DNA of 64,000 nt from Tenacibaculum sp. L6. GTDB taxonomy: Bacteria > Bacteroidota > Bacteroidia > Flavobacteriales > Flavobacteriaceae. Below are positions 1 to 64,000 of the stretch, in pieces. How positions within the stretch are numbered: position 1 is the stretch's first letter; the number at the start of each line of letters is the position of its first letter. The position numbers and the translations under genes are program-made. The stretch covers positions 62,001 through 126,000 of the forward strand of contig NZ_JAPEHZ010000001.1 in the NCBI RefSeq assembly GCF_028823685.1. The letters run 5' to 3'. The notes under the pieces are model-generated. The model saw nothing but the letters and a program-made list of their open reading frames with translations. It did not search any database and had not been told where the DNA came from.

Positions 1-80
1 TTCCTTTTAACTTTAACCGTCAAGATAGTATATTATTGGCTATAAATGCAGGATATTCTAGACAGATAGATTACGTATAA
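1..80 (+). CDS. C-terminal end of an unrecognised protein (partial)
   Basis: The third forward frame is open from the window edge to a TAA at 78-80 and encodes about 25 residues ending in GYSRQIDYV. An end with alternating polar and aromatic residues would suit an outer-membrane beta-barrel, but the fragment is too short to name. A convincing forward terminator follows at 119-155, which supports a real gene ending here. Confidence 0.4.
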   Translation, partial: PFNFNRQDSILLAINAGYSRQIDYV

Positions 81-118
81 ACACCCTAACTAGGTGTTGA
101 TGATTCCCCTAATTCTCT

Positions 119-155
119 CAGTTATCAATATAAATACATTGGTAACTGATTTTTT
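119..155 (+). terminator. Rho-independent terminator of the upstream partial gene
   Basis: A 10-bp stem (CAGTTATCAA with TTGGTAACTG, one G-U pair) with a 10-base loop is followed directly by a T-rich tail at 149-155. It is oriented to end the forward gene that leaves the window on the left. A smaller inverted repeat (AACACC/GGTGTT, 80-98) precedes it. Confidence 0.65.
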
Positions 156-1005
156 AGTCCTTTAATACATACTCATACAATTTACTACTTCCAATTTTGT
201 CCGCTTCATCAGTTATATAAAGCGTTGTATCATCCTTAAAATCAACTCCTTCTTTTTGAGATATATGATTGAATATATATTCTTTTACATCTCCACTAAA
301 AAAGTCGTCTCCCTTAAAATTTGTGAATATTAAAACCGATTGATGTGTTAACAAAGCTACCTTATTTTTATCTGAAGAAATAGCTGATGCAGTTATTACA
401 CAATGAGCATCGCTGCAATTAGTATAATCAGAAATGTATGTTGCTATATGTTCTCCCGTTGTGGCAGGAACTTTATATAAAGTTGTTTTTCCATATTGAT
501 CTTTTACTCTACTCTTTGTAAAAATATATAGAAATCCGTCTTTGTAGATTAAGGATTCTGCATCAAAAAAACGGTCTTTCTTTTTTGGCGGAAACTTAGT
601 TTGATTAGGGTATGAAAATTGTATTTTTTCTACCTCTATATTGTCTCCTTTTAACAAGTCTTCTTTCTTGATTTTTAGAATTACTAAATTCTTTCTTTTA
701 TTATCATTATTTCCGAAGTCTGCAATATATAAGTTTCCTTTATCATCAGAAGTTAAATCTTCCCAGTCGTAATTTTTAGCGTTTATTGATATCGTTTTTT
801 CAATTTTACCTTCAGAAGTTACTTTGTATAATTCTGATTTGTTACCACTATCATTTATCATCCAAACTTTATCTGAATTAGCTTCCTTTTCAATTCCAGA
901 AACCTCATCAAGTAACTTAGGTAAATTCGTGACAACTTTAAGCTGTCCATAGTTTTGACAACCTAAAAGAATAAATAAAAAGAAAAATATACTGAGCTTT
1001 TTCAT
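154..1005 (-). CDS. Lipoprotein, esterase/SdiA-regulated-like beta-propeller
   Basis: The 283-residue protein starts at the internal Met of MKKLSIFFF. The longer reading frame upstream only reads through the glycine-rich tail of the next gene in another frame. The N-terminus is a lipoprotein signal with lipobox LLGC, so the protein should be lipid-anchored. The body alternates short beta segments with NDSGN, DWEDL, ADFGNN and DAESL, which resembles propeller domains of the SdiA-regulated or esterase-like phytase type. The substrate is unknown. It begins 7 bp after the stop of the TPM-domain gene and probably shares its transcript. Confidence 0.7.
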   Translation of the reverse strand: MKKLSIFFFLFILLGCQNYGQLKVVTNLPKLLDEVSGIEKEANSDKVWMINDSGNKSELYKVTSEGKIEKTISINAKNYDWEDLTSDDKGNLYIADFGNNDNKRKNLVILKIKKEDLLKGDNIEVEKIQFSYPNQTKFPPKKKDRFFDAESLIYKDGFLYIFTKSRVKDQYGKTTLYKVPATTGEHIATYISDYTNCSDAHCVITASAISSDKNKVALLTHQSVLIFTNFKGDDFFSGDVKEYIFNHISQKEGVDFKDDTTLYITDEADKIGSSKLYEYVLKD

Positions 1006-1012
1006 GTACAAA

Positions 1013-1873
1013 TTACCAACCTCCTGTGGCACCACCACCACCGAAACCACCGCCGCCAAAGCCTCCTCCGAAGCCACCGCCACCGAAACCTCCAGACGAT
1101 CCACCTCCAAAGCTTCCACCACCAAAGCTTCCACCACCAAAACCGCCTCTTCCTGCGTTGCTTAAAATAATGATATCTAGTAAATCTCTAACAGAATCTG
1201 TTTTTCTATAATTTCTTCCTCCACCGCGATTCCCCCTATTTCCGCTAGAAATAATAATAAAAAATACTATGAGAATAATTATAAAAACAATAAATCCAAA
1301 ACCACCACTTCCTTTGGTTTGTTTTCTACTACCTTTATACTCACCGCTCATTACTTTAAAAATGGCTTCTACTCCGCTATCTAATCCTGCGTAATAATCT
1401 CCTTTTTTAAAGTAAGGAATTATGTCATATTCTATAATTTGACGAGAAACATAATCGGTAAGTAAGTGTTCGGTTCCGTAACCTGTTCTAATCGTTATTT
1501 TTCGATCATTTTGAGCAAGTAACACAAACACTCCATTATCCTCTTTTTCTTGTCCAATTCCCCATTCATGTGCCCAATTAGTTGCTAAATACCCTATATT
1601 CTCCCCTTCAGTAGAATTAATAATTGCTACCACCACTTGTGTTGAAGTAGTATCTGAATATTTAATAAGTTTATTTTCTAAACTTGCTTTTTGACTTGGA
1701 GATAATAAATTGATATAGTCGTAAACACTCGTTTGGAATTTTGGCTTTTCAGGAATTTGAAAACCTTGTGAAAAAAGAGTTTGTCCACATAAAATTGCAA
1801 TAAAAAAAAGAACAACTTTTACCTTCTGTAACTTGTTTGTTCTTTTATATAATGACGTTATATTGTTTATCAT
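1013..1873 (-). CDS. TPM-domain membrane protein with glycine-rich tail
   Basis: The 286-residue protein has a signal-like segment (about residues 17-34, ending LFSQG), a TPM domain (about 40-175, with WGIG, DNGVFVLLA and GYGTE), a hydrophobic segment near 195-215 and a tail of GGGFGG repeats ending GGW. This is the YgcG-type architecture: an exported domain, one membrane anchor and a low-complexity tail. I prefer the start at 1873, preceded by AAGGAAG, over the one at 1915, which would overlap the upstream gene. TPM domains are linked to photosystem or membrane protein maintenance in plants; the bacterial role is unclear. It forms a cluster with a second TPM gene and lemA. Confidence 0.8.
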   Translation of the reverse strand: MINNITSLYKRTNKLQKVKVVLFFIAILCGQTLFSQGFQIPEKPKFQTSVYDYINLLSPSQKASLENKLIKYSDTTSTQVVVAIINSTEGENIGYLATNWAHEWGIGQEKEDNGVFVLLAQNDRKITIRTGYGTEHLLTDYVSRQIIEYDIIPYFKKGDYYAGLDSGVEAIFKVMSGEYKGSRKQTKGSGGFGFIVFIIILIVFFIIISSGNRGNRGGGRNYRKTDSVRDLLDIIILSNAGRGGFGGGSFGGGSFGGGSSGGFGGGGFGGGFGGGGFGGGGATGGW

Positions 1874-1895
1874 ATTTCTTCCTTCAATGAAGGTT

Positions 1896-2168
1896 TTAGC
1901 CTTTTGATATTTCATTGCTTAGCTCATTCTCATCATCTGTAGTCCATGGAAAGTGAGCTTGTAATTCTTTTCCTGCTTTTAGCACACCATCTATAATACC
2001 CTGTTTAAAATTCCCTTGTTTAAACTGATTTTGGATAGCTTCTTTGGTTGTTTCCCAAAAGTTTTCTGAAACAACATTGTTAATACCTTCATCTCCATAA
2101 ATTACAAATTTATGATCGTCAACAGCTATGTAAAGTAACACTCCGTTTCGTTGTTGTGTATTAAACAT
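1896..2168 (-). pseudogene. TPM-domain protein, C-terminal part after a frameshift
   Basis: This frame encodes 90 residues starting MFNTQQRNGVLLYIAVDD, the second half of a small cytosolic TPM-domain protein of about 145 residues, ending ELSNEISKG. The first half is in another frame at 2126-2335. Joining them near 2174-2186 with one added base reads EVF, one residue, then NTLKMFNTQQRNG, which is the expected family sequence. The single-base loss may be a mutation or a sequencing error. It sits between the membrane TPM gene and lemA, the usual flavobacterial order. Confidence 0.7.
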
Positions 2169-2335
2169 TTTAAGCGTATTTGAAATACTTCTAGTGCTCT
2201 ATCATAATGAGAAATGGCAGTAGTTTTCTCTATATGTACACGAATTTCACCAGAAGTATTTCGTTCAGCTTTTTGTATAGCTAGAACAATTTCTTCCTCT
2301 TCTTTAGATGTAAGAAAATCTTCTACGTTAGACAT
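2126..2335 (-). pseudogene. TPM-domain protein, N-terminal part before a frameshift
   Basis: This frame encodes the start of the cytosolic TPM protein (MSNVEDFLT, then a charged helix and GEIRVHIEK) and stays family-like up to ALEVF. It then runs into an unrelated tail (QIRLKCLIHNN...) and stops. The correct continuation lies in the next frame. It starts 3 bp after the lemA stop and so belongs to the lemA-TPM-TPM operon. Without the frameshift the gene would span 1896-2335. Confidence 0.7.
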
Positions 2336-2338
2336 ACA

Positions 2339-2941
2339 TTAGTTTTTAAAATCGAAATCTACGTTTGGTGCTTTTTCTGACCCTGGATCTGCTTTATAAC
2401 GTGCCATTTCTGTTAAATTAAACATTCCTGCTAATAAATTTCCAGGAAACATTTTAATATGCTTGTTATAAATATTTACAGCTTCATTATATCGATCACG
2501 AGCTACGTTGATACGATTTTCTGTACCTTCTAACTGACTTTGTAATTCTAAGAAGTTTTGGTTTGCTTTTAGTTCTGGATAACGTTCTACAACAACCATT
2601 AACTTATCGAAAGCTCCCTGTAATCCAGCTTGAGCTTGTTGAAATTGTGCCATTTTTTCTGGCGTTAAATCACCTGCATTTATATTTACAGAAGTTGCTT
2701 TTGCTCTTGCATTGATAACCTCTGTTAAAGTACTCTTTTCAAAATCGGCTGCTCCTTGAACTGTTTTTACTAAGTTACCTATTAAATCGTTTCTTCTTTG
2801 ATAAGAACTTTCTACATTAGACCAAGTTGTTTTGGCATCTTCTTGATAGGTAACTCCTGTGTTATAAAATCCTTTTGCCCATGAGTAAATACCAAATACT
2901 AGAACTCCAATAACAATTAAAGGCACTAACCATTTTTTCAT
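2339..2941 (-). CDS. lemA: LemA family protein
   Basis: The 200-residue protein has one N-terminal membrane segment (WLVPLIVIGVLVFGIYSWA) and a long helical domain with the family markers WSNVESSYQRRNDLI, FDKLMVVVERYPELKAN and ENRINVARDRYNEAVNIYN. LemA proteins are small membrane-anchored helical-bundle proteins of unknown biochemical role. They are commonly encoded beside TPM-domain genes, as here. The length is typical and no residue looks odd. It is probably the first gene of the lemA-TPM-TPM-lipoprotein transcript. Confidence 0.9.
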   Translation of the reverse strand: MKKWLVPLIVIGVLVFGIYSWAKGFYNTGVTYQEDAKTTWSNVESSYQRRNDLIGNLVKTVQGAADFEKSTLTEVINARAKATSVNINAGDLTPEKMAQFQQAQAGLQGAFDKLMVVVERYPELKANQNFLELQSQLEGTENRINVARDRYNEAVNIYNKHIKMFPGNLLAGMFNLTEMARYKADPGSEKAPNVDFDFKN

Positions 2942-2954
2942 AATTTTTGATTTT

Positions 2955-3284
2955 TTATAATTGATTTTTAATTTTTATTAATTCAGCTTTCACTGCTTCT
3001 AATCTACTAATAATTTCCTGATTGCTTACGACTTTCGTAGGATTTTTCTTTAGCTTTTGTTTTGCTCCATCTAAGGTAAAACCTCTTTCTTTTACAAGAT
3101 TATAAATAATCTTAAAATTGTTCACATCTTCTTTTGTAAATAAGCGATCTCCTTTCGCATTCTTTTTAGGATTGATAATTTCAAACTCTTTATCCCAAAA
3201 TCGAATTAAGGAACTGTTTACTCCAAAAGCTTTGGCTACTTCTCCTATTTTATAATATCGTTTATCTGGTAAGTCTATGTGCAT
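2955..3284 (-). CDS. MerR-family transcriptional regulator
   Basis: The 109-residue protein has a MerR-type winged helix-turn-helix at residues 8-75 (YYKIGEVAKAFGVNSSLIRFWDKEFE, then FTKEDV) and a short coiled-coil tail. There is no ligand-binding cysteine cluster or effector domain, so this is a minimal MerR protein. It lies 20 bp after the M23 peptidase gene on the same strand and 13 bp before lemA, so it may be co-transcribed with both. Its target is not evident. Confidence 0.85.
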   Translation of the reverse strand: MHIDLPDKRYYKIGEVAKAFGVNSSLIRFWDKEFEIINPKKNAKGDRLFTKEDVNNFKIIYNLVKERGFTLDGAKQKLKKNPTKVVSNQEIISRLEAVKAELIKIKNQL

Positions 3285-3304
3285 TTTTCACAGCTTCTAT
3301 AAAA

Positions 3305-4273
3305 TTAGTCGTATGATTGACCTTTTTGTTGCGAAGCTTTTTGCATAGCTACAAATTCTTCAGGTGTTAAATCTCCGTAGTAATAATAAATCGGGTTTAC
3401 CGGTCTACCATTTTTATGTACTTCGTAATGTAAGTGAGGTGCTGCTGAACGCCCTGTATTACCAACATATCCTATTAAATCGCCGCGTTTTACTTTTTGT
3501 CCTTTTTTGGCTATAATCTTATTCATGTGTGCATAAATAGTTTCATAACCATAGCCATGATCAATATATACCACTTTTCCAAAAGTTGAACTTCTATGGG
3601 CTTTCTTAATAACTCCATTTCCTGACGCAAAAATTGGGGTACCTGTAGGCGCAGTAAAATCCATACCATTATGCATACGCCACGATTTTAAAATAGGGTG
3701 TAAACGCATACCATACCCGGATGCCATTCGAGTTAGATCTTCATTCTTTACTGGCTGAATTGCTGGTATAGAAGCTAACATTTTTTCTTTAGCTTTTGCT
3801 AACTCTACAATCTCATCTAACGATTTTGATTGTACAACCATTTGTTTTGATAAAATATCTAGCTCTTTGGTTGCTTTTTTAATCATTGAACTGTTATCAA
3901 AACCATCTAAATGTCTATATCTATTTACACCACCAAAACCAGCTTTTCGCTGCTCTTCCGGTATGGGGTTTGCTTCAAAATACGTTCTATAAATATTATT
4001 ATCTCTATCTTGTAATTCTGACAAAATTTCTGAGCTTTCTTCCATTTTTTTAGAAAGTAACTCATAGTGAAGTTTTAAATTTTCTAACTCTCTTTTTTGG
4101 GTACGTTCTTTAGGAGACATTAAAAACTGACTAAATCCTATAAAACCAAAAAAAGCAATTAATAAAACACTTAATAACCCTAAAAACGTTTTTTTATACT
4201 TTTCGCTTCTTTTTACTTCTATCTTTCGATAGGATAAAGTCTCTGGATCGTAATAATATTTTACTTTTGCCAT
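3305..4273 (-). CDS. M23 family metallopeptidase
   Basis: The 322-residue protein has a short cytosolic N-terminus, one membrane helix (about 30-50), a coiled coil and a C-terminal LytM/M23 domain (about 190-295). Zinc-ligand motifs are visible as HNGMDF and HLHYE, with YAHM between them. M23 enzymes cut peptidoglycan peptide bridges. The topology puts the catalytic domain in the periplasm, so cell-wall remodelling is the likely role. It is divergent from alaS, and a TAnnTTTG-type box lies on its strand at 4345-4352. Confidence 0.9.
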   Translation of the reverse strand: MAKVKYYYDPETLSYRKIEVKRSEKYKKTFLGLLSVLLIAFFGFIGFSQFLMSPKERTQKRELENLKLHYELLSKKMEESSEILSELQDRDNNIYRTYFEANPIPEEQRKAGFGGVNRYRHLDGFDNSSMIKKATKELDILSKQMVVQSKSLDEIVELAKAKEKMLASIPAIQPVKNEDLTRMASGYGMRLHPILKSWRMHNGMDFTAPTGTPIFASGNGVIKKAHRSSTFGKVVYIDHGYGYETIYAHMNKIIAKKGQKVKRGDLIGYVGNTGRSAAPHLHYEVHKNGRPVNPIYYYYGDLTPEEFVAMQKASQQKGQSYD

Positions 4274-4344
4274 AATGCTAAATGTACTATTTTTGTGCTT
4301 TTTAAATTAAGCATCCTTAAGGGGATGTACAATTTGGAAACTCA

Positions 4345-4352
4345 CAAATTTA
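4345..4352 (-). promoter_or_regulatory. Possible -7 promoter box for the M23 peptidase gene
   Basis: On the minus strand this reads TAAATTTG, matching the Bacteroidota -7 consensus TAnnTTTG, 72 bp upstream of the ATG at 4273. I see no clear -33 TTTG at the standard spacing. Confidence 0.3.
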
Positions 4353-4427
4353 CAAAATCTTTTAAAACTTCTTTTTTCGAGTAGTTTTTTAGAAATATTT
4401 TAACAAAACCCAGATACTAAGAGTTGT

Positions 4428-7001
4428 ATGAAATCTCAAGATATTAGAGCTAAATTTTTAGAATTTTTTAAATCAAAACAACACGACATTGTTCCTTCTG
4501 CGCCTATGGTGTTAAAGAACGATCCTACTTTAATGTTTACCAACTCTGGTATGGCACCGTTTAAAGAGTACTTCTTAGGAAACGCCACTCCAAAAAACAA
4601 TAGAATTGCCGACTCTCAAAAATGTTTACGTGTTTCTGGTAAGCATAACGATTTAGAAGAAGTTGGTTACGATACCTACCACCACACCATGTTTGAAATG
4701 TTAGGTAACTGGAGTTTTGGCGATTACTTTAAAAAAGAAGCTATTGCTTGGGCTTGGGAATTGTTAACCGAAGTTTACAAAATAGATAAAGACATTTTAT
4801 ATGTAACCGTTTTTGAAGGAGATGAGAAAGACGGTACAAAAATGGACCAAGAAGCATATGACATTTGGAAACAATACATTTCTGAAGATCGTATCTTAAT
4901 GGGTAATAAAAAAGATAACTTCTGGGAGATGGGAGATCAAGGTCCTTGTGGCCCATGTTCAGAAATCCATGTAGATATTCGCTCTGCAGAAGAAAAAGCA
5001 AAAATTGATGGAAAATCGTTAGTAAACGAAGATCACCCTCAGGTTGTTGAAATCTGGAACTTAGTTTTCATGCAATACAATCGCAAAGCTGATGGTTCGT
5101 TAGTTGAACTTCCTGCAAAACATATTGATACAGGAATGGGATTTGAGCGTTTATTTTTCACTCCATTAATCAGAGAAATTGAAACAATTACAGGTGCAGA
5201 TTACGGTAAAGACGAAAAAGTAGACATTGCTATTCGTGTTATTGCCGATCACGTTCGTGCTGTAGCTTTTGCCATTGCAGATGGGCAATTACCAAGTAAT
5301 AACGGAGCAGGATATGTAATTCGTCGTATTTTACGTCGAGCGGTTCGTTACGCATTTACTTTCTTAAACAAAAAAGAACCTTTTATTTATAAGTTAGCTG
5401 AAACATTGGCTCACCAAATGGGAGATGCTTTCCCTGAAATTAGAAAACAAAGTAATTTAGTTAGTAATGTAATTAAGGAAGAAGAAACTTCTTTCTTACG
5501 CACCTTAGATCAAGGTTTATTATTACTAGACCAAGTTATTGAAACAACCAACGGAAAAGTAGTTTCTGGTAAACGTGCTTTTGAATTATATGATACTTAC
5601 GGATTCCCTCTTGATTTAACGCAGTTAATTGCTCGTGAAAAAGGGTATGAAATTAATGAAGAGGAATTTAATGCTGGTATGAAAGCTCAAAAAGAGCGTT
5701 CTCGCGCTGCTTCTGCAAGTGAAACTGGTGATTGGGTTGTTTTAATTGAAGATGATGTTGAAGAATTCATCGGATATGACCTGTTAAGTGCCAATGTAAA
5801 ATTAACGCGCTACAGAAAAGTTACCACAAAGAAAGACGGAGACCAATACCAATTAGTGTTTAACATGACTCCTTTTTATCCAGAAGGTGGTGGACAAGTT
5901 GGTGACAAAGGATATATTGAATCTCCTAATGGTGATATTATTTATGTGCTTGACACCAAAAAAGAGAATAATGTTATCATTCATTTTGCAAAGAATTTAC
6001 CTAAAAACTTAAACGAAACTTTTAAGGCTGTTGTAAATAAGGAACATAGAAATTTAGCTGCTAGTAACCATTCGGCTACTCACTTATTACACCAAGCTTT
6101 ACGTACTATTTTAGGAGAACATGTAGAGCAAAAAGGTTCGTTAGTAAACCCTAATTATTTACGTTTCGATTTTTCTCATTTTTCTAAAGTTGACAACGAT
6201 CAATTAGAAACTATTGAAGAGTTTGTAAATGCTCGTATTCGTGAAAATCTTCCTTTAGAAGAAAAAAGAAACGTACCAATGCAACAAGCTATTGACGAAG
6301 GTGCTGTAGCCTTATTTGGTGAAAAGTATGGAGACAGTGTTCGTACCATTCGTTTTGGGCAATCAATGGAATTATGTGGAGGTACGCACGTACAACAAAC
6401 TGGTGATATTTGGTACTTCAAAATAAAATCGGAAGGTGCTGTTGCTGCTGGTATTCGCCGTATTGAAGCAATTACAAATGTTGCTGTTGGTGATTATTTT
6501 GAAGATGTTGAGCGTAATTACGATGCTGTAAAACAGTTATTAAAGAACCCTAAAGATGTAACCAAATCAGTTAGTAGTTTACAAGATGAAAACGCAGCTT
6601 TAAAAAAGCAAATTGAACAGTTACTAAAAGACAAAGCTAAAAACATGAAGGGCGACCTTAAAAACCAATTACAAGAAGTAAATGGAGTTCAGTTTTTAGC
6701 TACAAAAGTAGATTTAGATCCAAATAGCATTAAAGATTTACTATTTGAATTAGGAGGAGAAATAAACAATTTATTTGTGGTATTTGCTACTGCTCCTTCT
6801 GCTGAAAAGGCTATGTTAACTTGCTATATTTCTAAAGACTTAGCTAATGAAAAAGGCTATGATGCTGGTAAAGTCGTTAGAGAATTAGGAAAACTAATCC
6901 ACGGCGGTGGTGGTGGACAAAATTTCTTTGCAACTGCAGGTGGAAAAAACCCTGGAGGAATTCCAAAAGCATTAGAAAGAGCAAAAGACTATATCGCTTA
7001 A
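4428..7001 (+). CDS. alaS: Alanine--tRNA ligase
   Basis: The 857-residue class II synthetase charges tRNA-Ala. The N-terminal catalytic domain shows [23 protein letters not shown] and the [10 protein letters not shown] region. The editing domain carries the zinc motifs HSATH (about 548-552) and CGGTHV (about 650). The C-terminal domain ends with a glycine-rich segment and [11 protein letters not shown]. Length and motif order are normal. It is a single gene facing the photolyase gene, with a shared terminator between them. Confidence 0.98.
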
Positions 7002-7009
7002 TATATACT

Positions 7010-7042
7010 AAAAAAGGTTCAGAAAATTCTGAACCTTTTTTT
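7010..7042. terminator. Bidirectional terminator between alaS and the photolyase island
   Basis: A 14-bp perfect stem (AAAAAGGTTCAGAA with its complement, 7011-7024 and 7027-7040) and T or A tracts on both sides allow it to end transcription from either direction. It lies between the convergent alaS and photolyase genes and marks the 3' end of the minus-strand light island. Confidence 0.9.
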
Positions 7043-8327
7043 ATTGTAACGCTTTCTTATAGGTGTCAATTGCTCGCTCTCTTGCAAACTTATGCTCTAC
7101 CATAGGTTGTGGATAGGTGAGTTCATCGAAGTCTTTCACCCATTTTCTAACATAGTGTAAATCTTTATCAAACTTTTTGAGTTGTTCTGCTGGATTGAAA
7201 ACTCTAAAATACGGAGCTGCATCGCAACCTGTACCTGCTGCCCATTGCCAATTTCCGTTATTTGCCGAAAGATCATAATCCAATAGTTTTTCTGCAAAGT
7301 ACGCTTCTCCCCAGCGCCAATCGATGAGTAAATGCTTACATAAAAAACCTGCAGTTATCATACGAACTCTGTTATGCATGTATCCAGTTTCATTCAACTC
7401 TCGCATGCCCGCATCAACCATAGGGTACCCAGTTTTACCTTCACACCATTTTTTAAATTCTTCTTCGTTATTTCTCCAAGGAACAGCATTATATTTTTCT
7501 CGAAAATTCTCAGTAACTACTTTCGGGAAATGATATAAAGTTTGCATAAAAAACTCACGCCAAATTAACTCACTTAAAAAAGTTTGATTGGTTTTTAACG
7601 CAAAACGAATCATTTTTCGTGTACTAACCAACCCAAAACGTAAATAAGGTGATAAATACGAGGTTTTATCTTGCGAGGGAAAGTCTCTCACCTCATCATA
7701 CGAATCCAAACTAGATAGGTTGTATGGTTTTACTTTAATCGTACTTTCTTTAAAACCTATGGAAGCTAAGGACGGAAACTCAAAAGAGAATTGATAGAAG
7801 TTAGTAAAATTTATGGTAAACTCTTGTGTATCTTTCTTTTCTGAGAAGTTTTGTAACCATTTATTCTTATACGGAGTAAAAACTGTATACGGAGTTCCAT
7901 CATTCTTTACAACTTCGTTTTCTTCAAAAATTACTTGATCTTTAAAAGCATTAAATATTATTCCTTTTGATACTAAAAAGTCTTCTACTTCCTTATCTCT
8001 TTTAATAGCATAAGGTTCGTAATCTTTATTTGTGTAAACTGCTTCAATTATAAATTCTTCAGTTAGTTTTTTACAAATTGCTAATGGTTTTCCTTTTTTA
8101 ACTACCAGAGAAGATTGATGCTTTTTCAGCTCTTCATCTAAGTTTTGCAAGGTTTCGTAAATAAAAGTTACTCGAGCATCATTTTTAGGAAGGCTTTCTA
8201 AAATATCTTCATCAAAAATAAATAACGGAACTACTTTATTACCTGATTGTAGCGCTTCATGCAACCCATTATTATCTTCTAAACGTAAATCTCGACGAAA
8301 CCAAAAAATCGATACTTTATTTTCCAT
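7041..8327 (-). CDS. phrB: Class I CPD deoxyribodipyrimidine photolyase
   Basis: The 428-residue flavoprotein would repair cyclobutane pyrimidine dimers with blue or near-UV light. The N-terminal alpha/beta antenna domain starts VSIFWFRRDLRLEDN. The C-terminal FAD domain contains LIWREFFMQ, GYPMVDAGMRELNETGYMHNR and SANNGNWQW, which keeps the flavin-facing Asn and the first Trp of the electron-transfer chain. It ends YPQPMVEHKFARERAIDTYK, as class I enzymes do. It is the last gene of the island and overlaps the SRPBCC gene by 11 bp, so translation is likely coupled. Confidence 0.95.
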   Translation of the reverse strand: MENKVSIFWFRRDLRLEDNNGLHEALQSGNKVVPLFIFDEDILESLPKNDARVTFIYETLQNLDEELKKHQSSLVVKKGKPLAICKKLTEEFIIEAVYTNKDYEPYAIKRDKEVEDFLVSKGIIFNAFKDQVIFEENEVVKNDGTPYTVFTPYKNKWLQNFSEKKDTQEFTINFTNFYQFSFEFPSLASIGFKESTIKVKPYNLSSLDSYDEVRDFPSQDKTSYLSPYLRFGLVSTRKMIRFALKTNQTFLSELIWREFFMQTLYHFPKVVTENFREKYNAVPWRNNEEEFKKWCEGKTGYPMVDAGMRELNETGYMHNRVRMITAGFLCKHLLIDWRWGEAYFAEKLLDYDLSANNGNWQWAAGTGCDAAPYFRVFNPAEQLKKFDKDLHYVRKWVKDFDELTYPQPMVEHKFARERAIDTYKKALQ

Positions 8328-8802
8328 TAAATAGTTTTTCTAACGTACGATAACGATGTTCAAAAATTCCTTTTAACTGCCTTTTTATAAAGATTGACTG
8401 GGCTATGTGTCCTAAAAAACCAAAAGGTATTTTGTATGATATTTTATCTTTCATCAATGTTTTTCCATTTGGCAGCTCTTCAAACCAGTGTTCGTGATGC
8501 CACATGCTATAAGGACCAAATCGCTGTTCATCTATAAAAAATTGTTGTTCTTTTACTTGTGTAATTTCGGTAACCCAACTAGACTTAATACCTGGTAAAA
8601 TTCCTACTTTGTAGGTAATTATTTGTCCTGCATAGGCTTTTTTATCAACCTCTGAAGTAATTTGAAACCCCATATGTGAAGGGGTTATTTTTTGCAAATT
8701 TCCTGGAGAACTGAAAAAGTCCCACGCTTGCTGTAACGGAACATTTAAAATTTGCTCTGTTGATAAAGTATAAATTCCTGAATGTTTTTTGAAATGAATC
8801 AT
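8317..8802 (-). CDS. SRPBCC-family protein
   Basis: The 161-residue protein fits the START/SRPBCC ligand-binding fold: LSTEQILNVPLQQAWDFFSSPGNLQKITP at the start, central YKVGILPGIKSSWVTEI, and a C-terminal helix (RYRTLEKLF). It resembles the small proteins often annotated as cell-division-inhibitor-like next to photolyase genes. The ligand is unknown. It overlaps the genes on both sides (11 bp with the photolyase and 1 bp with glutathione peroxidase), so it belongs to the light-response operon. Confidence 0.8.
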   Translation of the reverse strand: MIHFKKHSGIYTLSTEQILNVPLQQAWDFFSSPGNLQKITPSHMGFQITSEVDKKAYAGQIITYKVGILPGIKSSWVTEITQVKEQQFFIDEQRFGPYSMWHHEHWFEELPNGKTLMKDKISYKIPFGFLGHIAQSIFIKRQLKGIFEHRYRTLEKLFNGK

Positions 8803-9344
8803 TACAATAGTTTGGTAATTTTCTTGCTCATTGGCTTGGTGATTGAATAAAAAACATCAACTAACCTTCCTTCTTCATCTACCAAATATTTTTGAAAATT
8901 CCATTTTACTGAAGAACTCATTTTTCCGTTTTTCTCTTTTTGTGTTAACCATTGGTACAACGGGTGTTGATTTTCTCCTTTAACCTCAATTTTTTCTGTC
9001 ATAGGAAAATCTACTCCATAGGTTACACTACAAAACGATTGAATTTCTTTTATTGTTCCTGGTTCTTGGCCTCCAAATTGATTACATGGCAATCCTATTA
9101 TTACTAATTTATCCTTATGTTTTGAGTACAGTTCTTGTAAACCTTCATACTGATTTGTAAAACCACATTTTGAAGCTACATTTACAAACAATATTTTCTT
9201 TCCTTTAAATTGACTAAGGTCTAAATTTCCTCCATCGATTCCTTCAATTTTTATATCGTACAACGATTCTTTAGGCTCCGCTGTTTGTGCTTTGCCTGAA
9301 AAACTAAACAATGCCATAATTAAAAATATTTTTACTGTGTTCAT
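8802..9344 (-). CDS. Glutathione peroxidase family protein (exported)
   Basis: The 180-residue thiol peroxidase has an N-terminal signal peptide ending near GKAQ. The catalytic Cys60 lies in NVASKCGFTNQY, with the conserved Gln in PCNQFGGQEPG and Trp in VKWNFQKYLV. The active residue is cysteine, not selenocysteine; bacterial members usually use thioredoxin to reduce peroxides. Export suggests it guards periplasmic or membrane components. Its place between photolyase and pterin genes suits defence against light-driven oxidation. Confidence 0.9.
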   Translation of the reverse strand: MNTVKIFLIMALFSFSGKAQTAEPKESLYDIKIEGIDGGNLDLSQFKGKKILFVNVASKCGFTNQYEGLQELYSKHKDKLVIIGLPCNQFGGQEPGTIKEIQSFCSVTYGVDFPMTEKIEVKGENQHPLYQWLTQKEKNGKMSSSVKWNFQKYLVDEEGRLVDVFYSITKPMSKKITKLL

Positions 9345-9345
9345 T

Positions 9346-9870
9346 TTATTGAATTGCTATTTTTATGATTTCTAACGAAAAGTTTTCGTCCTTTTTATTT
9401 CCTATTAAAATTGCTACCTCTTCTATTTGGTTATCAGAGAAATTACCAAAATTTAACTTTCTACCCCTAAAGGTAGGATAAAATCCTGTTAATGGTAAGG
9501 TAATTTCTTGTTCTTGTGTATTTGTTCTAAATACTTGTACGTATGAGTAACGTTGAGACTCATTTGATTTTAATCGTAGTTGATATTGTTTACCATCTCC
9601 TTTTACTTTTAATACAATTTTTGAATGTTGTTTGTTTAAACCTATGGCTATTGGCATTCTCGTCATCGAAAATCCACCATTATTTTCAGTAGATACTTTC
9701 CCCGAAAAGATTAAGTTTCCCTTATCATTAATTTTTACAGCTGATGTAGAAATTCCTCCCATCACAGTATCATTAACAACATACCAATTTTGAGTGTTAT
9801 TATCTTTATCAAAAATTATAATTTCATCATTTAAACACATAAGAAAACTTAAAATTAAAAGCCATTTCAT
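9346..9870 (-). CDS. CIA30-family (complex I intermediate-associated protein 30) protein
   Basis: The 174-residue protein carries the CIA30 beta-sandwich signature: VVNDTVMGGIS, FSGKVSTENNGGFSMTR and IGNKKDENFSLEIIKIAI at the end. A hydrophobic leader (WLLILSFLMCL) suggests export or anchoring. Bacterial CIA30 proteins are found beside photolyase and oxidoreductase genes, but no reaction has been assigned. It sits between glutathione peroxidase (1-bp gap) and an SDR. Confidence 0.8.
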   Translation of the reverse strand: MKWLLILSFLMCLNDEIIIFDKDNNTQNWYVVNDTVMGGISTSAVKINDKGNLIFSGKVSTENNGGFSMTRMPIAIGLNKQHSKIVLKVKGDGKQYQLRLKSNESQRYSYVQVFRTNTQEQEITLPLTGFYPTFRGRKLNFGNFSDNQIEEVAILIGNKKDENFSLEIIKIAIQ

Positions 9871-9880
9871 TATTAACTTT

Positions 9881-10558
9881 TTAAATTTTTACACTTACAA
9901 TTCCTGCATCTACTGGAATTACTTGTCCAGTAATTGCTGATGCTTCGTCAGACAGTAAATAGGTAGCTAAACTAGCTACTTCTTCTGCTTTTAGGTATTT
10001 TTTTAATGGGTGTCTGTTCTGCATACTCTCTTGTTGTTTTTCATTTCGTAATAAGCGAGCTGCTAAAGGTGTATCAGTAACCGTAGGAGCAATTGCATTG
10101 AATCTAACTTTCGTAGCGTATTCTGCTGCCAACGATTTGGTTAACCCTTCTACTGCTGATTTACTAGTTGCTATGCTTGCATGAAAAGGCATTCCTAAAA
10201 ACGAAGCTACCGTACTAAATAGCACAACGCTTCCGTTATTTTTTGCTAACGAGCTTTCGTAAGCTTTTAAAGTTTTAATTGCTCCAAGAACGTTGATATC
10301 TAAATCGGATTGAAAGTCTTCTAATTTTAATCTTGAAAAGGATTTTAGATTGATACTACCAGGACAATAAACTAATCCGTGAACTTCTTCTAATTCTGGA
10401 AGCTCCTCTTTGGTAACATCGCATGCGTAATGTTTTATATTGTCAATATTAGACGGTGCTGTTCTACTAATGTTAATTATTTTATGTGTGTGTTTTAATT
10501 TGGTTATTATCGCCTTACCAATACCACTACTACCACCAACTACAACAATTGTTTTCAT
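9881..10558 (-). CDS. Atypical short-chain dehydrogenase (SDR) without the catalytic Tyr
   Basis: The 225-residue Rossmann protein has the nucleotide-binding GGSSGIG near residue 8 and a C-terminal TDTPLAARLLRNE and ITGQVIPVDAG. The usual YxxxK motif reads IATSK here, with Ile129 in place of the catalytic Tyr and Lys133 kept. Catalysis is therefore doubtful, or another residue is used. A role in pterin metabolism (sepiapterin-reductase-like) is tempting because folE and PTPS are next door, but nothing in the sequence proves it. It overlaps the 74-residue gene by 4 bp. Confidence 0.85.
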   Translation of the reverse strand: MKTIVVVGGSSGIGKAIITKLKHTHKIINISRTAPSNIDNIKHYACDVTKEELPELEEVHGLVYCPGSINLKSFSRLKLEDFQSDLDINVLGAIKTLKAYESSLAKNNGSVVLFSTVASFLGMPFHASIATSKSAVEGLTKSLAAEYATKVRFNAIAPTVTDTPLAARLLRNEKQQESMQNRHPLKKYLKAEEVASLATYLLSDEASAITGQVIPVDAGIVSVKI

Positions 10559-10779
10559 AATCGTCCTTTTAATCGTTTTTCTACTTTTTGTTTAATAGTT
10601 GTTATGCGTTTCATAACATCCATCAACTGTTTATCTTTACTCTTTTTATACACTTCATTAATTGATAAAATAATTTCTTTCGCTTTCCTTGATGCTAAAA
10701 TTTTTTCATTTCTTGTTTTAAAAGATTTGTAATTTTTCTCAAATTCTAAAGCTTCTTGAAGTAAGTTTATTGTACTCAT
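10555..10779 (-). CDS. Small helical protein of unknown function in the light operon
   Basis: I do not recognise a named family. The 74-residue protein is lysine-rich and predicted entirely helical (LLQEALEFEKNYKSFKTRNEK through IKQKVEKRLKGRL), with no signal or membrane segment. It overlaps the SDR gene by 4 bp and folE by 4 bp. That tight coupling suggests a real protein, probably cytosolic. Confidence 0.7.
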   Translation of the reverse strand: MSTINLLQEALEFEKNYKSFKTRNEKILASRKAKEIILSINEVYKKSKDKQLMDVMKRITTIKQKVEKRLKGRL

Positions 10780-11471
10780 TTTAAATAATTTTGAAGTTCA
10801 ACAATTTTTTCTGAGGTATTAAAAATGCCTCCATAAAAACAGGTAACTGTTGATGACGAATCATCTTTAACTCCTCTAGAAGAAACACATAAATGCTTTG
10901 CATCTATAATTACAGCTACGTCTTCTGTTTGTAATATCTCTTGTAAATCTCTGGCTATTTGATTAGTTAAGCGTTCTTGTACTTGGGGTCTTTTAGCATA
11001 AAACTGAACAATTCTGTTTAATTTTGACAAGCCTATAACTTTTCCTGATGAAACATAAGCCACATGTGCTTTTCCCATTATTGGTACAAAATGATGTTCG
11101 CAATTAGAATAAAACTGTATGTCTTTTTCTACCAACATTTGGTTATATTGGTACCTATTTTCAAACAATGCTATTTTAGGCTTATTGGCTGGATTTAAAC
11201 CTGAAAAAATTTCATCTATATACATTTTAGCTACTCTTTGTGGAGTACCTTTAAGAGAGTCATTATTTAAATCAAGCCCAATAGTTTGCATTATTTCTGA
11301 AAATAATTGTGCTATTTTTTCTTTTTTTTCCTCATCAGAAATTAAAAAAGCATCTTCTACCATAGGCGTTTCAATTCCTGTATAAATATGATCATCTCCA
11401 ATTTCTTCAACCGATAAGTTCTTTATATTATCGCTAACAGGGGTATTCAACAAAGTTTCTAGGTGTTTCAT
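10776..11471 (-). CDS. folE: GTP cyclohydrolase I
   Basis: The 231-residue enzyme converts GTP to 7,8-dihydroneopterin triphosphate, the entry to folate and biopterin. Zinc ligands are visible as Cys124 and His127 (YSNCEHHFVP) and Cys195 (KHLCVSSRGV), and TPQRVAKMY is typical. The N-terminus is about 40 residues longer than the minimal bacterial enzyme. It overlaps the PTPS gene by 38 bp. Being in a photolyase operon, it may be a light-induced copy supplying the pterin antenna of photolyases or biopterin for phenylalanine hydroxylase (28907-30673). Confidence 0.95.
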   Translation of the reverse strand: MKHLETLLNTPVSDNIKNLSVEEIGDDHIYTGIETPMVEDAFLISDEEKKEKIAQLFSEIMQTIGLDLNNDSLKGTPQRVAKMYIDEIFSGLNPANKPKIALFENRYQYNQMLVEKDIQFYSNCEHHFVPIMGKAHVAYVSSGKVIGLSKLNRIVQFYAKRPQVQERLTNQIARDLQEILQTEDVAVIIDAKHLCVSSRGVKDDSSSTVTCFYGGIFNTSEKIVELQNYLK

Positions 11472-11850
11472 AAAGTTTTATTTTAATTTCTAAATGATTA
11501 TTTATCACTAACCTTAGTTTGTTATAAATTACAATTGCTATATTTTCTACTGTTGGATTGAGTGTTTTAAATTCTTCTACTTCTTTATTTAAGTTTTTAT
11601 GATCTAAACAATCTATTATTTCTTTTTGTATATGGTTAGATAAAACTTTTGTATCAATTACATATCCTGTGTTTTCATCTACTTCTCCTACAATAGTTAC
11701 TTCTAACTCATAATTATGGCCATGAAAATTTGGATTATTACATTTGCCAAAAACTTCTTTGTTTTTTGCTTCAGACCATTTCGTATTATGCAACCTGTGG
11801 GCTGCATTAAAATGTTCTTTTCTCGTAATAGCCACCTTTGCTTGCTTCAT
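11434..11850 (-). CDS. 6-pyruvoyl-tetrahydropterin synthase (PTPS, biopterin type)
   Basis: The 138-residue protein has zinc-ligand histidines in AAHRL (His18) and HGH (His43, His45), catalytic Cys37 and a C-terminal YETPRNFVEYPC. The spacing Cys-x5-HGH (CNNPNFHGH) is that of PTPS-II enzymes that make 6-pyruvoyl-tetrahydropterin; the queuosine enzyme QueD has Cys-x3-HGH. No queC or queE is nearby, while folE directly follows. I infer tetrahydrobiopterin-type synthesis, possibly feeding the phenylalanine hydroxylase further along. It is directly adjacent to the TIGR03643 gene. Confidence 0.85.
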   Translation of the reverse strand: MKQAKVAITRKEHFNAAHRLHNTKWSEAKNKEVFGKCNNPNFHGHNYELEVTIVGEVDENTGYVIDTKVLSNHIQKEIIDCLDHKNLNKEVEEFKTLNPTVENIAIVIYNKLRLVINNHLEIKIKLYETPRNFVEYPC

Positions 11851-12117
11851 TTATCGTTTTGCTATTTTATTATTACTTATACTTCTTTGTCTGGTACATT
11901 TAAACCTTCCTTTATTAAATATTCTTTTTGCTTGATGTTTTGTTCTTCTACCCTGTACTCTTTTCCTCCATAATTTAAAACTTGATGGTTTTAATTCTCT
12001 TCGCATTAAATTAATTACTTCTTGTTCTTTTAAGTCAAATTGAAGTTTTATAGCGTCAAAAGTTGTTCGATCTTCCCAAGCCATTTCAATAACTCTATCT
12101 ATCTCTCTTAATGTCAT
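11851..12117 (-). CDS. TIGR03643-family protein (photolyase-associated)
   Basis: The first 65 residues (REIDRVIEMAWEDRTTFDAI, then LMRRELKPSSFKLWRKRVQGR) match the conserved TIGR03643 small-protein family, which is usually encoded near photolyases or cryptochromes. The arrangement looks like a basic helix-turn-helix, but no function is known. Here the protein is 88 residues because of a basic C-terminal extension (KHQAKRIFNKGRFKC...). It overlaps the upstream gene by 4 bp and abuts the PTPS gene. Confidence 0.85.
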   Translation of the reverse strand: MTLREIDRVIEMAWEDRTTFDAIKLQFDLKEQEVINLMRRELKPSSFKLWRKRVQGRRTKHQAKRIFNKGRFKCTRQRSISNNKIAKR

Positions 12118-12533
12118 AAAAAATAACTTTGTGTTGATGTCATTTTCAAATCCATCATTTTTTTTATAAATTTTTTATTCTGATTATATTTATTATCTTT
12201 TCTAAACCTAATAAAGTGGTTATCGGAATGAATACTAAAGAATTCATGATTAAAAACCACTATTTTATAAAAAGGTATTACCCAGCAAAAGCGTTGTAAT
12301 TTATTAGTTATGTAAACTATAATCCCTTTAGGACGTATTTCTATACTTCCATAATTTAAATCGCTAATTGTTGTTAAAATACTTTTAAAGCTTTCACTTA
12401 CTCCTTCAACAATCATTCTACTTGAACCAACTCCTTTAATTTTTAAAGATTGTAAAAAAGACATAGGTTCACCTACTAATTCATTGATTTTTAATACACT
12501 TTCTTTATTATTGTATGTTATATCAAATAACAT
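12114..12533 (-). CDS. Conserved hypothetical protein of the cryptochrome operon
   Basis: I recognise no domain with a known function. The 139-residue protein has an N-terminal mixed segment (VLKINELVGEPMSFLQSL), a central beta-rich region (YGSIEIRPKGIIVYITN, then WVIPFYKIVVFNHEFFSIH) and a basic tail. It resembles a small PH- or GRAM-like sheet followed by a helix, but this is a guess. No signal peptide is seen. It is 4 bp after the cryptochrome stop and overlaps the TIGR03643 gene, so it should be light-regulated with them. Confidence 0.75.
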   Translation of the reverse strand: MLFDITYNNKESVLKINELVGEPMSFLQSLKIKGVGSSRMIVEGVSESFKSILTTISDLNYGSIEIRPKGIIVYITNKLQRFCWVIPFYKIVVFNHEFFSIHSDNHFIRFRKDNKYNQNKKFIKKMMDLKMTSTQSYFL

Positions 12534-12537
12534 TTTT

Positions 12538-14001
12538 TTATTTAACTACATGTTTGTTTAAAATTCTATAGCTTTCTTTTATCACCTCTGGATCTTTACG
12601 CATTTTCCAAATAGTATCTGAGGCATTTTTTCTAGTTACACCTATATCTACTATTGGTTTTGGGTAATCATTACCAAGAGTAAACCCATACATTTTTTGT
12701 TCTAAAGCTGTCATTTTGTATGGTTCGTGCTTAAACGCTAATGGTAATTCTTTAAGTTCTGGTATCCATTTTGAAATAAAAACTGCTTCAGGATCGTGCT
12801 CTAAACCATTTTTTACTGGGTTATAAATTCTAATCGTATTAATTCCAGTTTCTCCTGCCTGCATTTGCAACTGAGGAAAGTGAATTCCTGGTTCAAAATC
12901 TAAAAATAATTTTGATAAATATTTTGATGCTTCTTGCCATGGTTGCCAAAGATTATGTGTAAAAAAAGACACTAACATAGCTCGCATTCTAAAATTCAAA
13001 TATCCTGTATGAATTAAACAACGCATACACGCATCAATAAATGGAATACCTGTTTTTCCGTTTCTCCATGCATATATGTATTTTTTAATAATATTTTTCT
13101 TTAACTTATGAAACCCTTTATTGATACTTTCTTGTTCCATTATACATTCCATTTCGAATTTCTGGATGAAATGTGCCTGCCATTTAAGTCTTGAAATGAA
13201 AGCATCTATTGCTCTTTTATTTCTTGAACTAGAACGAATACTTATTGCTAACTGATACACCTCTCTTACTGAGATATTCCCCCAAGCAATATAAGGTGAC
13301 AGCCTGCTACAGCTCTCCCTTGCTTCTGTTGGTTTTGAAATATTTTTTGCATACCCCTCATACCTTTTGTTAAAAAAACTATGTAAATACTTAAGAGCCG
13401 TAGCTCGTCCTCCTTTTTGAAATAGCTTTTCTTCTTCTGTATCTAAATTTACAATTGTCAAGTTTTTTGCTATTTCTTTTATTTCTGTTATTGTTACAAA
13501 AGAAACATTTGTTGAATCAAATATTATCTGACTTGATTTCATGTAGTTTTCCCAATCCTCTTTCCAACCTTCTCTGTTTTCTCGCCCCCTAAATACTCCA
13601 TTATGAATATTTTCTTTCCATTCTATTACATTATTCTTACAAAACCTTTTAAAGGTTTTATCTCTATTATAAGTTGCAAGAATACCTGTTTCTATATGAG
13701 AGTAGACATTAGTAACATTTGACACCGAGATTAAATACCTAAAAAAAGAAAGTGCCTCTGAGTTTATTGTTAAAACCTGTGTATTATACAGCAACAACTC
13801 TTGGTTTATATCTCGTATAGATTCTTTAACAAAATCCCAATGTCTTTTAGAATAATGTTCGTCTTGTATAATGCTTTCTTCAAAAATATAAACAAATAAT
13901 ATTTTCTTACCTGAAGTTATTGCATTAAAAACAGCCTCGTTATCCTGCAACCGAAGATCTCTTTTAAACCAAACTACTGCTATTTCTCCTGTTATTTTCA
14001 A
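12538..14001 (-). CDS. Cryptochrome/photolyase-family flavoprotein (FEPGIH class)
   Basis: The 487-residue protein has an N-terminal photolyase domain (IAVVWFKRDLRLQDN) and a C-terminal FAD domain (SRLSPYIAWGNISVREVY, LKWQAHFIQKFE, GIPFIDACMRCLIHTGYLNFRMRAM). The flavin-pocket motif is FEPGIHFPQLQMQAGETG instead of the usual ANNGNWQW, so the flavin-facing Asn aligns with His and the first Trp of the chain with Leu. I recall the same pattern in cyanobacterial homologues, so it looks like a distinct class and not decay. Function unknown. The start is TTG (no ATG available), just downstream of a CarH-type promoter module. Confidence 0.9.
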   Translation of the reverse strand: MKITGEIAVVWFKRDLRLQDNEAVFNAITSGKKILFVYIFEESIIQDEHYSKRHWDFVKESIRDINQELLLYNTQVLTINSEALSFFRYLISVSNVTNVYSHIETGILATYNRDKTFKRFCKNNVIEWKENIHNGVFRGRENREGWKEDWENYMKSSQIIFDSTNVSFVTITEIKEIAKNLTIVNLDTEEEKLFQKGGRATALKYLHSFFNKRYEGYAKNISKPTEARESCSRLSPYIAWGNISVREVYQLAISIRSSSRNKRAIDAFISRLKWQAHFIQKFEMECIMEQESINKGFHKLKKNIIKKYIYAWRNGKTGIPFIDACMRCLIHTGYLNFRMRAMLVSFFTHNLWQPWQEASKYLSKLFLDFEPGIHFPQLQMQAGETGINTIRIYNPVKNGLEHDPEAVFISKWIPELKELPLAFKHEPYKMTALEQKMYGFTLGNDYPKPIVDIGVTRKNASDTIWKMRKDPEVIKESYRILNKHVVK

Positions 14002-14020
14002 TTCAATGTGCGCTTTGAAT

Positions 14021-14067
14021 CAAAAATACAATTTTTGTTTAACTAATAAAAGAAATAATTAAACAAA
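14021..14067 (-). promoter_or_regulatory. CarH-type promoter-operator module of the cryptochrome operon
   Basis: On the minus strand a perfect inverted repeat TTTGTTTA-N18-TAAACAAA (14067-14034; arms extend to 11 bp) is followed by 5 bp and a TATTTTTG box (14028-14021) that fits the TAnnTTTG consensus. The transcript would start near 14014, just before the TTG start at 14001. The repeat covers the expected -33 region, as a repressor site would. The same layout occurs upstream of the FAS1 gene at 26556-26602. Assignment to the CarH protein at 26623 is inferred. Confidence 0.65.
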
Positions 14068-14070
14068 AAA

Positions 14071-14562
14071 TTAATAGCTATTAATTTTTTGCTTAATTGT
14101 TTTTGCTTTTTCTAGAATTTCTGAGAAGTCTTTTGATATTTCCATTTTTTGCAATAAAGTATACATCATACGCATTCGGTGGTTATTTTTCAACTTCTCT
14201 TTATTTTTATAAAGAAACTCCCAATACAAAGTATTATACGGACACGAATCTTCTTCTGTTTTTGTTTTGTAATTATAAAAGCATTCTTTGCAATAATTAC
14301 TCATTTTATTAATATAACTTGCGCTAGATACATAAGGTTTTGTGGCCACTATCCCTCCATCCGCGTACTGACTCATCCCTCTTGTATTTGGTAATTGCAC
14401 CCACTCTACAGCATCTATATATACTCCTAAATACCAAGCATCTACCTCATCTGGATGAACCTCTAACAATAACGCTAGGTTACCTAAAATCATAAGACGC
14501 TGTATATGATGCGCGTATGCATTATTTAACGAGTTTTTTAACGATTGCTTCACACAATTCAT
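14071..14562 (-). CDS. Iron-sulfur photolyase/cryptochrome, C-terminal half after a frameshift
   Basis: The 163 residues are the C-terminal domain of a prokaryotic iron-sulfur photolyase (FeS-BCP, PhrB/CryB class, (6-4) repair). All four cluster cysteines are here: Cys3, Cys91, Cys94 and Cys107, with spacings 88, 3 and 13 identical to those of Agrobacterium PhrB (350, 438, 441, 454). YAHHIQRLMILGN and ELPNTxGM-like VQLPNTRGM are typical. The N-terminal half is in another frame (14559-15605). The ATG here overlaps the upstream stop, but that Met is simply the family residue before the first cysteine. Confidence 0.85.
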   Translation of the reverse strand: MNCVKQSLKNSLNNAYAHHIQRLMILGNLALLLEVHPDEVDAWYLGVYIDAVEWVQLPNTRGMSQYADGGIVATKPYVSSASYINKMSNYCKECFYNYKTKTEEDSCPYNTLYWEFLYKNKEKLKNNHRMRMMYTLLQKMEISKDFSEILEKAKTIKQKINSY

Positions 14563-15605
14563 TTTTGTTTTTCCTGTCCAAAAAAAATCTGGTAATGAAA
14601 CTTTATTATTAAAAAAATTCTCTTTTTTTTAAAATCTTCTCCTAATTGCCAATAAATACCTCTCATATACTCTCTCCATCCTAATACTTGACGAATAAAG
14701 CCCTCTGCCTGAGAAAGGACTATTGAAGGTTTTTTATGAAACACATCAACAACCTTCTCTACAACTTCTCTCGGGGTTATTAATTTTAAATTAAGAGCAA
14801 ATGATAATCGAGAATGAAACAGAAAATCTTGTGATGAATGCATTGCATCTTGATAATCTCCAAAAAACTCTAACAAGTTGTCACAAAAAAAATCTAGTTG
14901 CTTTATTGCTTGTTCTCTATTTATTGGATAAGTAAAAGTTAATGTTTCTTCTCCAAATGTAACCACTTCTGCTTCATTAAGCTCTTTTAATAATGCTTTA
15001 CAGTCAATATTAGTCTCATAAGGCAAAGGAACTAATTCATCTTGATTCCATTTTTTTCTGTTAGATGCATCATAATTCCATTTACCGCCAACTGGTTCAT
15101 TATTTTCTACAAGTATCTTATGCTTTTTCCTCATATAGCGATAAAAATCTTCCATAACTGTTTTCTTTCTACCTTCAAAAAACTCTTTTAACTCATTCCT
15201 TGTAGTGTAAAAATGTTCTGTATCATACGATTTAATTGGTATCTGTAAGTTCTTGAGTTCATTTTTAAATTGCACATCTAAACGAAACTCGTCAGGCAAC
15301 TGGTATTCAATTTTTGTAATTGAGTATTTTTTTTGTAATACTTTAATATTTTTTATAAGATTGTGCGTGTTATGCGAATCTGATATTTTAAAATACTCTA
15401 CTGCGTGACCTTTCTCTTCTAGTTTTTTAGCAAAACTCCTCATTGCTAAGAAAAACCCTACAACTTTTTGTATATGATGTTTTACATACTCCGTTTCTTG
15501 CTTCATTTCAAACATAGCATACACTACTTTTTTGTTTTTTTGCTTAAACCAGCTATGAGATTCGTTTAACTGATCACCTAAAAGCACTCTAAGTATTACA
15601 TCCAT
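14559..15605 (-). CDS. Iron-sulfur photolyase/cryptochrome, N-terminal part before a frameshift
   Basis: This frame encodes the antenna domain (LRVLLGDQLNESHSWF) and the start of the FAD domain (PSIVLSQAEGFIRQVLGWREYMRGIYWQL) of an iron-sulfur photolyase. After EDFKKK it runs into 20 non-family residues. The correct continuation (NNKVSLPDFFWTGKTKMNC) is one base back. Two in-frame -1 slippery heptamers, A AAA AAG and T TTT TTA, lie exactly there (14610-14628). The break may be a homopolymer sequencing error, a mutation, or recoding. The full protein would be about 510 residues, the usual length. It shares one base with the DASH gene. Confidence 0.85.
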   Translation of the reverse strand: MDVILRVLLGDQLNESHSWFKQKNKKVVYAMFEMKQETEYVKHHIQKVVGFFLAMRSFAKKLEEKGHAVEYFKISDSHNTHNLIKNIKVLQKKYSITKIEYQLPDEFRLDVQFKNELKNLQIPIKSYDTEHFYTTRNELKEFFEGRKKTVMEDFYRYMRKKHKILVENNEPVGGKWNYDASNRKKWNQDELVPLPYETNIDCKALLKELNEAEVVTFGEETLTFTYPINREQAIKQLDFFCDNLLEFFGDYQDAMHSSQDFLFHSRLSFALNLKLITPREVVEKVVDVFHKKPSIVLSQAEGFIRQVLGWREYMRGIYWQLGEDFKKKRIFLIIKFHYQIFFGQEKQK

Positions 15606-16894
15606 TACTTATCAATCCATTTAGCTCTAAATTCCCCATACTTATCATATGTATTAGCTTGCCATTCTATATCAAACTTTTTACTCTCAGAACTATTTCC
15701 TACTCCTGCTATATACATCCAGTTACCATAATTACTGTGCGGATCATAATCTACTAACAAAGATTCAAAGTAGGCTGCCCCAATCCTCCAATCTTGCTGT
15801 AAGTTATGTACAAAATAAGATGCTACGTTTTGCCTTCCTCTATTACTCATCCAACCTGTTTTTCTTAACTCTATCATATTAGCGTTTACAAAATCAGATG
15901 TAGTATTACCTAAAACCCAATTTTTTATCACCTTATTATCATGAATACTTAGTATCGTTTTTTTCTGAACCCCCCCTAATTTGAAGAAGTTATTTTTGTG
16001 ATAACGAACTGCATGTTTAAAGAACTCTCTCCATAACAACTCAAAATACACCCAATATGTTGATGAATTTGCCTCATATTCGTCTTCAAATCTCTTTAGT
16101 TCTTTATAAATTGTTTTTACACTAATAGATCCATTAGATAACCAAGGTGAAAATTTTGTACTACAATTTATTCCTAATAAATTATTTCTTGTTTTCTTGT
16201 AGTCAATCACTTTTTTTGTTTCAAAAAAATAACTTTTCAACCTTACTAACGCTTGCTTTTCTCCTCCTTTAAAAGGAAAAGAATTTCCTAAAACTTTTTC
16301 TGCACGAGAACAGTTTGGTATTTCAAAAAATACCTGAGAATATATATCCTGATAGGGTAAATGATAATTTAACTCTGTGTCTATATCTAATTTTTTTTCA
16401 ACTTTATTTCTAAAAGATAAAAAAGACAACGGGTATTTTTTGTTAAATAACGTATCTATTTGATGTGGCTCATACAAATATTGATTTGTTACCCTTATCT
16501 TTTTTACCTTACTACCAACTACTTTTCTTACTCTCTTTTCTATGTCTTTTTCATCACTAGTTTCATCTTCTTGATAAACTAGGGTAGTAATTAAGAAATC
16601 GTTTTGAATCTCACTAACAACTGTTTCTGTTTTTTTTAACCCTACATAAAAAGGTATATTATATTTAGCTAAACTCTCTTTTAATTCTTTTAATGTTTCA
16701 ATTAAAAAACGAAGACGGAATTTCCCTGTTCTCTCAAAAGAATATTGACGTTTAAAAAACACAGGATCAAACGCATAAAAAGCCACCAAATAACGTTTAG
16801 TCGCTATTGCTTCTTTTAACAGTTTGTTATCACGAACTCTTAAATCGTTTCTAAACCAAATTAAGGTGCATTCTTGTTTTTGTTTTTCCTGCAT
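15605..16894 (-). CDS. DASH-family cryptochrome
   Basis: The 429-residue protein starts [15 protein letters not shown] and has the DASH markers [69 protein letters not shown] and a C-terminal [19 protein letters not shown] proteins bind FAD and a folate antenna, repair CPDs in single-stranded DNA and may signal. The C-terminus is complete. It overlaps the small DUF2256 gene upstream by 34 bp. Confidence 0.95.
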
Positions 16895-17004
16895 TTTTTA
16901 CTACAGTATTTTACTTCACTCCAACTAGCTTCCCATTTCTTCCTCCATGAAAAAGAAAGCCCACAAACTTTACAAATTTTGGTTGGTAAGTGCTGTTTTT
17001 TCAA
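16861..17004 (-). CDS. DUF2256-family small zinc-ribbon protein
   Basis: A 47-residue open frame starting with TTG (17004) reads [20 protein letters not shown], then [18 protein letters not shown]. This matches DUF2256, a four-cysteine family (CxxC...CxxxC) encoded next to photolyase/cryptochrome genes. No ATG is available between the upstream in-frame stop (17032-17034) and the conserved region, so TTG is the likely start. It overlaps the DASH gene by 34 bp and follows the SDR-DUF2867 stop by 11 bp. It is easily missed because of its length. Metal binding is inferred from the cysteines. Confidence 0.85.
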
Positions 17005-17015
17005 TTTTAAACAAA

Positions 17016-18431
17016 TTATTTTGACAAAAAATTAATGAGTTGCTTAAATATAAGTCCATGAAACGGTAAAACAGCAAACCAATAAACTCTACCCCATATT
17101 CCTTTAGGTCTGAATACTGCTTTTTGATAAAGTAAGCCGTCTTTAATAACATACTCTAACCATGCCTCTCCAGGCAGTTTCATTTCTGCAAAGAGCAATA
17201 AACGTTTATTATCTTTATCCGCTAATAATACACGCCAAAAGTCAAGCGCATCTCCTGGCTCTAACTCAGTCGGATCTCTTCTTCCTCTTCTTAATCCTAC
17301 ACCTCCAAAAAGTTTATCTACATATCCTCTTATCTTCCAAAGAAAATTGAACTTATACCATCCTGTTTGTCCTCCTATACTCCAAATTTTATGTAGTGTC
17401 TTTGTTTCATTTTGTACTTCTCTAACTCTCACATCTTTAAAACAGCCGTATTGAGGTATTTGTATATGTTTTGCTAATTGGTCGTGAAAAACACCACTAC
17501 TCATAGCATCTTTCCAACTAGAAATTACTTCGTTTTGTTCTATTTTTTGAAAAGCTAATGCTACCGCTTCTTTATAGGTTATTGGCGCTACATTAAGTAA
17601 CGTATTAATGCTACTTGGTTTTGCTATTACTTCAACCTTCATACTATCCACTAAGGCTTGCGCCAGATTAAAAGAGGTTGATGTTACAAAATATAACCAA
17701 TAGGAAGACAGCTTTGGTGTTAAAACTGGGAGTGTGTAAATATATCTTTTAAAACCTCTTACCTCAGCAAACTGCAATAACATTTCTTTATAGGTTAATA
17801 TTTCAGGACCGCAGATATCAAAAGATTTATTGTGTGTTTCTTTAACCTGTAAACTATTTTCTAAAAAAGCTAATACGTCTCTAACCGCAATAGGTTGTGT
17901 TTTCGTTTTTAACCATTTAGGAGTTACCATTACTGGAAGTTTTTCTACGATATCTCTTATAATTTCAAAAGAAGCACTTCCGCTTCCTACAATAATTCCT
18001 GCTCTAAAGGTTGTTAATGCATAACTGTTTGATTGTAGCTTTTTTTCTACTTCGTATCTTGACTGCAAATGTTTAGATAATGAATTATCATTTACAATTC
18101 CGCTCAAGTATACAACTTGTTTACAGTTGGTAGGCTCTATCAAACTTTTAAAGTTTTCTGCACAGGTTAACTCTAAGTTTTCAAAGTTTTCTGATGTCGT
18201 AGCCATCGAATGTATTAAATAATACGCTGCATCGATATCTTTAGGAAAACTTGTATTTTCTATATTTAAAAAATCAACTTTTATAAAAGTAACATTCGGA
18301 TTGTTTTCAAACTCATCTGGTATTCTATCTAAATCACGAACACAACAAACTAACTTGTGATTACTTTCTAGTAACCTAACAATTAATCGTTTTCCTATAT
18401 AACCCGTTGTTCCTGTGATTAGAATCCTCAT
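17016..18431 (-). CDS. SDR-DUF2867 fusion oxidoreductase
   Basis: The 471-residue protein joins an atypical NAD(P)-binding SDR domain ([20 protein letters not shown], about 1-250) to a C-terminal DUF2867 domain (about 330-471, with [35 protein letters not shown] and GEAWLEY). Such fusions recur in light-induced, CarH/LitR-type gene sets next to photolyases, but the substrate is unknown. It lies 2 bp after the flavin reductase gene. Confidence 0.9.
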
Positions 18432-18433
18432 TA

Positions 18434-19045
18434 TTATTTTGGTCTTTGATAAGACAGTCTTTTATAATTCTCTGCTACCATATAGGTATCCAACCCATTA
18501 ATTGCAGCTACTTTTTCTTTTGATAAGTTTAAAAAACCATCTTCTGACAACATAGAGTCCTTAAAATACAAATCAGTAACTTCTCCTAACACTAAAATAG
18601 TTCCATTAACTTTTATATAATGCTCTTCTAAAAACTTCATTCCTATTTGTAAGGGTGATTCCGCAACAAAAGGAGCATAAAAACCATTCTTAAACTCTTC
18701 TGACAATGTTGTTTTATCAAATTCTGAAATCTCTGACGGGTATTTAGCAGAAGTATGATGTGCCTCCTCAATCATTACTTCATTAATAGCATTAATAGTA
18801 TAATACCCTGTTTCTTTTATATTGTTATACGTATTTCTAACAACGGTTGTAGGACGTAATACAAACCCTAAAATTGCTGGACTTGAACCATAATGCACCA
18901 CCGAACTAAAAACTGCAACATTGGTTATATTATCAGTTGATTTTGTTGCAATAAGGTTTGCTGGTTTATAACCAGAAATACTGTTCATCAAGTTTATTTT
19001 ATACAGATGAGGAAACTCGTCTATTTGCTGACGTGTAATATGCAT
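18434..19045 (-). CDS. Flavin reductase family protein
   Basis: The 203-residue FMN-binding split-barrel protein shows the family pattern NLMNSISGYKPANLIATKS, then NVAVFSSVVHYGSSPAILGF and RNTYNNIKETGYYTINAI. Members reduce flavin or act as FMN-dependent oxidoreductases. In a cryptochrome operon it could maintain reduced flavin, but that is inference. It shares one base with the ABC1 kinase gene and is 2 bp from the SDR-DUF2867 gene. Confidence 0.9.
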   Translation of the reverse strand: MHITRQQIDEFPHLYKINLMNSISGYKPANLIATKSTDNITNVAVFSSVVHYGSSPAILGFVLRPTTVVRNTYNNIKETGYYTINAINEVMIEEAHHTSAKYPSEISEFDKTTLSEEFKNGFYAPFVAESPLQIGMKFLEEHYIKVNGTILVLGEVTDLYFKDSMLSEDGFLNLSKEKVAAINGLDTYMVAENYKRLSYQRPK

Positions 19046-20355
19046 TATATCGTATTAAAATTATTGATTTTTACCTTGTTTGCTTTTAAATCGTGCATTA
19101 GGTTATATAAACCAAAAAATGTTCGATTAATGTAAATGAAGTGTTTTGACCCTCTATTTCCGTTCATCTTTTTAAGCTCGGTACTCTTGGCATATTTCTG
19201 ACCTAAATCTGCTATTTTCCCGAAGAACTCCTCATCTGAAAAATCAAACTCTTCTTGCTGAAAAGGTTGTGTAAAGAGTGATAACATTTCATAAAACAAT
19301 GCTTTAAAAAAGGTTATTTCTTCTGGTGTATCATCTTTTCTCAAGATTTCTAACTCATAGAGTTTACTTTCAAAAAAAGCTGGATTATCTATATTTTCTC
19401 TTTTTGCTAGTTCGAAATAAGGCACATAAAAACTTTCAGGAACTTCTTTCATACATCCAAAATCGATAACAATCAATTCATTTGATTTAGACACTAAAAA
19501 ATTCCCTGGATGCGGATCTGCATGTACCTTTTTTAGCTTGTGCATTTGATACATGTAAAAGTTCCACAAAGCTTGTCCTAGTTTATTTGCAACGTCTTCA
19601 GGCTGCTCATTTTTAGTAAATTCTGACAGATGAACTCCATCCATCCAATCCATCGTTAAAATTCTATCTGATGACAAGTCTGGATAGTAGCTTGGAAATT
19701 TTAAGTTCGGAATATGTTTACAGGCATCAGCAATTTCATTACTCTGCGCAAGTTCTAATTCGTAATTAGTTTCTTCCAAAAGCTTTTCTTCAACTTCTTT
19801 AAAATATTCATCTGAACCTTCTCCTTTAATGTTAAACATTTTCATCGCAATAGGTTTAACCATTGCCAAATCGGTCGAAATACTATCAGCAACTCCAGGA
19901 TATTGAATTTTTACAGCTAGTTCTTTTCCATCTTTAGTGGCTTTATGAACTTGTCCTATACTTGCTGCATTTACTGATTCTGCTGTAAACGTATCAAAAA
20001 CTTCGTTTGGTGTTTTGTTGAAGTATTTTTTAAACGTTTTTGTCACTAAAGGTCCTGACAATGGCGGAACTGAAAACTGTGATAATGAAAACTTTTCTAC
20101 GTAAGCATTGGGCAAAATATTTTTTTCCATGCTTAGCATTTGTGCTACTTTTAATGCTGACCCTTTTAGTTCTTTTAATCCATCGTAAATATCAGCAGCA
20201 TTATCTTCATTGAGCTGTTTTTTTGCTTCTTCTTCTGATTTGGTGATTTTATTTCCGTAGTATTTAGCATAATTTACACCAACTTTCACTCCTGTTGAAA
20301 CTAACTTAGTAGCTCGTTCTATTTTTGACGTAGGTATTTTGTTTAAGGTTTTCAT
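19045..20355 (-). CDS. ABC1/AarF (UbiB) family atypical kinase
   Basis: The 436-residue protein starts at MKTLNKIPTSKIERATKLV, where the ATG overlaps the TGA of the upstream gene; the frame is open for eight more codons but that start is TTG-based. ABC1 kinase motifs are visible: ASIGQVHKA, AVKIQYPG, HADPHPGNFLV and VIDFGCM. The KxGQ motif reads KVAQ. ABC1 proteins support isoprenoid-quinone or lipid metabolism; the link with carotenoid genes is plausible but unproven. Confidence 0.9.
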   Translation of the reverse strand: MKTLNKIPTSKIERATKLVSTGVKVGVNYAKYYGNKITKSEEEAKKQLNEDNAADIYDGLKELKGSALKVAQMLSMEKNILPNAYVEKFSLSQFSVPPLSGPLVTKTFKKYFNKTPNEVFDTFTAESVNAASIGQVHKATKDGKELAVKIQYPGVADSISTDLAMVKPIAMKMFNIKGEGSDEYFKEVEEKLLEETNYELELAQSNEIADACKHIPNLKFPSYYPDLSSDRILTMDWMDGVHLSEFTKNEQPEDVANKLGQALWNFYMYQMHKLKKVHADPHPGNFLVSKSNELIVIDFGCMKEVPESFYVPYFELAKRENIDNPAFFESKLYELEILRKDDTPEEITFFKALFYEMLSLFTQPFQQEEFDFSDEEFFGKIADLGQKYAKSTELKKMNGNRGSKHFIYINRTFFGLYNLMHDLKANKVKINNFNTI

Positions 20356-20957
20356 GTCATTGGTGATTTTTCTTTCCACAAAAATTTCGCTAAATCAATC
20401 ACACTTTTTACAGGTGCTATTTGTTGAATATCAAAACTTGCTTTGACTGATTTTTCTATAAAAAGATCCGTTTTCTCAAAGTTTGGCGATTCGTCTTCTA
20501 CCCAAAATCTTAGAATGAGCAATAGCTGCATCCAATACCCTTCTGCAATAGTTTTATCTTGAATTTTGTTGATTTTATCATTTTTAAAATCAATTTTTTC
20601 AAGGCTTATTTCATTTACAAAATGAATAAACTCGGTACGCAGTTCTTGCAGCACTTTTAATTTCGAAAAATCTGTTTTTATTCTTTTTAACTGTGCCAAC
20701 ACATACGACCTGTTTACTGTCAACAATTCAAAAAAGGTAAAATAAAAGCTCAGTAGTTTATCTTTCGATGAATAGTCTTTATAAGCTTCTGTTTTGTGTA
20801 GTAAATGAATGGTTTCTTTAGCAAAAATTCCAAAAACAGCTTTTTCTAAGCTTTCAAAGCTTGAAAAGTGTTTATAAAATTCTGCTTCTTCAAAGTTATT
20901 TTCTTTCGCAAAAGAAAATATTGAATTCGGTTGACCTGATGATAGTACCGTATTCAT
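20352..20957 (-). CDS. TetR-like regulator, N-terminus interrupted at a poly-A run
   Basis: The 201 residues from MNTVLSSGQ contain the second half of a TetR-type helix-turn-helix (FAKENNFEEAEFYKHFSSFESLEKAVF) and a helical C-terminal domain. The frame stays open upstream (KNITQEKIIEWY) without an ATG. A good ATG at 21004-21006 is joined to it only if the ten-A run at 20992-21001 loses one base, giving MAKKKNITQEKIIEWYMNTV. Either the assembly has one A too many or the gene is phase-variable. It lies 4 bp from tspO if the longer start is used. Confidence 0.75.
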   Translation of the reverse strand: MNTVLSSGQPNSIFSFAKENNFEEAEFYKHFSSFESLEKAVFGIFAKETIHLLHKTEAYKDYSSKDKLLSFYFTFFELLTVNRSYVLAQLKRIKTDFSKLKVLQELRTEFIHFVNEISLEKIDFKNDKINKIQDKTIAEGYWMQLLLILRFWVEDESPNFEKTDLFIEKSVKASFDIQQIAPVKSVIDLAKFLWKEKSPMT

Positions 20958-21009
20958 GTACCATTCTATTATTTTTTCTTGTGTTATGTTCTTTTTTTTT
21001 TGCCATAGT

Positions 21010-21483
21010 TTAATTGTTTAATACGATGTATGCGTTGAGACTAGTTGCAATCGTCATCCATATTAAATATGGAAGTATAAATAGTGTATACCATTTTATT
21101 TTTTTTACATACTCTAAAGTGAGATAACCAATAAGTAACCATAATAAAGCGATTACAACTAAGCCTAGTTTTGTTAGGTTTTGATTAAAGAAAATATAGT
21201 TCCAGCTTACGTTTAAAACCCACTGATCTATATACAAAATGAGTACTTTTTTATTTAAAAACTCATACTGAAAACTCACTTTTGTCATGTATACAGAAAA
21301 CAAAACCATAATAGTTGTCCATGCCGCTCCAAAAATCCATCCTGCCGGTGTCCATGGAGCTTTGTTTAAAGACAAGTACCAATCTGTTCTTGGTCCTTCG
21401 TTCATTAACCAAGCCCCAATAGCTAAAGCTGAAAGGTTAGCTATTAGAAATATTAAAAACCGTATGTATTTATTTTCTTTCAA
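21010..21483 (-). CDS. tspO: TspO/MBR family tryptophan-rich sensory protein
   Basis: The 157-residue protein has five hydrophobic helices and the family residues PRTDWYLSLNKAPWTPAGWIFGAAWT, WVLNVSWNYIFF and LPYLIWMTIATSLNAYI. TspO binds porphyrins and in Rhodobacter tunes pigment gene expression in response to oxygen and light; many flavobacteria keep it with carotenoid genes. The only start is TTG at 21483, which overlaps the lycopene cyclase gene by 14 bp. Confidence 0.93.
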   Translation of the reverse strand: MKENKYIRFLIFLIANLSALAIGAWLMNEGPRTDWYLSLNKAPWTPAGWIFGAAWTTIMVLFSVYMTKVSFQYEFLNKKVLILYIDQWVLNVSWNYIFFNQNLTKLGLVVIALLWLLIGYLTLEYVKKIKWYTLFILPYLIWMTIATSLNAYIVLNN

Positions 21484-22171
21484 GTTTTTTCCCTTTTAAA
21501 TAGTTGAAGATTAACTGTGCCGAAAACAACATTGTAAATGCATAAAAAGCATCCTCTATAGGTATCGTAAAAATTCTAAATCCTAAGTTTTCTGAATTGT
21601 TATACCAAACAACTGGTTCTTCTATAAAGCTTCCTGTTAAAATTCCGTTGACAAGTAAAAAAGGAATTAATATCACTAAGAAACTAGGGTAGTATTCTTG
21701 CAATGTGTTTAAATGATTCTTTAATGCATAACCTAACAATAATAAGAACAGTACAAAATTTACTGTGGTATACCACTTTCCGAAGTTAAAAACCAACAAT
21801 AAACTCACTAAAACAATGAGGAAAAGGCTTATAATTACTGTCATTGATTTTGACATTTTAAACTTTGGATATAAAAATTTTAATGCTTCATGTGTAAATA
21901 AACATGCATAAGGAATACAAAAGAAAAACATCCATTCTTCTATTGGCATGTGCAGTAATTTTAGTGATAAATGATAGTCTGGATTAAACCCCCAAACTCC
22001 CATTTGTGTAAACCAACTATCCCAAATCAAAAAAAATAAAGCAACTGATAAAATACTAATAGCTGCTTGTTTGAAATATTGTATAAAGTGTAGTTTTTTT
22101 TCAAAAATACTATACAGTAATGGAATACTTAAACTTCCTAGATTTAATATTAAATATAAATACTGACTCAT
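21470..22171 (-). CDS. crtY: Lycopene beta-cyclase, fused CrtYc-CrtYd type
   Basis: The 233-residue membrane protein has about seven helices and two copies of the cyclase motif: PIEEWMFFF near residue 77 and PIEDAFYAF near 205. This is the fused form of the heterodimeric bacterial/archaeal lycopene cyclase that closes beta-rings on lycopene. It overlaps crtZ by 4 bp and tspO by 14 bp, so the carotenoid genes are translationally coupled. Confidence 0.92.
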   Translation of the reverse strand: MSQYLYLILNLGSLSIPLLYSIFEKKLHFIQYFKQAAISILSVALFFLIWDSWFTQMGVWGFNPDYHLSLKLLHMPIEEWMFFFCIPYACLFTHEALKFLYPKFKMSKSMTVIISLFLIVLVSLLLVFNFGKWYTTVNFVLFLLLLGYALKNHLNTLQEYYPSFLVILIPFLLVNGILTGSFIEEPVVWYNNSENLGFRIFTIPIEDAFYAFTMLFSAQLIFNYLKGKKLERK

Positions 22172-22623
22172 TGTCTTTTATTAAAATATTTAAAGGGCAC
22201 AAACAACATACCGAAACATTCTCCGTCGTGTTTTCCCAAATGTTTGTGATGAATTTTATGGGCTTTTCGTAATCCTTTTAAGTATTGATTGTTTGTTTTG
22301 TCGAACCACTTAAATCTTCTATGAATTAACACATCATGCACCAAGAAATAAGCAATACCATAAAATAATATTCCCAGACCTATGAAAAACAAAAAGTTTA
22401 ACTCTGGTCGAATTCCGAAGTAAAATAATAACATACTAGGTATTGCAAAGACAACAAAAAAAGCATCGTTTTTTTCAAAAACATGTGGATATCCTGGTTG
22501 ATGGTGATCTTCATGTAAATACCAGCCAAAACCGTGCATCACATATTTATGTGTGCACCAAGTAACACCTTCCATAACAATAAACGTTAGTGTAGTTACT
22601 GCTATGTAAATTGCTATATTCAT
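22168..22623 (-). CDS. crtZ: Beta-carotene hydroxylase
   Basis: The 151-residue membrane di-iron enzyme has the full set of histidine boxes: HKYVMH, HEDHH, HDVLIHRR and HKIHHKH. It would hydroxylate beta-carotene to zeaxanthin, the main pigment of many marine flavobacteria. Four hydrophobic segments separate the boxes. It overlaps both neighbours by 4 bp. Confidence 0.95.
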   Translation of the reverse strand: MNIAIYIAVTTLTFIVMEGVTWCTHKYVMHGFGWYLHEDHHQPGYPHVFEKNDAFFVVFAIPSMLLFYFGIRPELNFLFFIGLGILFYGIAYFLVHDVLIHRRFKWFDKTNNQYLKGLRKAHKIHHKHLGKHDGECFGMLFVPFKYFNKRQ

Positions 22624-23066
22624 AATGATGTATTGTTAATTATATATGTATGTAAATAACTTACACTGTCTTTTTTTTGAAGCACTTCTTTTAAAAACTG
22701 CTTGTCTTTTTTAATAGAAGATGTATATCCTAAAATACTTGGTGTATTTTCTTGTATTACCAACCTAACATACCTTAGATGGATATTGTTAGGGTTCTTT
22801 AAAATCAACTCTTCTAATTTGTTTTTATTAGTGTTAAAAACTTTTAGTTTACTCCAAGGCATTGTTTTATATTTTGCCTGTTTCATTTGTAAAGAAACTA
22901 CATAGGCTTGTATACTTACTTCTTTACTGTTTTTATATTTTTTTATGTAAGACGACTCTGCTTCTTTAGTAGCTAATTCATGGTATTCTATAACAAAATT
23001 AGGTGCATTATTGAAGCTTATAATCGACATAAAAAACAGTACTCCTAAGATACCACTTTTAATCAT
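22620..23066 (-). CDS. Conserved hypothetical protein between crtB and crtZ
   Basis: I recognise no known domain. The 148-residue protein has an N-terminal hydrophobic signal or anchor (GILGVLFFMSIIS) and then a soluble, helical, lysine-rich region (ELATKEAESSYIKKYKNSKE, NPNNIHLRYVRLVIQENTPS). The residue pattern near NIHLRYVRL recalls a degenerate TPR-like helix pair. Four-bp overlaps with crtZ and crtB make co-translation and a link to carotenoid synthesis or membrane placement likely, but this is inferred. Confidence 0.75.
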   Translation of the reverse strand: MIKSGILGVLFFMSIISFNNAPNFVIEYHELATKEAESSYIKKYKNSKEVSIQAYVVSLQMKQAKYKTMPWSKLKVFNTNKNKLEELILKNPNNIHLRYVRLVIQENTPSILGYTSSIKKDKQFLKEVLQKKDSVSYLHTYIINNTSL

Positions 23067-23905
23067 ATTAAATTCAATTTATACCTTACATAACTTCTTG
23101 CTAGAAGATTAATTTTCATAGAGTTTGAAATTCGAACTCTAGTATCCATGATTTTTGTTGAAGGTGTGTCTTTTAGCTTTTTTAATAGTTTTTTGTAATA
23201 CCTGTATGCCATATACACTCCAAATTTTGCTTCAACTGGTAACTTTAAAATTCCGTTTTTATAAGCAAAGTCAAAATCGTCTTCTATTTCTTTAATAATT
23301 GTATTTTTTCCTTCCGCACTTAAATCCCCAAAATTGATGTTTGGAAAATAAGATCTATTCAATTCGTTAAAATCTTCTTTTAAGTCTCTTAAAAAATTTA
23401 CTTTTTGAAATGCTGATCCTAAACGCATTGCTGGCTCTTTTAACTCCTCATATTTTTGTTGATCTCCATTTACAAAAACCTTTAGACACATTAACCCCAC
23501 CACATCTGCTGACCCGTAGATGTATTCATTGTACTCTTCTGTAGTTGTATATGCTGTTTTGTACAAATCAGCTTTCATACTTTTCAAAAACGACTGTACT
23601 AAATCATCAGAAATTTTATACTTGTTTACAGTGTATATAAAAGAGTTTAAAATAGGATTCAAGCTAATTCCTCTATTCTTAGACTCATAATAATCTCTTT
23701 CAAATTTTAGTAATAATTGTTCCTTATCGTACTGATGGAAAGAATCTACTATTTCATCTGCAAAGCGTACAAAACCGTAAATATTATAAATATCTGTCCG
23801 TATTTTTGGTGATAACATCTTCGTAGCTAACGAAAATGAGGTACTATATTTTTGAGTTACCAACTTACTACACGCGTAAGAAACCTCATCAAACAATTGT
23901 TTCAT
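23063..23905 (-). CDS. crtB: Phytoene synthase
   Basis: The 280-residue enzyme would condense two geranylgeranyl diphosphates to phytoene. Both Asp-rich motifs are present (FVRFADEIVDS and FLRDLKEDFNE), as are SFSLATKML and SADVVGLMCLKVF. Length is normal. It overlaps crtI by 17 bp. The GGPP synthase gene (crtE) is not in this window. Confidence 0.95.
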   Translation of the reverse strand: MKQLFDEVSYACSKLVTQKYSTSFSLATKMLSPKIRTDIYNIYGFVRFADEIVDSFHQYDKEQLLLKFERDYYESKNRGISLNPILNSFIYTVNKYKISDDLVQSFLKSMKADLYKTAYTTTEEYNEYIYGSADVVGLMCLKVFVNGDQQKYEELKEPAMRLGSAFQKVNFLRDLKEDFNELNRSYFPNINFGDLSAEGKNTIIKEIEDDFDFAYKNGILKLPVEAKFGVYMAYRYYKKLLKKLKDTPSTKIMDTRVRISNSMKINLLARSYVRYKLNLI

Positions 23906-25370
23906 CTTTGTACGTTTTTAAAATTAAATCTGAAGCTATTTTTCCTGAAATTAAAGACGGAGGGACTCCTGGTCCTGGCACCGTTAATTGTCCTGTAAAA
24001 AATAAATTCTTTACTTTTTTACTTTTTATCTTGGGTCTTAAAAATGCTGTTTGTGTTAAAATATTAGCTAAACCATAAGCATTTCCTTTGTACGAATTAT
24101 ACTCTTTCACAAAATCATTTACACAAAAACTTTCTTTAAAAAGCACATGCTCTCTTACTGATTGGTTTGTTAATTTTTCTAACCTCTTTATTATAACATC
24201 GAAATAGTGTTCTCTCAACTCTGGCGTATCTTGTAAACCTGGAGCTAACGGAATTAAAAAAGTAGCTACTTCTTTTCCTTTTGGCGCAAAAGAACCATCT
24301 GTAATTGAGGGAAAGCTCGCATAAAACAGAGGTTCTTTAGGCCAACTAGGAGCATCATATATTGTTTTTGCATGTACATCGAAGTCTGTATCAAAAAATA
24401 ATGTGTGATGACATACATTTTTTAATTTCTTATCAAAACCTACATAAAAGAGTAATGATGAAGGTGCAAATGTTTTTTTATCCCAATAACTTTCTGAATA
24501 TTGTCTGAGATATGAAGGCAACAAGGTTTCTGTATGATGATAATCTGCTCCACTTAACACTATATCAGATTCCATTAGTTTTCCATCTACCGCAACACCA
24601 ATTGTTTCTCCTTTATCATTTACTACAATTTCTTCAACATTTGCATTAGTTTGAAACGTTACTCCTAAACTAGTAGCTAGTGTAGTCATAGCCTCAATAA
24701 CTTTGTACATTCCTCCTTTTGGATGCCATGTACCCAAGCCAAAATCAGCATAATTCATAAAATTATAAAAAGCAGGTGTATTACTAGGCTTTGCACCTAA
24801 AAACAATACTGGGAACTCTAAAATTTGAATTAGCTTTTTACTTTTTATTTTCTTTCTTACTTCATGTCTAATTGTAGAGAAAAACTGAAATATTTTCCCC
24901 ATAGTAACGGGAGTAACCAGCTCTAAAGGAGAAATTCCTGGTTTATAAACTAAGTCGTTTATAGAAACATCGTAATTATATTTTGCTGATTTTAAAAAAG
25001 ACTTCAGGTGTTTTGAGCTTCCTTTTTCTTCTTTTTCAAAAACTTCATAAATCTCCTCTAATGTTCCTGGAATTACAATTGAATCTTTCTCTCCAAAGTA
25101 TACCTCATAAGCAGGATCTAACCTTTCTAACTCGTAATAATCTGAAGGTTTTTTACCAAAATCTGCAAAAAACTTTTCAAAGACATCTGGCATCCAATAC
25201 CATGTAGGCCCTATATCAAAAGTAAAACCATCTCTTAATAGCTGTCTTGCTCTACCTCCAATTATTGCATTTTTTTCTAGCACGATTACATTATATCCTG
25301 CTTTTGCTAAATAACACGAGGCCGATAAAGAAGAGAAACCTGAACCTATTATATATACTTTTTTTTTCAA
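23889..25370 (-). CDS. crtI: Phytoene desaturase
   Basis: The enzyme would desaturate phytoene to lycopene. The N-terminal FAD-binding motif is VYIIGSGFSSLSASCYLAKAG, followed by LEKNAIIGGRARQ. The C-terminal TGQLTVPGPGVPPSLISGK is diagnostic of CrtI. I choose TTG at 25370 (protein MKKKVYIIGSG, 493 residues), because family members begin this way and the upstream candidates at 25403 (ATG) and 25433 (TTG) fall in or beyond a terminator hairpin. The start remains uncertain. The gene follows the FAS1 gene by about 80 bp. Confidence 0.93.
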   Translation of the reverse strand: MKKKVYIIGSGFSSLSASCYLAKAGYNVIVLEKNAIIGGRARQLLRDGFTFDIGPTWYWMPDVFEKFFADFGKKPSDYYELERLDPAYEVYFGEKDSIVIPGTLEEIYEVFEKEEKGSSKHLKSFLKSAKYNYDVSINDLVYKPGISPLELVTPVTMGKIFQFFSTIRHEVRKKIKSKKLIQILEFPVLFLGAKPSNTPAFYNFMNYADFGLGTWHPKGGMYKVIEAMTTLATSLGVTFQTNANVEEIVVNDKGETIGVAVDGKLMESDIVLSGADYHHTETLLPSYLRQYSESYWDKKTFAPSSLLFYVGFDKKLKNVCHHTLFFDTDFDVHAKTIYDAPSWPKEPLFYASFPSITDGSFAPKGKEVATFLIPLAPGLQDTPELREHYFDVIIKRLEKLTNQSVREHVLFKESFCVNDFVKEYNSYKGNAYGLANILTQTAFLRPKIKSKKVKNLFFTGQLTVPGPGVPPSLISGKIASDLILKTYKDETIV

Positions 25371-25402
25371 AATATTTCTTATAAATATAATTAAAATAAT
25401 CA

Positions 25403-25426
25403 TAAGCGAGAAATTAATCTCGCTTA
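25403..25426 (-). terminator. Hairpin between the FAS1 gene and crtI, likely partial terminator
   Basis: A perfect 9-bp stem (TAAGCGAGA/TCTCGCTTA) with a 6-base loop lies 24 bp after the FAS1 stop and is followed on the minus strand by a T-rich but interrupted stretch. The U tract is weak, so read-through into crtI is plausible. It could set a high FAS1 to low crt ratio from one promoter. Confidence 0.55.
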
Positions 25427-25449
25427 CGATCAACTGTTTAACCTAAATA

Positions 25450-26409
25450 TTATGGTAAAAGAACACTGCTCACTACGTGAACCACCCCATTTGTTCCTTG
25501 CACATCGGTTAAAGATATTGTTACTGATTGCCCCGAAGTTGTTTCTAACTTAGCTCCGTTAGTCAAATCAACAGTCACTATGTTTCCATCAAACATTGTG
25601 ATTTCTTGATTATCGGTTAATTCATCTGATTGTACATTTCCTCCTGCAAATACATGATATTTTAACACCGCCTCTAATGTTGCGATTGGAATATCTGCTA
25701 ACGAGTTCCAAGAATCATTACTATCTAACAATGCTTGAAAAGCATCATTTGTTGGAGCGAATATTGTATAAGGTCCTTCTTGACTTAATAAAGAAACAAA
25801 ATCCGTAGTATGACGATCATCTGTTAATGCTGCTACTAAAGAAGTAAAACCACTATTATTTAATGCTAAAGTCACTACATTAGGAGGTAACATCACCTTA
25901 TCGATTGTATGAATAACCCCATTAGAAGCCATAATATCTGTAGCAATCGGTTTAGAATCTCCATTAAACTCTACTGCTCCATCAACTTCTACTTGCAATG
26001 ACAACACCTCATCATTTGGACCTGTAGACAACGTATTTACATACGTATTGGATAAATCAGCTGCTTTTACTTCACCACTTATCACATGAAACAACAATAC
26101 TGATTTTAATGTTTCTACTGGAATATCATCTAAAGAACTCCACGAGTCATTACTATCTAACAACGCTTGAAATGCTGCGTTTGTAGGCGCAAAAACCGTA
26201 AATGGTCCCTCCGCTTGTAATGCTGATACTAAATCGGCCTTTTGTAAAGCAGATACAAGAATACTTAAATTGGAATCTGCAACTGCTACATCAACTATAG
26301 TTTTAGGCTTTTCTATCACCGGATCATCGTCATCACTACATGACGTTAACATACCAAAACTTAAAAACAACCCTAAAAACAACAATGAAGTTAAATTCTT
26401 AATTTTCAT
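25450..26409 (-). CDS. Lipoprotein with two fasciclin (FAS1) domains
   Basis: The 319-residue protein has a lipoprotein signal (lipobox LTSC) and an acidic DDDD linker. Two FAS1 repeats follow (about residues 38-175 and 178-319), each with GPFTVFAPTNAAFQALLDS-like and FHVISGEV or YHVFAG segments. FAS1 domains mediate adhesion or small-molecule binding; a FAS1 protein from marine bacteria and algae can bind carotenoids, so its place ahead of crtI is notable. It is the first gene after the promoter region at 26556-26602. Confidence 0.92.
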   Translation of the reverse strand: MKIKNLTSLLFLGLFLSFGMLTSCSDDDDPVIEKPKTIVDVAVADSNLSILVSALQKADLVSALQAEGPFTVFAPTNAAFQALLDSNDSWSSLDDIPVETLKSVLLFHVISGEVKAADLSNTYVNTLSTGPNDEVLSLQVEVDGAVEFNGDSKPIATDIMASNGVIHTIDKVMLPPNVVTLALNNSGFTSLVAALTDDRHTTDFVSLLSQEGPYTIFAPTNDAFQALLDSNDSWNSLADIPIATLEAVLKYHVFAGGNVQSDELTDNQEITMFDGNIVTVDLTNGAKLETTSGQSVTISLTDVQGTNGVVHVVSSVLLP

Positions 26410-26477
26410 AATTACACACTTTAAATTAATGCTTACTCTTTTTACTTTTTATAGTCTATTTTTCAGCTTCGATAGAC

Positions 26478-26511
26478 TTTGTTTATTTTTTTAAAAAAAC
26501 AGTTAAACAAA
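26478..26511. promoter_or_regulatory. Second copy of the inverted-repeat operator in the FAS1 leader
   Basis: A perfect TTTGTTTA-N18-TAAACAAA lies between the proposed transcription start (about 26549) and the FAS1 ATG (26409). The arm length and spacer match those of the site at 14034-14067 exactly. A repressor bound here would act as a roadblock, or cooperate with the upstream site. Confidence 0.6.
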
Positions 26512-26555
26512 ATAAGTTTGACTAAAAAATATGCCTTGAAAACCAAAACATTATC

Positions 26556-26602
26556 CAAAATTACATTTTTTTTTTAATAAAAACAAAAAATAAATAAACA
26601 AA
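26556..26602 (-). promoter_or_regulatory. CarH-type promoter-operator module of the FAS1-carotenoid genes
   Basis: On the minus strand the arms TTTGTTTA (26602-26595) and TAAAAAAA (26576-26569; 7 of 8 positions) are separated by 18 bp. They are followed by 5 bp and TAATTTTG (26563-26556), a good -7 box. TTTG at 26587-26584 could be the -33 box, with a 20-bp spacer. The 5-bp gap, the 18-bp spacer and the box order equal those of the module at 14021-14067. The left arm is T-rich, so on its own it would be weak evidence. Confidence 0.6.
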
Positions 26603-26622
26603 AGTTGATTAGGTAAAATTTT

Positions 26623-27516
26623 TTAATATTTATTTAAGAACTCTTTTAAAGAAGGATGAACTGATATTTTTGCTTTAAAATCAACATTATCAACAGTCAT
26701 AGCTTTATTACCTATTGCTATTAACTCATGTTCTGTATTCATAAGCGCTCTTTCAATTTCTGAAAAATATTCTTGCACCTTATCATCATAGGGTTGAACT
26801 GTCATAGAAGTAATAAAACAAATTTTCGCATCACTTTTAAAAAAGTGATCTAAATTATCTAAAGGCAAACTCTGCCCTAAATAAATTGTATTATACCCCC
26901 TTAATGTAAGTTCATAATTTAGATATATTAAACCTAATTCGTGTACTTCATTTTCTGGCAAGAACAACACATAAGTAACTTCCGAATTGTTATTAGAATA
27001 CTCTAACTTCTCTATATTGATTTGTATTTTTTGAACAATTAAGTTAGAAATAAAATGCTCATGCGCCGGTAATAAAGTATCTGTTTGCCACAAGAGCCCT
27101 ATATGATTTAGAAAAGGAACAAAAACATCTTTAAAAATCTCTCTAAATGTTTTTCTTTTCAACAAACTGTTGTAAGTATTATTAAACAATGTTTTATCGA
27201 ACTGAAACATTGCCATTTTAAAGGAATTTATTGCCTCGTCATTTACCGCCATTTTAAAAGCCAACTCTCTCGCCTTTAAAATTATAGTATTATCAGACAT
27301 TTCTGCTATCTTGGAAATTTTGATATTGTTTTGATTCAACAAAACAACATTTAAAAGTTTCTGTAAATTCTCAGAAGAATAGTAACGAATATTTGTATCA
27401 GTTCTTTCAGGCGACAGCAAATTATAGCGCTTCTCCCAAATACGGATTGTATGCGCTTTGATTCCTGAAATATTTTCTAGGTCTTTAATCGTAAATGTCG
27501 ACTTAATATTGTTCAA
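26623..27516 (-). CDS. carH: MerR-family B12-binding photoreceptor regulator (CarH/LitR type)
   Basis: The 297-residue protein has a MerR helix-turn-helix (FTIKDLENISGIKAHTIRIW, residues 9-28), a helical B12-binding cap with W143-x9-E153-H154 (the CarH signature) and a cobalamin-binding domain with ExHxxG (H192 as lower ligand). CarH proteins bind adenosylcobalamin, repress DNA in the dark and fall apart in light. I choose TTG at 27516: no ATG precedes the helix-turn-helix, and homologues begin MNN. It is placed upstream of the FAS1-carotenoid genes and probably controls the whole island and itself. Confidence 0.92.
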   Translation of the reverse strand: MNNIKSTFTIKDLENISGIKAHTIRIWEKRYNLLSPERTDTNIRYYSSENLQKLLNVVLLNQNNIKISKIAEMSDNTIILKARELAFKMAVNDEAINSFKMAMFQFDKTLFNNTYNSLLKRKTFREIFKDVFVPFLNHIGLLWQTDTLLPAHEHFISNLIVQKIQINIEKLEYSNNNSEVTYVLFLPENEVHELGLIYLNYELTLRGYNTIYLGQSLPLDNLDHFFKSDAKICFITSMTVQPYDDKVQEYFSEIERALMNTEHELIAIGNKAMTVDNVDFKAKISVHPSLKEFLNKY

Positions 27517-27545
27517 TGCTTTTTGTTTTCTATTAAACAAATATA
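27508..27545 (-). promoter_or_regulatory. carH -7 box and degenerate operator (possible autorepression)
   Basis: On the minus strand TATATTTG (27545-27538) fits the -7 consensus. A TAAACAAA arm on the plus strand (27534-27541) overlaps it, and the partner at 27508-27515 reads ATTGTTCA, 6 of 8 positions, again with an 18-bp spacer. The site would cover the start region and the TTG codon. This is the weakest of the four sites. Confidence 0.35.
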
Positions 27546-27628
27546 CAAATTTCTTTAAATTAAGAATCAACCCTCTACTTCTGAACTATATTATCACTAT
27601 TTTTGATTAGATTTTTCACAATTTACCT

Positions 27629-28579
27629 ATGATTTTTCAAACTCATATTCCTTTAAAAAAACAAAAAAACCATTTAATTAATTACAATTCTAAACTGTTA
27701 TTGTTAGGGTCTTGTTTTTCTGAAAACATTGGTAATAAATTGTCGTATTACAAGTTTCAAACACAACAAAACCCTTTCGGAATTTTATTTCACCCCAAAG
27801 CCATTGAAACCTTCATTACAAAAGTCATCAATGAAGAGAAGTATACCGAAAGTGATGTCTTTTTTCACAATGAACGCTGGCACTGTTTTGATGCACATTC
27901 GGTAGTGAGTTCGACTTCAAAAGAGGAATTATTAAATACTCTTAACACCAATATTAACTCTACATATCAGCATTTAAAAAATACTTCTCACATAATTATT
28001 ACATTAGGAACTGCATGGGTATATCGTGAAATAGCTACAGATACATTGGTTGCTAACTGCCATAAAATTCCGCAGAAAAAATTTTTGAAAGAATTACTAA
28101 CTGTTGAAGAAGTTTCAGAAAGCTTGGAAGCGATTAATTCTTTAATCAAATCTATAAATCCAGAAACAACAATTATTTATACAGTTTCACCCGTTCGTCA
28201 TATTAAAGACGGATTTATAGAAAACCAACGTAGTAAAGCGCATTTACTTTCGGCTATTCATCAAGTAGTTGAATCAAGAAACAATACTCATTACTTTTCC
28301 TCGTATGAAATTATGATGGATGAATTGCGTGATTATCGTTTTTATGCTGAAGACATGATTCACCCAAACCAAACAGCAATCGATTATATTTGGGAAAAAT
28401 TCTCAGAAGTTTGGTTTAGCGAGGAAACTTTAGAAACTATGAAAGGAGTTGAAACTATTCAAAAAGGATTAACGCATAGACCTTTCAACCCTAATTCTGA
28501 AGCGCATCAATTATTTTTAAAAAAATTACAACAAAAAAAGGAAACACTTTTACAAGCATTTCCTTTTATGAATTTTTAG
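27629..28579 (+). CDS. GSCFA-domain protein
   Basis: The 316-residue protein carries the GSCFA signature itself as LLLGSCFSENIGNKLSYYKF, followed by NPFGILFHP. It also has FITLGTAWVY-like IIITLGTAWVYRE, TVSPVRHIKDG and HPNQTAIDYIW. GSCFA domains resemble SGNH-type hydrolases and are widespread in Bacteroidota, but the substrate is unknown. It is divergent from carH and convergent with the rhodanese gene. Confidence 0.9.
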   Translation: MIFQTHIPLKKQKNHLINYNSKLLLLGSCFSENIGNKLSYYKFQTQQNPFGILFHPKAIETFITKVINEEKYTESDVFFHNERWHCFDAHSVVSSTSKEELLNTLNTNINSTYQHLKNTSHIIITLGTAWVYREIATDTLVANCHKIPQKKFLKELLTVEEVSESLEAINSLIKSINPETTIIYTVSPVRHIKDGFIENQRSKAHLLSAIHQVVESRNNTHYFSSYEIMMDELRDYRFYAEDMIHPNQTAIDYIWEKFSEVWFSEETLETMKGVETIQKGLTHRPFNPNSEAHQLFLKKLQQKKETLLQAFPFMNF

Positions 28580-28587
28580 TTCGTTTT

Positions 28588-28905
28588 TTACTTACTCACT
28601 AAGTATTGATCTACATTTTGCCATGGACCACCGTTAATTACATCTACTCCATGATTTTGTAAAAACTGAGTTGCTTGTCCGCTTCTACCACCACTTCTAC
28701 AAACTGCAATTACTGGTTTATTCCACGATTTAATTTCATCAACATTTAAAGGAATGGTTGCTAACACGATGTGTTTAGCTCCTTCACTATGCCCTTCATT
28801 CCATTCTGCTAAAGTTCTTACATCTAATACTACCGCTCCTTTAGCTAAATATTCCTGTATTTCGTTACTCATATCTTTCTTTCTAAATAAATTAAATAAT
28901 CCCAT
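28588..28905 (-). CDS. Rhodanese-like domain protein
   Basis: The 105-residue single-domain rhodanese has the active-site Cys69 in VIAVCRSGGRSGQ and the domain markers VVLDVRTLAEWNEGHSEGAKH. It would transfer sulfane sulfur, probably in the cytosol. The start at 28905 (MGLFNLF) lies 1 bp after the phenylalanine hydroxylase stop; the longer frame would overlap that gene. It is likely co-transcribed with it. Confidence 0.88.
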   Translation of the reverse strand: MGLFNLFRKKDMSNEIQEYLAKGAVVLDVRTLAEWNEGHSEGAKHIVLATIPLNVDEIKSWNKPVIAVCRSGGRSGQATQFLQNHGVDVINGGPWQNVDQYLVSK

Positions 28906-28906
28906 G

Positions 28907-30673
28907 TTATGCTTCTTGGTAATTCTCCAACAAAAGTAAGCCGTTTTCAATTAACGTTGTGTAACTCTTGTTACTTTTCATCGATTCAAGGTAGTTACGT
29001 AACGTATCTTTTATTGAAAAATTATTCATTACGGCTAACTCCAATAATTCTAAAGGCAGTAACCAATCGTTTTTAAACTGAGAACTTACTTCATTAAAAA
29101 TTCCTTGAACTTTCTCCTCAGAAACTGTGCCAGCCTTTCTCATCATCCTCACTTCATTATACAAACTATATAATTTTTTATCTGATTCTGAATACTGAAT
29201 CTTATGAGTTTTTGTTTCTGACACTTTTCCTACATCACCAAACGAGGTTATATCTGCAGGTCCTGCAAAAGCAGAAAAAGCAGAAACGACATCAACTCCA
29301 ACCGCCATATCATACACTCCCCAATCTGGGTGAAACAATACAGTATCACCATGAGTTACGGTACAGTCTTTAAAAGATATCAATAAAATCCTACCTCGTA
29401 AATCTCTGGTTCCTGTAATTACTTCTCCTTCTACTTTTATTCCGCCTTCAAACTCTAAAGCAACCTGCTCTCCTTCATAAATCCCGTAGGCTTTCAAATC
29501 ACGAGGACTCATATTTTCTATCGGAATATTAATTCCTTTTAGCTTCCCTATCGGACTTCCAAAACCTTCTGCGTGGTAATTTGTTCCGTGACCTATCAAC
29601 TCTTTATCTCTATTTGCTAACGCAGTAGGACCTGTTGTTTGTATATAAATGGCTTTATTATTCTCATCAGTTATTACATTGGTAAAAACCCCTGACACCT
29701 GAATTCCTGTACTTAACTCGATAGTTCCTAAATTTTTAGAATCAATGAGTTTTTCAATTCCTTTTAGTCCTCCTGTTCTGATAGCCATTTTATTAGCAAA
29801 TTGCTCCAATACTAAACTTAAATGAGCAAAATCTGGCGTTACAAATAATTGAGGTTGCGGCTTCGTGATATCAAAGTTTACATTAGCAGCATCTAATGTA
29901 TATGCAACTTTTTCTACCTCATCTTTCATACACCATTTACTCTCTCCTATTGAAGATAACAATCCCGCTCCATAAATTTTCGGATTTTCGAGAGTCCCTA
30001 TCAACCCATACTCCACTGTCCACCAGTGAAGATTTCTAATCTGAGCCATTTCCGAAAGCTCTCCCATATTATCTTGTAACCACTCTACTTTCTCTTGCGC
30101 TTCATCAATCTCTTCTTGGGTAGAATTTGGATCTTCCTTTAGAATAGATAATAAACGAATAGCTTCATACATTTCATAATCTTTCGCTGATGAAATTGCC
30201 TTGGCTCCAATTTCTCCAAAACGACGTAAATACTCTGCATATTCTGGATTTGCAATAATAGGTGCATGGCCAGCTGCTTCGTGAATAATATCAGGTGCCG
30301 GTGTATATTCTATATGGTCAATCGTACGCATATCTGATGCGATTACCAGTACATTGTATGCTTGAAATTCCATAAAAGCATTTGGCGGAATAAATCCATC
30401 TACCGATACTGCCGCCCAACCTATTTCTTTCAAAATACGGTTCATTCCTTGCATATGAGGAATTTTTTCAACTGAAATTCCTGTTTTTTTCAGTCCATCT
30501 ATATATGAAGCATGCGCTACTTTACCAAGGTAATCTACATTCATTCGCATTACATAACGCCATACGGCTTGGTTTTGCGCAGTGTACTCGTCATACGGTT
30601 GTTTTACTACGAATTTATGTAAGTGCTTGGGTAGCTTTTTGGTAACTTCGTTTAATTCAAAATGAGGTTCCAT
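28907..30673 (-). CDS. phhA: Aromatic amino acid hydroxylase (phenylalanine 4-monooxygenase)
   Basis: The 588-residue protein has an N-terminal pterin-dependent hydroxylase domain with iron ligands His131 and His136 (IIHEAAGH) and Glu221 (TVEYGLIG). A C-terminal region of about 300 residues is typical of Bacteroidota versions and has no assigned role. It would convert phenylalanine to tyrosine using tetrahydrobiopterin or a similar pterin. That fits the folE and PTPS-II genes at 10776-11850 as cofactor sources (inferred). It forms a pair with the rhodanese gene. Confidence 0.93.
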   Translation of the reverse strand: MEPHFELNEVTKKLPKHLHKFVVKQPYDEYTAQNQAVWRYVMRMNVDYLGKVAHASYIDGLKKTGISVEKIPHMQGMNRILKEIGWAAVSVDGFIPPNAFMEFQAYNVLVIASDMRTIDHIEYTPAPDIIHEAAGHAPIIANPEYAEYLRRFGEIGAKAISSAKDYEMYEAIRLLSILKEDPNSTQEEIDEAQEKVEWLQDNMGELSEMAQIRNLHWWTVEYGLIGTLENPKIYGAGLLSSIGESKWCMKDEVEKVAYTLDAANVNFDITKPQPQLFVTPDFAHLSLVLEQFANKMAIRTGGLKGIEKLIDSKNLGTIELSTGIQVSGVFTNVITDENNKAIYIQTTGPTALANRDKELIGHGTNYHAEGFGSPIGKLKGINIPIENMSPRDLKAYGIYEGEQVALEFEGGIKVEGEVITGTRDLRGRILLISFKDCTVTHGDTVLFHPDWGVYDMAVGVDVVSAFSAFAGPADITSFGDVGKVSETKTHKIQYSESDKKLYSLYNEVRMMRKAGTVSEEKVQGIFNEVSSQFKNDWLLPLELLELAVMNNFSIKDTLRNYLESMKSNKSYTTLIENGLLLLENYQEA

Positions 30674-30802
30674 AATGTTGTTTGTTTTGCTCTGTAAATT
30701 TAGGATTTTTATAGTTTACAAAAAATTGATATCCGTTAAATTCTAAATTTCTTATATTTACTAATGCACAGTAGTTCTAAAAAAAATTAAAAACAATTTG
30801 CT

Positions 30803-31063
30803 ATGGGTTTTGGAGGATCAGTATCAGCAATGATAACCAGTTTAAAAAACAACAAAAGAAAAAGAGTAAGTGCTTTTGAAAAGCTTGAACGATTTCAAAA
30901 AGAAAATAATGATACGCTACACTTTAAAAAATCTGCTAGTAAAAAGCAACTGGAAGAAATCCGTATAAAAACAAAAAGAGAAAATCAGATTGTATGGATA
31001 AAAAACCTCGTTTTTCTAGTTGTCATCTTTTCAATATTGTTTTACCTTATAAACCTACTATAA
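30803..31063 (+). CDS. Small membrane protein of unknown function
   Basis: The 86-residue protein has a basic N-terminal half (MGFGGSVSAMITSLKNNKRKR, then FKKSASKKQLEEIRIKTKRE) and one C-terminal membrane helix (IKNLVFLVVIFSILFYLINLL). I recognise it only as a flavobacterial conserved hypothetical protein. It stands alone, divergent from the phenylalanine hydroxylase gene, and ends at a strong terminator. Confidence 0.7.
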   Translation: MGFGGSVSAMITSLKNNKRKRVSAFEKLERFQKENNDTLHFKKSASKKQLEEIRIKTKRENQIVWIKNLVFLVVIFSILFYLINLL

Positions 31064-31066
31064 TAA

Positions 31067-31098
31067 AAAAGTGACACCTGCTAGCAAGTGTCACTTTT
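31067..31098. terminator. Bidirectional terminator
   Basis: The stem AAAAGTGACAC pairs with GTGTCACTTTT, with a short inner stem TG/CA, and is flanked by A and T tracts. It lies between the convergent genes ending at 31063 and 31120. Confidence 0.85.
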
Positions 31099-31119
31099 AC
31101 TTTTATTTATCTAACTGTA

Positions 31120-31623
31120 TTATTTACCTTGAACGATATTATAGTTAATTCCAATTCCAATCGAAGTCGGCTCAATACCATCTGTAGCTACACTTTGGTA
31201 GTATCCGTAAATATTCCATTCGTCATCATGGTATCCTATTTCTGGTCTGTAATAAAAACCTCCTTCATCTCCTTCGGTTAAGAAACCATAACCAATATCG
31301 GTTCCTAAGAAAAAGTTTTCTGTAGGGTAAAACCTAAACAATCCTGCTAACGGAATAACTCCAACATCAGCAAACTGAAGCAATCCTTCTTCTTTACCAA
31401 AATAATGTGTATATCCTGTCGATACTCCAATAGCAAAACTTTCAGTATCTAAGAATTGGTATTTTAAATCTGCTCCTAATGCAAAAGACGAAATATCAGA
31501 CATATCACCTACTGGTAAACCACCATGAATACCCATCTTTAACCAATTTGTTCCTTCTCCTACCTGAGCTTTTACCATTGTAAAACTTGTTATTGCTACT
31601 ACTAATAAAATTAATTTTTTCAT
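31120..31623 (-). CDS. Small outer-membrane beta-barrel protein
   Basis: The 167-residue protein has a signal peptide (LILLVVAITSFTMVKAQ) and alternating amphipathic beta-strands such as FAIGVSTGYTHYFG, FFLGTDIGYGFL and IGIGINYNIV. It looks like an eight-stranded barrel of the OmpW/OmpA-N type, with no enzymatic motif. It is probably a structural or pore protein. Confidence 0.78.
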   Translation of the reverse strand: MKKLILLVVAITSFTMVKAQVGEGTNWLKMGIHGGLPVGDMSDISSFALGADLKYQFLDTESFAIGVSTGYTHYFGKEEGLLQFADVGVIPLAGLFRFYPTENFFLGTDIGYGFLTEGDEGGFYYRPEIGYHDDEWNIYGYYQSVATDGIEPTSIGIGINYNIVQGK

Positions 31624-31757
31624 GTTATTGTTTTTAAGTTACACTGCAAAACTAAACAGAGAAGCAACCTCAAATTATCTCTTTTCATACAAATCTTAAC
31701 TCAATTCATTTTTTATGTTTAATCCATATTCATTACAGGTATTTTAATTCAAAGAAG

Positions 31758-31765
31758 TAAATTTG
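31758..31765 (+). promoter_or_regulatory. -7 promoter box directly before gpmI (possible leaderless start)
   Basis: TAAATTTG ends 4 bp before the ATG at 31770, so transcription would begin at or next to the start codon. No clear -33 TTTG is seen. Confidence 0.4.
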
Positions 31766-31769
31766 CAAC

Positions 31770-33287
31770 ATGAACAAGAAAGTAATACTTATGATTTTGG
31801 ATGGTTGGGGAATTACCCAAGATCCAAAAGTTTCGGCTATATATAATGCGAAAACTCCTTTTATAAATTCTTTATACGATAAATTTCCACATGCACAATT
31901 AAGAACTGATGGTGAGCATGTTGGTTTACCTGAAGGTCAAATGGGAAATTCGGAAGTAGGCCACATGAACCTAGGTGCTGGTAGAATTGTGTATCAGAAT
32001 TTAGCTAAGATTAATAAAGCGGTAAAAGAAGAGACACTTGCCAAAGAATCCGAATTAGTAAATGCTTTTGAATACGCGAAAGCAAACAACAAAAACATTC
32101 ACTTTTTAGGGTTAGTTTCTAATGGAGGAATTCACTCACATATAGATCATTTAAAAGGGTTGCTAACAGCAGCTAACGATTTTGGTTTAGATAATGTGTA
32201 TTTACATGCTTTTACTGACGGACGTGATTGCGACCCTAAATCAGGGAAGTATTTCATCAACGACATTCAAAAGCACATGCAAGAAACCACGGGTGAATTG
32301 GCAACAATCACTGGTCGTTACTATGCGATGGATCGCGATAATCGTTGGGAACGCGTACAACTTGCTTACGATGCTTTAGTCAACGGAAAAGGCTCACTTT
32401 CTTCGGATGCTTTAACTAGTATTCAACAAAGCTATGACGAAGGCGTAACCGATGAATTCATCAAACCAATCATAATGGTTGATGAAAACAATCAACCAAA
32501 AACAACCATTAAAGAAGACGACGTTGTTATCTTCTTCAATTTTAGAACCGATAGAGGTCGTCAATTAACCGAAGCCTTAAATCAGAAAGACTTCCCTGAA
32601 TTCAACATGAAAAAATTACCATTGTATTTTGTTACACTAACAAATTATGATGATACTTTTAAAAACATCCATGTTGTTTACGACGGAAAAAATATTGAAA
32701 ACACCTTAGGCGAAGTCTTAGAATCAGCAGGAAAGAGTCAAATTAGAATTGCTGAAACAGAAAAATATCCGCATGTAACTTTCTTTTTCTCTGGCGGAAG
32801 AGAAGAAGAATTTAAAGGTGAAAAACGCTTGTTATGTCCATCACCAAAAGTAGCAACCTACGATTTACAACCAGAAATGAGCGCCTATGATATTCGTGAC
32901 GCCATTGTTCCTGAATTACAAAAAGGCGATGTGGATTTTGTGTGCTTAAACTTTGCCAATGGTGACATGGTAGGTCATACGGGGATTTTTGAAGCTGCTG
33001 TTAAGGCTTGCGAAGCAGTTGACTCTTGTGTAAAAGATGTAGTAACTACTGCGCTAGATAACGATTACACTACTATTCTAATCGCCGATCACGGAAACTG
33101 TGAAACGATGATTAATCCAGATGGAACACCACACACAGCGCACACTACCAATCCTGTCCCTATGATTTTAATTGACAAGGAGTTAAAATCAATAAAAAGT
33201 GGTATTTTAGGCGATGTTGCTCCAACTATTTTAAAATTAATGGGTATTGAACAACCTGAAGAAATGACACAACATTCGCTTATTTAA
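31770..33287 (+). CDS. gpmI: 2,3-bisphosphoglycerate-independent phosphoglycerate mutase
   Basis: The 505-residue glycolytic enzyme interconverts 3- and 2-phosphoglycerate using two Mn ions. The N-terminal VILMILDGWGI and the catalytic Ser61 in GQMGNSEVGHMNLGAGR are clear. HAFTDGRDCDPKSG and the C-terminal ADHGNCE and TPHTAHTTNPVP metal-binding motifs complete the set. Length is normal. It is followed 10 bp later by a thioredoxin-like lipoprotein gene. Confidence 0.97.
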   Translation: MNKKVILMILDGWGITQDPKVSAIYNAKTPFINSLYDKFPHAQLRTDGEHVGLPEGQMGNSEVGHMNLGAGRIVYQNLAKINKAVKEETLAKESELVNAFEYAKANNKNIHFLGLVSNGGIHSHIDHLKGLLTAANDFGLDNVYLHAFTDGRDCDPKSGKYFINDIQKHMQETTGELATITGRYYAMDRDNRWERVQLAYDALVNGKGSLSSDALTSIQQSYDEGVTDEFIKPIIMVDENNQPKTTIKEDDVVIFFNFRTDRGRQLTEALNQKDFPEFNMKKLPLYFVTLTNYDDTFKNIHVVYDGKNIENTLGEVLESAGKSQIRIAETEKYPHVTFFFSGGREEEFKGEKRLLCPSPKVATYDLQPEMSAYDIRDAIVPELQKGDVDFVCLNFANGDMVGHTGIFEAAVKACEAVDSCVKDVVTTALDNDYTTILIADHGNCETMINPDGTPHTAHTTNPVPMILIDKELKSIKSGILGDVAPTILKLMGIEQPEEMTQHSLI

Positions 33288-33297
33288 AATATATTTT

Positions 33298-33828
33298 ATG
33301 AACAAAATCGTGTATTTGCTTATTACTGCTTTAGTAGTATCATGTGCATCAGCACCTAAAAATCTTGCAACCAAAAACGAAAATGGAAATTTAGTAGGTA
33401 TAGCCACGAAAAAGGACCTTCAGCAAGAACCTTACGGCAGTGAATGGTTTAACGATTTTTATTCCTATTACGAAACTGATAAAAACACGGTTGAACAACT
33501 AAAACCTTATTTGAAAGATATAAAAATCAAAGCTTTTATGGGAACTTGGTGTGGAGATAGCCAAAGAGACGTTCCAAATTTTTATAAAATTTTAGACGAA
33601 GCTGATTTCAACTATAAAAACCTTGAGTTAGTTACGGTTAATCGTCAAAAGAAAGCAAACGGATTAGAAGAAGGATTTGATATTACTCATGTCCCAACCT
33701 TTATTTTTTATAAAGACGGAAAAGAAATAGGTCGTTTTGTAGAACATGCTTTAGACGACAGCTCTGTTGAAGAAGATTTCTTAAAAATACTATCGGGTCA
33801 AGAATACAAGCATCCATATCAAAAATAA
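33298..33828 (+). CDS. Thioredoxin-fold lipoprotein
   Basis: The 176-residue protein has a lipoprotein signal (lipobox VVSC) and a thioredoxin fold with active site WCGDS. It therefore keeps the first cysteine but has Ser in place of the second. VPTFIFYKDGKEIGRF holds the conserved cis-Pro. A monothiol enzyme of this kind may reduce or glutathionylate, or may have lost redox activity. It is probably co-transcribed with gpmI. Confidence 0.88.
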   Translation: MNKIVYLLITALVVSCASAPKNLATKNENGNLVGIATKKDLQQEPYGSEWFNDFYSYYETDKNTVEQLKPYLKDIKIKAFMGTWCGDSQRDVPNFYKILDEADFNYKNLELVTVNRQKKANGLEEGFDITHVPTFIFYKDGKEIGRFVEHALDDSSVEEDFLKILSGQEYKHPYQK

Positions 33829-33831
33829 CCG

Positions 33832-33839
33832 TAAATTTG
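33832..33839 (+). promoter_or_regulatory. -7 promoter box upstream of map
   Basis: TAAATTTG matches TAnnTTTG and lies 18 bp before the map ATG (33858), so map may have its own promoter. No convincing -33 box is seen. Confidence 0.35.
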
Positions 33840-33857
33840 CGCCTCAATATTTTTAAC

Positions 33858-34676
33858 ATGATTATTCAAAAAACTAGAGAAGAAATAGAATTAATGCGCG
33901 AAAGTGCTTTAGTAGTATCAAAAACCTTAGGTATGCTTGCCAAAGAAGTAAAACCTGGAGTTACTACATTATATCTTGATAAACTTGCTGAAGAATTTAT
34001 TCGTGAGCAAGGTGCTATCCCTGGTTTTTTAGGCTTGTACGATTTTCCAAACACACTTTGTATGAGTCCTAACTCTCAAGTGGTTCACGGAATTCCAAAC
34101 AACACGCCATTACAAGAAGGTGATATTATTTCTATTGATTGTGGGGCTATAAAAAATGATTTTTATGGAGATCACGCTTACACGTTTGCTGTAGGTGAAG
34201 TATCACCTGAAGTACAAAAATTATTAGACGTTACTAAAGAAAGTTTATACGTAGGTATTCGTGAATTTAAAGTAGGAAATCGTGTAGGCGATGTAGGGTT
34301 TGCGATTCAAAACTTTACCGAAAAACATGGCTATGGAGTTGTTCGCGAATTAGTAGGACACGGATTAGGTCGTAAAATGCACGAAGATCCTGAGATGCCT
34401 AACTACGGAAAAAGAGGTCGTGGTAAAAAGTTTGTTGAAGGTATGGTAGTTGCTATTGAACCAATGACAAACTTAGGTACACAAAAAATTCGCCAACACA
34501 GTGACGGATGGACTATTACTACTTTAGATAACAAACCTTCTGCACACTTTGAGCACGATGTTGCCATTATCGACGGAAAACCTGAGTTATTATCAACTTT
34601 TAAGTATATTTACGATGCTTTAGGTATTGAAAGTAACGAAGAAGATGAATTCAGACAACAACCTTTAGTTATATAA
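33858..34676 (+). CDS. map: Type I methionine aminopeptidase
   Basis: The 272-residue enzyme removes the initiator Met from nascent proteins. Metal ligands occur in ISIDCGAIKNDFYGDHAYTF (two Asp), VGHGLGRKMHEDP (His), IEPM (Glu) and EHDVAI. The start at 33858 (MIIQKTREEIELM) fits homologues better than the upstream codon at 33837. The short C-terminal extension after the last ligand is usual in flavobacteria. It lies 3 bp from the methyltransferase gene. Confidence 0.96.
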   Translation: MIIQKTREEIELMRESALVVSKTLGMLAKEVKPGVTTLYLDKLAEEFIREQGAIPGFLGLYDFPNTLCMSPNSQVVHGIPNNTPLQEGDIISIDCGAIKNDFYGDHAYTFAVGEVSPEVQKLLDVTKESLYVGIREFKVGNRVGDVGFAIQNFTEKHGYGVVRELVGHGLGRKMHEDPEMPNYGKRGRGKKFVEGMVVAIEPMTNLGTQKIRQHSDGWTITTLDNKPSAHFEHDVAIIDGKPELLSTFKYIYDALGIESNEEDEFRQQPLVI

Positions 34677-34679
34677 TTT

Positions 34680-35465
34680 GTGTCTTTATTCAAAACGATA
34701 CTAAATACCATCCCAAGACCAATTTTAATTAAAGCTAGTTATTTAGCTAGACCTGTAATTACTTGGTGGTTAAAAGGAGATAAATTTACTGATCCTATTG
34801 ATGGAAAATCGTTTCGTAAATTTTTACCTTATGGATATGGTGTACAACGAGAAAACGCACTTTCTCCCTCAACACTATCGTTAGAAAGACATCGCTTACT
34901 GTGGCTTTTTTTACAACAGGAAAGCAACTTTTTTTCTTCAGAGAAAAAACTAAAAGTATTACATATTGCTCCTGAACAGTGTTTTTTAGATCTTTTCAGA
35001 AAACAACAAAATCTAGAATATATTACTTCCGATTTAGAATCGCCCATTGCAGATGTAAAAGCAGATATTTGCGACCTACCTTTTGAAGACAACTCTTTTG
35101 ATGTAGTGTTTTGTAATCATGTACTAGAACACATCCCTGATGACACTAAGGCAATGCAAGAATTGTATCGAGTAATGAAAGTTGGTGGATTTGGTATTTT
35201 TCAAATCCCTCAAGATTTAAACAGAGAAGTTACTTTTGAAGACGATTCAATAACCAACCCTAAAGAACGTGCAAAAATCTTCGGTCAGTACGACCATGTT
35301 CGTGTGTACGGACGTGATTACTTTGACAAGTTACGCTCTACAGGATTTACAGTTGATGAAATAGACTACACAAAAAAAATCGCTCCAGAAAAACTAGAAA
35401 ATCGCTCCAGAAAAACTAGAACGATTTGCTTTAATGAAAGGCGAAATTTTGCCTGTATGTTATAA
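34680..35465 (+). CDS. SAM-dependent methyltransferase with a duplicated, frameshifted C-terminus
   Basis: The 261-residue class I methyltransferase starts with GTG. It shows the fold through VLHIAPEQCFLDLF (SAM loop), ITSDLESPIADVKADICDLPF and the motif NHVLEHIPDDTKAM. After KKIAPEKLE the sequence becomes unrelated (NRSRKTRT...), because a 22-bp segment is repeated in tandem at 35378-35421. Collapsing one copy gives KKIAPEKLERFALMKGEILPVCYKN and a stop, the natural end. Only the last residues are altered, so activity may survive. The substrate is unknown. Confidence 0.85.
   Translation: MSLFKTILNTIPRPILIKASYLARPVITWWLKGDKFTDPIDGKSFRKFLPYGYGVQRENALSPSTLSLERHRLLWLFLQQESNFFSSEKKLKVLHIAPEQCFLDLFRKQQNLEYITSDLESPIADVKADICDLPFEDNSFDVVFCNHVLEHIPDDTKAMQELYRVMKVGGFGIFQIPQDLNREVTFEDDSITNPKERAKIFGQYDHVRVYGRDYFDKLRSTGFTVDEIDYTKKIAPEKLENRSRKTRTICFNERRNFACML
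35378..35421. repeat. 22-bp perfect tandem duplication in a methyltransferase gene
   Basis: Two identical 22-base copies (35378-35399 and 35400-35421) follow each other directly. Since 22 is not a multiple of three, the duplication shifts the frame of the gene 34680-35465. The single-copy version restores a plausible family C-terminus. Confidence 0.9.
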
Positions 35466-35468
35466 AAA

Positions 35469-36440
35469 CTAGTTTTCATATTCTGCTAGTTCATCTGTAT
35501 CGCTATGATACAACAACACTACTTTTAATTCTGGATGTTCTTTGAGAAACTCTTTTGTTTTTTCTAGTCCCATTGCTAAAAAAGCAGTTGCATACGCATC
35601 TACATCCGCACAATCTCCTTTTAAACGAACCGACACACTTAACAAATTACTTTCCTCTGCTAATCCTGTTCTAGCATTTACCGTGTGTACTATTTTTTTT
35701 CCTTCAGCATTTACTTTGTACTTTCTATAATTCCCAGAAGTTGCCATAGATTCGTTATCCAACTCTATTATTTTTTGAACAGAACGTGTACCATCAACAT
35801 TAGGTTTTTCAATAGCCACTTTCCACAGCTTTCCATGTTTTGTTCCTCTTGCCCTAATCTCACCTCCTATTTCCACCAAGTAATCATGAATATTTTTCGA
35901 TTCTAAAAACCTTCCAACAACATCTACTCCGTATCCTTTTGCAAAAGCATTTACATTAAACTCTATGTTTTCACTTTCTCTGTAAACCCTTCTATCTTTC
36001 AATGAAACTTTATCGAATCCAACATTCTCCATCAAAGCTGCAATTTCTTCCGAAGTTAAATCTTTCTTTTCTTTTCCTGAACCGAATCCGTAAGCATCTA
36101 TCAATCTACCAATCGTCGGATCAAAATACCCGTCAGTCTCTTTGTATATTTTTTTAGCTTTTTCAAACACTTCAACAAACATATCATCAACCACTATCGT
36201 AGTATCTCCTTGATTAATTTTTGAAATATCAGAAGTAGGCATGTAGGTTGAAAGTGACTTATTGACTAAATGAAACAAACTATCAATAGATTTTTGATAA
36301 TTATCACTGCTCATATAAGTTATATGATACGTGGTTCCAAAAACACCTCCTTCTAATTTAGTCTCCTCTATTTTTTTTTCTTCTTTACAAGATGTAAACA
36401 ACAATAATGAAACTATTATAAGCGTTACTTTTTTGATCAT
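35469..36440 (-). CDS. apbE: FAD:protein FMN transferase (ApbE lipoprotein)
   Basis: The 323-residue lipoprotein (lipobox LFTSC) has ApbE motifs: FGTTYHITYMS, KINQGD, FDPTIGRLIDAYGFG, NVNAFAKGYGVDVVGRFLE, IGGEIRARG and the C-terminal DADAYATAF. It would attach FMN to Thr residues of exported flavoproteins such as RnfG or NqrC, neither of which is in this window. It is convergent with the methyltransferase gene, with a 3-bp gap. Confidence 0.93.
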   Translation of the reverse strand: MIKKVTLIIVSLLLFTSCKEEKKIEETKLEGGVFGTTYHITYMSSDNYQKSIDSLFHLVNKSLSTYMPTSDISKINQGDTTIVVDDMFVEVFEKAKKIYKETDGYFDPTIGRLIDAYGFGSGKEKKDLTSEEIAALMENVGFDKVSLKDRRVYRESENIEFNVNAFAKGYGVDVVGRFLESKNIHDYLVEIGGEIRARGTKHGKLWKVAIEKPNVDGTRSVQKIIELDNESMATSGNYRKYKVNAEGKKIVHTVNARTGLAEESNLLSVSVRLKGDCADVDAYATAFLAMGLEKTKEFLKEHPELKVVLLYHSDTDELAEYEN

Positions 36441-36520
36441 GGTTAAAATTTTGCCACAAAATTAGTGCTTTCAATCTTCATAAAAGATTGTTAATTCTCT
36501 TTTTTGTGTCTTCATTTTTA

Positions 36521-36528
36521 TAAATTTG
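36521..36528 (+). promoter_or_regulatory. -7 promoter box of the OmpA-family gene
   Basis: TAAATTTG lies 45 bp before the ATG at 36574. A TTTG lies 14 bp upstream of it (36503-36506), which is closer than the usual 19 bp. Confidence 0.4.
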
Positions 36529-36573
36529 CTCAACTATTAATTATTAATAATACATCTAAAACATAGAATCAAA

Positions 36574-37422
36574 ATGAAAAAAGTATTCTTATTCCTTAGT
36601 GCCGCTCTTTTATTAGCATCGTGTGCTTCTACAAAAGAATTAGAGGCTGTTAAGGCTAAACATGAACAAACGAAAGAAGAATTATTAGCGGTTAAAGCTA
36701 ACTTAACGAAGTGCTTGGTTGAAAAAGAAAATTGCGAAGAAAAAGCGTTCTCTTTAGAATCTAGAGTAACTGAATTAAAGAAAGACAAAGAAAACACTTT
36801 ACAACAAGTAGAAAACTTAACTGTATTAACAAAAGGAGCTAATGACAACATAAAAGAAACCTTATCTCAGTTAAGCAAAAAAGACAAGTACATCAACAAA
36901 ATTAGAGAGGCTGCTTCTAAAAAAGACTCTTTAAATTTAGTAGTTGCATTCCACTTAAAAAGAGAATTACAAGATGGTATTGATGACGAAGATATTGAAG
37001 TAAACGTTGAAAAAACTGTAGTGTTTATTTCTATTTCTGATAAATTATTATTCAAAAGTGGTAGCTATACAATTAACGACAAAGCTTCTAAAGTGTTAGA
37101 AAAAGTTGCAACTGTTGTAAATGGTCAACCTCAAATGGATGTAATGGTAGAAGGACATACTGATAACACTCCTGTTGCTGCTGGTTCTGCATTAAAAGAC
37201 AACTGGGGATTAAGTGTTTTACGTTCTACTGCTATTGTTCGTGAATTACAAGGAAAGTACAATGTAGCTCCTGAAAGATTAATTGCTGCAGGTAGAAGTA
37301 GCTATGTTCCTTTAGTAGAAAATAACACTCCTGAAAACAAAGCTAAAAACAGACGTACAAAGATTATTATCTTACCAAGATTGAATCAATTCTTTGATTT
37401 GTTAGATCAAAAAGTAGAATAG
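36574..37422 (+). CDS. OmpA-family lipoprotein with coiled coil
   Basis: The 282-residue protein has a lipoprotein signal (lipobox LASC), a coiled coil (about 22-115, ELEAVKAKHEQTKEELLAVK) and a C-terminal OmpA domain (about 155-275, with LLFKSGSYTINDKA, VEGHTDNTPV and NRRTKIIILPR). The OmpA part binds peptidoglycan, so it likely tethers the outer membrane to the cell wall. It is monocistronic with its own terminator. Confidence 0.92.
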   Translation: MKKVFLFLSAALLLASCASTKELEAVKAKHEQTKEELLAVKANLTKCLVEKENCEEKAFSLESRVTELKKDKENTLQQVENLTVLTKGANDNIKETLSQLSKKDKYINKIREAASKKDSLNLVVAFHLKRELQDGIDDEDIEVNVEKTVVFISISDKLLFKSGSYTINDKASKVLEKVATVVNGQPQMDVMVEGHTDNTPVAAGSALKDNWGLSVLRSTAIVRELQGKYNVAPERLIAAGRSSYVPLVENNTPENKAKNRRTKIIILPRLNQFFDLLDQKVE

Positions 37423-37443
37423 TCTTTAAAAACATATTTATTA

Positions 37444-37470
37444 AAAACGTGCTTAAAGCACGTTTTTTTT
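37444..37470 (+). terminator. Rho-independent terminator after the OmpA-family gene
   Basis: An 11-bp stem (AAAACGTGCTT with its complement) is followed by a run of eight T residues. Confidence 0.9.
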
Positions 37471-37522
37471 ATGCTTTAAAATACAGGATATTAAAAAAGA
37501 AGAAAATTAAACTAACACGCTA

Positions 37523-37553
37523 TTTGTCAATCAAATAATTAATTGTACATTTG
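37523..37553 (+). promoter_or_regulatory. Promoter of the rplM-rpsI operon
   Basis: TTTG (37523-37526), a 19-bp spacer and TACATTTG (37546-37553) match the Bacteroidota -33/-7 consensus with the standard spacing. The leader to the rplM ATG is about 50 bases and includes a short CCTTT/AAAGG hairpin (37558-37569). Confidence 0.8.
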
Positions 37554-37611
37554 CAGACCTTTTTAAAGGACAAAAAATTATTAATTATAAACAAAAACTA
37601 ATCGTGTAATT

Positions 37612-38067
37612 ATGAACACATTAAGTTACAAAACAGTATCGGCTAACAAGAACACTGTAAACAAAGAGTGGGTTGTTGTTGATGCGGACGGGCAATCTTT
37701 AGGTCGTCTAGCTTCTAAAGTTGCAAAACTTATTAGAGGTAAGTACAAGCCAAATTATACTCCTCACGTAGATTGTGGAGACAACGTTGTAATCATCAAC
37801 GCTGAAAAGATCAACTTAACTGGAAACAAGTGGGCTGATAAAACTTATATCCGTCACACAGGCTACCCAGGAGGACAAAGATCATTAACTGCTACAGAAA
37901 TGTTTCAAAAAGATCCTACAAGACTTATTGAAAAAGCAGTAAAAGGTATGTTACCTAAAAACCGTTTAGGTAGCGCGTTATTCAAAAATTTATATGTTTA
38001 CGCAGGTACAGAGCACGGTCAAGAAGCTCAAAAACCTAAAGCTATTAACCTTAACGATCTTAAATAA
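37612..38067 (+). CDS. rplM: 50S ribosomal protein L13
   Basis: The 151-residue ribosomal protein has typical WVVVDADGQSLGRLASKVAKL and GMLPKNRLG motifs. It is followed 2 bp later by rpsI, the conserved pair. The C-terminus (HGQEAQKPKAINLNDLK) is the usual flavobacterial one. Confidence 0.98.
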   Translation: MNTLSYKTVSANKNTVNKEWVVVDADGQSLGRLASKVAKLIRGKYKPNYTPHVDCGDNVVIINAEKINLTGNKWADKTYIRHTGYPGGQRSLTATEMFQKDPTRLIEKAVKGMLPKNRLGSALFKNLYVYAGTEHGQEAQKPKAINLNDLK

Positions 38068-38069
38068 TT

Positions 38070-38456
38070 ATGGAAACTGTACACAAAATAGGTAGAAGAA
38101 AAACAGCTGTTGCTCGTGTTTATGTTTCTCAAGGAAGTGGAAACATCACTATCAACAAAAGAGAGTTTAAAAACTATTTCACTACACCAACTTTACAATA
38201 CAAGGTTCAACAACCTTTAATGTTAACTGAAAACCTTGACGCTTACGATATTAAAGTAAACGTTTACGGTGGTGGTGTAACTGGTCAAGCTGAAGCTATT
38301 CGTTTAGCAATTACTAGAGCATTAGTAGCTATTAACGAAGAAGACAAAGCAGTATTAAAACCAGAAGGATTATTAACTCGTGATCCAAGAATGGTTGAGC
38401 GTAAGAAATTCGGTCAGAAGAAAGCACGTAAGAAATTCCAGTTCTCTAAACGTTAA
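38070..38456 (+). CDS. rpsI: 30S ribosomal protein S9
   Basis: The 128-residue protein shows IGRRKTAVARVY, NVYGGGVTGQAEAIRLAITRAL and the basic C-terminal tail KKFGQKKARKKFQFSKR that reaches the ribosomal P site. Confidence 0.98.
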   Translation: METVHKIGRRKTAVARVYVSQGSGNITINKREFKNYFTTPTLQYKVQQPLMLTENLDAYDIKVNVYGGGVTGQAEAIRLAITRALVAINEEDKAVLKPEGLLTRDPRMVERKKFGQKKARKKFQFSKR

Positions 38457-38467
38457 TCGTTTATTGG

Positions 38468-38550
38468 AACTGTTATTTATAAATCAATTTTTAACAGTTT
38501 AGTATCTAAATACTTCAGACTCCCGACACTTCGGGACTACTTAAAGTATT
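38468..38550 (+). promoter_or_regulatory. Structured leader between rpsI and rpsB
   Basis: Two structures can form: AACTGTTA/TAACAGTT (38468-38499) and a nested hairpin with outer stem AATACTT/AAGTATT (38509-38515, 38544-38550) and inner stem TCCCGA/TCGGGA (38521-38536). No poly-T run follows, so this looks less like a terminator than a leader, possibly for autoregulation of S2. The rpsB ATG is 31 bp further on. Confidence 0.45.
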
Positions 38551-38581
38551 GCGAAAACAGAACGTAAACACATTTATTAAA

Positions 38582-39325
38582 ATGGCAAACATTCAAGAAT
38601 TATTAGAAAGTGGTGTTCACTTTGGACACTTAACTAGAAAATGGAACCCAAACATGGCTCCATACATCTATACAGAGCGTAATGGTGTACACATTATCGA
38701 TTTGTATAAAACTTCAGCTAAAATTGACGAAGCTTCTGCTGCGTTACAAAAAATAGCTAACTCAGGACGTAAAATCTTATTCGTTGCAACTAAGAAGCAA
38801 GCTAAAGATATCGTTGCTGAAAAAGCGAAAGCTGTAAACATGCCTTACATCACTGAAAGATGGCCAGGTGGTATGTTAACTAACTTCGTTACTATTCGTA
38901 AAGCCGTAAAGAAAATGGCTTCTATTGATAGAATGAAGACTGATGGTTCTTTCGACGCTTTATCAAAAAGAGAAAAATTACAAATCAACCGTCAACGTGA
39001 AAAATTAGAAAAGAACTTAGGTTCAATTTCTGATATGACTCGTTTACCAGGAGCTTTATTTGTAATTGACGTAAAGAAAGAACACATTGCTATTGCTGAA
39101 GCACAAAAATTAAACATTCCAATCTTTGCAATGGTTGATACAAACTCTGATCCAAGACCGATTGATTTTGTAATCCCTGCAAACGATGATGCTTCAAAAT
39201 CTATCGATAAAGTATTATCGTATGTAACTGATGCAATCGCAGAAGGCTTAACTGAAAGAAAAGCTGACAAAGAAAAAGCTAAAGCTGATAAAACAGCTGA
39301 CGCTCCAGCATCTGAAGAAGCATAA
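38582..39325 (+). CDS. rpsB: 30S ribosomal protein S2
   Basis: The 247-residue protein starts at MANIQELLESGVHFGHLTRKWNP; the longer frame from 38549 runs through the leader and is not supported. RWPGGMLTNFVTIRKAVKK and FAMVDTNSDPRPIDFVIPANDDA are diagnostic. It has a Lys/Ala-rich tail and is followed by tsf, as in most bacteria. Confidence 0.97.
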   Translation: MANIQELLESGVHFGHLTRKWNPNMAPYIYTERNGVHIIDLYKTSAKIDEASAALQKIANSGRKILFVATKKQAKDIVAEKAKAVNMPYITERWPGGMLTNFVTIRKAVKKMASIDRMKTDGSFDALSKREKLQINRQREKLEKNLGSISDMTRLPGALFVIDVKKEHIAIAEAQKLNIPIFAMVDTNSDPRPIDFVIPANDDASKSIDKVLSYVTDAIAEGLTERKADKEKAKADKTADAPASEEA

Positions 39326-39334
39326 TAATTTTAA

Positions 39335-39371
39335 TTTAAAGGTTTCATTACATTGAAGCCTTTAAATTTTT
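39335..39371 (+). terminator. Terminator or attenuator between rpsB and tsf
   Basis: A long stem (TTTAAAGG with CCTTTAAA, continued by TTCA/TGAA, one G-U pair) with a 6-base loop is followed by five T residues. It sits inside the rpsB-tsf pair, so it may reduce read-through into tsf or separate two transcripts. Confidence 0.75.
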
Positions 39372-39414
39372 ATACCTTACAACAATTAATTACAATTAAA
39401 AAATAACGATAGAA

Positions 39415-40383
39415 ATGTCAGTAAAAATTAGCGCTGCAGACGTAAAAAAATTAAGAGAAACTACCGGAGCTGGTATGATGGATTGTAAAAAAGCATTAGT
39501 AGAAGCAGAAGGTGACTTTGATAAAGCTATTGAAATTTTACGTAAAAAAGGACAAAAGATCGCTGCTAAAAGAGCAGATCGTGAGTCTACTGAAGGTGTA
39601 GCTATTACAAAAATTAGCGATGACAATACTTATGGAGTTGCTATCGTATTAGCATGTGAAACAGATTTCGTAGCTAAAAATGATTCTTTTAAAGAATTAG
39701 CTCAAGAATTTGTAGACATCGCTTTTAACTACAATACAAAAGAGGAGTTTTTAGCTGCTGATTTTGGAGGAATGACTGTTGCTGAGAAATTAATCGAGCA
39801 AACAGGAGTTATCGGTGAAAAAATCGATATCACTGCTTTCGAAAAAATCGAAGCACCATACGTAGGAGCTTACACTCACGTTGGTAAAATTGCTGCTATG
39901 GTAGGTTTAACTGCTGCTGTAGACAACGCTGCTGAATTAACTAAAGACTTAGCTATGCAAGCTGCTTCAATGGGAGCTGTTTCATTATCTTACAAAGATT
40001 TTGATCCTGCTTATGTAGCTTCTGAAACTGAAGCTAGAATCGCTGCAATTATTAAAGATAACGAAGAGTTAGCTCGTTTAGGTAAAACCTTAAAGAACGT
40101 ACCTCAATTCGTATCTAGATTACAGTTAACTGATGAAGCTATGGCTGAAGCTGAAAAAGAAGCTAAAGAGCAATTAAAAGCTGAAGGTAAACCAGAGCAA
40201 ATTTGGGACAAAATCTTACCAGGTAAAATGGAAAGATTTATCTCTGATAACACAACTTTAGATCAAGAACAATGTTTATTAGATCAAAAGTTCATCAAAG
40301 ATGAAAAGAAAACTGTTGCAGAATATGTTTCTTCTTACGGTGACGTTGAAGTTAAAAACTTCGTAAGAGTTACTTTAGGATAA
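39415..40383 (+). CDS. tsf: Elongation factor Ts
   Basis: The 322-residue nucleotide-exchange factor for EF-Tu has the N-terminal VKKLRETTGAGMMDCKKAL and the core motifs ACETDFVAKND and YTHVGKIAAMV. It has the length usual for Bacteroidota (longer than the E. coli protein of about 283 residues). Confidence 0.98.
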   Translation: MSVKISAADVKKLRETTGAGMMDCKKALVEAEGDFDKAIEILRKKGQKIAAKRADRESTEGVAITKISDDNTYGVAIVLACETDFVAKNDSFKELAQEFVDIAFNYNTKEEFLAADFGGMTVAEKLIEQTGVIGEKIDITAFEKIEAPYVGAYTHVGKIAAMVGLTAAVDNAAELTKDLAMQAASMGAVSLSYKDFDPAYVASETEARIAAIIKDNEELARLGKTLKNVPQFVSRLQLTDEAMAEAEKEAKEQLKAEGKPEQIWDKILPGKMERFISDNTTLDQEQCLLDQKFIKDEKKTVAEYVSSYGDVEVKNFVRVTLG

Positions 40384-40404
40384 TTCTCAACAATCATATT
40401 ATAG

Positions 40405-40433
40405 AAAACCATCCATTTTTGGATGGTTTTTTT
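40405..40433 (+). terminator. Rho-independent terminator after tsf
   Basis: A perfect 10-bp stem AAAACCATCC/GGATGGTTTT with a 6-base loop is followed by further T residues. Confidence 0.9.
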
Positions 40434-40504
40434 GTGCAACTAATTTAGATTCATTTTCAATTCAATTTTAAATACATTAGCGCTTCATCTAATAAAAAAC
40501 AGCT

Positions 40505-41110
40505 ATGACAAGAGAAGAACATTTAAAATTTTGTAAAATTTGCAACAATCAAAAATTTGATAGTCAAAAAGGAATTATTTGTGGACTAACAAACTCTATT
40601 GCAGATTTTGAAGATACTTGTGAATCATTCGATGAAAACACACAACTAAAAGAAAAACTTTTAGCAAAAAAAAGTAAAAATGAACTAGACAGTCAAATTG
40701 CGAGTCAAGGTACGCGCTTTGCTAATTATCTTCTTGATAGAATATTTATATTAATGATCAGCTTTTTCTTAGGCTTTGTGTTTACTCTTCTCCTTGCTAT
40801 TATTTCTCCTGACTCTGTAGGATATTTTGATCAAATGGGAAAATTAGAAGAATATATATGGGCTTTTATTATAGGAATGTTCTACTATTCTTTTTTTGAA
40901 GCTTTAACGGGCAGATCGATTGCTAAGTTTATAACAAGAACAAAAGTTGTAGATGAAAACGGTAACAAACCTACATTTGACGCTATTTTATTAAGATCAT
41001 TATGTAGATATATTCCTTTTAATGCTTTCTCATTTTTAGGTTCTGATGCCGTTGGTTGGCGTGATTCTTTATCAAAAACACGTGTTATCAAAATTAAACA
41101 AAGAGAGTAA
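40505..41110 (+). CDS. RDD-family membrane protein with N-terminal cysteine motif
   Basis: The 201-residue protein has an N-terminal segment with CKICNN, GIICGL and DTCESF (CxxC plus two cysteines), perhaps a small metal site. It continues into an RDD domain with two or more hydrophobic helices (GTRFANYLLDRIFILMISFFLG, then GRSIAKFITRTKVVDENG and RSLCRYIPF). RDD proteins may act in sodium or proton exchange, but the role is not settled. Confidence 0.85.
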   Translation: MTREEHLKFCKICNNQKFDSQKGIICGLTNSIADFEDTCESFDENTQLKEKLLAKKSKNELDSQIASQGTRFANYLLDRIFILMISFFLGFVFTLLLAIISPDSVGYFDQMGKLEEYIWAFIIGMFYYSFFEALTGRSIAKFITRTKVVDENGNKPTFDAILLRSLCRYIPFNAFSFLGSDAVGWRDSLSKTRVIKIKQRE

Positions 41111-41162
41111 CACAATACTTACCCACCTAAATTTTCCGCATAAAACTCTCAAAAAAAATATG

Positions 41163-41170
41163 TAGCTTTG
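41163..41170 (+). promoter_or_regulatory. -7 promoter box of pyrH
   Basis: TAGCTTTG matches TAnnTTTG and lies 20 bp before the pyrH ATG. No clear -33 box is seen. Confidence 0.4.
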
Positions 41171-41190
41171 CACAACTTTCAACAAAACAA

Positions 41191-41901
41191 ATGCAATACA
41201 AAAGAATCCTTTTAAAATTAAGTGGTGAAGCACTTATGGGAGAGCGCCAATACGGTATAGACCCAAAAAGACTTAAAGAATACGCACAAGAAATTAAAGA
41301 AGTAGTAGATAAAGGTGTAGAAGTAGCTATTGTTATTGGTGGTGGTAATATTTTTAGAGGTGTTGCTGGTGCTAGTAATGGTATGGATCGCGTACAAGGA
41401 GATCATATGGGTATGTTAGCAACTTGTATTAACGGTTTAGCCTTACAAAGTGCTTTAGAAGACGAAGGTATTCACACCCGTTTACAAACCGCTATCGAAA
41501 TTAAAGAAATTGCAGAGCCTTACATTAAGCGTCGTGCAAACAGACATTTAGAAAAAGGACGTGTTGTTATTTTTGGTGGAGGAACAGGAAACCCGTACTT
41601 TACTACAGATACAGCTGCAGTTTTAAGAGCGATTGAAATTAATGCTGACGCTATTTTAAAAGGAACCAGAGTAGATGGTATTTACAATGCTGATCCTGAA
41701 AAAAATAAAGATGCTGTTAAGTATGAAAACATTACCTTTAAAGACGTTATTGACAAAGGCTTAAAAGTAATGGACATGACAGCTTTTACTTTAAGCGAAG
41801 AGAACAAATTACCTATTATTGTTTTCGATATGAACACGAAAGGAAACTTATTAAAGTTAATTTCTGGTGAAAATATTGGAACAATAGTTGACAACGAATA
41901 A
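41191..41901 (+). CDS. pyrH: UMP kinase
   Basis: The 236-residue hexameric amino-acid-kinase-fold enzyme phosphorylates UMP to [46 protein letters not shown] and [12 protein letters not shown] are diagnostic. It is upstream of frr, the common pairing. Confidence 0.97.
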
Positions 41902-41948
41902 ACTGAAAAATTACCCTCATACTGCTTGAGGTTTTAAATACGAACAAA

Positions 41949-42503
41949 ATGACTGAAGAAATTGATTTTATTTTAGATTCGACCAAAGAGGCAATGAACG
42001 GTGCTATTGAGCACTTAGTAAAAGAATTGCGTAGTATTAGAGCTGGTAAAGCATCTCCTACCATGTTAGCAAACATACAGGTAGATTATTACGGGTCTGC
42101 AACTCCGTTAGGACAAGTTGCCAACGTTAACACACCAGACGCTAGAACAATTTCTATTCAACCTTGGGAAAAAAACATGTTACAAGAAATAGAAAAAGCA
42201 ATTATGCTTGCTAATCTTGGTTTTAACCCAATGAACAATGGAGAAAATATTATCATTAACGTTCCACCGTTAACAGAAGAGCGTCGTAAAGATTTAGCGA
42301 AACAAGCTAAAGCCGAAGCTGAACATGCTAAAGTAGGAGTTCGTAATGCTCGTAAAGAGGCGAATAACGATATCAAAAAATTAGACGTTTCTGATGATAT
42401 GAAAAAGAACGCTGAAGCTGACATCCAAAAGTTAACTGATAATTACGTAAAAGAAATTGACGAGATATTTGTAGTTAAAGAAAAGGAAATTATGACCGTT
42501 TAA
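41949..42503 (+). CDS. frr: Ribosome recycling factor
   Basis: The 184-residue factor splits post-termination ribosomes together with EF-G. HLVKELRSIRAGKASPTML, SIQPWEKNMLQEIEKAI and VPPLTEERRKDLAKQAKAEAE are family hallmarks. It follows pyrH by 47 bp and ends at a terminator. Confidence 0.97.
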   Translation: MTEEIDFILDSTKEAMNGAIEHLVKELRSIRAGKASPTMLANIQVDYYGSATPLGQVANVNTPDARTISIQPWEKNMLQEIEKAIMLANLGFNPMNNGENIIINVPPLTEERRKDLAKQAKAEAEHAKVGVRNARKEANNDIKKLDVSDDMKKNAEADIQKLTDNYVKEIDEIFVVKEKEIMTV

Positions 42504-42523
42504 TTTCTTTTTGAAAATGATAG

Positions 42524-42553
42524 AAAAAAGGGCGTTTTAAAACGCTCTTTTTT
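42524..42553 (+). terminator. Rho-independent terminator after frr
   Basis: A stem of about 15 bp (AAAAAAGGGCGTTTT with its partner, one G-U pair) has a T run on its 3' side. Confidence 0.85.
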
Positions 42554-42575
42554 CGTTTAATTAGTTCATTTAGCA

Positions 42576-42583
42576 TAAATTTG
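42576..42583 (+). promoter_or_regulatory. -7 promoter box of the MMPL transporter gene
   Basis: TAAATTTG lies 16 bp before the ATG at 42600. It matches TAnnTTTG; no -33 box is obvious. Confidence 0.35.
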
Positions 42584-42599
42584 CTAAAATTTTTTTTGG

Positions 42600-44966
42600 A
42601 TGACTTTTTGGACTAAAATCGCAGGATTCATATTGCGAAATCGTTACTTAGTTTTACTTACTATTGCTCTTATAACTGGGTTCTTAGTCACCCAAACGAA
42701 ATACATGCGCTTCTCTTATACAGAAGCCAATTTACTTCCTACCGATCACGAAGCAAATATTGAATATAATAAGTTTTTAGAAATTTTTGGTGAAGAAGGA
42801 AATCTAGTAATCTTAGGAGTAAAAGATTCTACAATTTTTACTCCTGAAAAATTCAATGCTTGGAATAAACTTGTAAAGGATTTAGACAGTTTACCTCAAG
42901 TGGATTTCACAGTTTCTGTAGCTGATGTTCAACAATTAAAAGCAGATAGAAAACAACGTAAATTTGTTATTGAACCTTTATTTGATAAAGCTCCAACAAC
43001 CAACGAAGAAGTTACTGAAATTAAAAACCAGCTTTTTGAGAAGCTTCCGTTTTACAATAATTTATTATACAACGACAAAGGTGTTTTACAAACTGCTATA
43101 TACCTAAATAAAGATATCGTTAACACACCTGTTCGTAAAGATTTTGTGATGGATCTTTTAATTCCAACAGTTGAATCTTTCGAAAAGAAACATAGTGTAG
43201 ATGTTCGCATTTCTGGTATGCCGTATATCAGAACTTTAAACTCGCAGAATATTACAGATGAAATGGGAATTTTTGTAGTAGGTGCTTTACTTATTACAGC
43301 CATTATTTTCTTCTTTTTCTTCCGTTCGTTTAGAGCAACGTTCATCACTTTACTAGTTGTTGGTATTGGAGTTACTTGGGCGTTTGGTTTTATCGGTCTT
43401 TTAGGATATGAAATCACTGTATTGTCTGCCTTAATTCCACCGTTAATTATTGTTATTGGAGTTCCTAATGCAGTATTCCTCATCAATAAATACCAACAAG
43501 AAGTAAAAAAACACGGTAACCAAGCAAAGTCATTACAACGTGTTATTTCAAAAGTTGGAAATGCTACTTTGATGACTAACATTACTACCGCATCTGGTTT
43601 TGCGACCTTTATTTTTGTGAAGAGTCAATTAATGCGTGAATTCGGAATTTTAGCTTCAATAAACATCATCAGTATTTTTATTTTGGCTTTATTAATCATT
43701 CCGATTATATACAGTTTCATGCCGCTTCCAGAGCAAAAACATTTAAACCATTTAGAGAAAAAATGGATGGAAAATGTGGTAAACTGGATGGAAAACATGG
43801 TAAGAAAGCAACGAATTGCTATTTACATTACCACAGTTTCGGTGATTATTTTAAGTATGATCGGAATCTACATGATACGTATTTCAGGTAGTTTGATTGA
43901 AGACATGCCCAAAGGAAAACAGTTTTATAAAGACATTAAGTTTTTCGAATCTGAGTTTGGAGGAATCATGCCGCTAGAAATTTTGATTGACACTAAGAGA
44001 GAAAAAGGTGTGATGAAACTTTCTACCTTGAAAAAGATGGAAGAGCTAAATGAAGCTATTGAAACTTTCCCTGAACTTTCTAAGCCAATATCGGTAACCA
44101 ACTTGGTAAAATATTCGAAACAGGCTTACTATAACGGTAATCCAAAGTACTATCAATTGCCAACAGGTCAGGAAAAGAGTTACATTTTTGCCTACACAAA
44201 AAATTCAGATAGCAACTCTGGAATGCTTAAAAATTTCGTAGATAGTACCGGGCGCTATGCTCGTATCACTACCTTTATGAAAGACATCGGTACTGAAAAA
44301 ATGGATATTATTCAAGAGCGTTTACAAGCTGTTATAAAAAAGCAATTCCCTGATGAAAACTTCAATGTTTCACTAACTGGTAAAGCCTTAGTTTTCTTAA
44401 AAGGAACAAACTATTTAATTAAAAACTTAGTTATTTCATTATCATTAGCGATCATATTAATCTCAATTTTTATGGCATGGATGTTCCGCTCGCCTCAAAT
44501 GATATTAATTTCATTAATACCTAACATGCTTCCCCTATTAATTACAGGTGGATTGATGGGCTTCTTAGACATTCCTATAAAACCATCAACAATTTTAGTA
44601 TTTAGTATTGCTTTTGGTATTTCTGTAGATGATACAATTCACTTCTTAGCTAAATATCGACAGGAGTTATTAAGTAACAATTGGAAGATTAAACCCGCAG
44701 TATATTCTGCCTTACGAGAAACAGGTGTGAGTATGTTTTATACTTCTATTGTACTTTTCTTCGGGTTCTTGGTATTTACAGTTTCTAGTTTTGGAGGAAC
44801 AATAGCATTAGGTGGATTAGTATCGGTGACATTATTATTAGCAATGGTTTCAAACTTATTATTGTTACCTTCTCTTCTTCTTTCTTTTGAAAAGAAAATA
44901 GCGAACAAAAAAGTTTTAAAAGAAACTAAGTTTAAAATTCTGCCTCCGAAAGACGAAGATAAGTAA
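42600..44966 (+). CDS. MMPL/RND-family transporter
   Basis: The 788-residue protein has about twelve membrane helices in two RND halves, each with a large periplasmic loop. The first half has FRATFITLLVVGIGVTWAFG and LIPPLIIVIGVPNAVFLINKY. The second has LIPNMLPLLITGGLMGFLDIPI and AFGISVDDTIHFLAKY, the conserved Asp pair of the proton path. Such SSD-like MMPL proteins export lipids or hydrophobic molecules; the substrate is unknown. It appears monocistronic. Confidence 0.92.
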   Translation: MTFWTKIAGFILRNRYLVLLTIALITGFLVTQTKYMRFSYTEANLLPTDHEANIEYNKFLEIFGEEGNLVILGVKDSTIFTPEKFNAWNKLVKDLDSLPQVDFTVSVADVQQLKADRKQRKFVIEPLFDKAPTTNEEVTEIKNQLFEKLPFYNNLLYNDKGVLQTAIYLNKDIVNTPVRKDFVMDLLIPTVESFEKKHSVDVRISGMPYIRTLNSQNITDEMGIFVVGALLITAIIFFFFFRSFRATFITLLVVGIGVTWAFGFIGLLGYEITVLSALIPPLIIVIGVPNAVFLINKYQQEVKKHGNQAKSLQRVISKVGNATLMTNITTASGFATFIFVKSQLMREFGILASINIISIFILALLIIPIIYSFMPLPEQKHLNHLEKKWMENVVNWMENMVRKQRIAIYITTVSVIILSMIGIYMIRISGSLIEDMPKGKQFYKDIKFFESEFGGIMPLEILIDTKREKGVMKLSTLKKMEELNEAIETFPELSKPISVTNLVKYSKQAYYNGNPKYYQLPTGQEKSYIFAYTKNSDSNSGMLKNFVDSTGRYARITTFMKDIGTEKMDIIQERLQAVIKKQFPDENFNVSLTGKALVFLKGTNYLIKNLVISLSLAIILISIFMAWMFRSPQMILISLIPNMLPLLITGGLMGFLDIPIKPSTILVFSIAFGISVDDTIHFLAKYRQELLSNNWKIKPAVYSALRETGVSMFYTSIVLFFGFLVFTVSSFGGTIALGGLVSVTLLLAMVSNLLLLPSLLLSFEKKIANKKVLKETKFKILPPKDEDK

Positions 44967-45018
44967 ACATCTAGCATATTCTTACCCTGTCTTCATTGCT
45001 CAATTAATAGCAAAAAAG

Positions 45019-45117
45019 TATCTTTGCTTGATTTTATTGAAGACTTAAACGTCGATGACGTAGGTAATTATAAAACACACAGTGAGATGATTAAATTTCA
45101 CTGTTGATACATCAACA
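45019..45117 (+). promoter_or_regulatory. asnS promoter -7 box and structured leader
   Basis: TATCTTTG (45019-45026) fits the -7 consensus. The leader of about 105 bases before the asnS ATG (45138) holds three consecutive inverted repeats: ACGTC/GACGT (45049-45061), ACAGTGA/TCACTGT (45079-45104) and TGTTGAT/ATCAACA (45102-45117). The last two share bases and so could be alternative folds. No poly-T follows. Confidence 0.5.
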
Positions 45118-45137
45118 AATTATCATATTTAAAACAG

Positions 45138-46571
45138 ATGAAAAGAAGTAGCATTAAAGAATTATTACAATCTGACAAGATTTTACAAGAAGTACACGTA
45201 AAAGGATGGGTAAGAACTTTTAGAAGCAATCGTTTTATTGCTCTAAATGATGGTTCTACTATTAATAATATTCAGTGTGTTGTAGATTTTGAAAATGCTG
45301 ACGAAACTTTATTAAAAAGAATAAATACAGGAGCTGCAGTAAGTATTCATGGTACATTAGCTGAAAGTCAAGGAAAAGGACAATCTGTAGAAATTCAGGT
45401 AACTAATTTAGAAATTTTAGGAGATTCTAATCCTGATGAGTATCCTATTCAACCTAAACAACATAGTTTTGAGTTCTTACGTGAAAATGCACATTTACGT
45501 GTAAGAACCAATACATTCAGTGCTGTAATGCGCTTACGTTCTGCATTATCGTTTGCTGTTCATCAGTACTTTCAAAAAGAAGGTTTTTATTACGTAAACA
45601 CACCAATTATTACTGGTTCAGATGCTGAAGGTGCTGGTGAAATGTTTAAGGTTACCAATTTTGAAGCAAATAAAGCTCCTTTAAACGAAGAAGGAAAAGT
45701 TGATTACACAAAAGACTTCTTCGGAAAAGAAACTAACTTAACGGTTTCTGGACAATTAGAAGCTGAAACCTATGCTATGGCATTAGGTAAAGTATATACA
45801 TTTGGCCCTACTTTTAGAGCTGAAAACTCAAACACTACACGTCACTTAGCTGAATTCTGGATGATTGAACCAGAGGTTGCTTTTAACGATTTAGATGCAA
45901 ACATGGATTTGTCTGAAGACTTTATCAAGTATGTATTACAATACGTTTTAGATAACTGTCAAGATGATTTAGCCTTTTTAGATAGTCGTTTAGCACAAGA
46001 GGAGAAAAAGAAACCTCAAGCAGAGCGTAGTGAAATGGGCTTACTAGAAAAATTACGATTTGTAGTTGACAACAACTTTAAACGTGTTAGCTATACAGAA
46101 GCTATTGAAATTTTACGTAATTCTAAGCCAAATAAAAAGAAGAAATTCCAATTCCCTGTAAACGAATGGGGTGTGGATTTACAATCTGAACACGAGCGTT
46201 ATTTAGTAGAAAAACACTTTAAATGTCCGGTAATCTTATTTGATTATCCAGCAAACATTAAAGCGTTCTACATGCGTTTGAATGAAGATGGAAAAACTGT
46301 TCGCGCAATGGATGTATTATTCCCTGGAATTGGTGAAATGGTAGGAGGATCGCAAAGAGAGGAGCGTTTAGAAGTTTTACAAGAAAAAATGGCTGCCTTA
46401 AATATTCCAGAAGAAGAATTATGGTGGTATTTAGATACTCGTAAATTCGGAACTGCTGTGCATTCAGGTTTTGGTTTAGGTTTTGAGCGCTTGGTATTAT
46501 TTACTACAGGTATGAGTAACATTCGTGATGTTATACCTTTCCCAAGAACACCGCAAAACGCTGAGTTTTAA
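45138..46571 (+). CDS. asnS: Asparagine--tRNA ligase
   Basis: The 477-residue class IIb synthetase has an N-terminal OB-fold anticodon-binding domain ([22 protein letters not shown]) and a catalytic domain with [40 protein letters not shown] and the motif 3 region [10 protein letters not shown]. It ends [15 protein letters not shown], typical of AsnRS. Confidence 0.97.
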
Positions 46572-46596
46572 AAAAATCATAAAACTTATAAATAAC

Positions 46597-46630
46597 AATC
46601 GTCATTCCTCAGCGGATGGCGATTTTTTTT
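46597..46630 (+). terminator. Terminator after asnS
   Basis: An imperfect hairpin (AATCGTCATTCC with GGATGGCGATT, one bulge and one G-U pair) is followed by a run of eight T residues. It overlaps the promoter region of rpoN. Confidence 0.7.
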
Positions 46631-46641
46631 GTCCTATTTCA

Positions 46642-46649
46642 TATCTTTG
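46642..46649 (+). promoter_or_regulatory. -7 promoter box directly before rpoN (possible leaderless start)
   Basis: TATCTTTG ends 5 bp before the ATG at 46655. The transcript would begin at or near the start codon. Confidence 0.4.
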
Positions 46650-46654
46650 TATAT

Positions 46655-48118
46655 ATGCTAAAACAAAGTTTACATCAAAAATTACTTCAAAAATTATCTC
46701 CACAACAGATTCAGTTGATGAAGTTAATTCAATTGCCTACGCAGGCTTTTGAAGAACGTTTGAAACAAGAAATTGAAGAGAATCCTGCTTTAGATACAGG
46801 TAAAGATGAGCCAGAGAATTTTGAAGATACTTTAGCCAACGATATTGATTATGACGATTCGGGCAGTGAAAAGATTGACACCGATGATATTAATATTGAT
46901 GAATATTTAAGCGACGACGAATATCCTAGTTATAAAACGCAAACGAATAACTATTCTTCAGATGATGAAGAAAAACAAATCCCCTATGCAGCTGGTACTA
47001 GTTTTCACCAATCATTAAACAATCAATTAAACACCTTTAGAATTGATGATGATGAACGTGCTATTGCCGAATTTTTAGTGGGAAGCATAGACGATAGTGG
47101 TTACATTCGTAGAGATATAATCGATTTAGTTGATGATTTGGCTTTCACTCAAAACATTTTTACTACGGAAGAAAAAGTTAAGGATGTTTTAGTGAATGTT
47201 GTTCAAAAACTAGACCCTACAGGTGTTGGTGCTTTAGACTTAAAAGAATGTTTGATTATTCAGTTAAAGTCGAAAACTGAAACTGAAAGCAGAGCTTTAG
47301 CAATTCGAATTTTAGAAGAATCTTTCGACCATTTCGTTAAAAAACACTATCAAAAATTATTAGAAAAATATAATATTTCTGAAGAACAGCTTAAAGATGT
47401 TATTCATGAAATAAGCAGATTGAATCCTAAACCAGGAAGTTCTTACGCAGGTAATAACAAAATTGCTGAGCAAATAGTGCCTGATTTTTCTATCAGAATT
47501 ATTGATGGAAATTTAGATTTAACCTTGAACTCTCGTAATGCTCCTGAGCTACATGTTTCTAGAGAGTATAACAACATGTTAAAAGGGTATCAAGACTCTA
47601 AAGAGAAAACCAAATCACAAAAAGATGCAGTGCTTTTTATCAAGCAAAAGTTAGATGCTGCAAAGTGGTTTATTGATGCTATCAAACAGCGTCAACAAAC
47701 ACTTTTAGTAACGATGAATGCAATTATGCACCGTCAAGAAGAATATTTTTTAACAGGTGATGAACGCAAGCTAAAACCAATGATTTTAAAAGATATTGCT
47801 GATGAAATTAATATGGATGTATCTACGGTTTCTCGTGTTGCTAGCAGCAAATATGTATCTACCCCTTACGGAACAAAGTTAATTAAGGATTTCTTCTCTG
47901 AATCAATGAAAAACGATCAGGGGGAAGATGTTTCTACCAAAGAGATTAAAAAGATTTTAGAAACGGTTATAAGTGAAGAAGACAAGCGTAAGCCTTTAAC
48001 AGACGAAAAACTTTCTAAAATTTTAAAAGAGAAAGGATACCCTATTGCAAGAAGAACGGTAGCTAAGTATAGAGAGCAATTAGACATTCCTGTGGCTCGT
48101 TTACGTAAAGAAATTTAA
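46655..48118 (+). CDS. rpoN: RNA polymerase sigma-54 factor
   Basis: The 487-residue protein starts at MLKQSLHQKLLQKLSPQQIQLMKLIQLP, the activator-interacting region I. An acidic region II (residues about 60-120) follows, then the core-binding domain and the C-terminal RpoN box ARRTVAKYRE. Sigma-54 directs transcription from -24/-12 promoters and needs an enhancer-binding protein. The upstream frame extension to 46616 is not family-like. The stop overlaps the next gene's ATG (TAATG). Confidence 0.96.
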   Translation: MLKQSLHQKLLQKLSPQQIQLMKLIQLPTQAFEERLKQEIEENPALDTGKDEPENFEDTLANDIDYDDSGSEKIDTDDINIDEYLSDDEYPSYKTQTNNYSSDDEEKQIPYAAGTSFHQSLNNQLNTFRIDDDERAIAEFLVGSIDDSGYIRRDIIDLVDDLAFTQNIFTTEEKVKDVLVNVVQKLDPTGVGALDLKECLIIQLKSKTETESRALAIRILEESFDHFVKKHYQKLLEKYNISEEQLKDVIHEISRLNPKPGSSYAGNNKIAEQIVPDFSIRIIDGNLDLTLNSRNAPELHVSREYNNMLKGYQDSKEKTKSQKDAVLFIKQKLDAAKWFIDAIKQRQQTLLVTMNAIMHRQEEYFLTGDERKLKPMILKDIADEINMDVSTVSRVASSKYVSTPYGTKLIKDFFSESMKNDQGEDVSTKEIKKILETVISEEDKRKPLTDEKLSKILKEKGYPIARRTVAKYREQLDIPVARLRKEI

Positions 48119-48717
48119 TGCGTTGGCATAAATTCATATCAACCATTTTACATCCAATTGTAATGCCTACTATAGGCATTCTTTTGTATTTTGTATTTTC
48201 ACCTATAGCACTCAATAAACAACAACAATTTACGGTTGTTTCTGTAGTGTTTGTTGCTACTTATCTAATTCCGCTGTCATTACTTGTGTTTCTTAAATCC
48301 ATCGGATATATAAAAACATTTAGAGTACATAGTATAGAAGAACGAAAGTTTCCTGTGTTTTTAATGATGATTTTATTTATGTTTTTAGGAAAACTATTCT
48401 CGAATATGAGTATCGTTAAAGACTTAAGTTATTTATTCTACGGAACTGTTTTCGGACTTGGTTTTATTTATATGCTATTTCCGTTTAAAATAAAAGGCAG
48501 TCTACATTTATTATCTATGGGGATAGCTATCGGGTACTTTTTACTATTTCAACAATTACAAGCAGTACAAATACTTCCTGTTATAACTACTCTAATGTTA
48601 CTTTCTGGACTATTAGCAAGCTCTAGATTGCAATTAAAAGCTCACTCGGCAAAAGAAGTATATGTAGGCTTTTTTATTGGCTTATTTAGCCCTTTTTTAG
48701 CTTACTATATCTTATAA
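48118..48717 (+). CDS. Polytopic membrane protein of unknown function
   Basis: The 199-residue protein has about six hydrophobic helices, starting with FISTILHPIVMPTIGILLYFVFSP. The C-terminal RLQLKAHSAKEVYVGFFIGLF resembles the end of PAP2-type phosphatases, but the catalytic KxxxxxxRP and SGH motifs are not seen. Translation is coupled to rpoN through the TAATG overlap. Its stop overlaps the convergent barrel gene by 6 bp. Confidence 0.75.
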   Translation: MRWHKFISTILHPIVMPTIGILLYFVFSPIALNKQQQFTVVSVVFVATYLIPLSLLVFLKSIGYIKTFRVHSIEERKFPVFLMMILFMFLGKLFSNMSIVKDLSYLFYGTVFGLGFIYMLFPFKIKGSLHLLSMGIAIGYFLLFQQLQAVQILPVITTLMLLSGLLASSRLQLKAHSAKEVYVGFFIGLFSPFLAYYIL

Positions 48718-49380
48718 CAGATAGAAACTTAGCCCTACTTTAACTATTCTACTATCAATAGAATCACCATTTAGTGTCGCGTTTTTAAACATAGGGGTCA
48801 AACCGTAATACACATGAAAATTGAAAGTACCATAACCTGCAGATAATGTTAAACCTGTTTGCCATTTATTATAGTTTTCTAAATTGGAAAAACTAAAACT
48901 TTCATCTATTATCTTGTATCGGAATTCGTTACTCAAATTGTATATTATTTTAACTCCAGCATAAAATCGCCAAAAAGAATAGGTGTTAGCATCAGAAGAA
49001 CGCCATCGAAATTGAATAGGCATTTCTAGATTGTGAAGTTTAATTTTATTTGAGCTTAAATCAGGGTCTATTTCATAATCTCCATTATCATCTAAAACCT
49101 TTAAATCATGATCAAATGAATCGTAACTATAACCTAAACCGACAGCAAAAGCATTTCTTCCGATTCTATTAAGTGGTATATCTCTCATATAGCCTAAAGC
49201 CAGACCATATGAAAAACCTGTATCTCCTAACTCTTTTGGTTGGTTGGTTAGCAAGTTGTATGTTATATTAATATACAACTGATCTTCTAAATACCTATCT
49301 CCTATTTGTAAAGAGTCTTTTTGAGAAAAAGCAGTCAAAGAAATGAGTATTGCTAGTAATGTAAATACTTTTTGTTTCAT
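48712..49380 (-). CDS. Outer-membrane beta-barrel protein, PorT-like
   Basis: The 222-residue protein has a signal peptide ending AFSQ, then QKDSLQIGDRYLEDQLYINI. Amphipathic strands and a final LSFYLL follow. It resembles the PorT-type barrels that PGAP-style annotation groups together in flavobacteria, some of which serve type IX secretion. There is no neighbouring secretion gene to support that role here. Confidence 0.75.
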   Translation of the reverse strand: MKQKVFTLLAILISLTAFSQKDSLQIGDRYLEDQLYINITYNLLTNQPKELGDTGFSYGLALGYMRDIPLNRIGRNAFAVGLGYSYDSFDHDLKVLDDNGDYEIDPDLSSNKIKLHNLEMPIQFRWRSSDANTYSFWRFYAGVKIIYNLSNEFRYKIIDESFSFSNLENYNKWQTGLTLSAGYGTFNFHVYYGLTPMFKNATLNGDSIDSRIVKVGLSFYLL

Positions 49381-49416
49381 CTTAATTCTTTAACGATAAA
49401 GATAACTTTTTGGTAT

Positions 49417-49447
49417 AAAAAAAGAGCAACCTTATGATTGCTCTTTT
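49417..49447 (-). terminator. Rho-independent terminator of the exbB-exbD operon
   Basis: The stem AAAAGAGCAA/TTGCTCTTTT with an 8-base loop is followed on the minus strand by further T residues, 20 bp past the last ExbD stop. Confidence 0.9.
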
Positions 49448-49466
49448 CTCGTTTATTTAAAAGTAA

Positions 49467-49937
49467 TTATTTATTAATTACACTTCCTTTATGCGTAGAT
49501 AAACTTAATTTAAGAGCGTTTACATCTCTTAATTTTTCACGAATATCGGCTAAAGTACCTACACTCGATTCTTTATCTGCTTTAATAGAAGTTGTCATAA
49601 ATGGTACTTCTGCTTCAGAAACGTTATCTCTTTCAAGATAAATGAAAGAAGGCACATCATCTGGTGTAGCAATCTTATCGTTTAACTGAATTCTGTTATA
49701 TCCTGTACCATACTTTGGGTCTTTTGCTTTACCAACATAAATTGTACTCACTAAACTTTTACGTTCAAGTTTCTTAACTTCACTTGCACTAGGTAAACGT
49801 GGTGAATCAATTAATAAATCTGTTTCTCTCATGGTAGTAGTTACCATGAAGAAGAATAATAACATGAAAACAATATCTGGTAAAGACGCCGTAGATAAAG
49901 CAGGCATCCCTTTCTTCTTTTTTCTAAACTTAGACAT
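49467..49937 (-). CDS. exbD: ExbD/TolR-family proton-channel protein (second copy)
   Basis: The 156-residue protein has a short cytosolic N-terminus and one membrane helix with the conserved Asp21 (LPDIVFMLLFFFMVTTTM). A periplasmic domain follows. It acts with ExbB to energise TonB-dependent uptake. It ends the four-gene operon 49467-51768. Two ExbD proteins in tandem are common in Bacteroidota. Confidence 0.92.
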   Translation of the reverse strand: MSKFRKKKKGMPALSTASLPDIVFMLLFFFMVTTTMRETDLLIDSPRLPSASEVKKLERKSLVSTIYVGKAKDPKYGTGYNRIQLNDKIATPDDVPSFIYLERDNVSEAEVPFMTTSIKADKESSVGTLADIREKLRDVNALKLSLSTHKGSVINK

Positions 49938-49954
49938 ACTCTTATATTGTTTTA

Positions 49955-50581
49955 TTAGTTAACATTAGTTGGGTCGGTGTCAGAAATAATCTGAGGGTAA
50001 CTCGTCTTAATATCTTCTACCTTCTTTCTTAAAGACTCATCTTTTCTCGCGCTTTCAACAAAGGCTTTTTCAAGTTCGTCAAAACTCATACCGTATTTTT
50101 CAAGACATAATCTGTTACGTAACTCAGTATAAGCTCTTAAAAGCTCATTCTGTACTGCAACATAAGTACCGTACTCTGTACCTCTATCACTTTCTACTGA
50201 GATAATTGCCTTGTTAGGATGATCTGATGACTCAGGGTCTTTTGCTCCTTTACAATAGTCACAAGCAGCTCCTGCTTCTTTTCCAGGCATTGGGTTACCA
50301 ATACCTCCACCATTATCTATAAATTTTATAGCCGCATCTTTTAAGTCTTTTAACTCCATAACTTCATTTTCAACTAAAAGTTGATTGTTACGGTTAATAC
50401 TTACTTGAAAAATGTTTTTCTCTTTAACGATTGGTGGTTCAACTTCAGTTTTTTCAGCTAATTTTTTAGGAATACCTGAATCCACATCCATCGTTGTTGT
50501 TACAAGGAAAAAGATAAGTAGCAAGAAGGCAATATCTGCCATCGAACCTGCATTAATTTCTGGGTTTTCTCTTCTTGCCAT
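49955..50581 (-). CDS. exbD: ExbD/TolR-family protein with extended periplasmic domain
   Basis: The 208-residue protein carries the membrane helix with Asp16 (MADIAFLLLIFFLVTTTMD). It is about 50 residues longer than its neighbour, partly due to a loop with CDYCKG (Cys107, Cys110) and a third Cys in RNRLCLEKYG. A CxxC in the oxidising periplasm may form a disulfide or bind metal. The C-terminal helices (MSFDELEKAFVESARKDESL) are unusual for the family. It lies 17 bp before the other exbD. Confidence 0.9.
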   Translation of the reverse strand: MARRENPEINAGSMADIAFLLLIFFLVTTTMDVDSGIPKKLAEKTEVEPPIVKEKNIFQVSINRNNQLLVENEVMELKDLKDAAIKFIDNGGGIGNPMPGKEAGAACDYCKGAKDPESSDHPNKAIISVESDRGTEYGTYVAVQNELLRAYTELRNRLCLEKYGMSFDELEKAFVESARKDESLRKKVEDIKTSYPQIISDTDPTNVN

Positions 50582-50587
50582 AATACT

Positions 50588-51031
50588 CTACGATTTAACT
50601 AATCCTTTTAATAAATCCCACACGAAGAAACCTCCTGCGATCAGTATTAATATAACACTTAACCAAATACCTGTACTAGTATTTTTAGATACACTGCTTC
50701 CTGCTGCCGCAATTACTTTTTCGTTTGCGTCAATAACTTGTCCGTCTGCTGATAAGATATAAGAAACTACTAATAATACCCCCATTCCTAACAATCCAAT
50801 TAATGCTTTTTTCAAAGCTGCTGGATTTTTAAACAAACTTAAGATAGAAGCTAATACTGTTACACCTGCTGTTAATCCTAATAATACTAAAGAGTATGTT
50901 ACTAATGGAGAAACTGCACTTGATATTGCAACAGGATCTTCTGCATCTGCTCCCATAGCCACCATAAATAAGACTATACCAACTAAAGAGAGTAATGCTA
51001 CAAAAATTGTTATTAATTTATTGTTCTTCAT
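50588..51031 (-). CDS. Conserved membrane protein of the ExbB/ExbD operon
   Basis: The 147-residue protein has about four hydrophobic helices (LITIFVALLSLVGIVLFMVAMG, then YSLVLLGLTAGVTVLASILS, LIGLLGMGVLLVVSYIL and IWLSVILILIAGGFFVWDLL). It shows no catalytic motif. It is always met between exbB and exbD genes in flavobacteria, as far as I recall, and could be an extra subunit of the proton channel (inferred). Confidence 0.8.
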   Translation of the reverse strand: MKNNKLITIFVALLSLVGIVLFMVAMGADAEDPVAISSAVSPLVTYSLVLLGLTAGVTVLASILSLFKNPAALKKALIGLLGMGVLLVVSYILSADGQVIDANEKVIAAAGSSVSKNTSTGIWLSVILILIAGGFFVWDLLKGLVKS

Positions 51032-51039
51032 ACCTCTTC

Positions 51040-51768
51040 TTATTTTTTATACTTAGCTAATAAGTCGATTAAAGAGATAGAAGCATCTTCCATGTTGTTT
51101 ACGATACTATCTACTTTAGAAATAATGTAGTTGTAGAAAATTTGTAAAATAATAGCTACTACTAAACCGAATACAGTTGTTAAAAGTGCTACTTTAATAC
51201 CACCTGCTACTACCGCTGGAGAGATATCGTTTGCTACTGCAATCGCATCAAAAGCTCCAATCATACCGATTACAGTTCCCATGAACCCTAACATCGGTGC
51301 TAAAGCGATAAATAATGAAATCCAAGAAATGTTTTTCTCTAATAATCCCATTTGCACTCCTCCATATCCTACTACAGCTTTCTCAGCAGCATCTAAACCT
51401 TCATCAGCTCTTTCTAATCCTTGATAAAAGATAGAAGCAACAGGCCCTTTTGTGTTTCTACATACTTCTTTAGCAGCTTCTACTCCACCTGAACTTAAAG
51501 CTTCATCAACACTAGCAATTAATTTCTTAGTATTGGTTGTAGCCATATTTAAATAAATAATTCTTTCAATTGCGATAGCTAAACCTAAGATTAAAGCTAC
51601 TAATACAATTCCCATAAAACCAGGACCACCTTCAATAAAATATCTTTTTAAAATTTGGTGGAAAGTTTCTGATCCTTCTGCCGCCGCTGCGTCTTGAGCA
51701 TAAGTTGATTGAATAGCTCCTAAAAACATAAATCCTGCAATAGTTAGGATATTTACTACTTTTTTCAT
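51040..51768 (-). CDS. exbB: MotA/TolQ/ExbB-family proton channel protein
   Basis: The 242-residue protein has an N-terminal signal-like helix (VNILTIAGFMFLGAIQSTYAQ) and a membrane helix near 50-70. The channel domain has APMLGFMGTVIGMIGAFDAI and GIKVALLTTVFGLVVAIILQIFYNYI. With the ExbD proteins it uses the proton gradient to power TonB. It is the first gene of its operon. The 250 bp upstream contain no gene. Confidence 0.94.
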   Translation of the reverse strand: MKKVVNILTIAGFMFLGAIQSTYAQDAAAAEGSETFHQILKRYFIEGGPGFMGIVLVALILGLAIAIERIIYLNMATTNTKKLIASVDEALSSGGVEAAKEVCRNTKGPVASIFYQGLERADEGLDAAEKAVVGYGGVQMGLLEKNISWISLFIALAPMLGFMGTVIGMIGAFDAIAVANDISPAVVAGGIKVALLTTVFGLVVAIILQIFYNYIISKVDSIVNNMEDASISLIDLLAKYKK

Positions 51769-52021
51769 TTTGTTATAATTAATTTTAAATAGTTAACGGG
51801 TTAAAAATACAAATTTTACTGCGAAAAACTTATTTTTTTATAAATAAGTAATGCTTTTCTTGTACTTATTACGTTTTTAAATTTTTCAGAGTGGCAAGTA
51901 ACAAAAAAATGTTGGGAGATTAAAAAAAATCTATAGTATTTCTATTACCCACCTGTTTTTTAACGCTTTCCCTTAGTAATTCAAGGAGTTACAACGTTAA
52001 ATTTAACAATTTATTTACAAA

Positions 52022-53053
52022 TCATGTCATTTCTCCCCTAAGAGGTTTCTCAAAATAATGCTTAAATTCTTCTTTTGACAGCTTTTCTCCTAGCAAATAC
52101 ATCATTTTTGCAACTGCTGTTTCGGTGGTAATATCCTTACCATCAACAATACCTATACGTTTTAATTCTGAACTTGTTTCATAATGTCCTAAAATTACGC
52201 TTCCACCTTTACATTGTGTTACATTAACAATGTATATTCCTCTTTTAACAGCTTTTTCTAATAAATCTACAAACCAAGTTTCGGTAGGTGCATTTCCTGA
52301 TCCGTACGTTTCTAAAATAATTCCTTTTAAATCTGGAATGTTCATAAAACTTCTTACTACCGATTCTGTAATGCCTGGGAATAGCTTTAAAATTGCTACA
52401 TGATTATCTAAATTCTTCCTTACCACTAAATCTTTGTCACACTCATTAGACTTTAATAGTAACGGATAACTAAAGTTTAAATGCACTCCACTCTCTGCCA
52501 AAGGCGGATAATTCATCGAGGCAAATGCTTCAAATTGTTCTGCATTTATCTTAGTAGTTCTATTAGCTCTGTACAATTTATATTCGAAGTACAACCCTAC
52601 TTCTTGTATTACTGGTTTGCCATTTTCGTAAGCTGATGCTACTTGAATCGAGGTTATTAAATTTTCTTTAGCATCGGTACGTAAATCTCCTATTGGTAAC
52701 TGAGATCCTGTAAAAATTACAGGTTTTTGTAAGTTTTCAAACATAAAACTTATTGCTGACGACGTATACGACATCGTGTCTGAGCCTGTTAGCACAACAA
52801 ATCCGTCAAACTTGTCATAATTATCTGAAATGATATCTGCTATTTGAATATAATACTCCACACTCATGTTTGATGAATCAATCGGTTCATCAAAAGAAAT
52901 GGTAGAAATTTCGCAGTTTAGTTGTTGTAATTCTGGAATCTTACTAGAAATTTGACTAAAATCGAAAGCCTTTAAAGCTCCAGTATTGTAGTCTTTAACC
53001 ATACCAATGGTTCCTCCTGTATAAACTATTAAAATTTTAGGTTGTGTTGTCAT
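52022..53053 (-). CDS. ansA: Type I L-asparaginase
   Basis: The 343-residue enzyme hydrolyses asparagine to aspartate and ammonia. The two catalytic Thr regions are visible as VYTGGTIGM and FVVLTGSDTMSYTSSAISFM, followed by KPVIFTGSQLPIGDLRTDAKENLI. No signal peptide is present, so it is the cytosolic type I form. It is divergent from the zinc peptidase gene. Confidence 0.95.
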   Translation of the reverse strand: MTTQPKILIVYTGGTIGMVKDYNTGALKAFDFSQISSKIPELQQLNCEISTISFDEPIDSSNMSVEYYIQIADIISDNYDKFDGFVVLTGSDTMSYTSSAISFMFENLQKPVIFTGSQLPIGDLRTDAKENLITSIQVASAYENGKPVIQEVGLYFEYKLYRANRTTKINAEQFEAFASMNYPPLAESGVHLNFSYPLLLKSNECDKDLVVRKNLDNHVAILKLFPGITESVVRSFMNIPDLKGIILETYGSGNAPTETWFVDLLEKAVKRGIYIVNVTQCKGGSVILGHYETSSELKRIGIVDGKDITTETAVAKMMYLLGEKLSKEEFKHYFEKPLRGEMT

Positions 53054-53147
53054 TTTGACATTTTTAATTTCCTTAACTAATTTGGAATAATTTATGTTGT
53101 AAATTTATCCAGCAAAAATGATATAAAATTTTAAAACTATATAAATT

Positions 53148-53846
53148 ATGATCGGATTTTATGTACTGATAGGTATAATATCTTTATTCAGTTGGTTAGT
53201 AAGTAATACTTTACAACGTAAATTTAAAAAATACTCGCAAGTTCACTTACGTAATGGAATGAGCGGAGCAGAAATTGCTCAAAAAATGTTAGCAGATCAT
53301 GGTATTTATGATGTACAGGTAATTTCTACTCCTGGTAGGTTAACCGACCATTATAATCCTCAAAACAAAACAGTAAACTTAAGTGAAGCTGTGTACAACC
53401 AACGCAATGCTGCTGCAGCTGCTGTTGCTGCTCACGAAGTTGGACACGCTGTACAACACGCTACCGCTTATCAATACTTACAAATGCGTTCTAAATTAGT
53501 TCCTATGGTAAGTATTACTTCTCGTTTCTCTCAGTGGATGGTAATTGGTGGTATTGCTTTTGGGGCTGCTTCTGGAAGTACAGGTATCGGGTTTTATATT
53601 GCTTTAGCTGGTTTAGCTTTTATGGCTTTAGGTACAATTTTTAGTTTTGTTACTTTACCTGTGGAATATGACGCAAGTAATAGAGCTTTAGCTTGGCTAG
53701 AAAACAAAAACATGGTAACTCGTGAAGAGCTTGCTGGATCAAAAGATGCTTTAAAATGGGCTGCAAGAACTTATTTAGTTGCTGCTTTAGGATCGCTTGC
53801 TATGCTATTATATTGGGCGCTACAAGTTTTAGGAAATAGAGATTAA
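53148..53846 (+). CDS. Zinc metallopeptidase, YugP type
   Basis: The 232-residue membrane protein has an N-terminal helix, the zinc motif HEVGH in AAVAAHEVGHAVQHATAYQY and C-terminal helices with FVTLPVEYDASNRALAWLE. It belongs to the DUF/M48-like YugP family of membrane peptidases of unknown substrate. It is monocistronic. Confidence 0.92.
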   Translation: MIGFYVLIGIISLFSWLVSNTLQRKFKKYSQVHLRNGMSGAEIAQKMLADHGIYDVQVISTPGRLTDHYNPQNKTVNLSEAVYNQRNAAAAAVAAHEVGHAVQHATAYQYLQMRSKLVPMVSITSRFSQWMVIGGIAFGAASGSTGIGFYIALAGLAFMALGTIFSFVTLPVEYDASNRALAWLENKNMVTREELAGSKDALKWAARTYLVAALGSLAMLLYWALQVLGNRD

Positions 53847-53868
53847 CTTTCTAAAATCACAACAATAA

Positions 53869-53903
53869 AAAAACCCGTTTTGAAGAAATCAAAACGGGTT
53901 TTT
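53869..53903. terminator. Bidirectional terminator between the peptidase gene and lepA
   Basis: A perfect 15-bp stem (AAAAACCCGTTTTGA with its complement) and a 5-base loop have A and T tracts on both sides. It separates two convergent genes. Confidence 0.95.
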
Positions 53904-53934
53904 CTATATTCTATACTCTAGTTTCTAAGAAAAC

Positions 53935-55731
53935 TTAGTCATTCAGTTTTAATACAGCCATAAACGCTTGCTGTGGAATTTCTACGTTTCCTACTTGACG
54001 CATACGTTTTTTACCTTTCTTTTGTTTTTCTAATAACTTACGTTTACGAGAAATATCTCCTCCGTAACACTTAGCTGTCACATCCTTACGTAAAGCTTTT
54101 ACCGTTTCACGAGCTATAATTTTTGCTCCAATAGCTGCCTGAATTGGAATATCAAACTGTTGACGTGGAATTAATTCTTTTAACTTCTCACAAATACGTT
54201 TTCCTATTCCGTAAGCATTATCAGCATGTAATAATGCTGAAAGTGCATCTACTGCTTGTCCATTAAGTAACATATCAACACGAACCAACTTCGATTCCTT
54301 CATTCCTATTGGATGATAATCGAACGATGCATATCCTTTAGAAACTGTTTTTAATCGATCGTAAAAATCGAATACAATTTCTGCTAATGGCATATCAAAA
54401 ATTAATTCAACTCGCTCAGGAGTTAAATAAGTTTGATTTACAATTTGCCCACGTTTTTCTATACAAAGTGACATTACCTGACCTACAAAATCAGCTTTGG
54501 TAATAATTGAGGCTTTAATAAAAGGTTCTTCTACTCTATCTAATCTTGACGGATCTGGCAAATCGGATGGGTTATTAACAATAATCACCTCATCAACATC
54601 TTTCTTAGTAAATGCATGGTAGCTTACGTTAGGAACCGTAGTAATTACGGTCATATCAAACTCACGCTCTAAACGCTCCTGGATAATTTCCATGTGTAAC
54701 ATCCCTAAGAAACCACATCGGAAACCAAATCCTAATGCCGCAGAACTTTCTGGCTGAAATACTAATGAAGCATCATTTAACCGCAATTTTTCCATTGAAG
54801 CACGTAGCTCTTCATAATCTTCAGTGTCTACAGGGTATATACCTGCGAATACCATTGGCTTCACATCTTCAAACCCTTCAATTCTTTCGCTTGTTGGGTT
54901 CGCGAAATCGGTAATTGTATCTCCTACTTTTACTTCTTTTGCTGCTTTAATTCCTGTAATTAAATATCCAACATCTCCTGTTTTAATCTCGTTTTTTACA
55001 ACTTGATTCAACTTTAAAGTTCCTACTTCATCAGCCCCATATTGCTTACCAGTTGCCATGAATTTAATTTGCTGATTCTTTTTAATAGAACCATCAATTA
55101 CTCTAAAGTAGGTTTCAATTCCACGGTATGAGTTATACACCGAGTCAAAAATCAATGCTTTTAATGGTGCATCAGGATTTCCGCTTGGTGCAGGTATTTT
55201 ATCAATAATTGCTTTTAAAATATTATCAACTCCAAAACCTGTTTTTCCACTTGCATGAATTACATCTTCAGGATTACAGCCTAATAAATCAACAATATCA
55301 TCAGTTACTTCTTCAGGATTTGCTGAAGGTAAATCTACTTTATTTAAGACAGGAATAATTTCCAAATCGTTTTCTAAAGCTAAGTATAAGTTAGAAATCG
55401 TTTGTGCTTGAATACTTTGTGCTGCATCCACAATTAACAACGCTCCTTCACAAGCTGCAATAGAACGAGAAACTTCATAAGAAAAATCTACGTGACCTGG
55501 AGTATCGATTAAGTTTAAAATATAATTTTCTCCTTCGTAAATATAATCCATTTGAATAGCATGAGATTTAATGGTAATTCCACGTTCGCGCTCTAAATCC
55601 ATGTTATCTAGTAACTGGTTTTGTTTTTCACGCTCAGTAACCGTACCTGTATAATCTAATAATCTATCAGCAAGAGTACTCTTACCATGATCAATATGTG
55701 CAATAATGCAAAAATTTCTAATGTTCTTCAT
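53935..55731 (-). CDS. lepA: Elongation factor 4 (LepA)
   Basis: The 598-residue translational GTPase has G motifs [22 protein letters not shown] and NKVDLPSA. LepA-specific C-terminal features are [23 protein letters not shown] and the ending VPQQAF-like [14 protein letters not shown]. It helps ribosomes under stress and in assembly. The start is ATG at 55731; the codon before it is TTG. Confidence 0.97.
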
Positions 55732-55912
55732 CAATAAAAAAATTTCTCAAACCATTTTAGACACTTAGGAAATCCGTTTTAACAAAACCGCATTATTTAC
55801 TAAATACCCACTATGGGTTCATTCGTCGTAATCTAACTACTTGTGACTTGCAAAGATACTTCTTTGAAAAACGATGTACAATTAAAAATTTACACAATAA
55901 AAAAATAAAAAG

Positions 55913-55920
55913 TAACTTTG
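55913..55920 (+). promoter_or_regulatory. -7 promoter box directly before dusB (possible leaderless start)
   Basis: TAACTTTG ends 4 bp before the ATG at 55925, the same arrangement as upstream of gpmI. A TTTA at 55889-55892 could serve as a weak -33 box with a 20-bp spacer. Confidence 0.4.
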
Positions 55921-55924
55921 CAGC

Positions 55925-56923
55925 ATGGTAAAAATAGGTAATATAGAACTTCCTGATTTTCCGCTATTATTAGCGCCGATGGAAGATGTAAGTGATCCAC
56001 CATTTAGAGCTTTATGCAAAGAAAATGGTGCTGATGTAGTGTATACTGAATTTATTTCTTCGGAAGGGTTGATTCGCGATGCGGCAAAAAGCGTAATGAA
56101 GCTAGATATTTACGAAAAAGAACGCCCAGTAGGGATTCAAATTTTCGGCGCTAATCTAGACTCTATGCTGAAAACTGTTGAGATTGTTGAAAAATCAAAT
56201 CCTGATATTATTGATATCAATTTTGGATGTCCTGTAAAAAAAGTAGTATCTAAAGGAGCTGGTGCAGGAATTTTAAAAGATATTGATTTAATGGTTTCTC
56301 TTACCGAAGCCATGGTAAAACACACTAAGTTACCTGTTACTGTGAAAACTCGTTTAGGTTGGGATCATGATTCAATTCGAATTCTTGAAGTTGCTGAGCG
56401 TTTGCAAGATGTAGGTTGCAAAGCCATTTCTATTCACGGTCGCACGCGTGCGCAAATGTATAAAGGTGAAGCTGATTGGGCACCTATCGCCGAAGTTAAA
56501 AACAACCCAAGAATGCACATTCCTGTATTTGGAAATGGAGATGTTACTTCTCCTGAAAAAGCGATGGAAATGCGTGATGTTTATGGATTAGACGGCTGCA
56601 TGATTGGTCGTGCATCTATCGGATACCCTTGGTTTTTTAACGAAGTAAAACACTACTTTAAAACAGGCGAACATTTACCGGGACCAACTATTTCTCAACG
56701 TGTTGATATGGCACGTCGTCATTTAGAAATGGCTATTGACTGGAAAGGTGAACACCTAGGTGTGGTAGAAACTAGAAGACATTATACCAACTATTTTAAA
56801 GGGATTCCTCATTTTAAAGAACACCGAATGAAAATGGTTACTTCGGATGATCCTAAAGATGTTTTTGCTGCTTTTGACGAAGTACAAGCTAAATTTGGAG
56901 ACGCTACCGTTACCTTAGGATAA
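55925..56923 (+). CDS. dusB: tRNA-dihydrouridine synthase
   Basis: The 332-residue FMN enzyme reduces uridines in the tRNA D-loop. It has APMEDVSDPPFRALCKENGAD, the catalytic Cys in INFGCPVKKVVSKGAG, TVKTRLGW and IHGRTRAQMYKGEADW. The C-terminal RRHYTNYFKGIPHFKEHR is typical of DusB. It stands alone between lepA and a small gene. Confidence 0.95.
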   Translation: MVKIGNIELPDFPLLLAPMEDVSDPPFRALCKENGADVVYTEFISSEGLIRDAAKSVMKLDIYEKERPVGIQIFGANLDSMLKTVEIVEKSNPDIIDINFGCPVKKVVSKGAGAGILKDIDLMVSLTEAMVKHTKLPVTVKTRLGWDHDSIRILEVAERLQDVGCKAISIHGRTRAQMYKGEADWAPIAEVKNNPRMHIPVFGNGDVTSPEKAMEMRDVYGLDGCMIGRASIGYPWFFNEVKHYFKTGEHLPGPTISQRVDMARRHLEMAIDWKGEHLGVVETRRHYTNYFKGIPHFKEHRMKMVTSDDPKDVFAAFDEVQAKFGDATVTLG

Positions 56924-56999
56924 TATAGAGGAAAACCCTTTTTTAGTCCATTCATTTTCAATGAATTCCATTTTACTTTTAAACCTGTAAAAGAAGCTG

Positions 57000-57007
57000 T
57001 ATATTTG
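57000..57007 (+). promoter_or_regulatory. -7 promoter box upstream of the gene at 57036
   Basis: TATATTTG matches TAnnTTTG and lies 28 bp before the TTG start at 57036. Confidence 0.45.
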
Positions 57008-57035
57008 GTTTAACTAACCTTTTTTACACCTTATT

Positions 57036-57566
57036 TTGAAGTATCAACTTGTACAAACACTACTAGTTACTATACTCCTACAACCATTTTTGGGAGCCTC
57101 GCAAGAGCTTCCTTTAAACAGTACTGATGCTTTAAAATTATATCATCAAATTAATAATGAAATGAATAAAGAATTTCCTATTGATGATATTAAAACCTAT
57201 ACTCGAGATTCATTTTCTGAAACTCAACTAAAAAAATACTTATCTCTTCAGTATCGAAAACTAGATTTACTTCCGAAAATTGAAGGTCACTACTATTTAA
57301 AAATTCAAAGTTTTCTTGATGTTGGTAATTGGTTCTACAAGGTTGGGTTCCCTAAAGAATCTATCAAATGGTACAATCATTTTTTAAAATTCTACGCTAA
57401 GAATGAAGACAAGCTAACTTCTGAAGAAAAAAACTCATTAATAGAAATGCATAATCATGCTTATAGCGTTTTAGCAGCTGATTATGCCAAACTTTCTGTT
57501 CTTGATAGCGCAGAATATGCTCACAAAGCCAACGTAAACTTTTCTAAAGCTTTTAATAAAATATAA
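57036..57566 (+). CDS. Exported helical protein of unknown function
   Basis: The 176-residue protein has a signal peptide (LVQTLLVTILLQPFLGASQ) and a helical body with YRKLDLLPKIEGHYYLKIQSF and FPKESIKWYNHFLKFYAKN, like a degenerate pair of TPR units. I recognise no named family. The start is TTG at 57036. It is single, with its own -7 box and a terminator. Confidence 0.7.
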   Translation: MKYQLVQTLLVTILLQPFLGASQELPLNSTDALKLYHQINNEMNKEFPIDDIKTYTRDSFSETQLKKYLSLQYRKLDLLPKIEGHYYLKIQSFLDVGNWFYKVGFPKESIKWYNHFLKFYAKNEDKLTSEEKNSLIEMHNHAYSVLAADYAKLSVLDSAEYAHKANVNFSKAFNKI

Positions 57567-57600
57567 GAGAATAAGACTATTTTAGCTACTACTAATCTGT

Positions 57601-57632
57601 AAAAGACCAAGATTTATAAAGTCTTGGTCTTT
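57601..57632. terminator. Bidirectional terminator
   Basis: The 12-bp stem AAAAGACCAAGA/TCTTGGTCTTTT has A and T flanks. It separates the convergent genes ending at 57566 and 57648. Confidence 0.9.
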
Positions 57633-57647
57633 TATTTTTTTATTAAA

Positions 57648-58241
57648 CTATTCATTTATTTTAAAAGCCATAACTAACTTTTCTACTTCTGGTAAAAACC
57701 TATCATAATACTCATTTAAAGCTGAATATTCTATTGTATAACCTTTATTCCTATAAAAAAATAAGAAAACCGCATTAGTGTATTTATACTTTCTTTCGTC
57801 TCCGTACTTAACTATATATAGTTTACCATACTTCTTATGTTTAGTAGTATGCAAACTATACTTAAAGTCTTTAAACCACCATTTTTCTTTTAATGCAATA
57901 AACCTTTCTAGATAATTTTCAATATTAGTTGTCTCTTTCCATCTCTTTTTAACATCATTATTATATGCTATAATATTAGCTGTTGCATAACTAGGATCAA
58001 ACCTCTTATCTTCTATTTTTTTATAAAACGATAAAAAACCTGTTTTAAATTCACGCTTATCATATGTTTCCCAATCATTTATCTCAGAACCAAAAGAAAA
58101 GTTCACAACTTTCTTTGTTGACTGTAAACTATCTAGTTCTTTAAATGGTGTATTTTTATAGTAATCAAAATTGCTAGAAGCACATGAAGTCACTAATATA
58201 ATTACCCCTAGAAGTAAATAGGGTAAAAGACTTTTTTTCAT
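57648..58241 (-). CDS. Lipoprotein of unknown function
   Basis: The 197-residue protein has a lipoprotein signal (lipobox VTSC) and a body rich in aromatic and lysine residues (DRFLPEVEKLVMAFKINE at the end, KEKWWFKDFKYSLHTTKHKK in the middle). I see no known domain. It is encoded 5 bp after the LolE-like permease gene and may work with it, though this is only a guess from position. Confidence 0.7.
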   Translation of the reverse strand: MKKSLLPYLLLGVIILVTSCASSNFDYYKNTPFKELDSLQSTKKVVNFSFGSEINDWETYDKREFKTGFLSFYKKIEDKRFDPSYATANIIAYNNDVKKRWKETTNIENYLERFIALKEKWWFKDFKYSLHTTKHKKYGKLYIVKYGDERKYKYTNAVFLFFYRNKGYTIEYSALNEYYDRFLPEVEKLVMAFKINE

Positions 58242-58246
58242 AGAAA

Positions 58247-59449
58247 TTATTTTTCTATAAAATTAACAGAAATTCTTGAACTTGCAATTTTTGCTGCTAA
58301 ATAACCCAAAGCTGAAATCGTTACAAGTACCACGAGTAGGTTTATCAACCTAAATTCAACTGGGTAAGCTAAACTTTCCGTAATCATTAGTAATTCAAAT
58401 CGTTGTTGAATTAACACTAACAACACTCCTAAAACCAATCCAATTCCCATCCCTACCAGAGTTAATAAAAACCCTTGGTAAATGAATATTTTTTTAATTT
58501 CATCTATACTACAACCTAAATTAAATAACGTTTTTAGGTTTTGGCGTTTATCAATAATCATCATTATTATTGAGCCTATTACATTAAATAAAGCGATCGC
58601 TACAATCAAAGTGAATATTAAGTACGATATAAAATTTTCGGTATTGATTACTTTATAATATAAGGTGTTTAACTGTGCTCGGGTTTGTACTTTAAAATCT
58701 TCTCCTAAAGCTATTTGTAATTTTTCTTGAAACGAGTCTAAATCAACTCCTTTTTTAAGAGCTAATTCTATTCCCGTTATTTGATTCTCTTTATAACCTA
58801 ACAACTCTTGTGCTAGCGAAAGCTCGGTAAACACATATTTATTTTGAAACTCTTCTGAACCTGTATAGACACCTATTACTTGTGTAGAAATTGATCGAAA
58901 AGCATTGTTCGCATTTATAAATCCTTTTCCTGGCTTTGGAACTAAAACCTGCAATGCTTCACCAAAATTAAAAATTCCTAATGATAACTTATATGAAATT
59001 CCGTAGCCAATAACCGCTGTATTTTTATACTGTTCGTCTATCCAAGTTCCAACGGTTAGTATAGAATCTGTAGGAATTATAGATGAGTAGTTAGTATCTA
59101 CTCCTTTTATTTGAGCAATATGATCTCTGTCTTTATATTTTAAAAAGACTCTTTCTTCTACAACTTTTGAACATGCTTTTATAGCTTCTTCTTGTTGAAG
59201 AATTTCATGAAGTTTTGTTGAATATTCGAAAGATTTTCCTTGAGCCGCTGTTATTTTTATATCAGGGTCTGATGCATTTAGTAAAGAATCGCTAAAAGTT
59301 TTTAAACCAGAAAAGCCTGATAAAACGACGAACAAAGCCAAAGTACCCACTACAACACCAAAAACAGCAATTGCTGTAATGATGTTAATTGCGTTGGTAC
59401 TTGTTTTTGAAAATAAGTATCGTTTAGCTATGTATAGTGAAAAATTCAA
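58247..59449 (-). CDS. LolE/FtsX-type ABC transporter permease
   Basis: The 400-residue protein has four membrane helices: one near residue 25-45 and three C-terminal (LIFTLIVAIALFNVIGSIIM, GFLLTLVGMGIGLVLGVLL, and a last one near 375). It resembles LolC/LolE permeases that extract lipoproteins, with NFSLYIAKRYLFSKTSTNAINIIT at the start. The start codon is TTG. No ATPase gene is adjacent. Lipoprotein release is the family role, but specificity is unproven. Confidence 0.88.
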   Translation of the reverse strand: MNFSLYIAKRYLFSKTSTNAINIITAIAVFGVVVGTLALFVVLSGFSGLKTFSDSLLNASDPDIKITAAQGKSFEYSTKLHEILQQEEAIKACSKVVEERVFLKYKDRDHIAQIKGVDTNYSSIIPTDSILTVGTWIDEQYKNTAVIGYGISYKLSLGIFNFGEALQVLVPKPGKGFINANNAFRSISTQVIGVYTGSEEFQNKYVFTELSLAQELLGYKENQITGIELALKKGVDLDSFQEKLQIALGEDFKVQTRAQLNTLYYKVINTENFISYLIFTLIVAIALFNVIGSIIMMIIDKRQNLKTLFNLGCSIDEIKKIFIYQGFLLTLVGMGIGLVLGVLLVLIQQRFELLMITESLAYPVEFRLINLLVVLVTISALGYLAAKIASSRISVNFIEK

Positions 59450-59488
59450 CCATTAATAAATTTAGCTAGCCAAAGTAAAGAAAATTTA

Positions 59489-59884
59489 TTAACGTTTTTG
59501 GCGACGAGGTAAGATATCTGGATTTTTTATTGGATCGACATCTTCTCCTTTTAAGGATTTATCAATATCTTCAATATAATCTAAACTATCATCTCCAAAG
59601 AATAACAGTTCTGGCATTCTTCTAAGTTGATTTTTTGTTCGTTTTGCTAATTCGTGACGGATTAAAGGAGTATTAGACTTCACCCCATCAATAATCTCAT
59701 CTCTTTTTTCTGAAGGAAATACACTTAAGTACACTTTAGCTACTCCTAAATCGGCAGTAACCGAAACTTTAGATACCGATATAATCACTCCCTTCATTCC
59801 ATCTTGCGCAGCACGTTGTAAAACGTCTACCAAGTCTTGTTGCAATACTCCTGCAATTTTTCGTTGTCTATTTGTTTCTTCCAT
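59489..59884 (-). CDS. rbfA: Ribosome-binding factor A
   Basis: The 131-residue KH-type protein matures the 30S subunit. RQRKIAGVLQQDLVDVLQR, VSVTADLGVAKVYLSVFP and RHELAKRTKNQLRRMPELLFFGDDSLDY are conserved. It lies 39 bp before the permease gene on the same strand. Confidence 0.95.
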   Translation of the reverse strand: MEETNRQRKIAGVLQQDLVDVLQRAAQDGMKGVIISVSKVSVTADLGVAKVYLSVFPSEKRDEIIDGVKSNTPLIRHELAKRTKNQLRRMPELLFFGDDSLDYIEDIDKSLKGEDVDPIKNPDILPRRQKR

Positions 59885-59905
59885 GCTGCAAATTTAAGCA
59901 TAAAA

Positions 59906-60550
59906 TTACGGAGTATAAATTTTATTTTTTATCGCGTACATTACCAATCCTACTCTGTTTCTAACATTTAACTTTGTAAATAAACTATCGCGATAACCGT
60001 CTATTGTTTTCGGACTTAAAAACATTTTTTCGGCTATTTCTTTATAGGTTAACTCAGAACAAGCCAACTTCATAAAAGTAATTTCATTCTCTTTGAATGC
60101 GAGATTATTTCTTTCTTTTTTACCAGAAACTGAATCTAATAATAAAGTGGTAACATTTTTGGTGTGATAAAAACCATTATCCATCATTTCAAGAAGAGCC
60201 TTTTCTAAGATTTCTTTTTTGGTATCTTTTAACAAATAACCAACAGCTCCTGCCTTTAACATTTTTAAAATAGTGCCATCGGCATCTTCAACGGATAAGG
60301 CCATAACATGCACTTGTGGATAATTTTCCACAATCCATTCAGTAGTTTCAATACCATTCATCACAGGCATATTTACATCTACTAGAACTAAATCAGGTAT
60401 ATTTCTAGGTGAGGCAGAAAATTTTTCTTCAACCTCTTTTCCGTTTTTACAAGTGTAAAGCACTTTGAATTTATCAAAGGTGTTTACCATACCTTCAATA
60501 GCCTGTGATAATAACGTATGATCATCTACAACAACAACTGAGTATTTCAT
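59906..60550 (-). CDS. LuxR/NarL-type response regulator
   Basis: The 214-residue regulator has an N-terminal receiver domain with Asp9/Asp10 and phospho-acceptor Asp58 (LVDVNMPVMNG), a Lys in LLKDTKKEI and a C-terminal LuxR helix-turn-helix (ACSELTYKEIAEKMFLSPKTIDGYRDSLFTKL). The target genes are unknown. It is the partner of the histidine kinase encoded just upstream. Confidence 0.94.
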   Translation of the reverse strand: MKYSVVVVDDHTLLSQAIEGMVNTFDKFKVLYTCKNGKEVEEKFSASPRNIPDLVLVDVNMPVMNGIETTEWIVENYPQVHVMALSVEDADGTILKMLKAGAVGYLLKDTKKEILEKALLEMMDNGFYHTKNVTTLLLDSVSGKKERNNLAFKENEITFMKLACSELTYKEIAEKMFLSPKTIDGYRDSLFTKLNVRNRVGLVMYAIKNKIYTP

Positions 60551-60604
60551 AGTTTCAATGAGTTAGGTTAGTATTTGTTGTTGGGGAATATACACTAAGG
60601 CTCG

Positions 60605-61360
60605 TTAAATATAATAATTTATTATTAAACAAGTTCCTTTTTTAGGTGCTGATTTAAATTTTGCTTCTGCATTTATCAATTTTGCTCTTGCTTTTATATT
60701 CTGCAAACCTATACCTTTTAAACCTACTCTTACCATATCAAAACCTACACCATTATCTTGAGCTTTAATTTCAACAAAATCATCTTTGTAATTTAAAAAG
60801 ACATCTAGCTTAGAAGCTTTTGAATGTTTTATAGTATTAGAAAAAAATTCTTGAAGTATTCTAAAAATAATGATTCCATGTTTTTGATTAATTTCTTGCT
60901 CTGAACCTGTTACTTCTAAACTTGCTTCAATATAATTTAATCTATTAAAACGGGCTATTTCTAACTCTAATGCTTTCTTTAGCTTTACATTATTAATAAA
61001 ATCTGGGTTAATTACTTTTGAGAGTGCTCGTACTTCTTTTAAACTCTTTGTAATAATTTCTGAAATTTCTCCCATATTTTCAGGCGAGGCGTGTTGCAAT
61101 TGTATGTTAGCTAAAGTTAGGAGTTGACCAATATTATCGTGCAACTCCCAGCTTATATTTCGTAAAGTTTCTTCTCGTATTTCTATTTGAGTTTCAGCGA
61201 TTTCTCGTTCATACCGCTTTTTATTTTCAGCACGCTCTAATAATAATTTATTCTTACGATTTTGAAATACAGTAAACAATACCACTAAAAAAACAACTCC
61301 CAAAATTGTTAAGATTGTGGCTATTACAACAATTATTATTCTACTTTCTTCCAACTCCAT
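60605..61360 (-). CDS. Sensor histidine kinase (HisKA_3 type)
   Basis: The 251-residue kinase has one N-terminal membrane helix (about 8-32), a coiled linker, the phospho-acceptor His74 in ISWELHDNIGQLLTLANIQLQ and an ATPase domain with FFSNTIKHSKA (N box) and DNGVGF (G box). It has no sensor domain outside the helix. The start at 61360 (ATG) is preferred over the TTG codon at 61381. It overlaps the upstream gene by about 25 bp and pairs with the response regulator at 59906-60550. Confidence 0.93.
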   Translation of the reverse strand: MELEESRIIIVVIATILTILGVVFLVVLFTVFQNRKNKLLLERAENKKRYEREIAETQIEIREETLRNISWELHDNIGQLLTLANIQLQHASPENMGEISEIITKSLKEVRALSKVINPDFINNVKLKKALELEIARFNRLNYIEASLEVTGSEQEINQKHGIIIFRILQEFFSNTIKHSKASKLDVFLNYKDDFVEIKAQDNGVGFDMVRVGLKGIGLQNIKARAKLINAEAKFKSAPKKGTCLIINYYI

Positions 61361-61971
61361 ATCAAACCTATTATAACACAACTATGCAAGAAAATAGTTA
61401 CTACAAATTGTATGTTGTGTATTTGAAAAAAGGCCATTCCCTTTTCCATAAAACTATATATTGCCATAAGAGGTATCGATCCTAAATAATACAGCAGCAA
61501 TCCAGTAGTAATCCAAAATATTACATCTGTTTTGTAATTTACTATTTTATCTGACAACAAAAGTTCTCTCAATGATAAAAATAATATTGTCGCCATTAAA
61601 AATGCACCAAGTACAATAACAAATGAATTAAAAAGAGAAAAATTAAAATCATGGTACCAAAACCACCCAAAACTTATTACATTAAACAATGTAAGTGAAC
61701 TTATTATAGTCTTTTTTGTAATTTTATCATTAGATACTTCATAGTAAAACATGAAGAGTAAATTAAACTCAATTAAACTATATGCATTATATATATAGTT
61801 TGTATTATGAACACCAATATTTATTACAAAATTTATGATAGCTTCTACCAAAGCCGTTAATATTAGATATGCTAAAAAAAACCTTGTTTTTTTTAAAGCT
61901 GAATCTTTAACATACCTGTATGTATATAAAATTGAAGAGATACCAATAAATATAAGACATAAATAATACAT
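61336..61971 (-). CDS. Polytopic membrane protein next to the histidine kinase
   Basis: The 211-residue protein has about seven hydrophobic helices, with no catalytic motif (LCLIFIGISSILYTYRYV first, IVVTIF-like FVVTIFLHSCVIIGLIWSW last). Because the kinase lacks a sensor domain and its gene overlaps this one, I infer it may supply the sensing function, like 7TM regulators of other kinases. The family is otherwise unknown to me. Confidence 0.75.
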   Translation of the reverse strand: MYYLCLIFIGISSILYTYRYVKDSALKKTRFFLAYLILTALVEAIINFVINIGVHNTNYIYNAYSLIEFNLLFMFYYEVSNDKITKKTIISSLTLFNVISFGWFWYHDFNFSLFNSFVIVLGAFLMATILFLSLRELLLSDKIVNYKTDVIFWITTGLLLYYLGSIPLMAIYSFMEKGMAFFQIHNIQFVVTIFLHSCVIIGLIWSWKKVE

Positions 61972-61985
61972 ACTTTATTAACCTA

Positions 61986-62642
61986 TTAATATGGAGGTGT
62001 TGGTTTTAACCTATTAGCCCCTGAACTATCTTCTAAATCATCTTGCATTGAATTAAAATTCATTATTCCTGCTTTTTGCGCTTCTTTAGAAACTCTACTT
62101 TTGTCATAAGACCAATGATACCCTCTTTTCGCTAAAATAGATTTAAAAGTTGTAGGTGCTCCTTTTTTAGACTTTAACGGATCGAAGGTTACAAACTCTT
62201 CACCATCAATAGTTGTCGTTGGCATAAAAATTAGCGTTTGATAACCTGCCGATTTAGATCCAGAATAATTTTCAGGATAAGCAGCCGAAATAATATTAAT
62301 TCCCGTTAATGGAATTTCTTTTTCTGCACACAAACTCTCTATATACCCCAAGTAATCTTTTAATTGTTGAATTGGATAACTATTTACTCTTGTATCTTCA
62401 AATCCTAACGATTTCTCTAATACTTCTTTTCTAGTTTCATCATACGATTCAAGCATGCTTATAATTTCTTTATACTTTAACATGTTTGAAGGTCTTCCTT
62501 GATTTGCATAACAAAATGTTCCTTCAGGCACTTGAGATTGCCAATCGTCACAATCACATTTATGATTGATATTATCACATGAAACTGCAACACTCATCAT
62601 CACAGTTAAAAATAGTAGTTGTAGTAGATTTATTTTTTTCAC
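61986..62642 (-). CDS. Lipoprotein of unknown function
   Basis: The 218-residue protein has a lipoprotein signal (lipobox VAVSC) followed by a cysteine-rich start (CDCDD). Its body has no recognised domain (GYQTLIFMPTTTIDGEEFVTFDPLKS, a possible beta segment). The C-terminus is proline-rich (LKPTPPY). The start codon is GTG. It lies 14 bp upstream of the membrane protein gene and is probably in the same operon as the two-component pair. Confidence 0.7.
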   Translation of the reverse strand: MKKINLLQLLFLTVMMSVAVSCDNINHKCDCDDWQSQVPEGTFCYANQGRPSNMLKYKEIISMLESYDETRKEVLEKSLGFEDTRVNSYPIQQLKDYLGYIESLCAEKEIPLTGINIISAAYPENYSGSKSAGYQTLIFMPTTTIDGEEFVTFDPLKSKKGAPTTFKSILAKRGYHWSYDKSRVSKEAQKAGIMNFNSMQDDLEDSSGANRLKPTPPY

Positions 62643-62874
62643 AAAAAAAGTTTTAAAATTTCTTAAATATAGGAGGTTAATTTTTAATAAAAAAAGCTAT
62701 TCTTTTAAAAAAACCTCATTAAAAACTATGTTTTCAACCTTTTAACAACACTCACAATACTTACAAAAGGGAAAAACACCCTAAAAGCTTCAATATTTAA
62801 ACTGTTTATTTTCCGTGTCATATACTCTTGTTTTTTATGAAGCTTTTAAGAAGAGTTTTTTATACTTTTACCCT

Positions 62875-63297
62875 ATGAACAAAATTGAACATATTGGTAT
62901 TGCCGTAAAGGACCTAGAAAAATCGAATGTTTTATTTGCTTCTCTTTTTGGTGAAGCTCATTATAAAATTGAAGAAGTAGCTAGCGAAGGAGTAAAAACC
63001 TCATTTTTTAAATCGGGGCCTAATAAAATTGAATTATTAGAAGCTACCAATCCAGACAGTCCCATTGCAAAATTTATAGAAAAAAAAGGTGAAGGGATTC
63101 ATCATATTGCTTTTGCGGTTGATAATATAAAAGAAGAAATTAAACGTTTACAAAATGAAGGCTTTATAGTTTTAAACGACCCCGAAGTTTCAGGGCTTAA
63201 AAAAGGAGCTGACAATAAATATGTTGCTTTCTTGCATCCAAAAAGCACCAATGGCGTGTTGATTGAATTGTGCCAAGAAATTTCAGAAAACGACTAA
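62875..63297 (+). CDS. mce: Methylmalonyl-CoA epimerase
   Basis: The 140-residue VOC-fold enzyme interconverts (R)- and (S)-methylmalonyl-CoA in propionate metabolism. MNKIEHIGIAVKDLEKSN, IELLEATNPDSPIAKFIEKKGEGIHHIAFAV and FLHPKSTNGVLIELCQ carry the metal ligands. The start at 62875 is family-consistent; the frame extension to 62815 is not. Confidence 0.95.
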   Translation: MNKIEHIGIAVKDLEKSNVLFASLFGEAHYKIEEVASEGVKTSFFKSGPNKIELLEATNPDSPIAKFIEKKGEGIHHIAFAVDNIKEEIKRLQNEGFIVLNDPEVSGLKKGADNKYVAFLHPKSTNGVLIELCQEISEND

Positions 63298-63388
63298 AAT
63301 AAACTATTTCAGCTAGCAATGATAATTGAAGATTGATATTTGAAATTTGATTCACTATCTTGCAACGTCTTAAAATCAGCATGTAACA

Positions 63389-64000
63389 ATGACAACCTCT
63401 TTTGATTCTTTTCAAAAACGCCGTTTACAATCTTCATATGTATCAGTAGTAGTGAGTATTGCTCTGGTTCTTTTTATGATTGGTGTTTTAGGGTTAGTTT
63501 TATTAAAATCTACCAAAGTTGCCAATCATTTTAAAGAAAAAGTTGTAATGACACTTTTTTTGAAGGACGAAGTAACTGATGAAAGCGTAAAAAAACTGAA
63601 AGAATCTATTCAGAAGGAAGCTTTTGTTAATAAAGTAATTTACATTCCTAAAGAAGAAGCAGCCAAAGAATACAAAAAAGATTTGGGTGAAGATTTTTTA
63701 CAGTTTTTAGGGGATAATCCACTTAAAAATGGAGTTGATATCTACTTAAAAGCAGATTATGTGACTCCAGAAAAAATGACAGAACTTGAAGAAGCCTTTG
63801 AAAAAAACAAGTTCGTTGCTGAAGTAAATTACGACAAACCACTAGTACAATTATTAACTAAAAATATTCAACGAATTAGTTTTTGGTTATTGGTATTGAG
63901 TGGATTTTTCGGATTAGTTGCCATCATTCTAATCAATAGCTCTATCCGATTGTCTATTTACTCAAAACGATTCAATATTAAAACCATGCAAATGGTTGGT
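63389..64000 (+). CDS. ftsX: Cell division protein FtsX (partial, runs off the window)
   Basis: The first 204 residues begin MTTSFDSFQKRRLQSSYVSV. A membrane helix (VVVSIALVLFMIGVLGLVLL) and a periplasmic loop with VVMTLFLKDEVTDESVKK follow. The second membrane region (FWLLVLSGFFGLVAIILINSSIRLSIYSKR) precedes the window end. It is the permease partner of FtsE and regulates peptidoglycan hydrolases at the septum. The start ATG is at 63389. Confidence 0.93.
   Translation, partial: MTTSFDSFQKRRLQSSYVSVVVSIALVLFMIGVLGLVLLKSTKVANHFKEKVVMTLFLKDEVTDESVKKLKESIQKEAFVNKVIYIPKEEAAKEYKKDLGEDFLQFLGDNPLKNGVDIYLKADYVTPEKMTELEEAFEKNKFVAEVNYDKPLVQLLTKNIQRISFWLLVLSGFFGLVAIILINSSIRLSIYSKRFNIKTMQMVG

Follow-up and report, generated by a model that had tools for sequence, protein, structure and literature searches.

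Conserved small proteins in a light-stress gene run of Tenacibaculum sp. L6 and their association with photolyase and oxidoreductase genes

The analysed window, a stretch of 64,000 nucleotides from Tenacibaculum sp. L6, contains a light-stress gene run in which all 27 listed ORFs lie on the minus strand, from a MerR/B12 gene (27570) to a photolyase gene (7041), with the split FeS-BCP gene counted twice. Gaps of more than 60 bases between ORFs occur just twice, 213 bases after the MerR gene and 69 bases before cry487. Carotenoid, pterin, TspO, photolyase and cryptochrome genes stand together in this operon. The features treated here are, in window positions:

26623..27570, minus strand: MerR and B12-binding regulator, LitR/CarH-like, head of the run (PF13411 and PF02607)
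22620..23066, minus strand: p148, ORF of 148 aa, between crtB and crtZ
17016..18431, minus strand: NADbind471, NmrA/epimerase-like NAD(P)-binding protein with C-terminal DUF2867 (PF11066, 119.6 bits)
16861..17004, minus strand: DUF2256, 47 aa, TTG start, Cx2Cx19Cx3C, predicted metal-binding (PF10013)
15605..16894, minus strand: cryptochrome DASH (TIGR02765, 409 bits, cut-off 317)
14559..15605, minus strand: FeS-BCP-type (6-4) photolyase, N-terminal part (PF04244, 233 bits; 6-4 photolyase 7ykn/8a1h, E 8e-74)
14071..14562, minus strand: C-terminal part of the same FeS-BCP gene (14559..15605), in another frame
12538..14001, minus strand: cry487, cryptochrome/photolyase family (PF03441, 204.7 bits)
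12114..12533, minus strand: p139, 139 aa, predicted PH-like fold (AF2, structure matches), no Pfam or NCBIfam model
11851..12117, minus strand: TIGR03643/DUF2805, 88 aa, small basic protein with a possible helix-turn-helix (TIGR03643, PF10985)
11434..11850, minus strand: 6-pyruvoyl-tetrahydropterin-synthase-like protein, PTPS (PF01242)
10776..11471, minus strand: GTP cyclohydrolase I, folE (NF006824, 280 bits, over cut-off)
10555..10779, minus strand: s74, 74 aa, helical by sequence, ORF conserved in relatives, no Pfam or NCBIfam model
9881..10558, minus strand: SDR oxidoreductase (PF13561, 137.5 bits)
7041..8327, minus strand: photolyase at the 3' end of the run (PF03441, 244.9 bits; G000:C110:69122-69580, window ~7122-7580)

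The regulator gene at 26623-27570, carrying both PF13411 and PF02607, provides the nearby MerR and B12-binding regulator that characterizes LitR/CarH regulons. The frame of the FeS-BCP gene switches near a run of eight A (14623-14630); the other 46 FeS-BCP genes in a 100-genome sample of the family have open frames of at least 490 aa. The best solved sequences for cry487 are chains named Cryptochrome-2, which we take to be plant proteins. By sequence, the product of 11434-11850 resembles solved PTPS more than it does 6-carboxy-tetrahydropterin synthase and is thus predicted as a PTPS of the BH4 type: three chains named 6-pyruvoyl tetrahydro(bio)pterin synthase match at E 2.6e-34 to 5e-31. Its score lies below the TIGR00039 and QueD cut-offs, and a QueD identity was rejected since 6-carboxy-tetrahydropterin synthase chains reach just 5e-6 to 1e-5 against about 1e-31 to 1e-34 for the PTPS chains.

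A preliminary description of this DNA had singled out five small ORFs, p148, DUF2256, p139, TIGR03643 and s74, as overlapping or abutting light-response genes. All five are present at the coordinates given above, and the measured gaps range from -34 to 11 bases (minus denotes overlap): -4 for crtB to p148 and p148 to crtZ, 11 for NADbind471 to DUF2256, -34 for DUF2256 to DASH, 4 for cry487 to p139, -4 for p139 to TIGR03643, 0 for TIGR03643 to PTPS, and -4 for folE to s74 and s74 to SDR. In 80 loci of relatives, retrieved via TIGR03643 and mostly from close relatives, p139 occurs in 56, s74 in 59 and DUF2256 in 63, with the order mostly kept, a recurrence that exceeds chance. The s74 gene is found in 80 copies, 21 tandem pairs included, and is directly followed by the SDR gene for 57 of the 80. 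Median pairwise dN/dS is 0.10 for p139, s74 and TIGR03643 and 0.12 for DUF2256 (at most 40 copies and 300 pairs for each gene; DNA identity 68-97%, dS below 3). Four of the five small ORFs are hence conserved under purifying selection (dN/dS about 0.1). The exception is p148, for which neither tblastn in the 80 loci nor phmmer in 84 returned a relative, and which has no Pfam or NCBIfam family over cut-off. Both crtB and crtZ are present in merely seven of the 80 loci; the proposed link of small proteins to photolyases gains no support from p148.

The DUF2256 protein affiliates with PF10013 (71.4 bits, gathering cut-off 25). Its four cysteines (C11, C14, C34 and C38) form the Cx2C...Cx3C arrangement of TRASH-type proteins, and DUF2256 is listed among the members of the TRASH clan (PMC4047054). 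Across a sample of 198 Bacteroidota genomes, DUF2256 and FeS-BCP occur together in 58, one without the other in 5 and 7 ([[58,5],[7,128]]), with DUF2256 counted in 63 of 64 matched genomes (G110 excluded). Photolyase places were taken from the PF03441 matches listed; the distances given here are therefore maxima and the counts of linked genes minima. A listed photolyase lies within 2 kb of DUF2256 in at least 45 of the 47 Flavobacteriaceae genomes possessing it and, among other Bacteroidota, within 2 kb in at least 33 of 52 and within 1 kb in at least 26 of 52. The distribution of DUF2256 around photolyase genes is therefore non-random, contrary to what would have spoken against the preliminary description. 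Of ten plasmid loci, nearly all belonging to other phyla, three (Sphingomonas, Rhizobium and Acinetobacter) have an annotated photolyase as neighbour, and the other seven have none within 4 kb. Among the 67 full-length loci of the 80, presence of DUF2256 correlates with FeS-BCP (0.85), cry487 (0.77) and DASH (0.74), and about 0 with SDR, phr and folE. DUF2256 thus tracks photolyases, the FeS-BCP class above all.

TIGR03643 is a clear member of its families (TIGR03643, 120.5 bits against a curated cut-off of 66.55; DUF2805, PF10985, 121.7 bits against 22.5), and 26 columns are invariant among 14 sequences from Bacteroidota, Pseudomonadota, Cyanobacteriota and viral contigs. The AF2 model consists of helices at residues 3-15, 20-27, 31-41 and 44-54. 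By title, 26 of the 50 structure matches shown are sigma factors, transcription regulators, homeodomains or alike; the matches are weak (best Z 5.4), the five top ones are spliceosome chains, and Foldseek never reached an E under 1. A PDB sequence search with TIGR03643 returned no credible relative. On this weak structural evidence, TIGR03643 may be a small protein that binds DNA through a helix-turn-helix. Two leads on DUF2805 led no further, namely a link to translation domains via metagenome abundance (PMC3597751) and a single occurrence with an NADH-pyrophosphatase Nudix domain (PMC6856373).

FeS-BCP is present in 48 of the 53 Bacteroidota genomes with TIGR03643 ([[48,5],[17,128]] in the 198 genomes; three of 56 matched genomes, G120, G124 and G268, hold sub-cut-off relatives and are excluded). 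All 53 have a PF03441 match, against 67 of the 145 without TIGR03643. Within the 120 genomes with such a match (E up to 0.001; 109 over cut-off, and some of the weak matches may be the FeS-BCP gene itself), the association is still strong ([[48,5],[15,52]], p 1.5e-14). It also holds inside eight mixed genera, those identifiable among the listed rows, genomes with neither a match nor a listed row being left unplaced (Mantel-Haenszel p 6e-4). TIGR03643 lies within 10 kb of a listed photolyase in at least 39 of 55 Flavobacteriaceae (55 of 56 matched genomes over cut-off; G015 is partial and a second weak match in G079 was excluded) and in at least 9 of 41 other Bacteroidota, or at least 11 of 41 if photolyase-like neighbours in G122 and G190 are counted. 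Adjacency is therefore not general across lineages. Where TIGR03643 is unlinked to a listed photolyase, FeS-BCP is still in the genome in 28 of 32 cases (26 of 30 with these neighbours counted). TIGR03643 is thus co-inherited with FeS-BCP even when the two are unlinked; FeS-BCP is absent despite TIGR03643 in 8 of 55 Flavobacteriaceae and 5 of 53 genomes of the phylum sample. On plasmids, an annotated photolyase flanks TIGR03643 in 2 of 12 loci, with none near the three cyanobacterial copies, while photolyase, DUF2256 and TIGR03643 stand side by side on two Acinetobacter plasmids. A phage origin was rejected (no match in 50,697 phage records and no PHROG at E 0.01), yet four IMG/VR viral contigs, viewed over about 5 kb or less per side, carry the gene. 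The earlier claim that TIGR03643 and DUF2256 recur with photolyases across phyla accordingly holds in part: co-occurrence is strong within Bacteroidota, whereas adjacency is not general for TIGR03643 and is seen for DUF2256 in three of ten plasmid loci.

The AF2 model of p139 (mean pLDDT 88) is a beta sandwich capped by a long C-terminal helix, the arrangement of a PH-like fold. PH, PTB and FERM types predominate among the structure matches shown (best Z 9.5, 1foe; Foldseek probability 0.98, but E 6e-3). No Pfam match at E 0.1, PH-type families included, and no NCBIfam match over cut-off was found for the window protein, and 29 members gave scattered, weak and inconsistent matches to other families (among them SET_assoc, rejected). 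Likewise, s74 has no Pfam or NCBIfam match over cut-off and none that is consistent among 16 members; its weak matches to YlbF, Rsd and SPT16 were discarded. PDB sequence searches with either protein returned no credible relative. In the 198-genome sample, p139 and s74 are confined to Flavobacteriaceae.

Each of the 63 genomes with p139 has a single match, placed in the light operon or, as a second clade, elsewhere. Of the 56 loci with p139 among the 80, 49 have it flanked immediately by cry487 and TIGR03643. Of the 28 genomes assigned to this class by score and place (the fragment in G079 was left out of the classes), 24 have p139 beside TIGR03643, while in G013, G093 and G066 TIGR03643 is not next door. 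The second clade comprises 34 of the 63 genomes, with no photolyase match in the stretches fetched, and forms one side of a branch (97/91, a bootstrap not yet settled) in a tree of 145 columns and 99 rows; G025 groups with the light-operon clade, and the 15 kb fetched around its p139 carry no light genes. A DUF2867 gene adjoins second-clade p139 in 20 of 36 loci, with p139 first in all 20; in the remaining 16 it is not directly beside it, two of these having one ORF between. The DUF2867 oxidoreductase is hence the likely partner of p139, and the pair offers a concrete partner to test for a predicted PH-like protein without a family model. Across the 67 full-length loci, p139 correlates with s74 (0.85), flavin reductase (0.77), TspO (0.71) and NADbind471 (0.60), the last nearly equalled by phr (0.55) and FeS-BCP (0.54). 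Overall, the strongest correlations of p139 and s74 are with each other and with the flavin reductase, TspO and peroxidase genes; those with photolyase genes are lower (0.36-0.55 for p139; 0.20-0.60 for s74, with phr at 0.60). Two loci (L269 and L270) keep the order NADbind-p139-folE-s74-SDR-phr with TIGR03643, cry487, DASH and FeS-BCP matches absent; of four further loci lacking FeS-BCP, DASH and cry487 matches, L067 and L068 keep p139 and s74, and L066 and L090 keep s74.

We favour, at a probability of roughly 40%, a reading in which a single light-stress operon, headed by the gene of a LitR-like MerR/B12 protein that would regulate it, carries the small genes as cargo in two modules. To the first would belong the FeS-BCP, cryptochrome and DASH genes together with DUF2256, whose product would most likely be a small TRASH-type protein that binds zinc and works alongside these flavoproteins, for example by aiding their maturation or DNA handling. 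TIGR03643 would join this module by co-inheritance, even with its gene elsewhere, and most likely bind DNA through a helix-turn-helix, either regulating the same light/UV response as an accessory factor or helping in it while bound to DNA. In the second, genes for SDR, flavin reductase, TspO, peroxidase and the DUF2867 protein would be grouped with p139 and s74. Here p139 would most likely act as a PH-like adaptor alongside the DUF2867 oxidoreductase, and s74 would most likely accompany the SDR/folE step as a helical protein; p148 would be lineage-specific. The analysis shows coordinates, conservation, gene order, co-occurrence and the predicted folds of two proteins; every biochemical role, like the regulation by the LitR-like protein, is inferred. 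The modules are not cleanly apart because p139 and s74 also correlate with phr, and p139 with FeS-BCP, all correlations being uncorrected for descent. The two-module reading predicts that deletion of DUF2256 or TIGR03643 affects repair and that deletion of p139 or s74 does not.

The view of the preliminary description, in which the small proteins are accessory subunits of photolyases or cryptochromes in repair or flavoprotein signalling, draws on the co-occurrence of DUF2256 and TIGR03643 with FeS-BCP, the DUF2256-DASH overlap, the proximity of DUF2256 to photolyases outside Flavobacteriaceae, the Acinetobacter plasmids and the position of p139. Against it stand the loci in which p139 and s74 persist without FeS-BCP, DASH and cry487 matches, the second clade of p139 and the roughly 30 of 41 TIGR03643 genes outside Flavobacteriaceae that are unlinked to a photolyase among the matches listed. 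Since the small genes fall into different sub-groups of the cluster, it is unlikely that all are photolyase helpers, and we regard this view as rather improbable. A single function shared by the five ORFs was rejected on the correlation pattern, the p139-DUF2867 pair outside the operon and the lack of relatives of p148.

Slightly less probable still is that the small genes merely mark light-exposed bacteria, their correlation with FeS-BCP arising because both are kept under high UV. The phylogenetically structured genome sample, the mixture of carotenoid, TspO and pterin genes and the tie of a photolyase cluster to proteorhodopsin-bearing Flavobacteriia in a gene-proximity study (PMC5932025) would fit such hitch-hiking; it accounts poorly for the association inside PF03441-matching genomes and mixed genera, the four-base overlaps and the finding that, across one set of loci, DUF2256 correlates with FeS-BCP but with neither phr nor SDR. 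We are doubtful of a scheme in which a bacterial UV-response system of three co-inherited parts is made up of FeS-BCP (6-4) photolyase, DUF2256 and TIGR03643, with a second light module, of PH-like protein and DUF2867 oxidoreductase, having been incorporated into the operon in Flavobacteriaceae; the zinc-binding mini-protein and the helix-turn-helix protein would then help the iron-sulfur photolyase to find or handle damaged DNA. As DUF2256 and TIGR03643 follow FeS-BCP in Bacteroidota even when unlinked, these genes without assigned function can be tested directly in (6-4) repair or its control. Quite improbable is a role of TIGR03643 as a general DNA-binding regulator in its own right that many systems, plasmids and viruses among them, have taken up, the photolyase operon being one context of many: ParA/ParB genes nearby on one Vibrio and one Nostoc plasmid, the viral contigs and the varied neighbours in other Bacteroidota suggest it, and the PF03441 match in every TIGR03643 genome of the phylum sample, 48 of them with FeS-BCP, argues against it.

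Bacterial photolyases have been studied mostly as single proteins. The PH-like superfold (PH, PTB, FERM F3 and EVH1) shares its beta sandwich and long C-terminal helix with the predicted p139 model, which differs as a stand-alone bacterial protein of 139 aa with no credible sequence relation detected. TRASH-clan zinc fingers have the Cx2C...Cx3C arrangement in common with DUF2256, which here stands alone with 47 aa, is tied to photolyases and is predicted from sequence to bind metal. The open-access literature searched, as far as its texts were accessible, yielded no reported function for TIGR03643, DUF2256, DUF2805 or DUF2867. The accessible part of a report on a photolyase operon (PMC9649867) does not name these small genes, nor are they discussed in the main-text account of the photolyase cluster of proteorhodopsin-bearing marine Flavobacteriia, where the annotation count excluded NA, unknown and DUF groups (PMC5932025). 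Heliorhodopsin, reported to raise the repair capacity of a photolyase (PMC9769723), is a seven-helix membrane rhodopsin, unlike these small families. The closest parallel is found in the light-inducible LitR/CarH regulons of Pseudomonas (phrB, ufaM, folE, folM, folX and cryB), which share with the present run a MerR-type regulator, photolyase/cryptochrome, folE, short-chain dehydrogenase and hypothetical protein genes, and start codons that overlap or closely follow the previous stop (PMC9758184). In contrast to these regulons, the run described here is one long same-strand array that also includes carotenoid genes, FeS-BCP, DASH, the DUF2867 protein, p139 and s74.

The ORFs listed from 27570 down to 7041 lie on the minus strand throughout, and neighbours in this run mostly abut or overlap. 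Only two gaps exceed 60 bases, one of 213 bases after the gene for a MerR/B12-binding protein (26623-27570) that heads the run and one of 69 bases before the cryptochrome gene cry487. The five small ORFs of the preliminary description were all found as described in the ORF listing of the window. Over the described range (10555-12533) transcription proceeds in the order cry487, p139, TIGR03643, PTPS, folE, s74 and SDR, and includes three of the five:

12114-12533, minus strand, p139 (139 aa), between cry487 and TIGR03643
11851-12117, minus strand, TIGR03643 (88 aa), between p139 and PTPS
10555-10779, minus strand, s74 (74 aa), between folE and SDR

The window proteins TIGR03643 and DUF2256 (47 aa) scored far above the cut-offs of their Pfam/NCBIfam families. 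Zero Pfam or NCBIfam models matched p139, s74 or p148 (148 aa, 22620-23066) above cut-off; p139 and s74 represent families without a model in either collection. The FeS-BCP photolyase gene (PF04244) is split at 14559-14630 into two reading frames (348 and 163 aa), with the switch near a run of eight A. The other 46 copies in a sample of 100 Flavobacteriaceae genomes have open frames of at least 490 aa, and the break in the window may be a sequencing error, slippage or a genuine break.

Conservation was scored by tblastn with 25 window proteins as queries in 80 loci, all from Bacteroidota, which were gathered with the TIGR03643 protein of the window as scan query and are therefore uninformative on the absence rate of TIGR03643. 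Among the small genes, p139 was present in 56, s74 in 59 and DUF2256 in 63 loci; the photolyase/cryptochrome genes cry487, FeS-BCP, DASH and phr were present in 63, 60, 56 and 65, and folE, SDR and PTPS in 61, 68 and one (L043), respectively. No match for p148 was obtained in any of these 80 TIGR03643-selected loci. Cry487 and TIGR03643 directly flanked p139 in 49 of the 56 loci containing it, and an SDR gene directly followed 57 of 80 s74 copies. Tandem pairs of s74 occurred at 21 places (among them loci L042, L059 and L106), the paired copies being clearly unlike in sequence. Median pairwise dN/dS was 0.095 for p139 (150 pairs), 0.104 for s74 (215), 0.101 for TIGR03643 (209) and 0.124 for DUF2256 (198). 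Their presence, gene order and low dN/dS across the loci of relatives identify these four as genuine genes. In a sample of 198 Bacteroidota genomes, p139 occurred in eight and s74 in five, every one of the window's family; a search of plasmid records with p139 gave no match. A second s74 gene lies outside the operon in the window's own genome (L188 7961-8203, G000 contig C170), and in locus L190 an s74 gene stands ahead of SRPBCC and photolyase genes. The locus of Tenacibaculum finnmarkense (L031) retains TIGR03643, SDR, CIA30 and phr, with no tblastn match for cry487, FeS-BCP, DASH, DUF2256, p139, folE or s74.

DUF2256 and TIGR03643 are probably functionally tied to photolyase-bearing light responses, a reading to which we assign a probability of about three in four. 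Among the 100 Flavobacteriaceae genomes, TIGR03643 was found in 55 and FeS-BCP and DUF2256 in 47 each. All 47 genomes with FeS-BCP contained TIGR03643; DUF2256 and FeS-BCP occurred together in 46 and each alone in one. The 198 Bacteroidota genomes comprised 53 with TIGR03643, 65 with FeS-BCP and 63 with DUF2256. TIGR03643 and FeS-BCP coincided in 48 of these, with five genomes holding TIGR03643 alone, 17 FeS-BCP alone and 128 neither (p 1e-25, uncorrected for descent); for DUF2256 and FeS-BCP the corresponding counts were 58, 5, 7 and 128 (p 6e-36, likewise uncorrected). A PF03441 match, in some cases weak, was present in all 53 genomes of this sample with TIGR03643. The association of TIGR03643 with FeS-BCP persisted within the 120 genomes having such a match (p 1.5e-14, not corrected for descent) and on stratification over eight mixed genera (p 6e-4). 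Outside Flavobacteriaceae, 28 of the 32 Bacteroidota genomes whose TIGR03643 is unlinked among the listed photolyase matches contained FeS-BCP, compared with 15 of the 67 genomes that have a PF03441 match and lack TIGR03643.

The preliminary description had both families recurring with photolyases across phyla. Within Bacteroidota, co-occurrence agrees with this in part, as does the position of DUF2256, which lay within 2 kb of a photolyase in at least 45 of 47 Flavobacteriaceae and at least 33 of 52 other Bacteroidota cases among the matches listed. For TIGR03643, however, the corresponding counts within 10 kb were at least 39 of 55 and at least 9 of 41 among the matches listed, the latter rising to at least 11 of 41 once fetched neighbourhoods were added, and plasmid loci, nearly all from other phyla, seldom showed the association. 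TIGR03643 was found on 43 plasmid records from Vibrio, Acinetobacter, Pseudoalteromonas, Nostoc, Tolypothrix, Calothrix and Spirosoma. An annotated photolyase was present in two of 12 loci (A. haemolyticus and V. fortis), and DUF2256 adjoined it in three (two Acinetobacter, one Pseudoalteromonas), the Pseudoalteromonas locus having an FAD-binding-domain protein more than 4 kb off. The neighbourhoods of two Nostoc loci and one Tolypothrix locus held neither photolyase nor DUF2256. One Acinetobacter record among the 12 is sparsely annotated, and two records without usable annotation gave no match to the window photolyases. Eleven Acinetobacter plasmid records appear in both match tables, each with 59 bases separating the TIGR03643 match from that of DUF2256, and in a twelfth the annotated genes adjoin. 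Of ten DUF2256 plasmid loci, three had an adjoining photolyase, two (Burkholderia and Sphingobium) lay among folE, SDR and FAD-oxidoreductase genes, and five showed neither arrangement; in two Salinivibrio records the annotation names a photolyase under the DUF2256 match. The interpretation is partly supported, and the finding as a whole is a sound lead, short of a discovery.

TIGR03643 genes were also seen on four IMG/VR viral contigs (L111, L112, L113 and L114); the gene two away from it in L111 and L113 is presumably related to NAD(P)H quinone reductase/flavodoxin-fold proteins. Members of genus g101 of the window's family carry a distant relative of TIGR03643 (about 41-54 bits, below cut-off; L198 7650-7928, and L199), which occurs in genomes without true TIGR03643 too.

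Presence correlations over 67 full-length loci separated two modules, clearly for DUF2256 and gradually for p139. DUF2256 correlated with FeS-BCP (0.85), cry487 (0.77) and DASH (0.74) and showed no correlation with folE, phr, SRPBCC or SDR (-0.01 to -0.08). The strongest values for p139 were with s74 (0.85), flavin reductase (0.77), TspO (0.71), SDR (0.61) and the NAD(P)-binding DUF2867 protein (0.60), followed by phr (0.55), FeS-BCP (0.54), cry487 (0.47) and DASH (0.36). Within Flavobacteriaceae, p139 gave a single match in each of 63 of 100 genomes: 28 in a first clade, 34 in a second, which a supported branch (97/91) separates from the rest, and one fragment. All but one of the 28 first-clade genes lay in or beside light-operon genes. 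In 20 of 36 second-clade loci (the 34 plus two from the phylum sample) p139 directly preceded a gene for a DUF2867-like protein on the same strand, with one intervening ORF in two more. Many second-clade copies (e.g. L193, L237 and L244) have a divergent neighbour of about 595 aa, which we take to be argS-like; a gene of this kind also occurs close to an s74 gene in L189. In loci L269 and L270, p139 follows the DUF2867 protein gene in an operon that keeps folE, s74, SDR and phr, with no match for TIGR03643, cry487, DASH or FeS-BCP. These operons and the second-clade pairing show that p139 can do without those four genes, and they make the DUF2867 protein the candidate partner with the most support. 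TIGR03643 occurred in 23 of 34 second-clade genomes versus 5 of 37 without p139 (p 3e-6, uncorrected for descent). In L254, DUF2256, a second-clade p139 and CIA30 lie side by side, with no photolyase match within the 10 kb fetched.

The TIGR03643 model (mean pLDDT 77, about 90 over the first 50 residues) comprises helices 3-15, 20-27, 31-41 and 44-54. Among 50 structure matches listed, 26 had titles that point to a sigma factor, transcription regulator, homeodomain or comparable domain, and a further six were retroviral integrases; the top five were spliceosome chains (Z 5.0 to 5.4), and Foldseek returned no E-value below 1. A helix-turn-helix reading is accordingly plausible but not established. 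For the p139 model (mean pLDDT 88), most of the matches listed were to PH, PTB, FERM and EVH1 domains; the best of those listed reached Z 9.5 across 118 residues, and Foldseek gave a probability of 0.98 with E 6e-3. This predicts a PH-like fold, a likeness that implies no function.

The window PTPS (11434-11850), encoded in the same run as folE and SDR, is nearer in sequence to solved BH4-making PTPS than to QueD. A biopterin-dependent aromatic amino acid hydroxylase gene (PF00351, 28907-30673) lies close to this run.

The most likely picture of the roles, to which we give somewhat less than even odds as a whole, is a tentative one. DUF2256 would be a putative zinc-binding helper for the FeS-BCP/cryptochrome group, and TIGR03643 a DNA-binding helper or co-regulator within the same light response; p139 may serve as a PH-like adaptor to the DUF2867 oxidoreductase, and s74 may be a helical protein accompanying the SDR/folE step. 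The gene run would respond to light via the LitR-like protein at its head, as gene order suggests together with the light-inducible LitR regulons published for Pseudomonas (PMC9758184).
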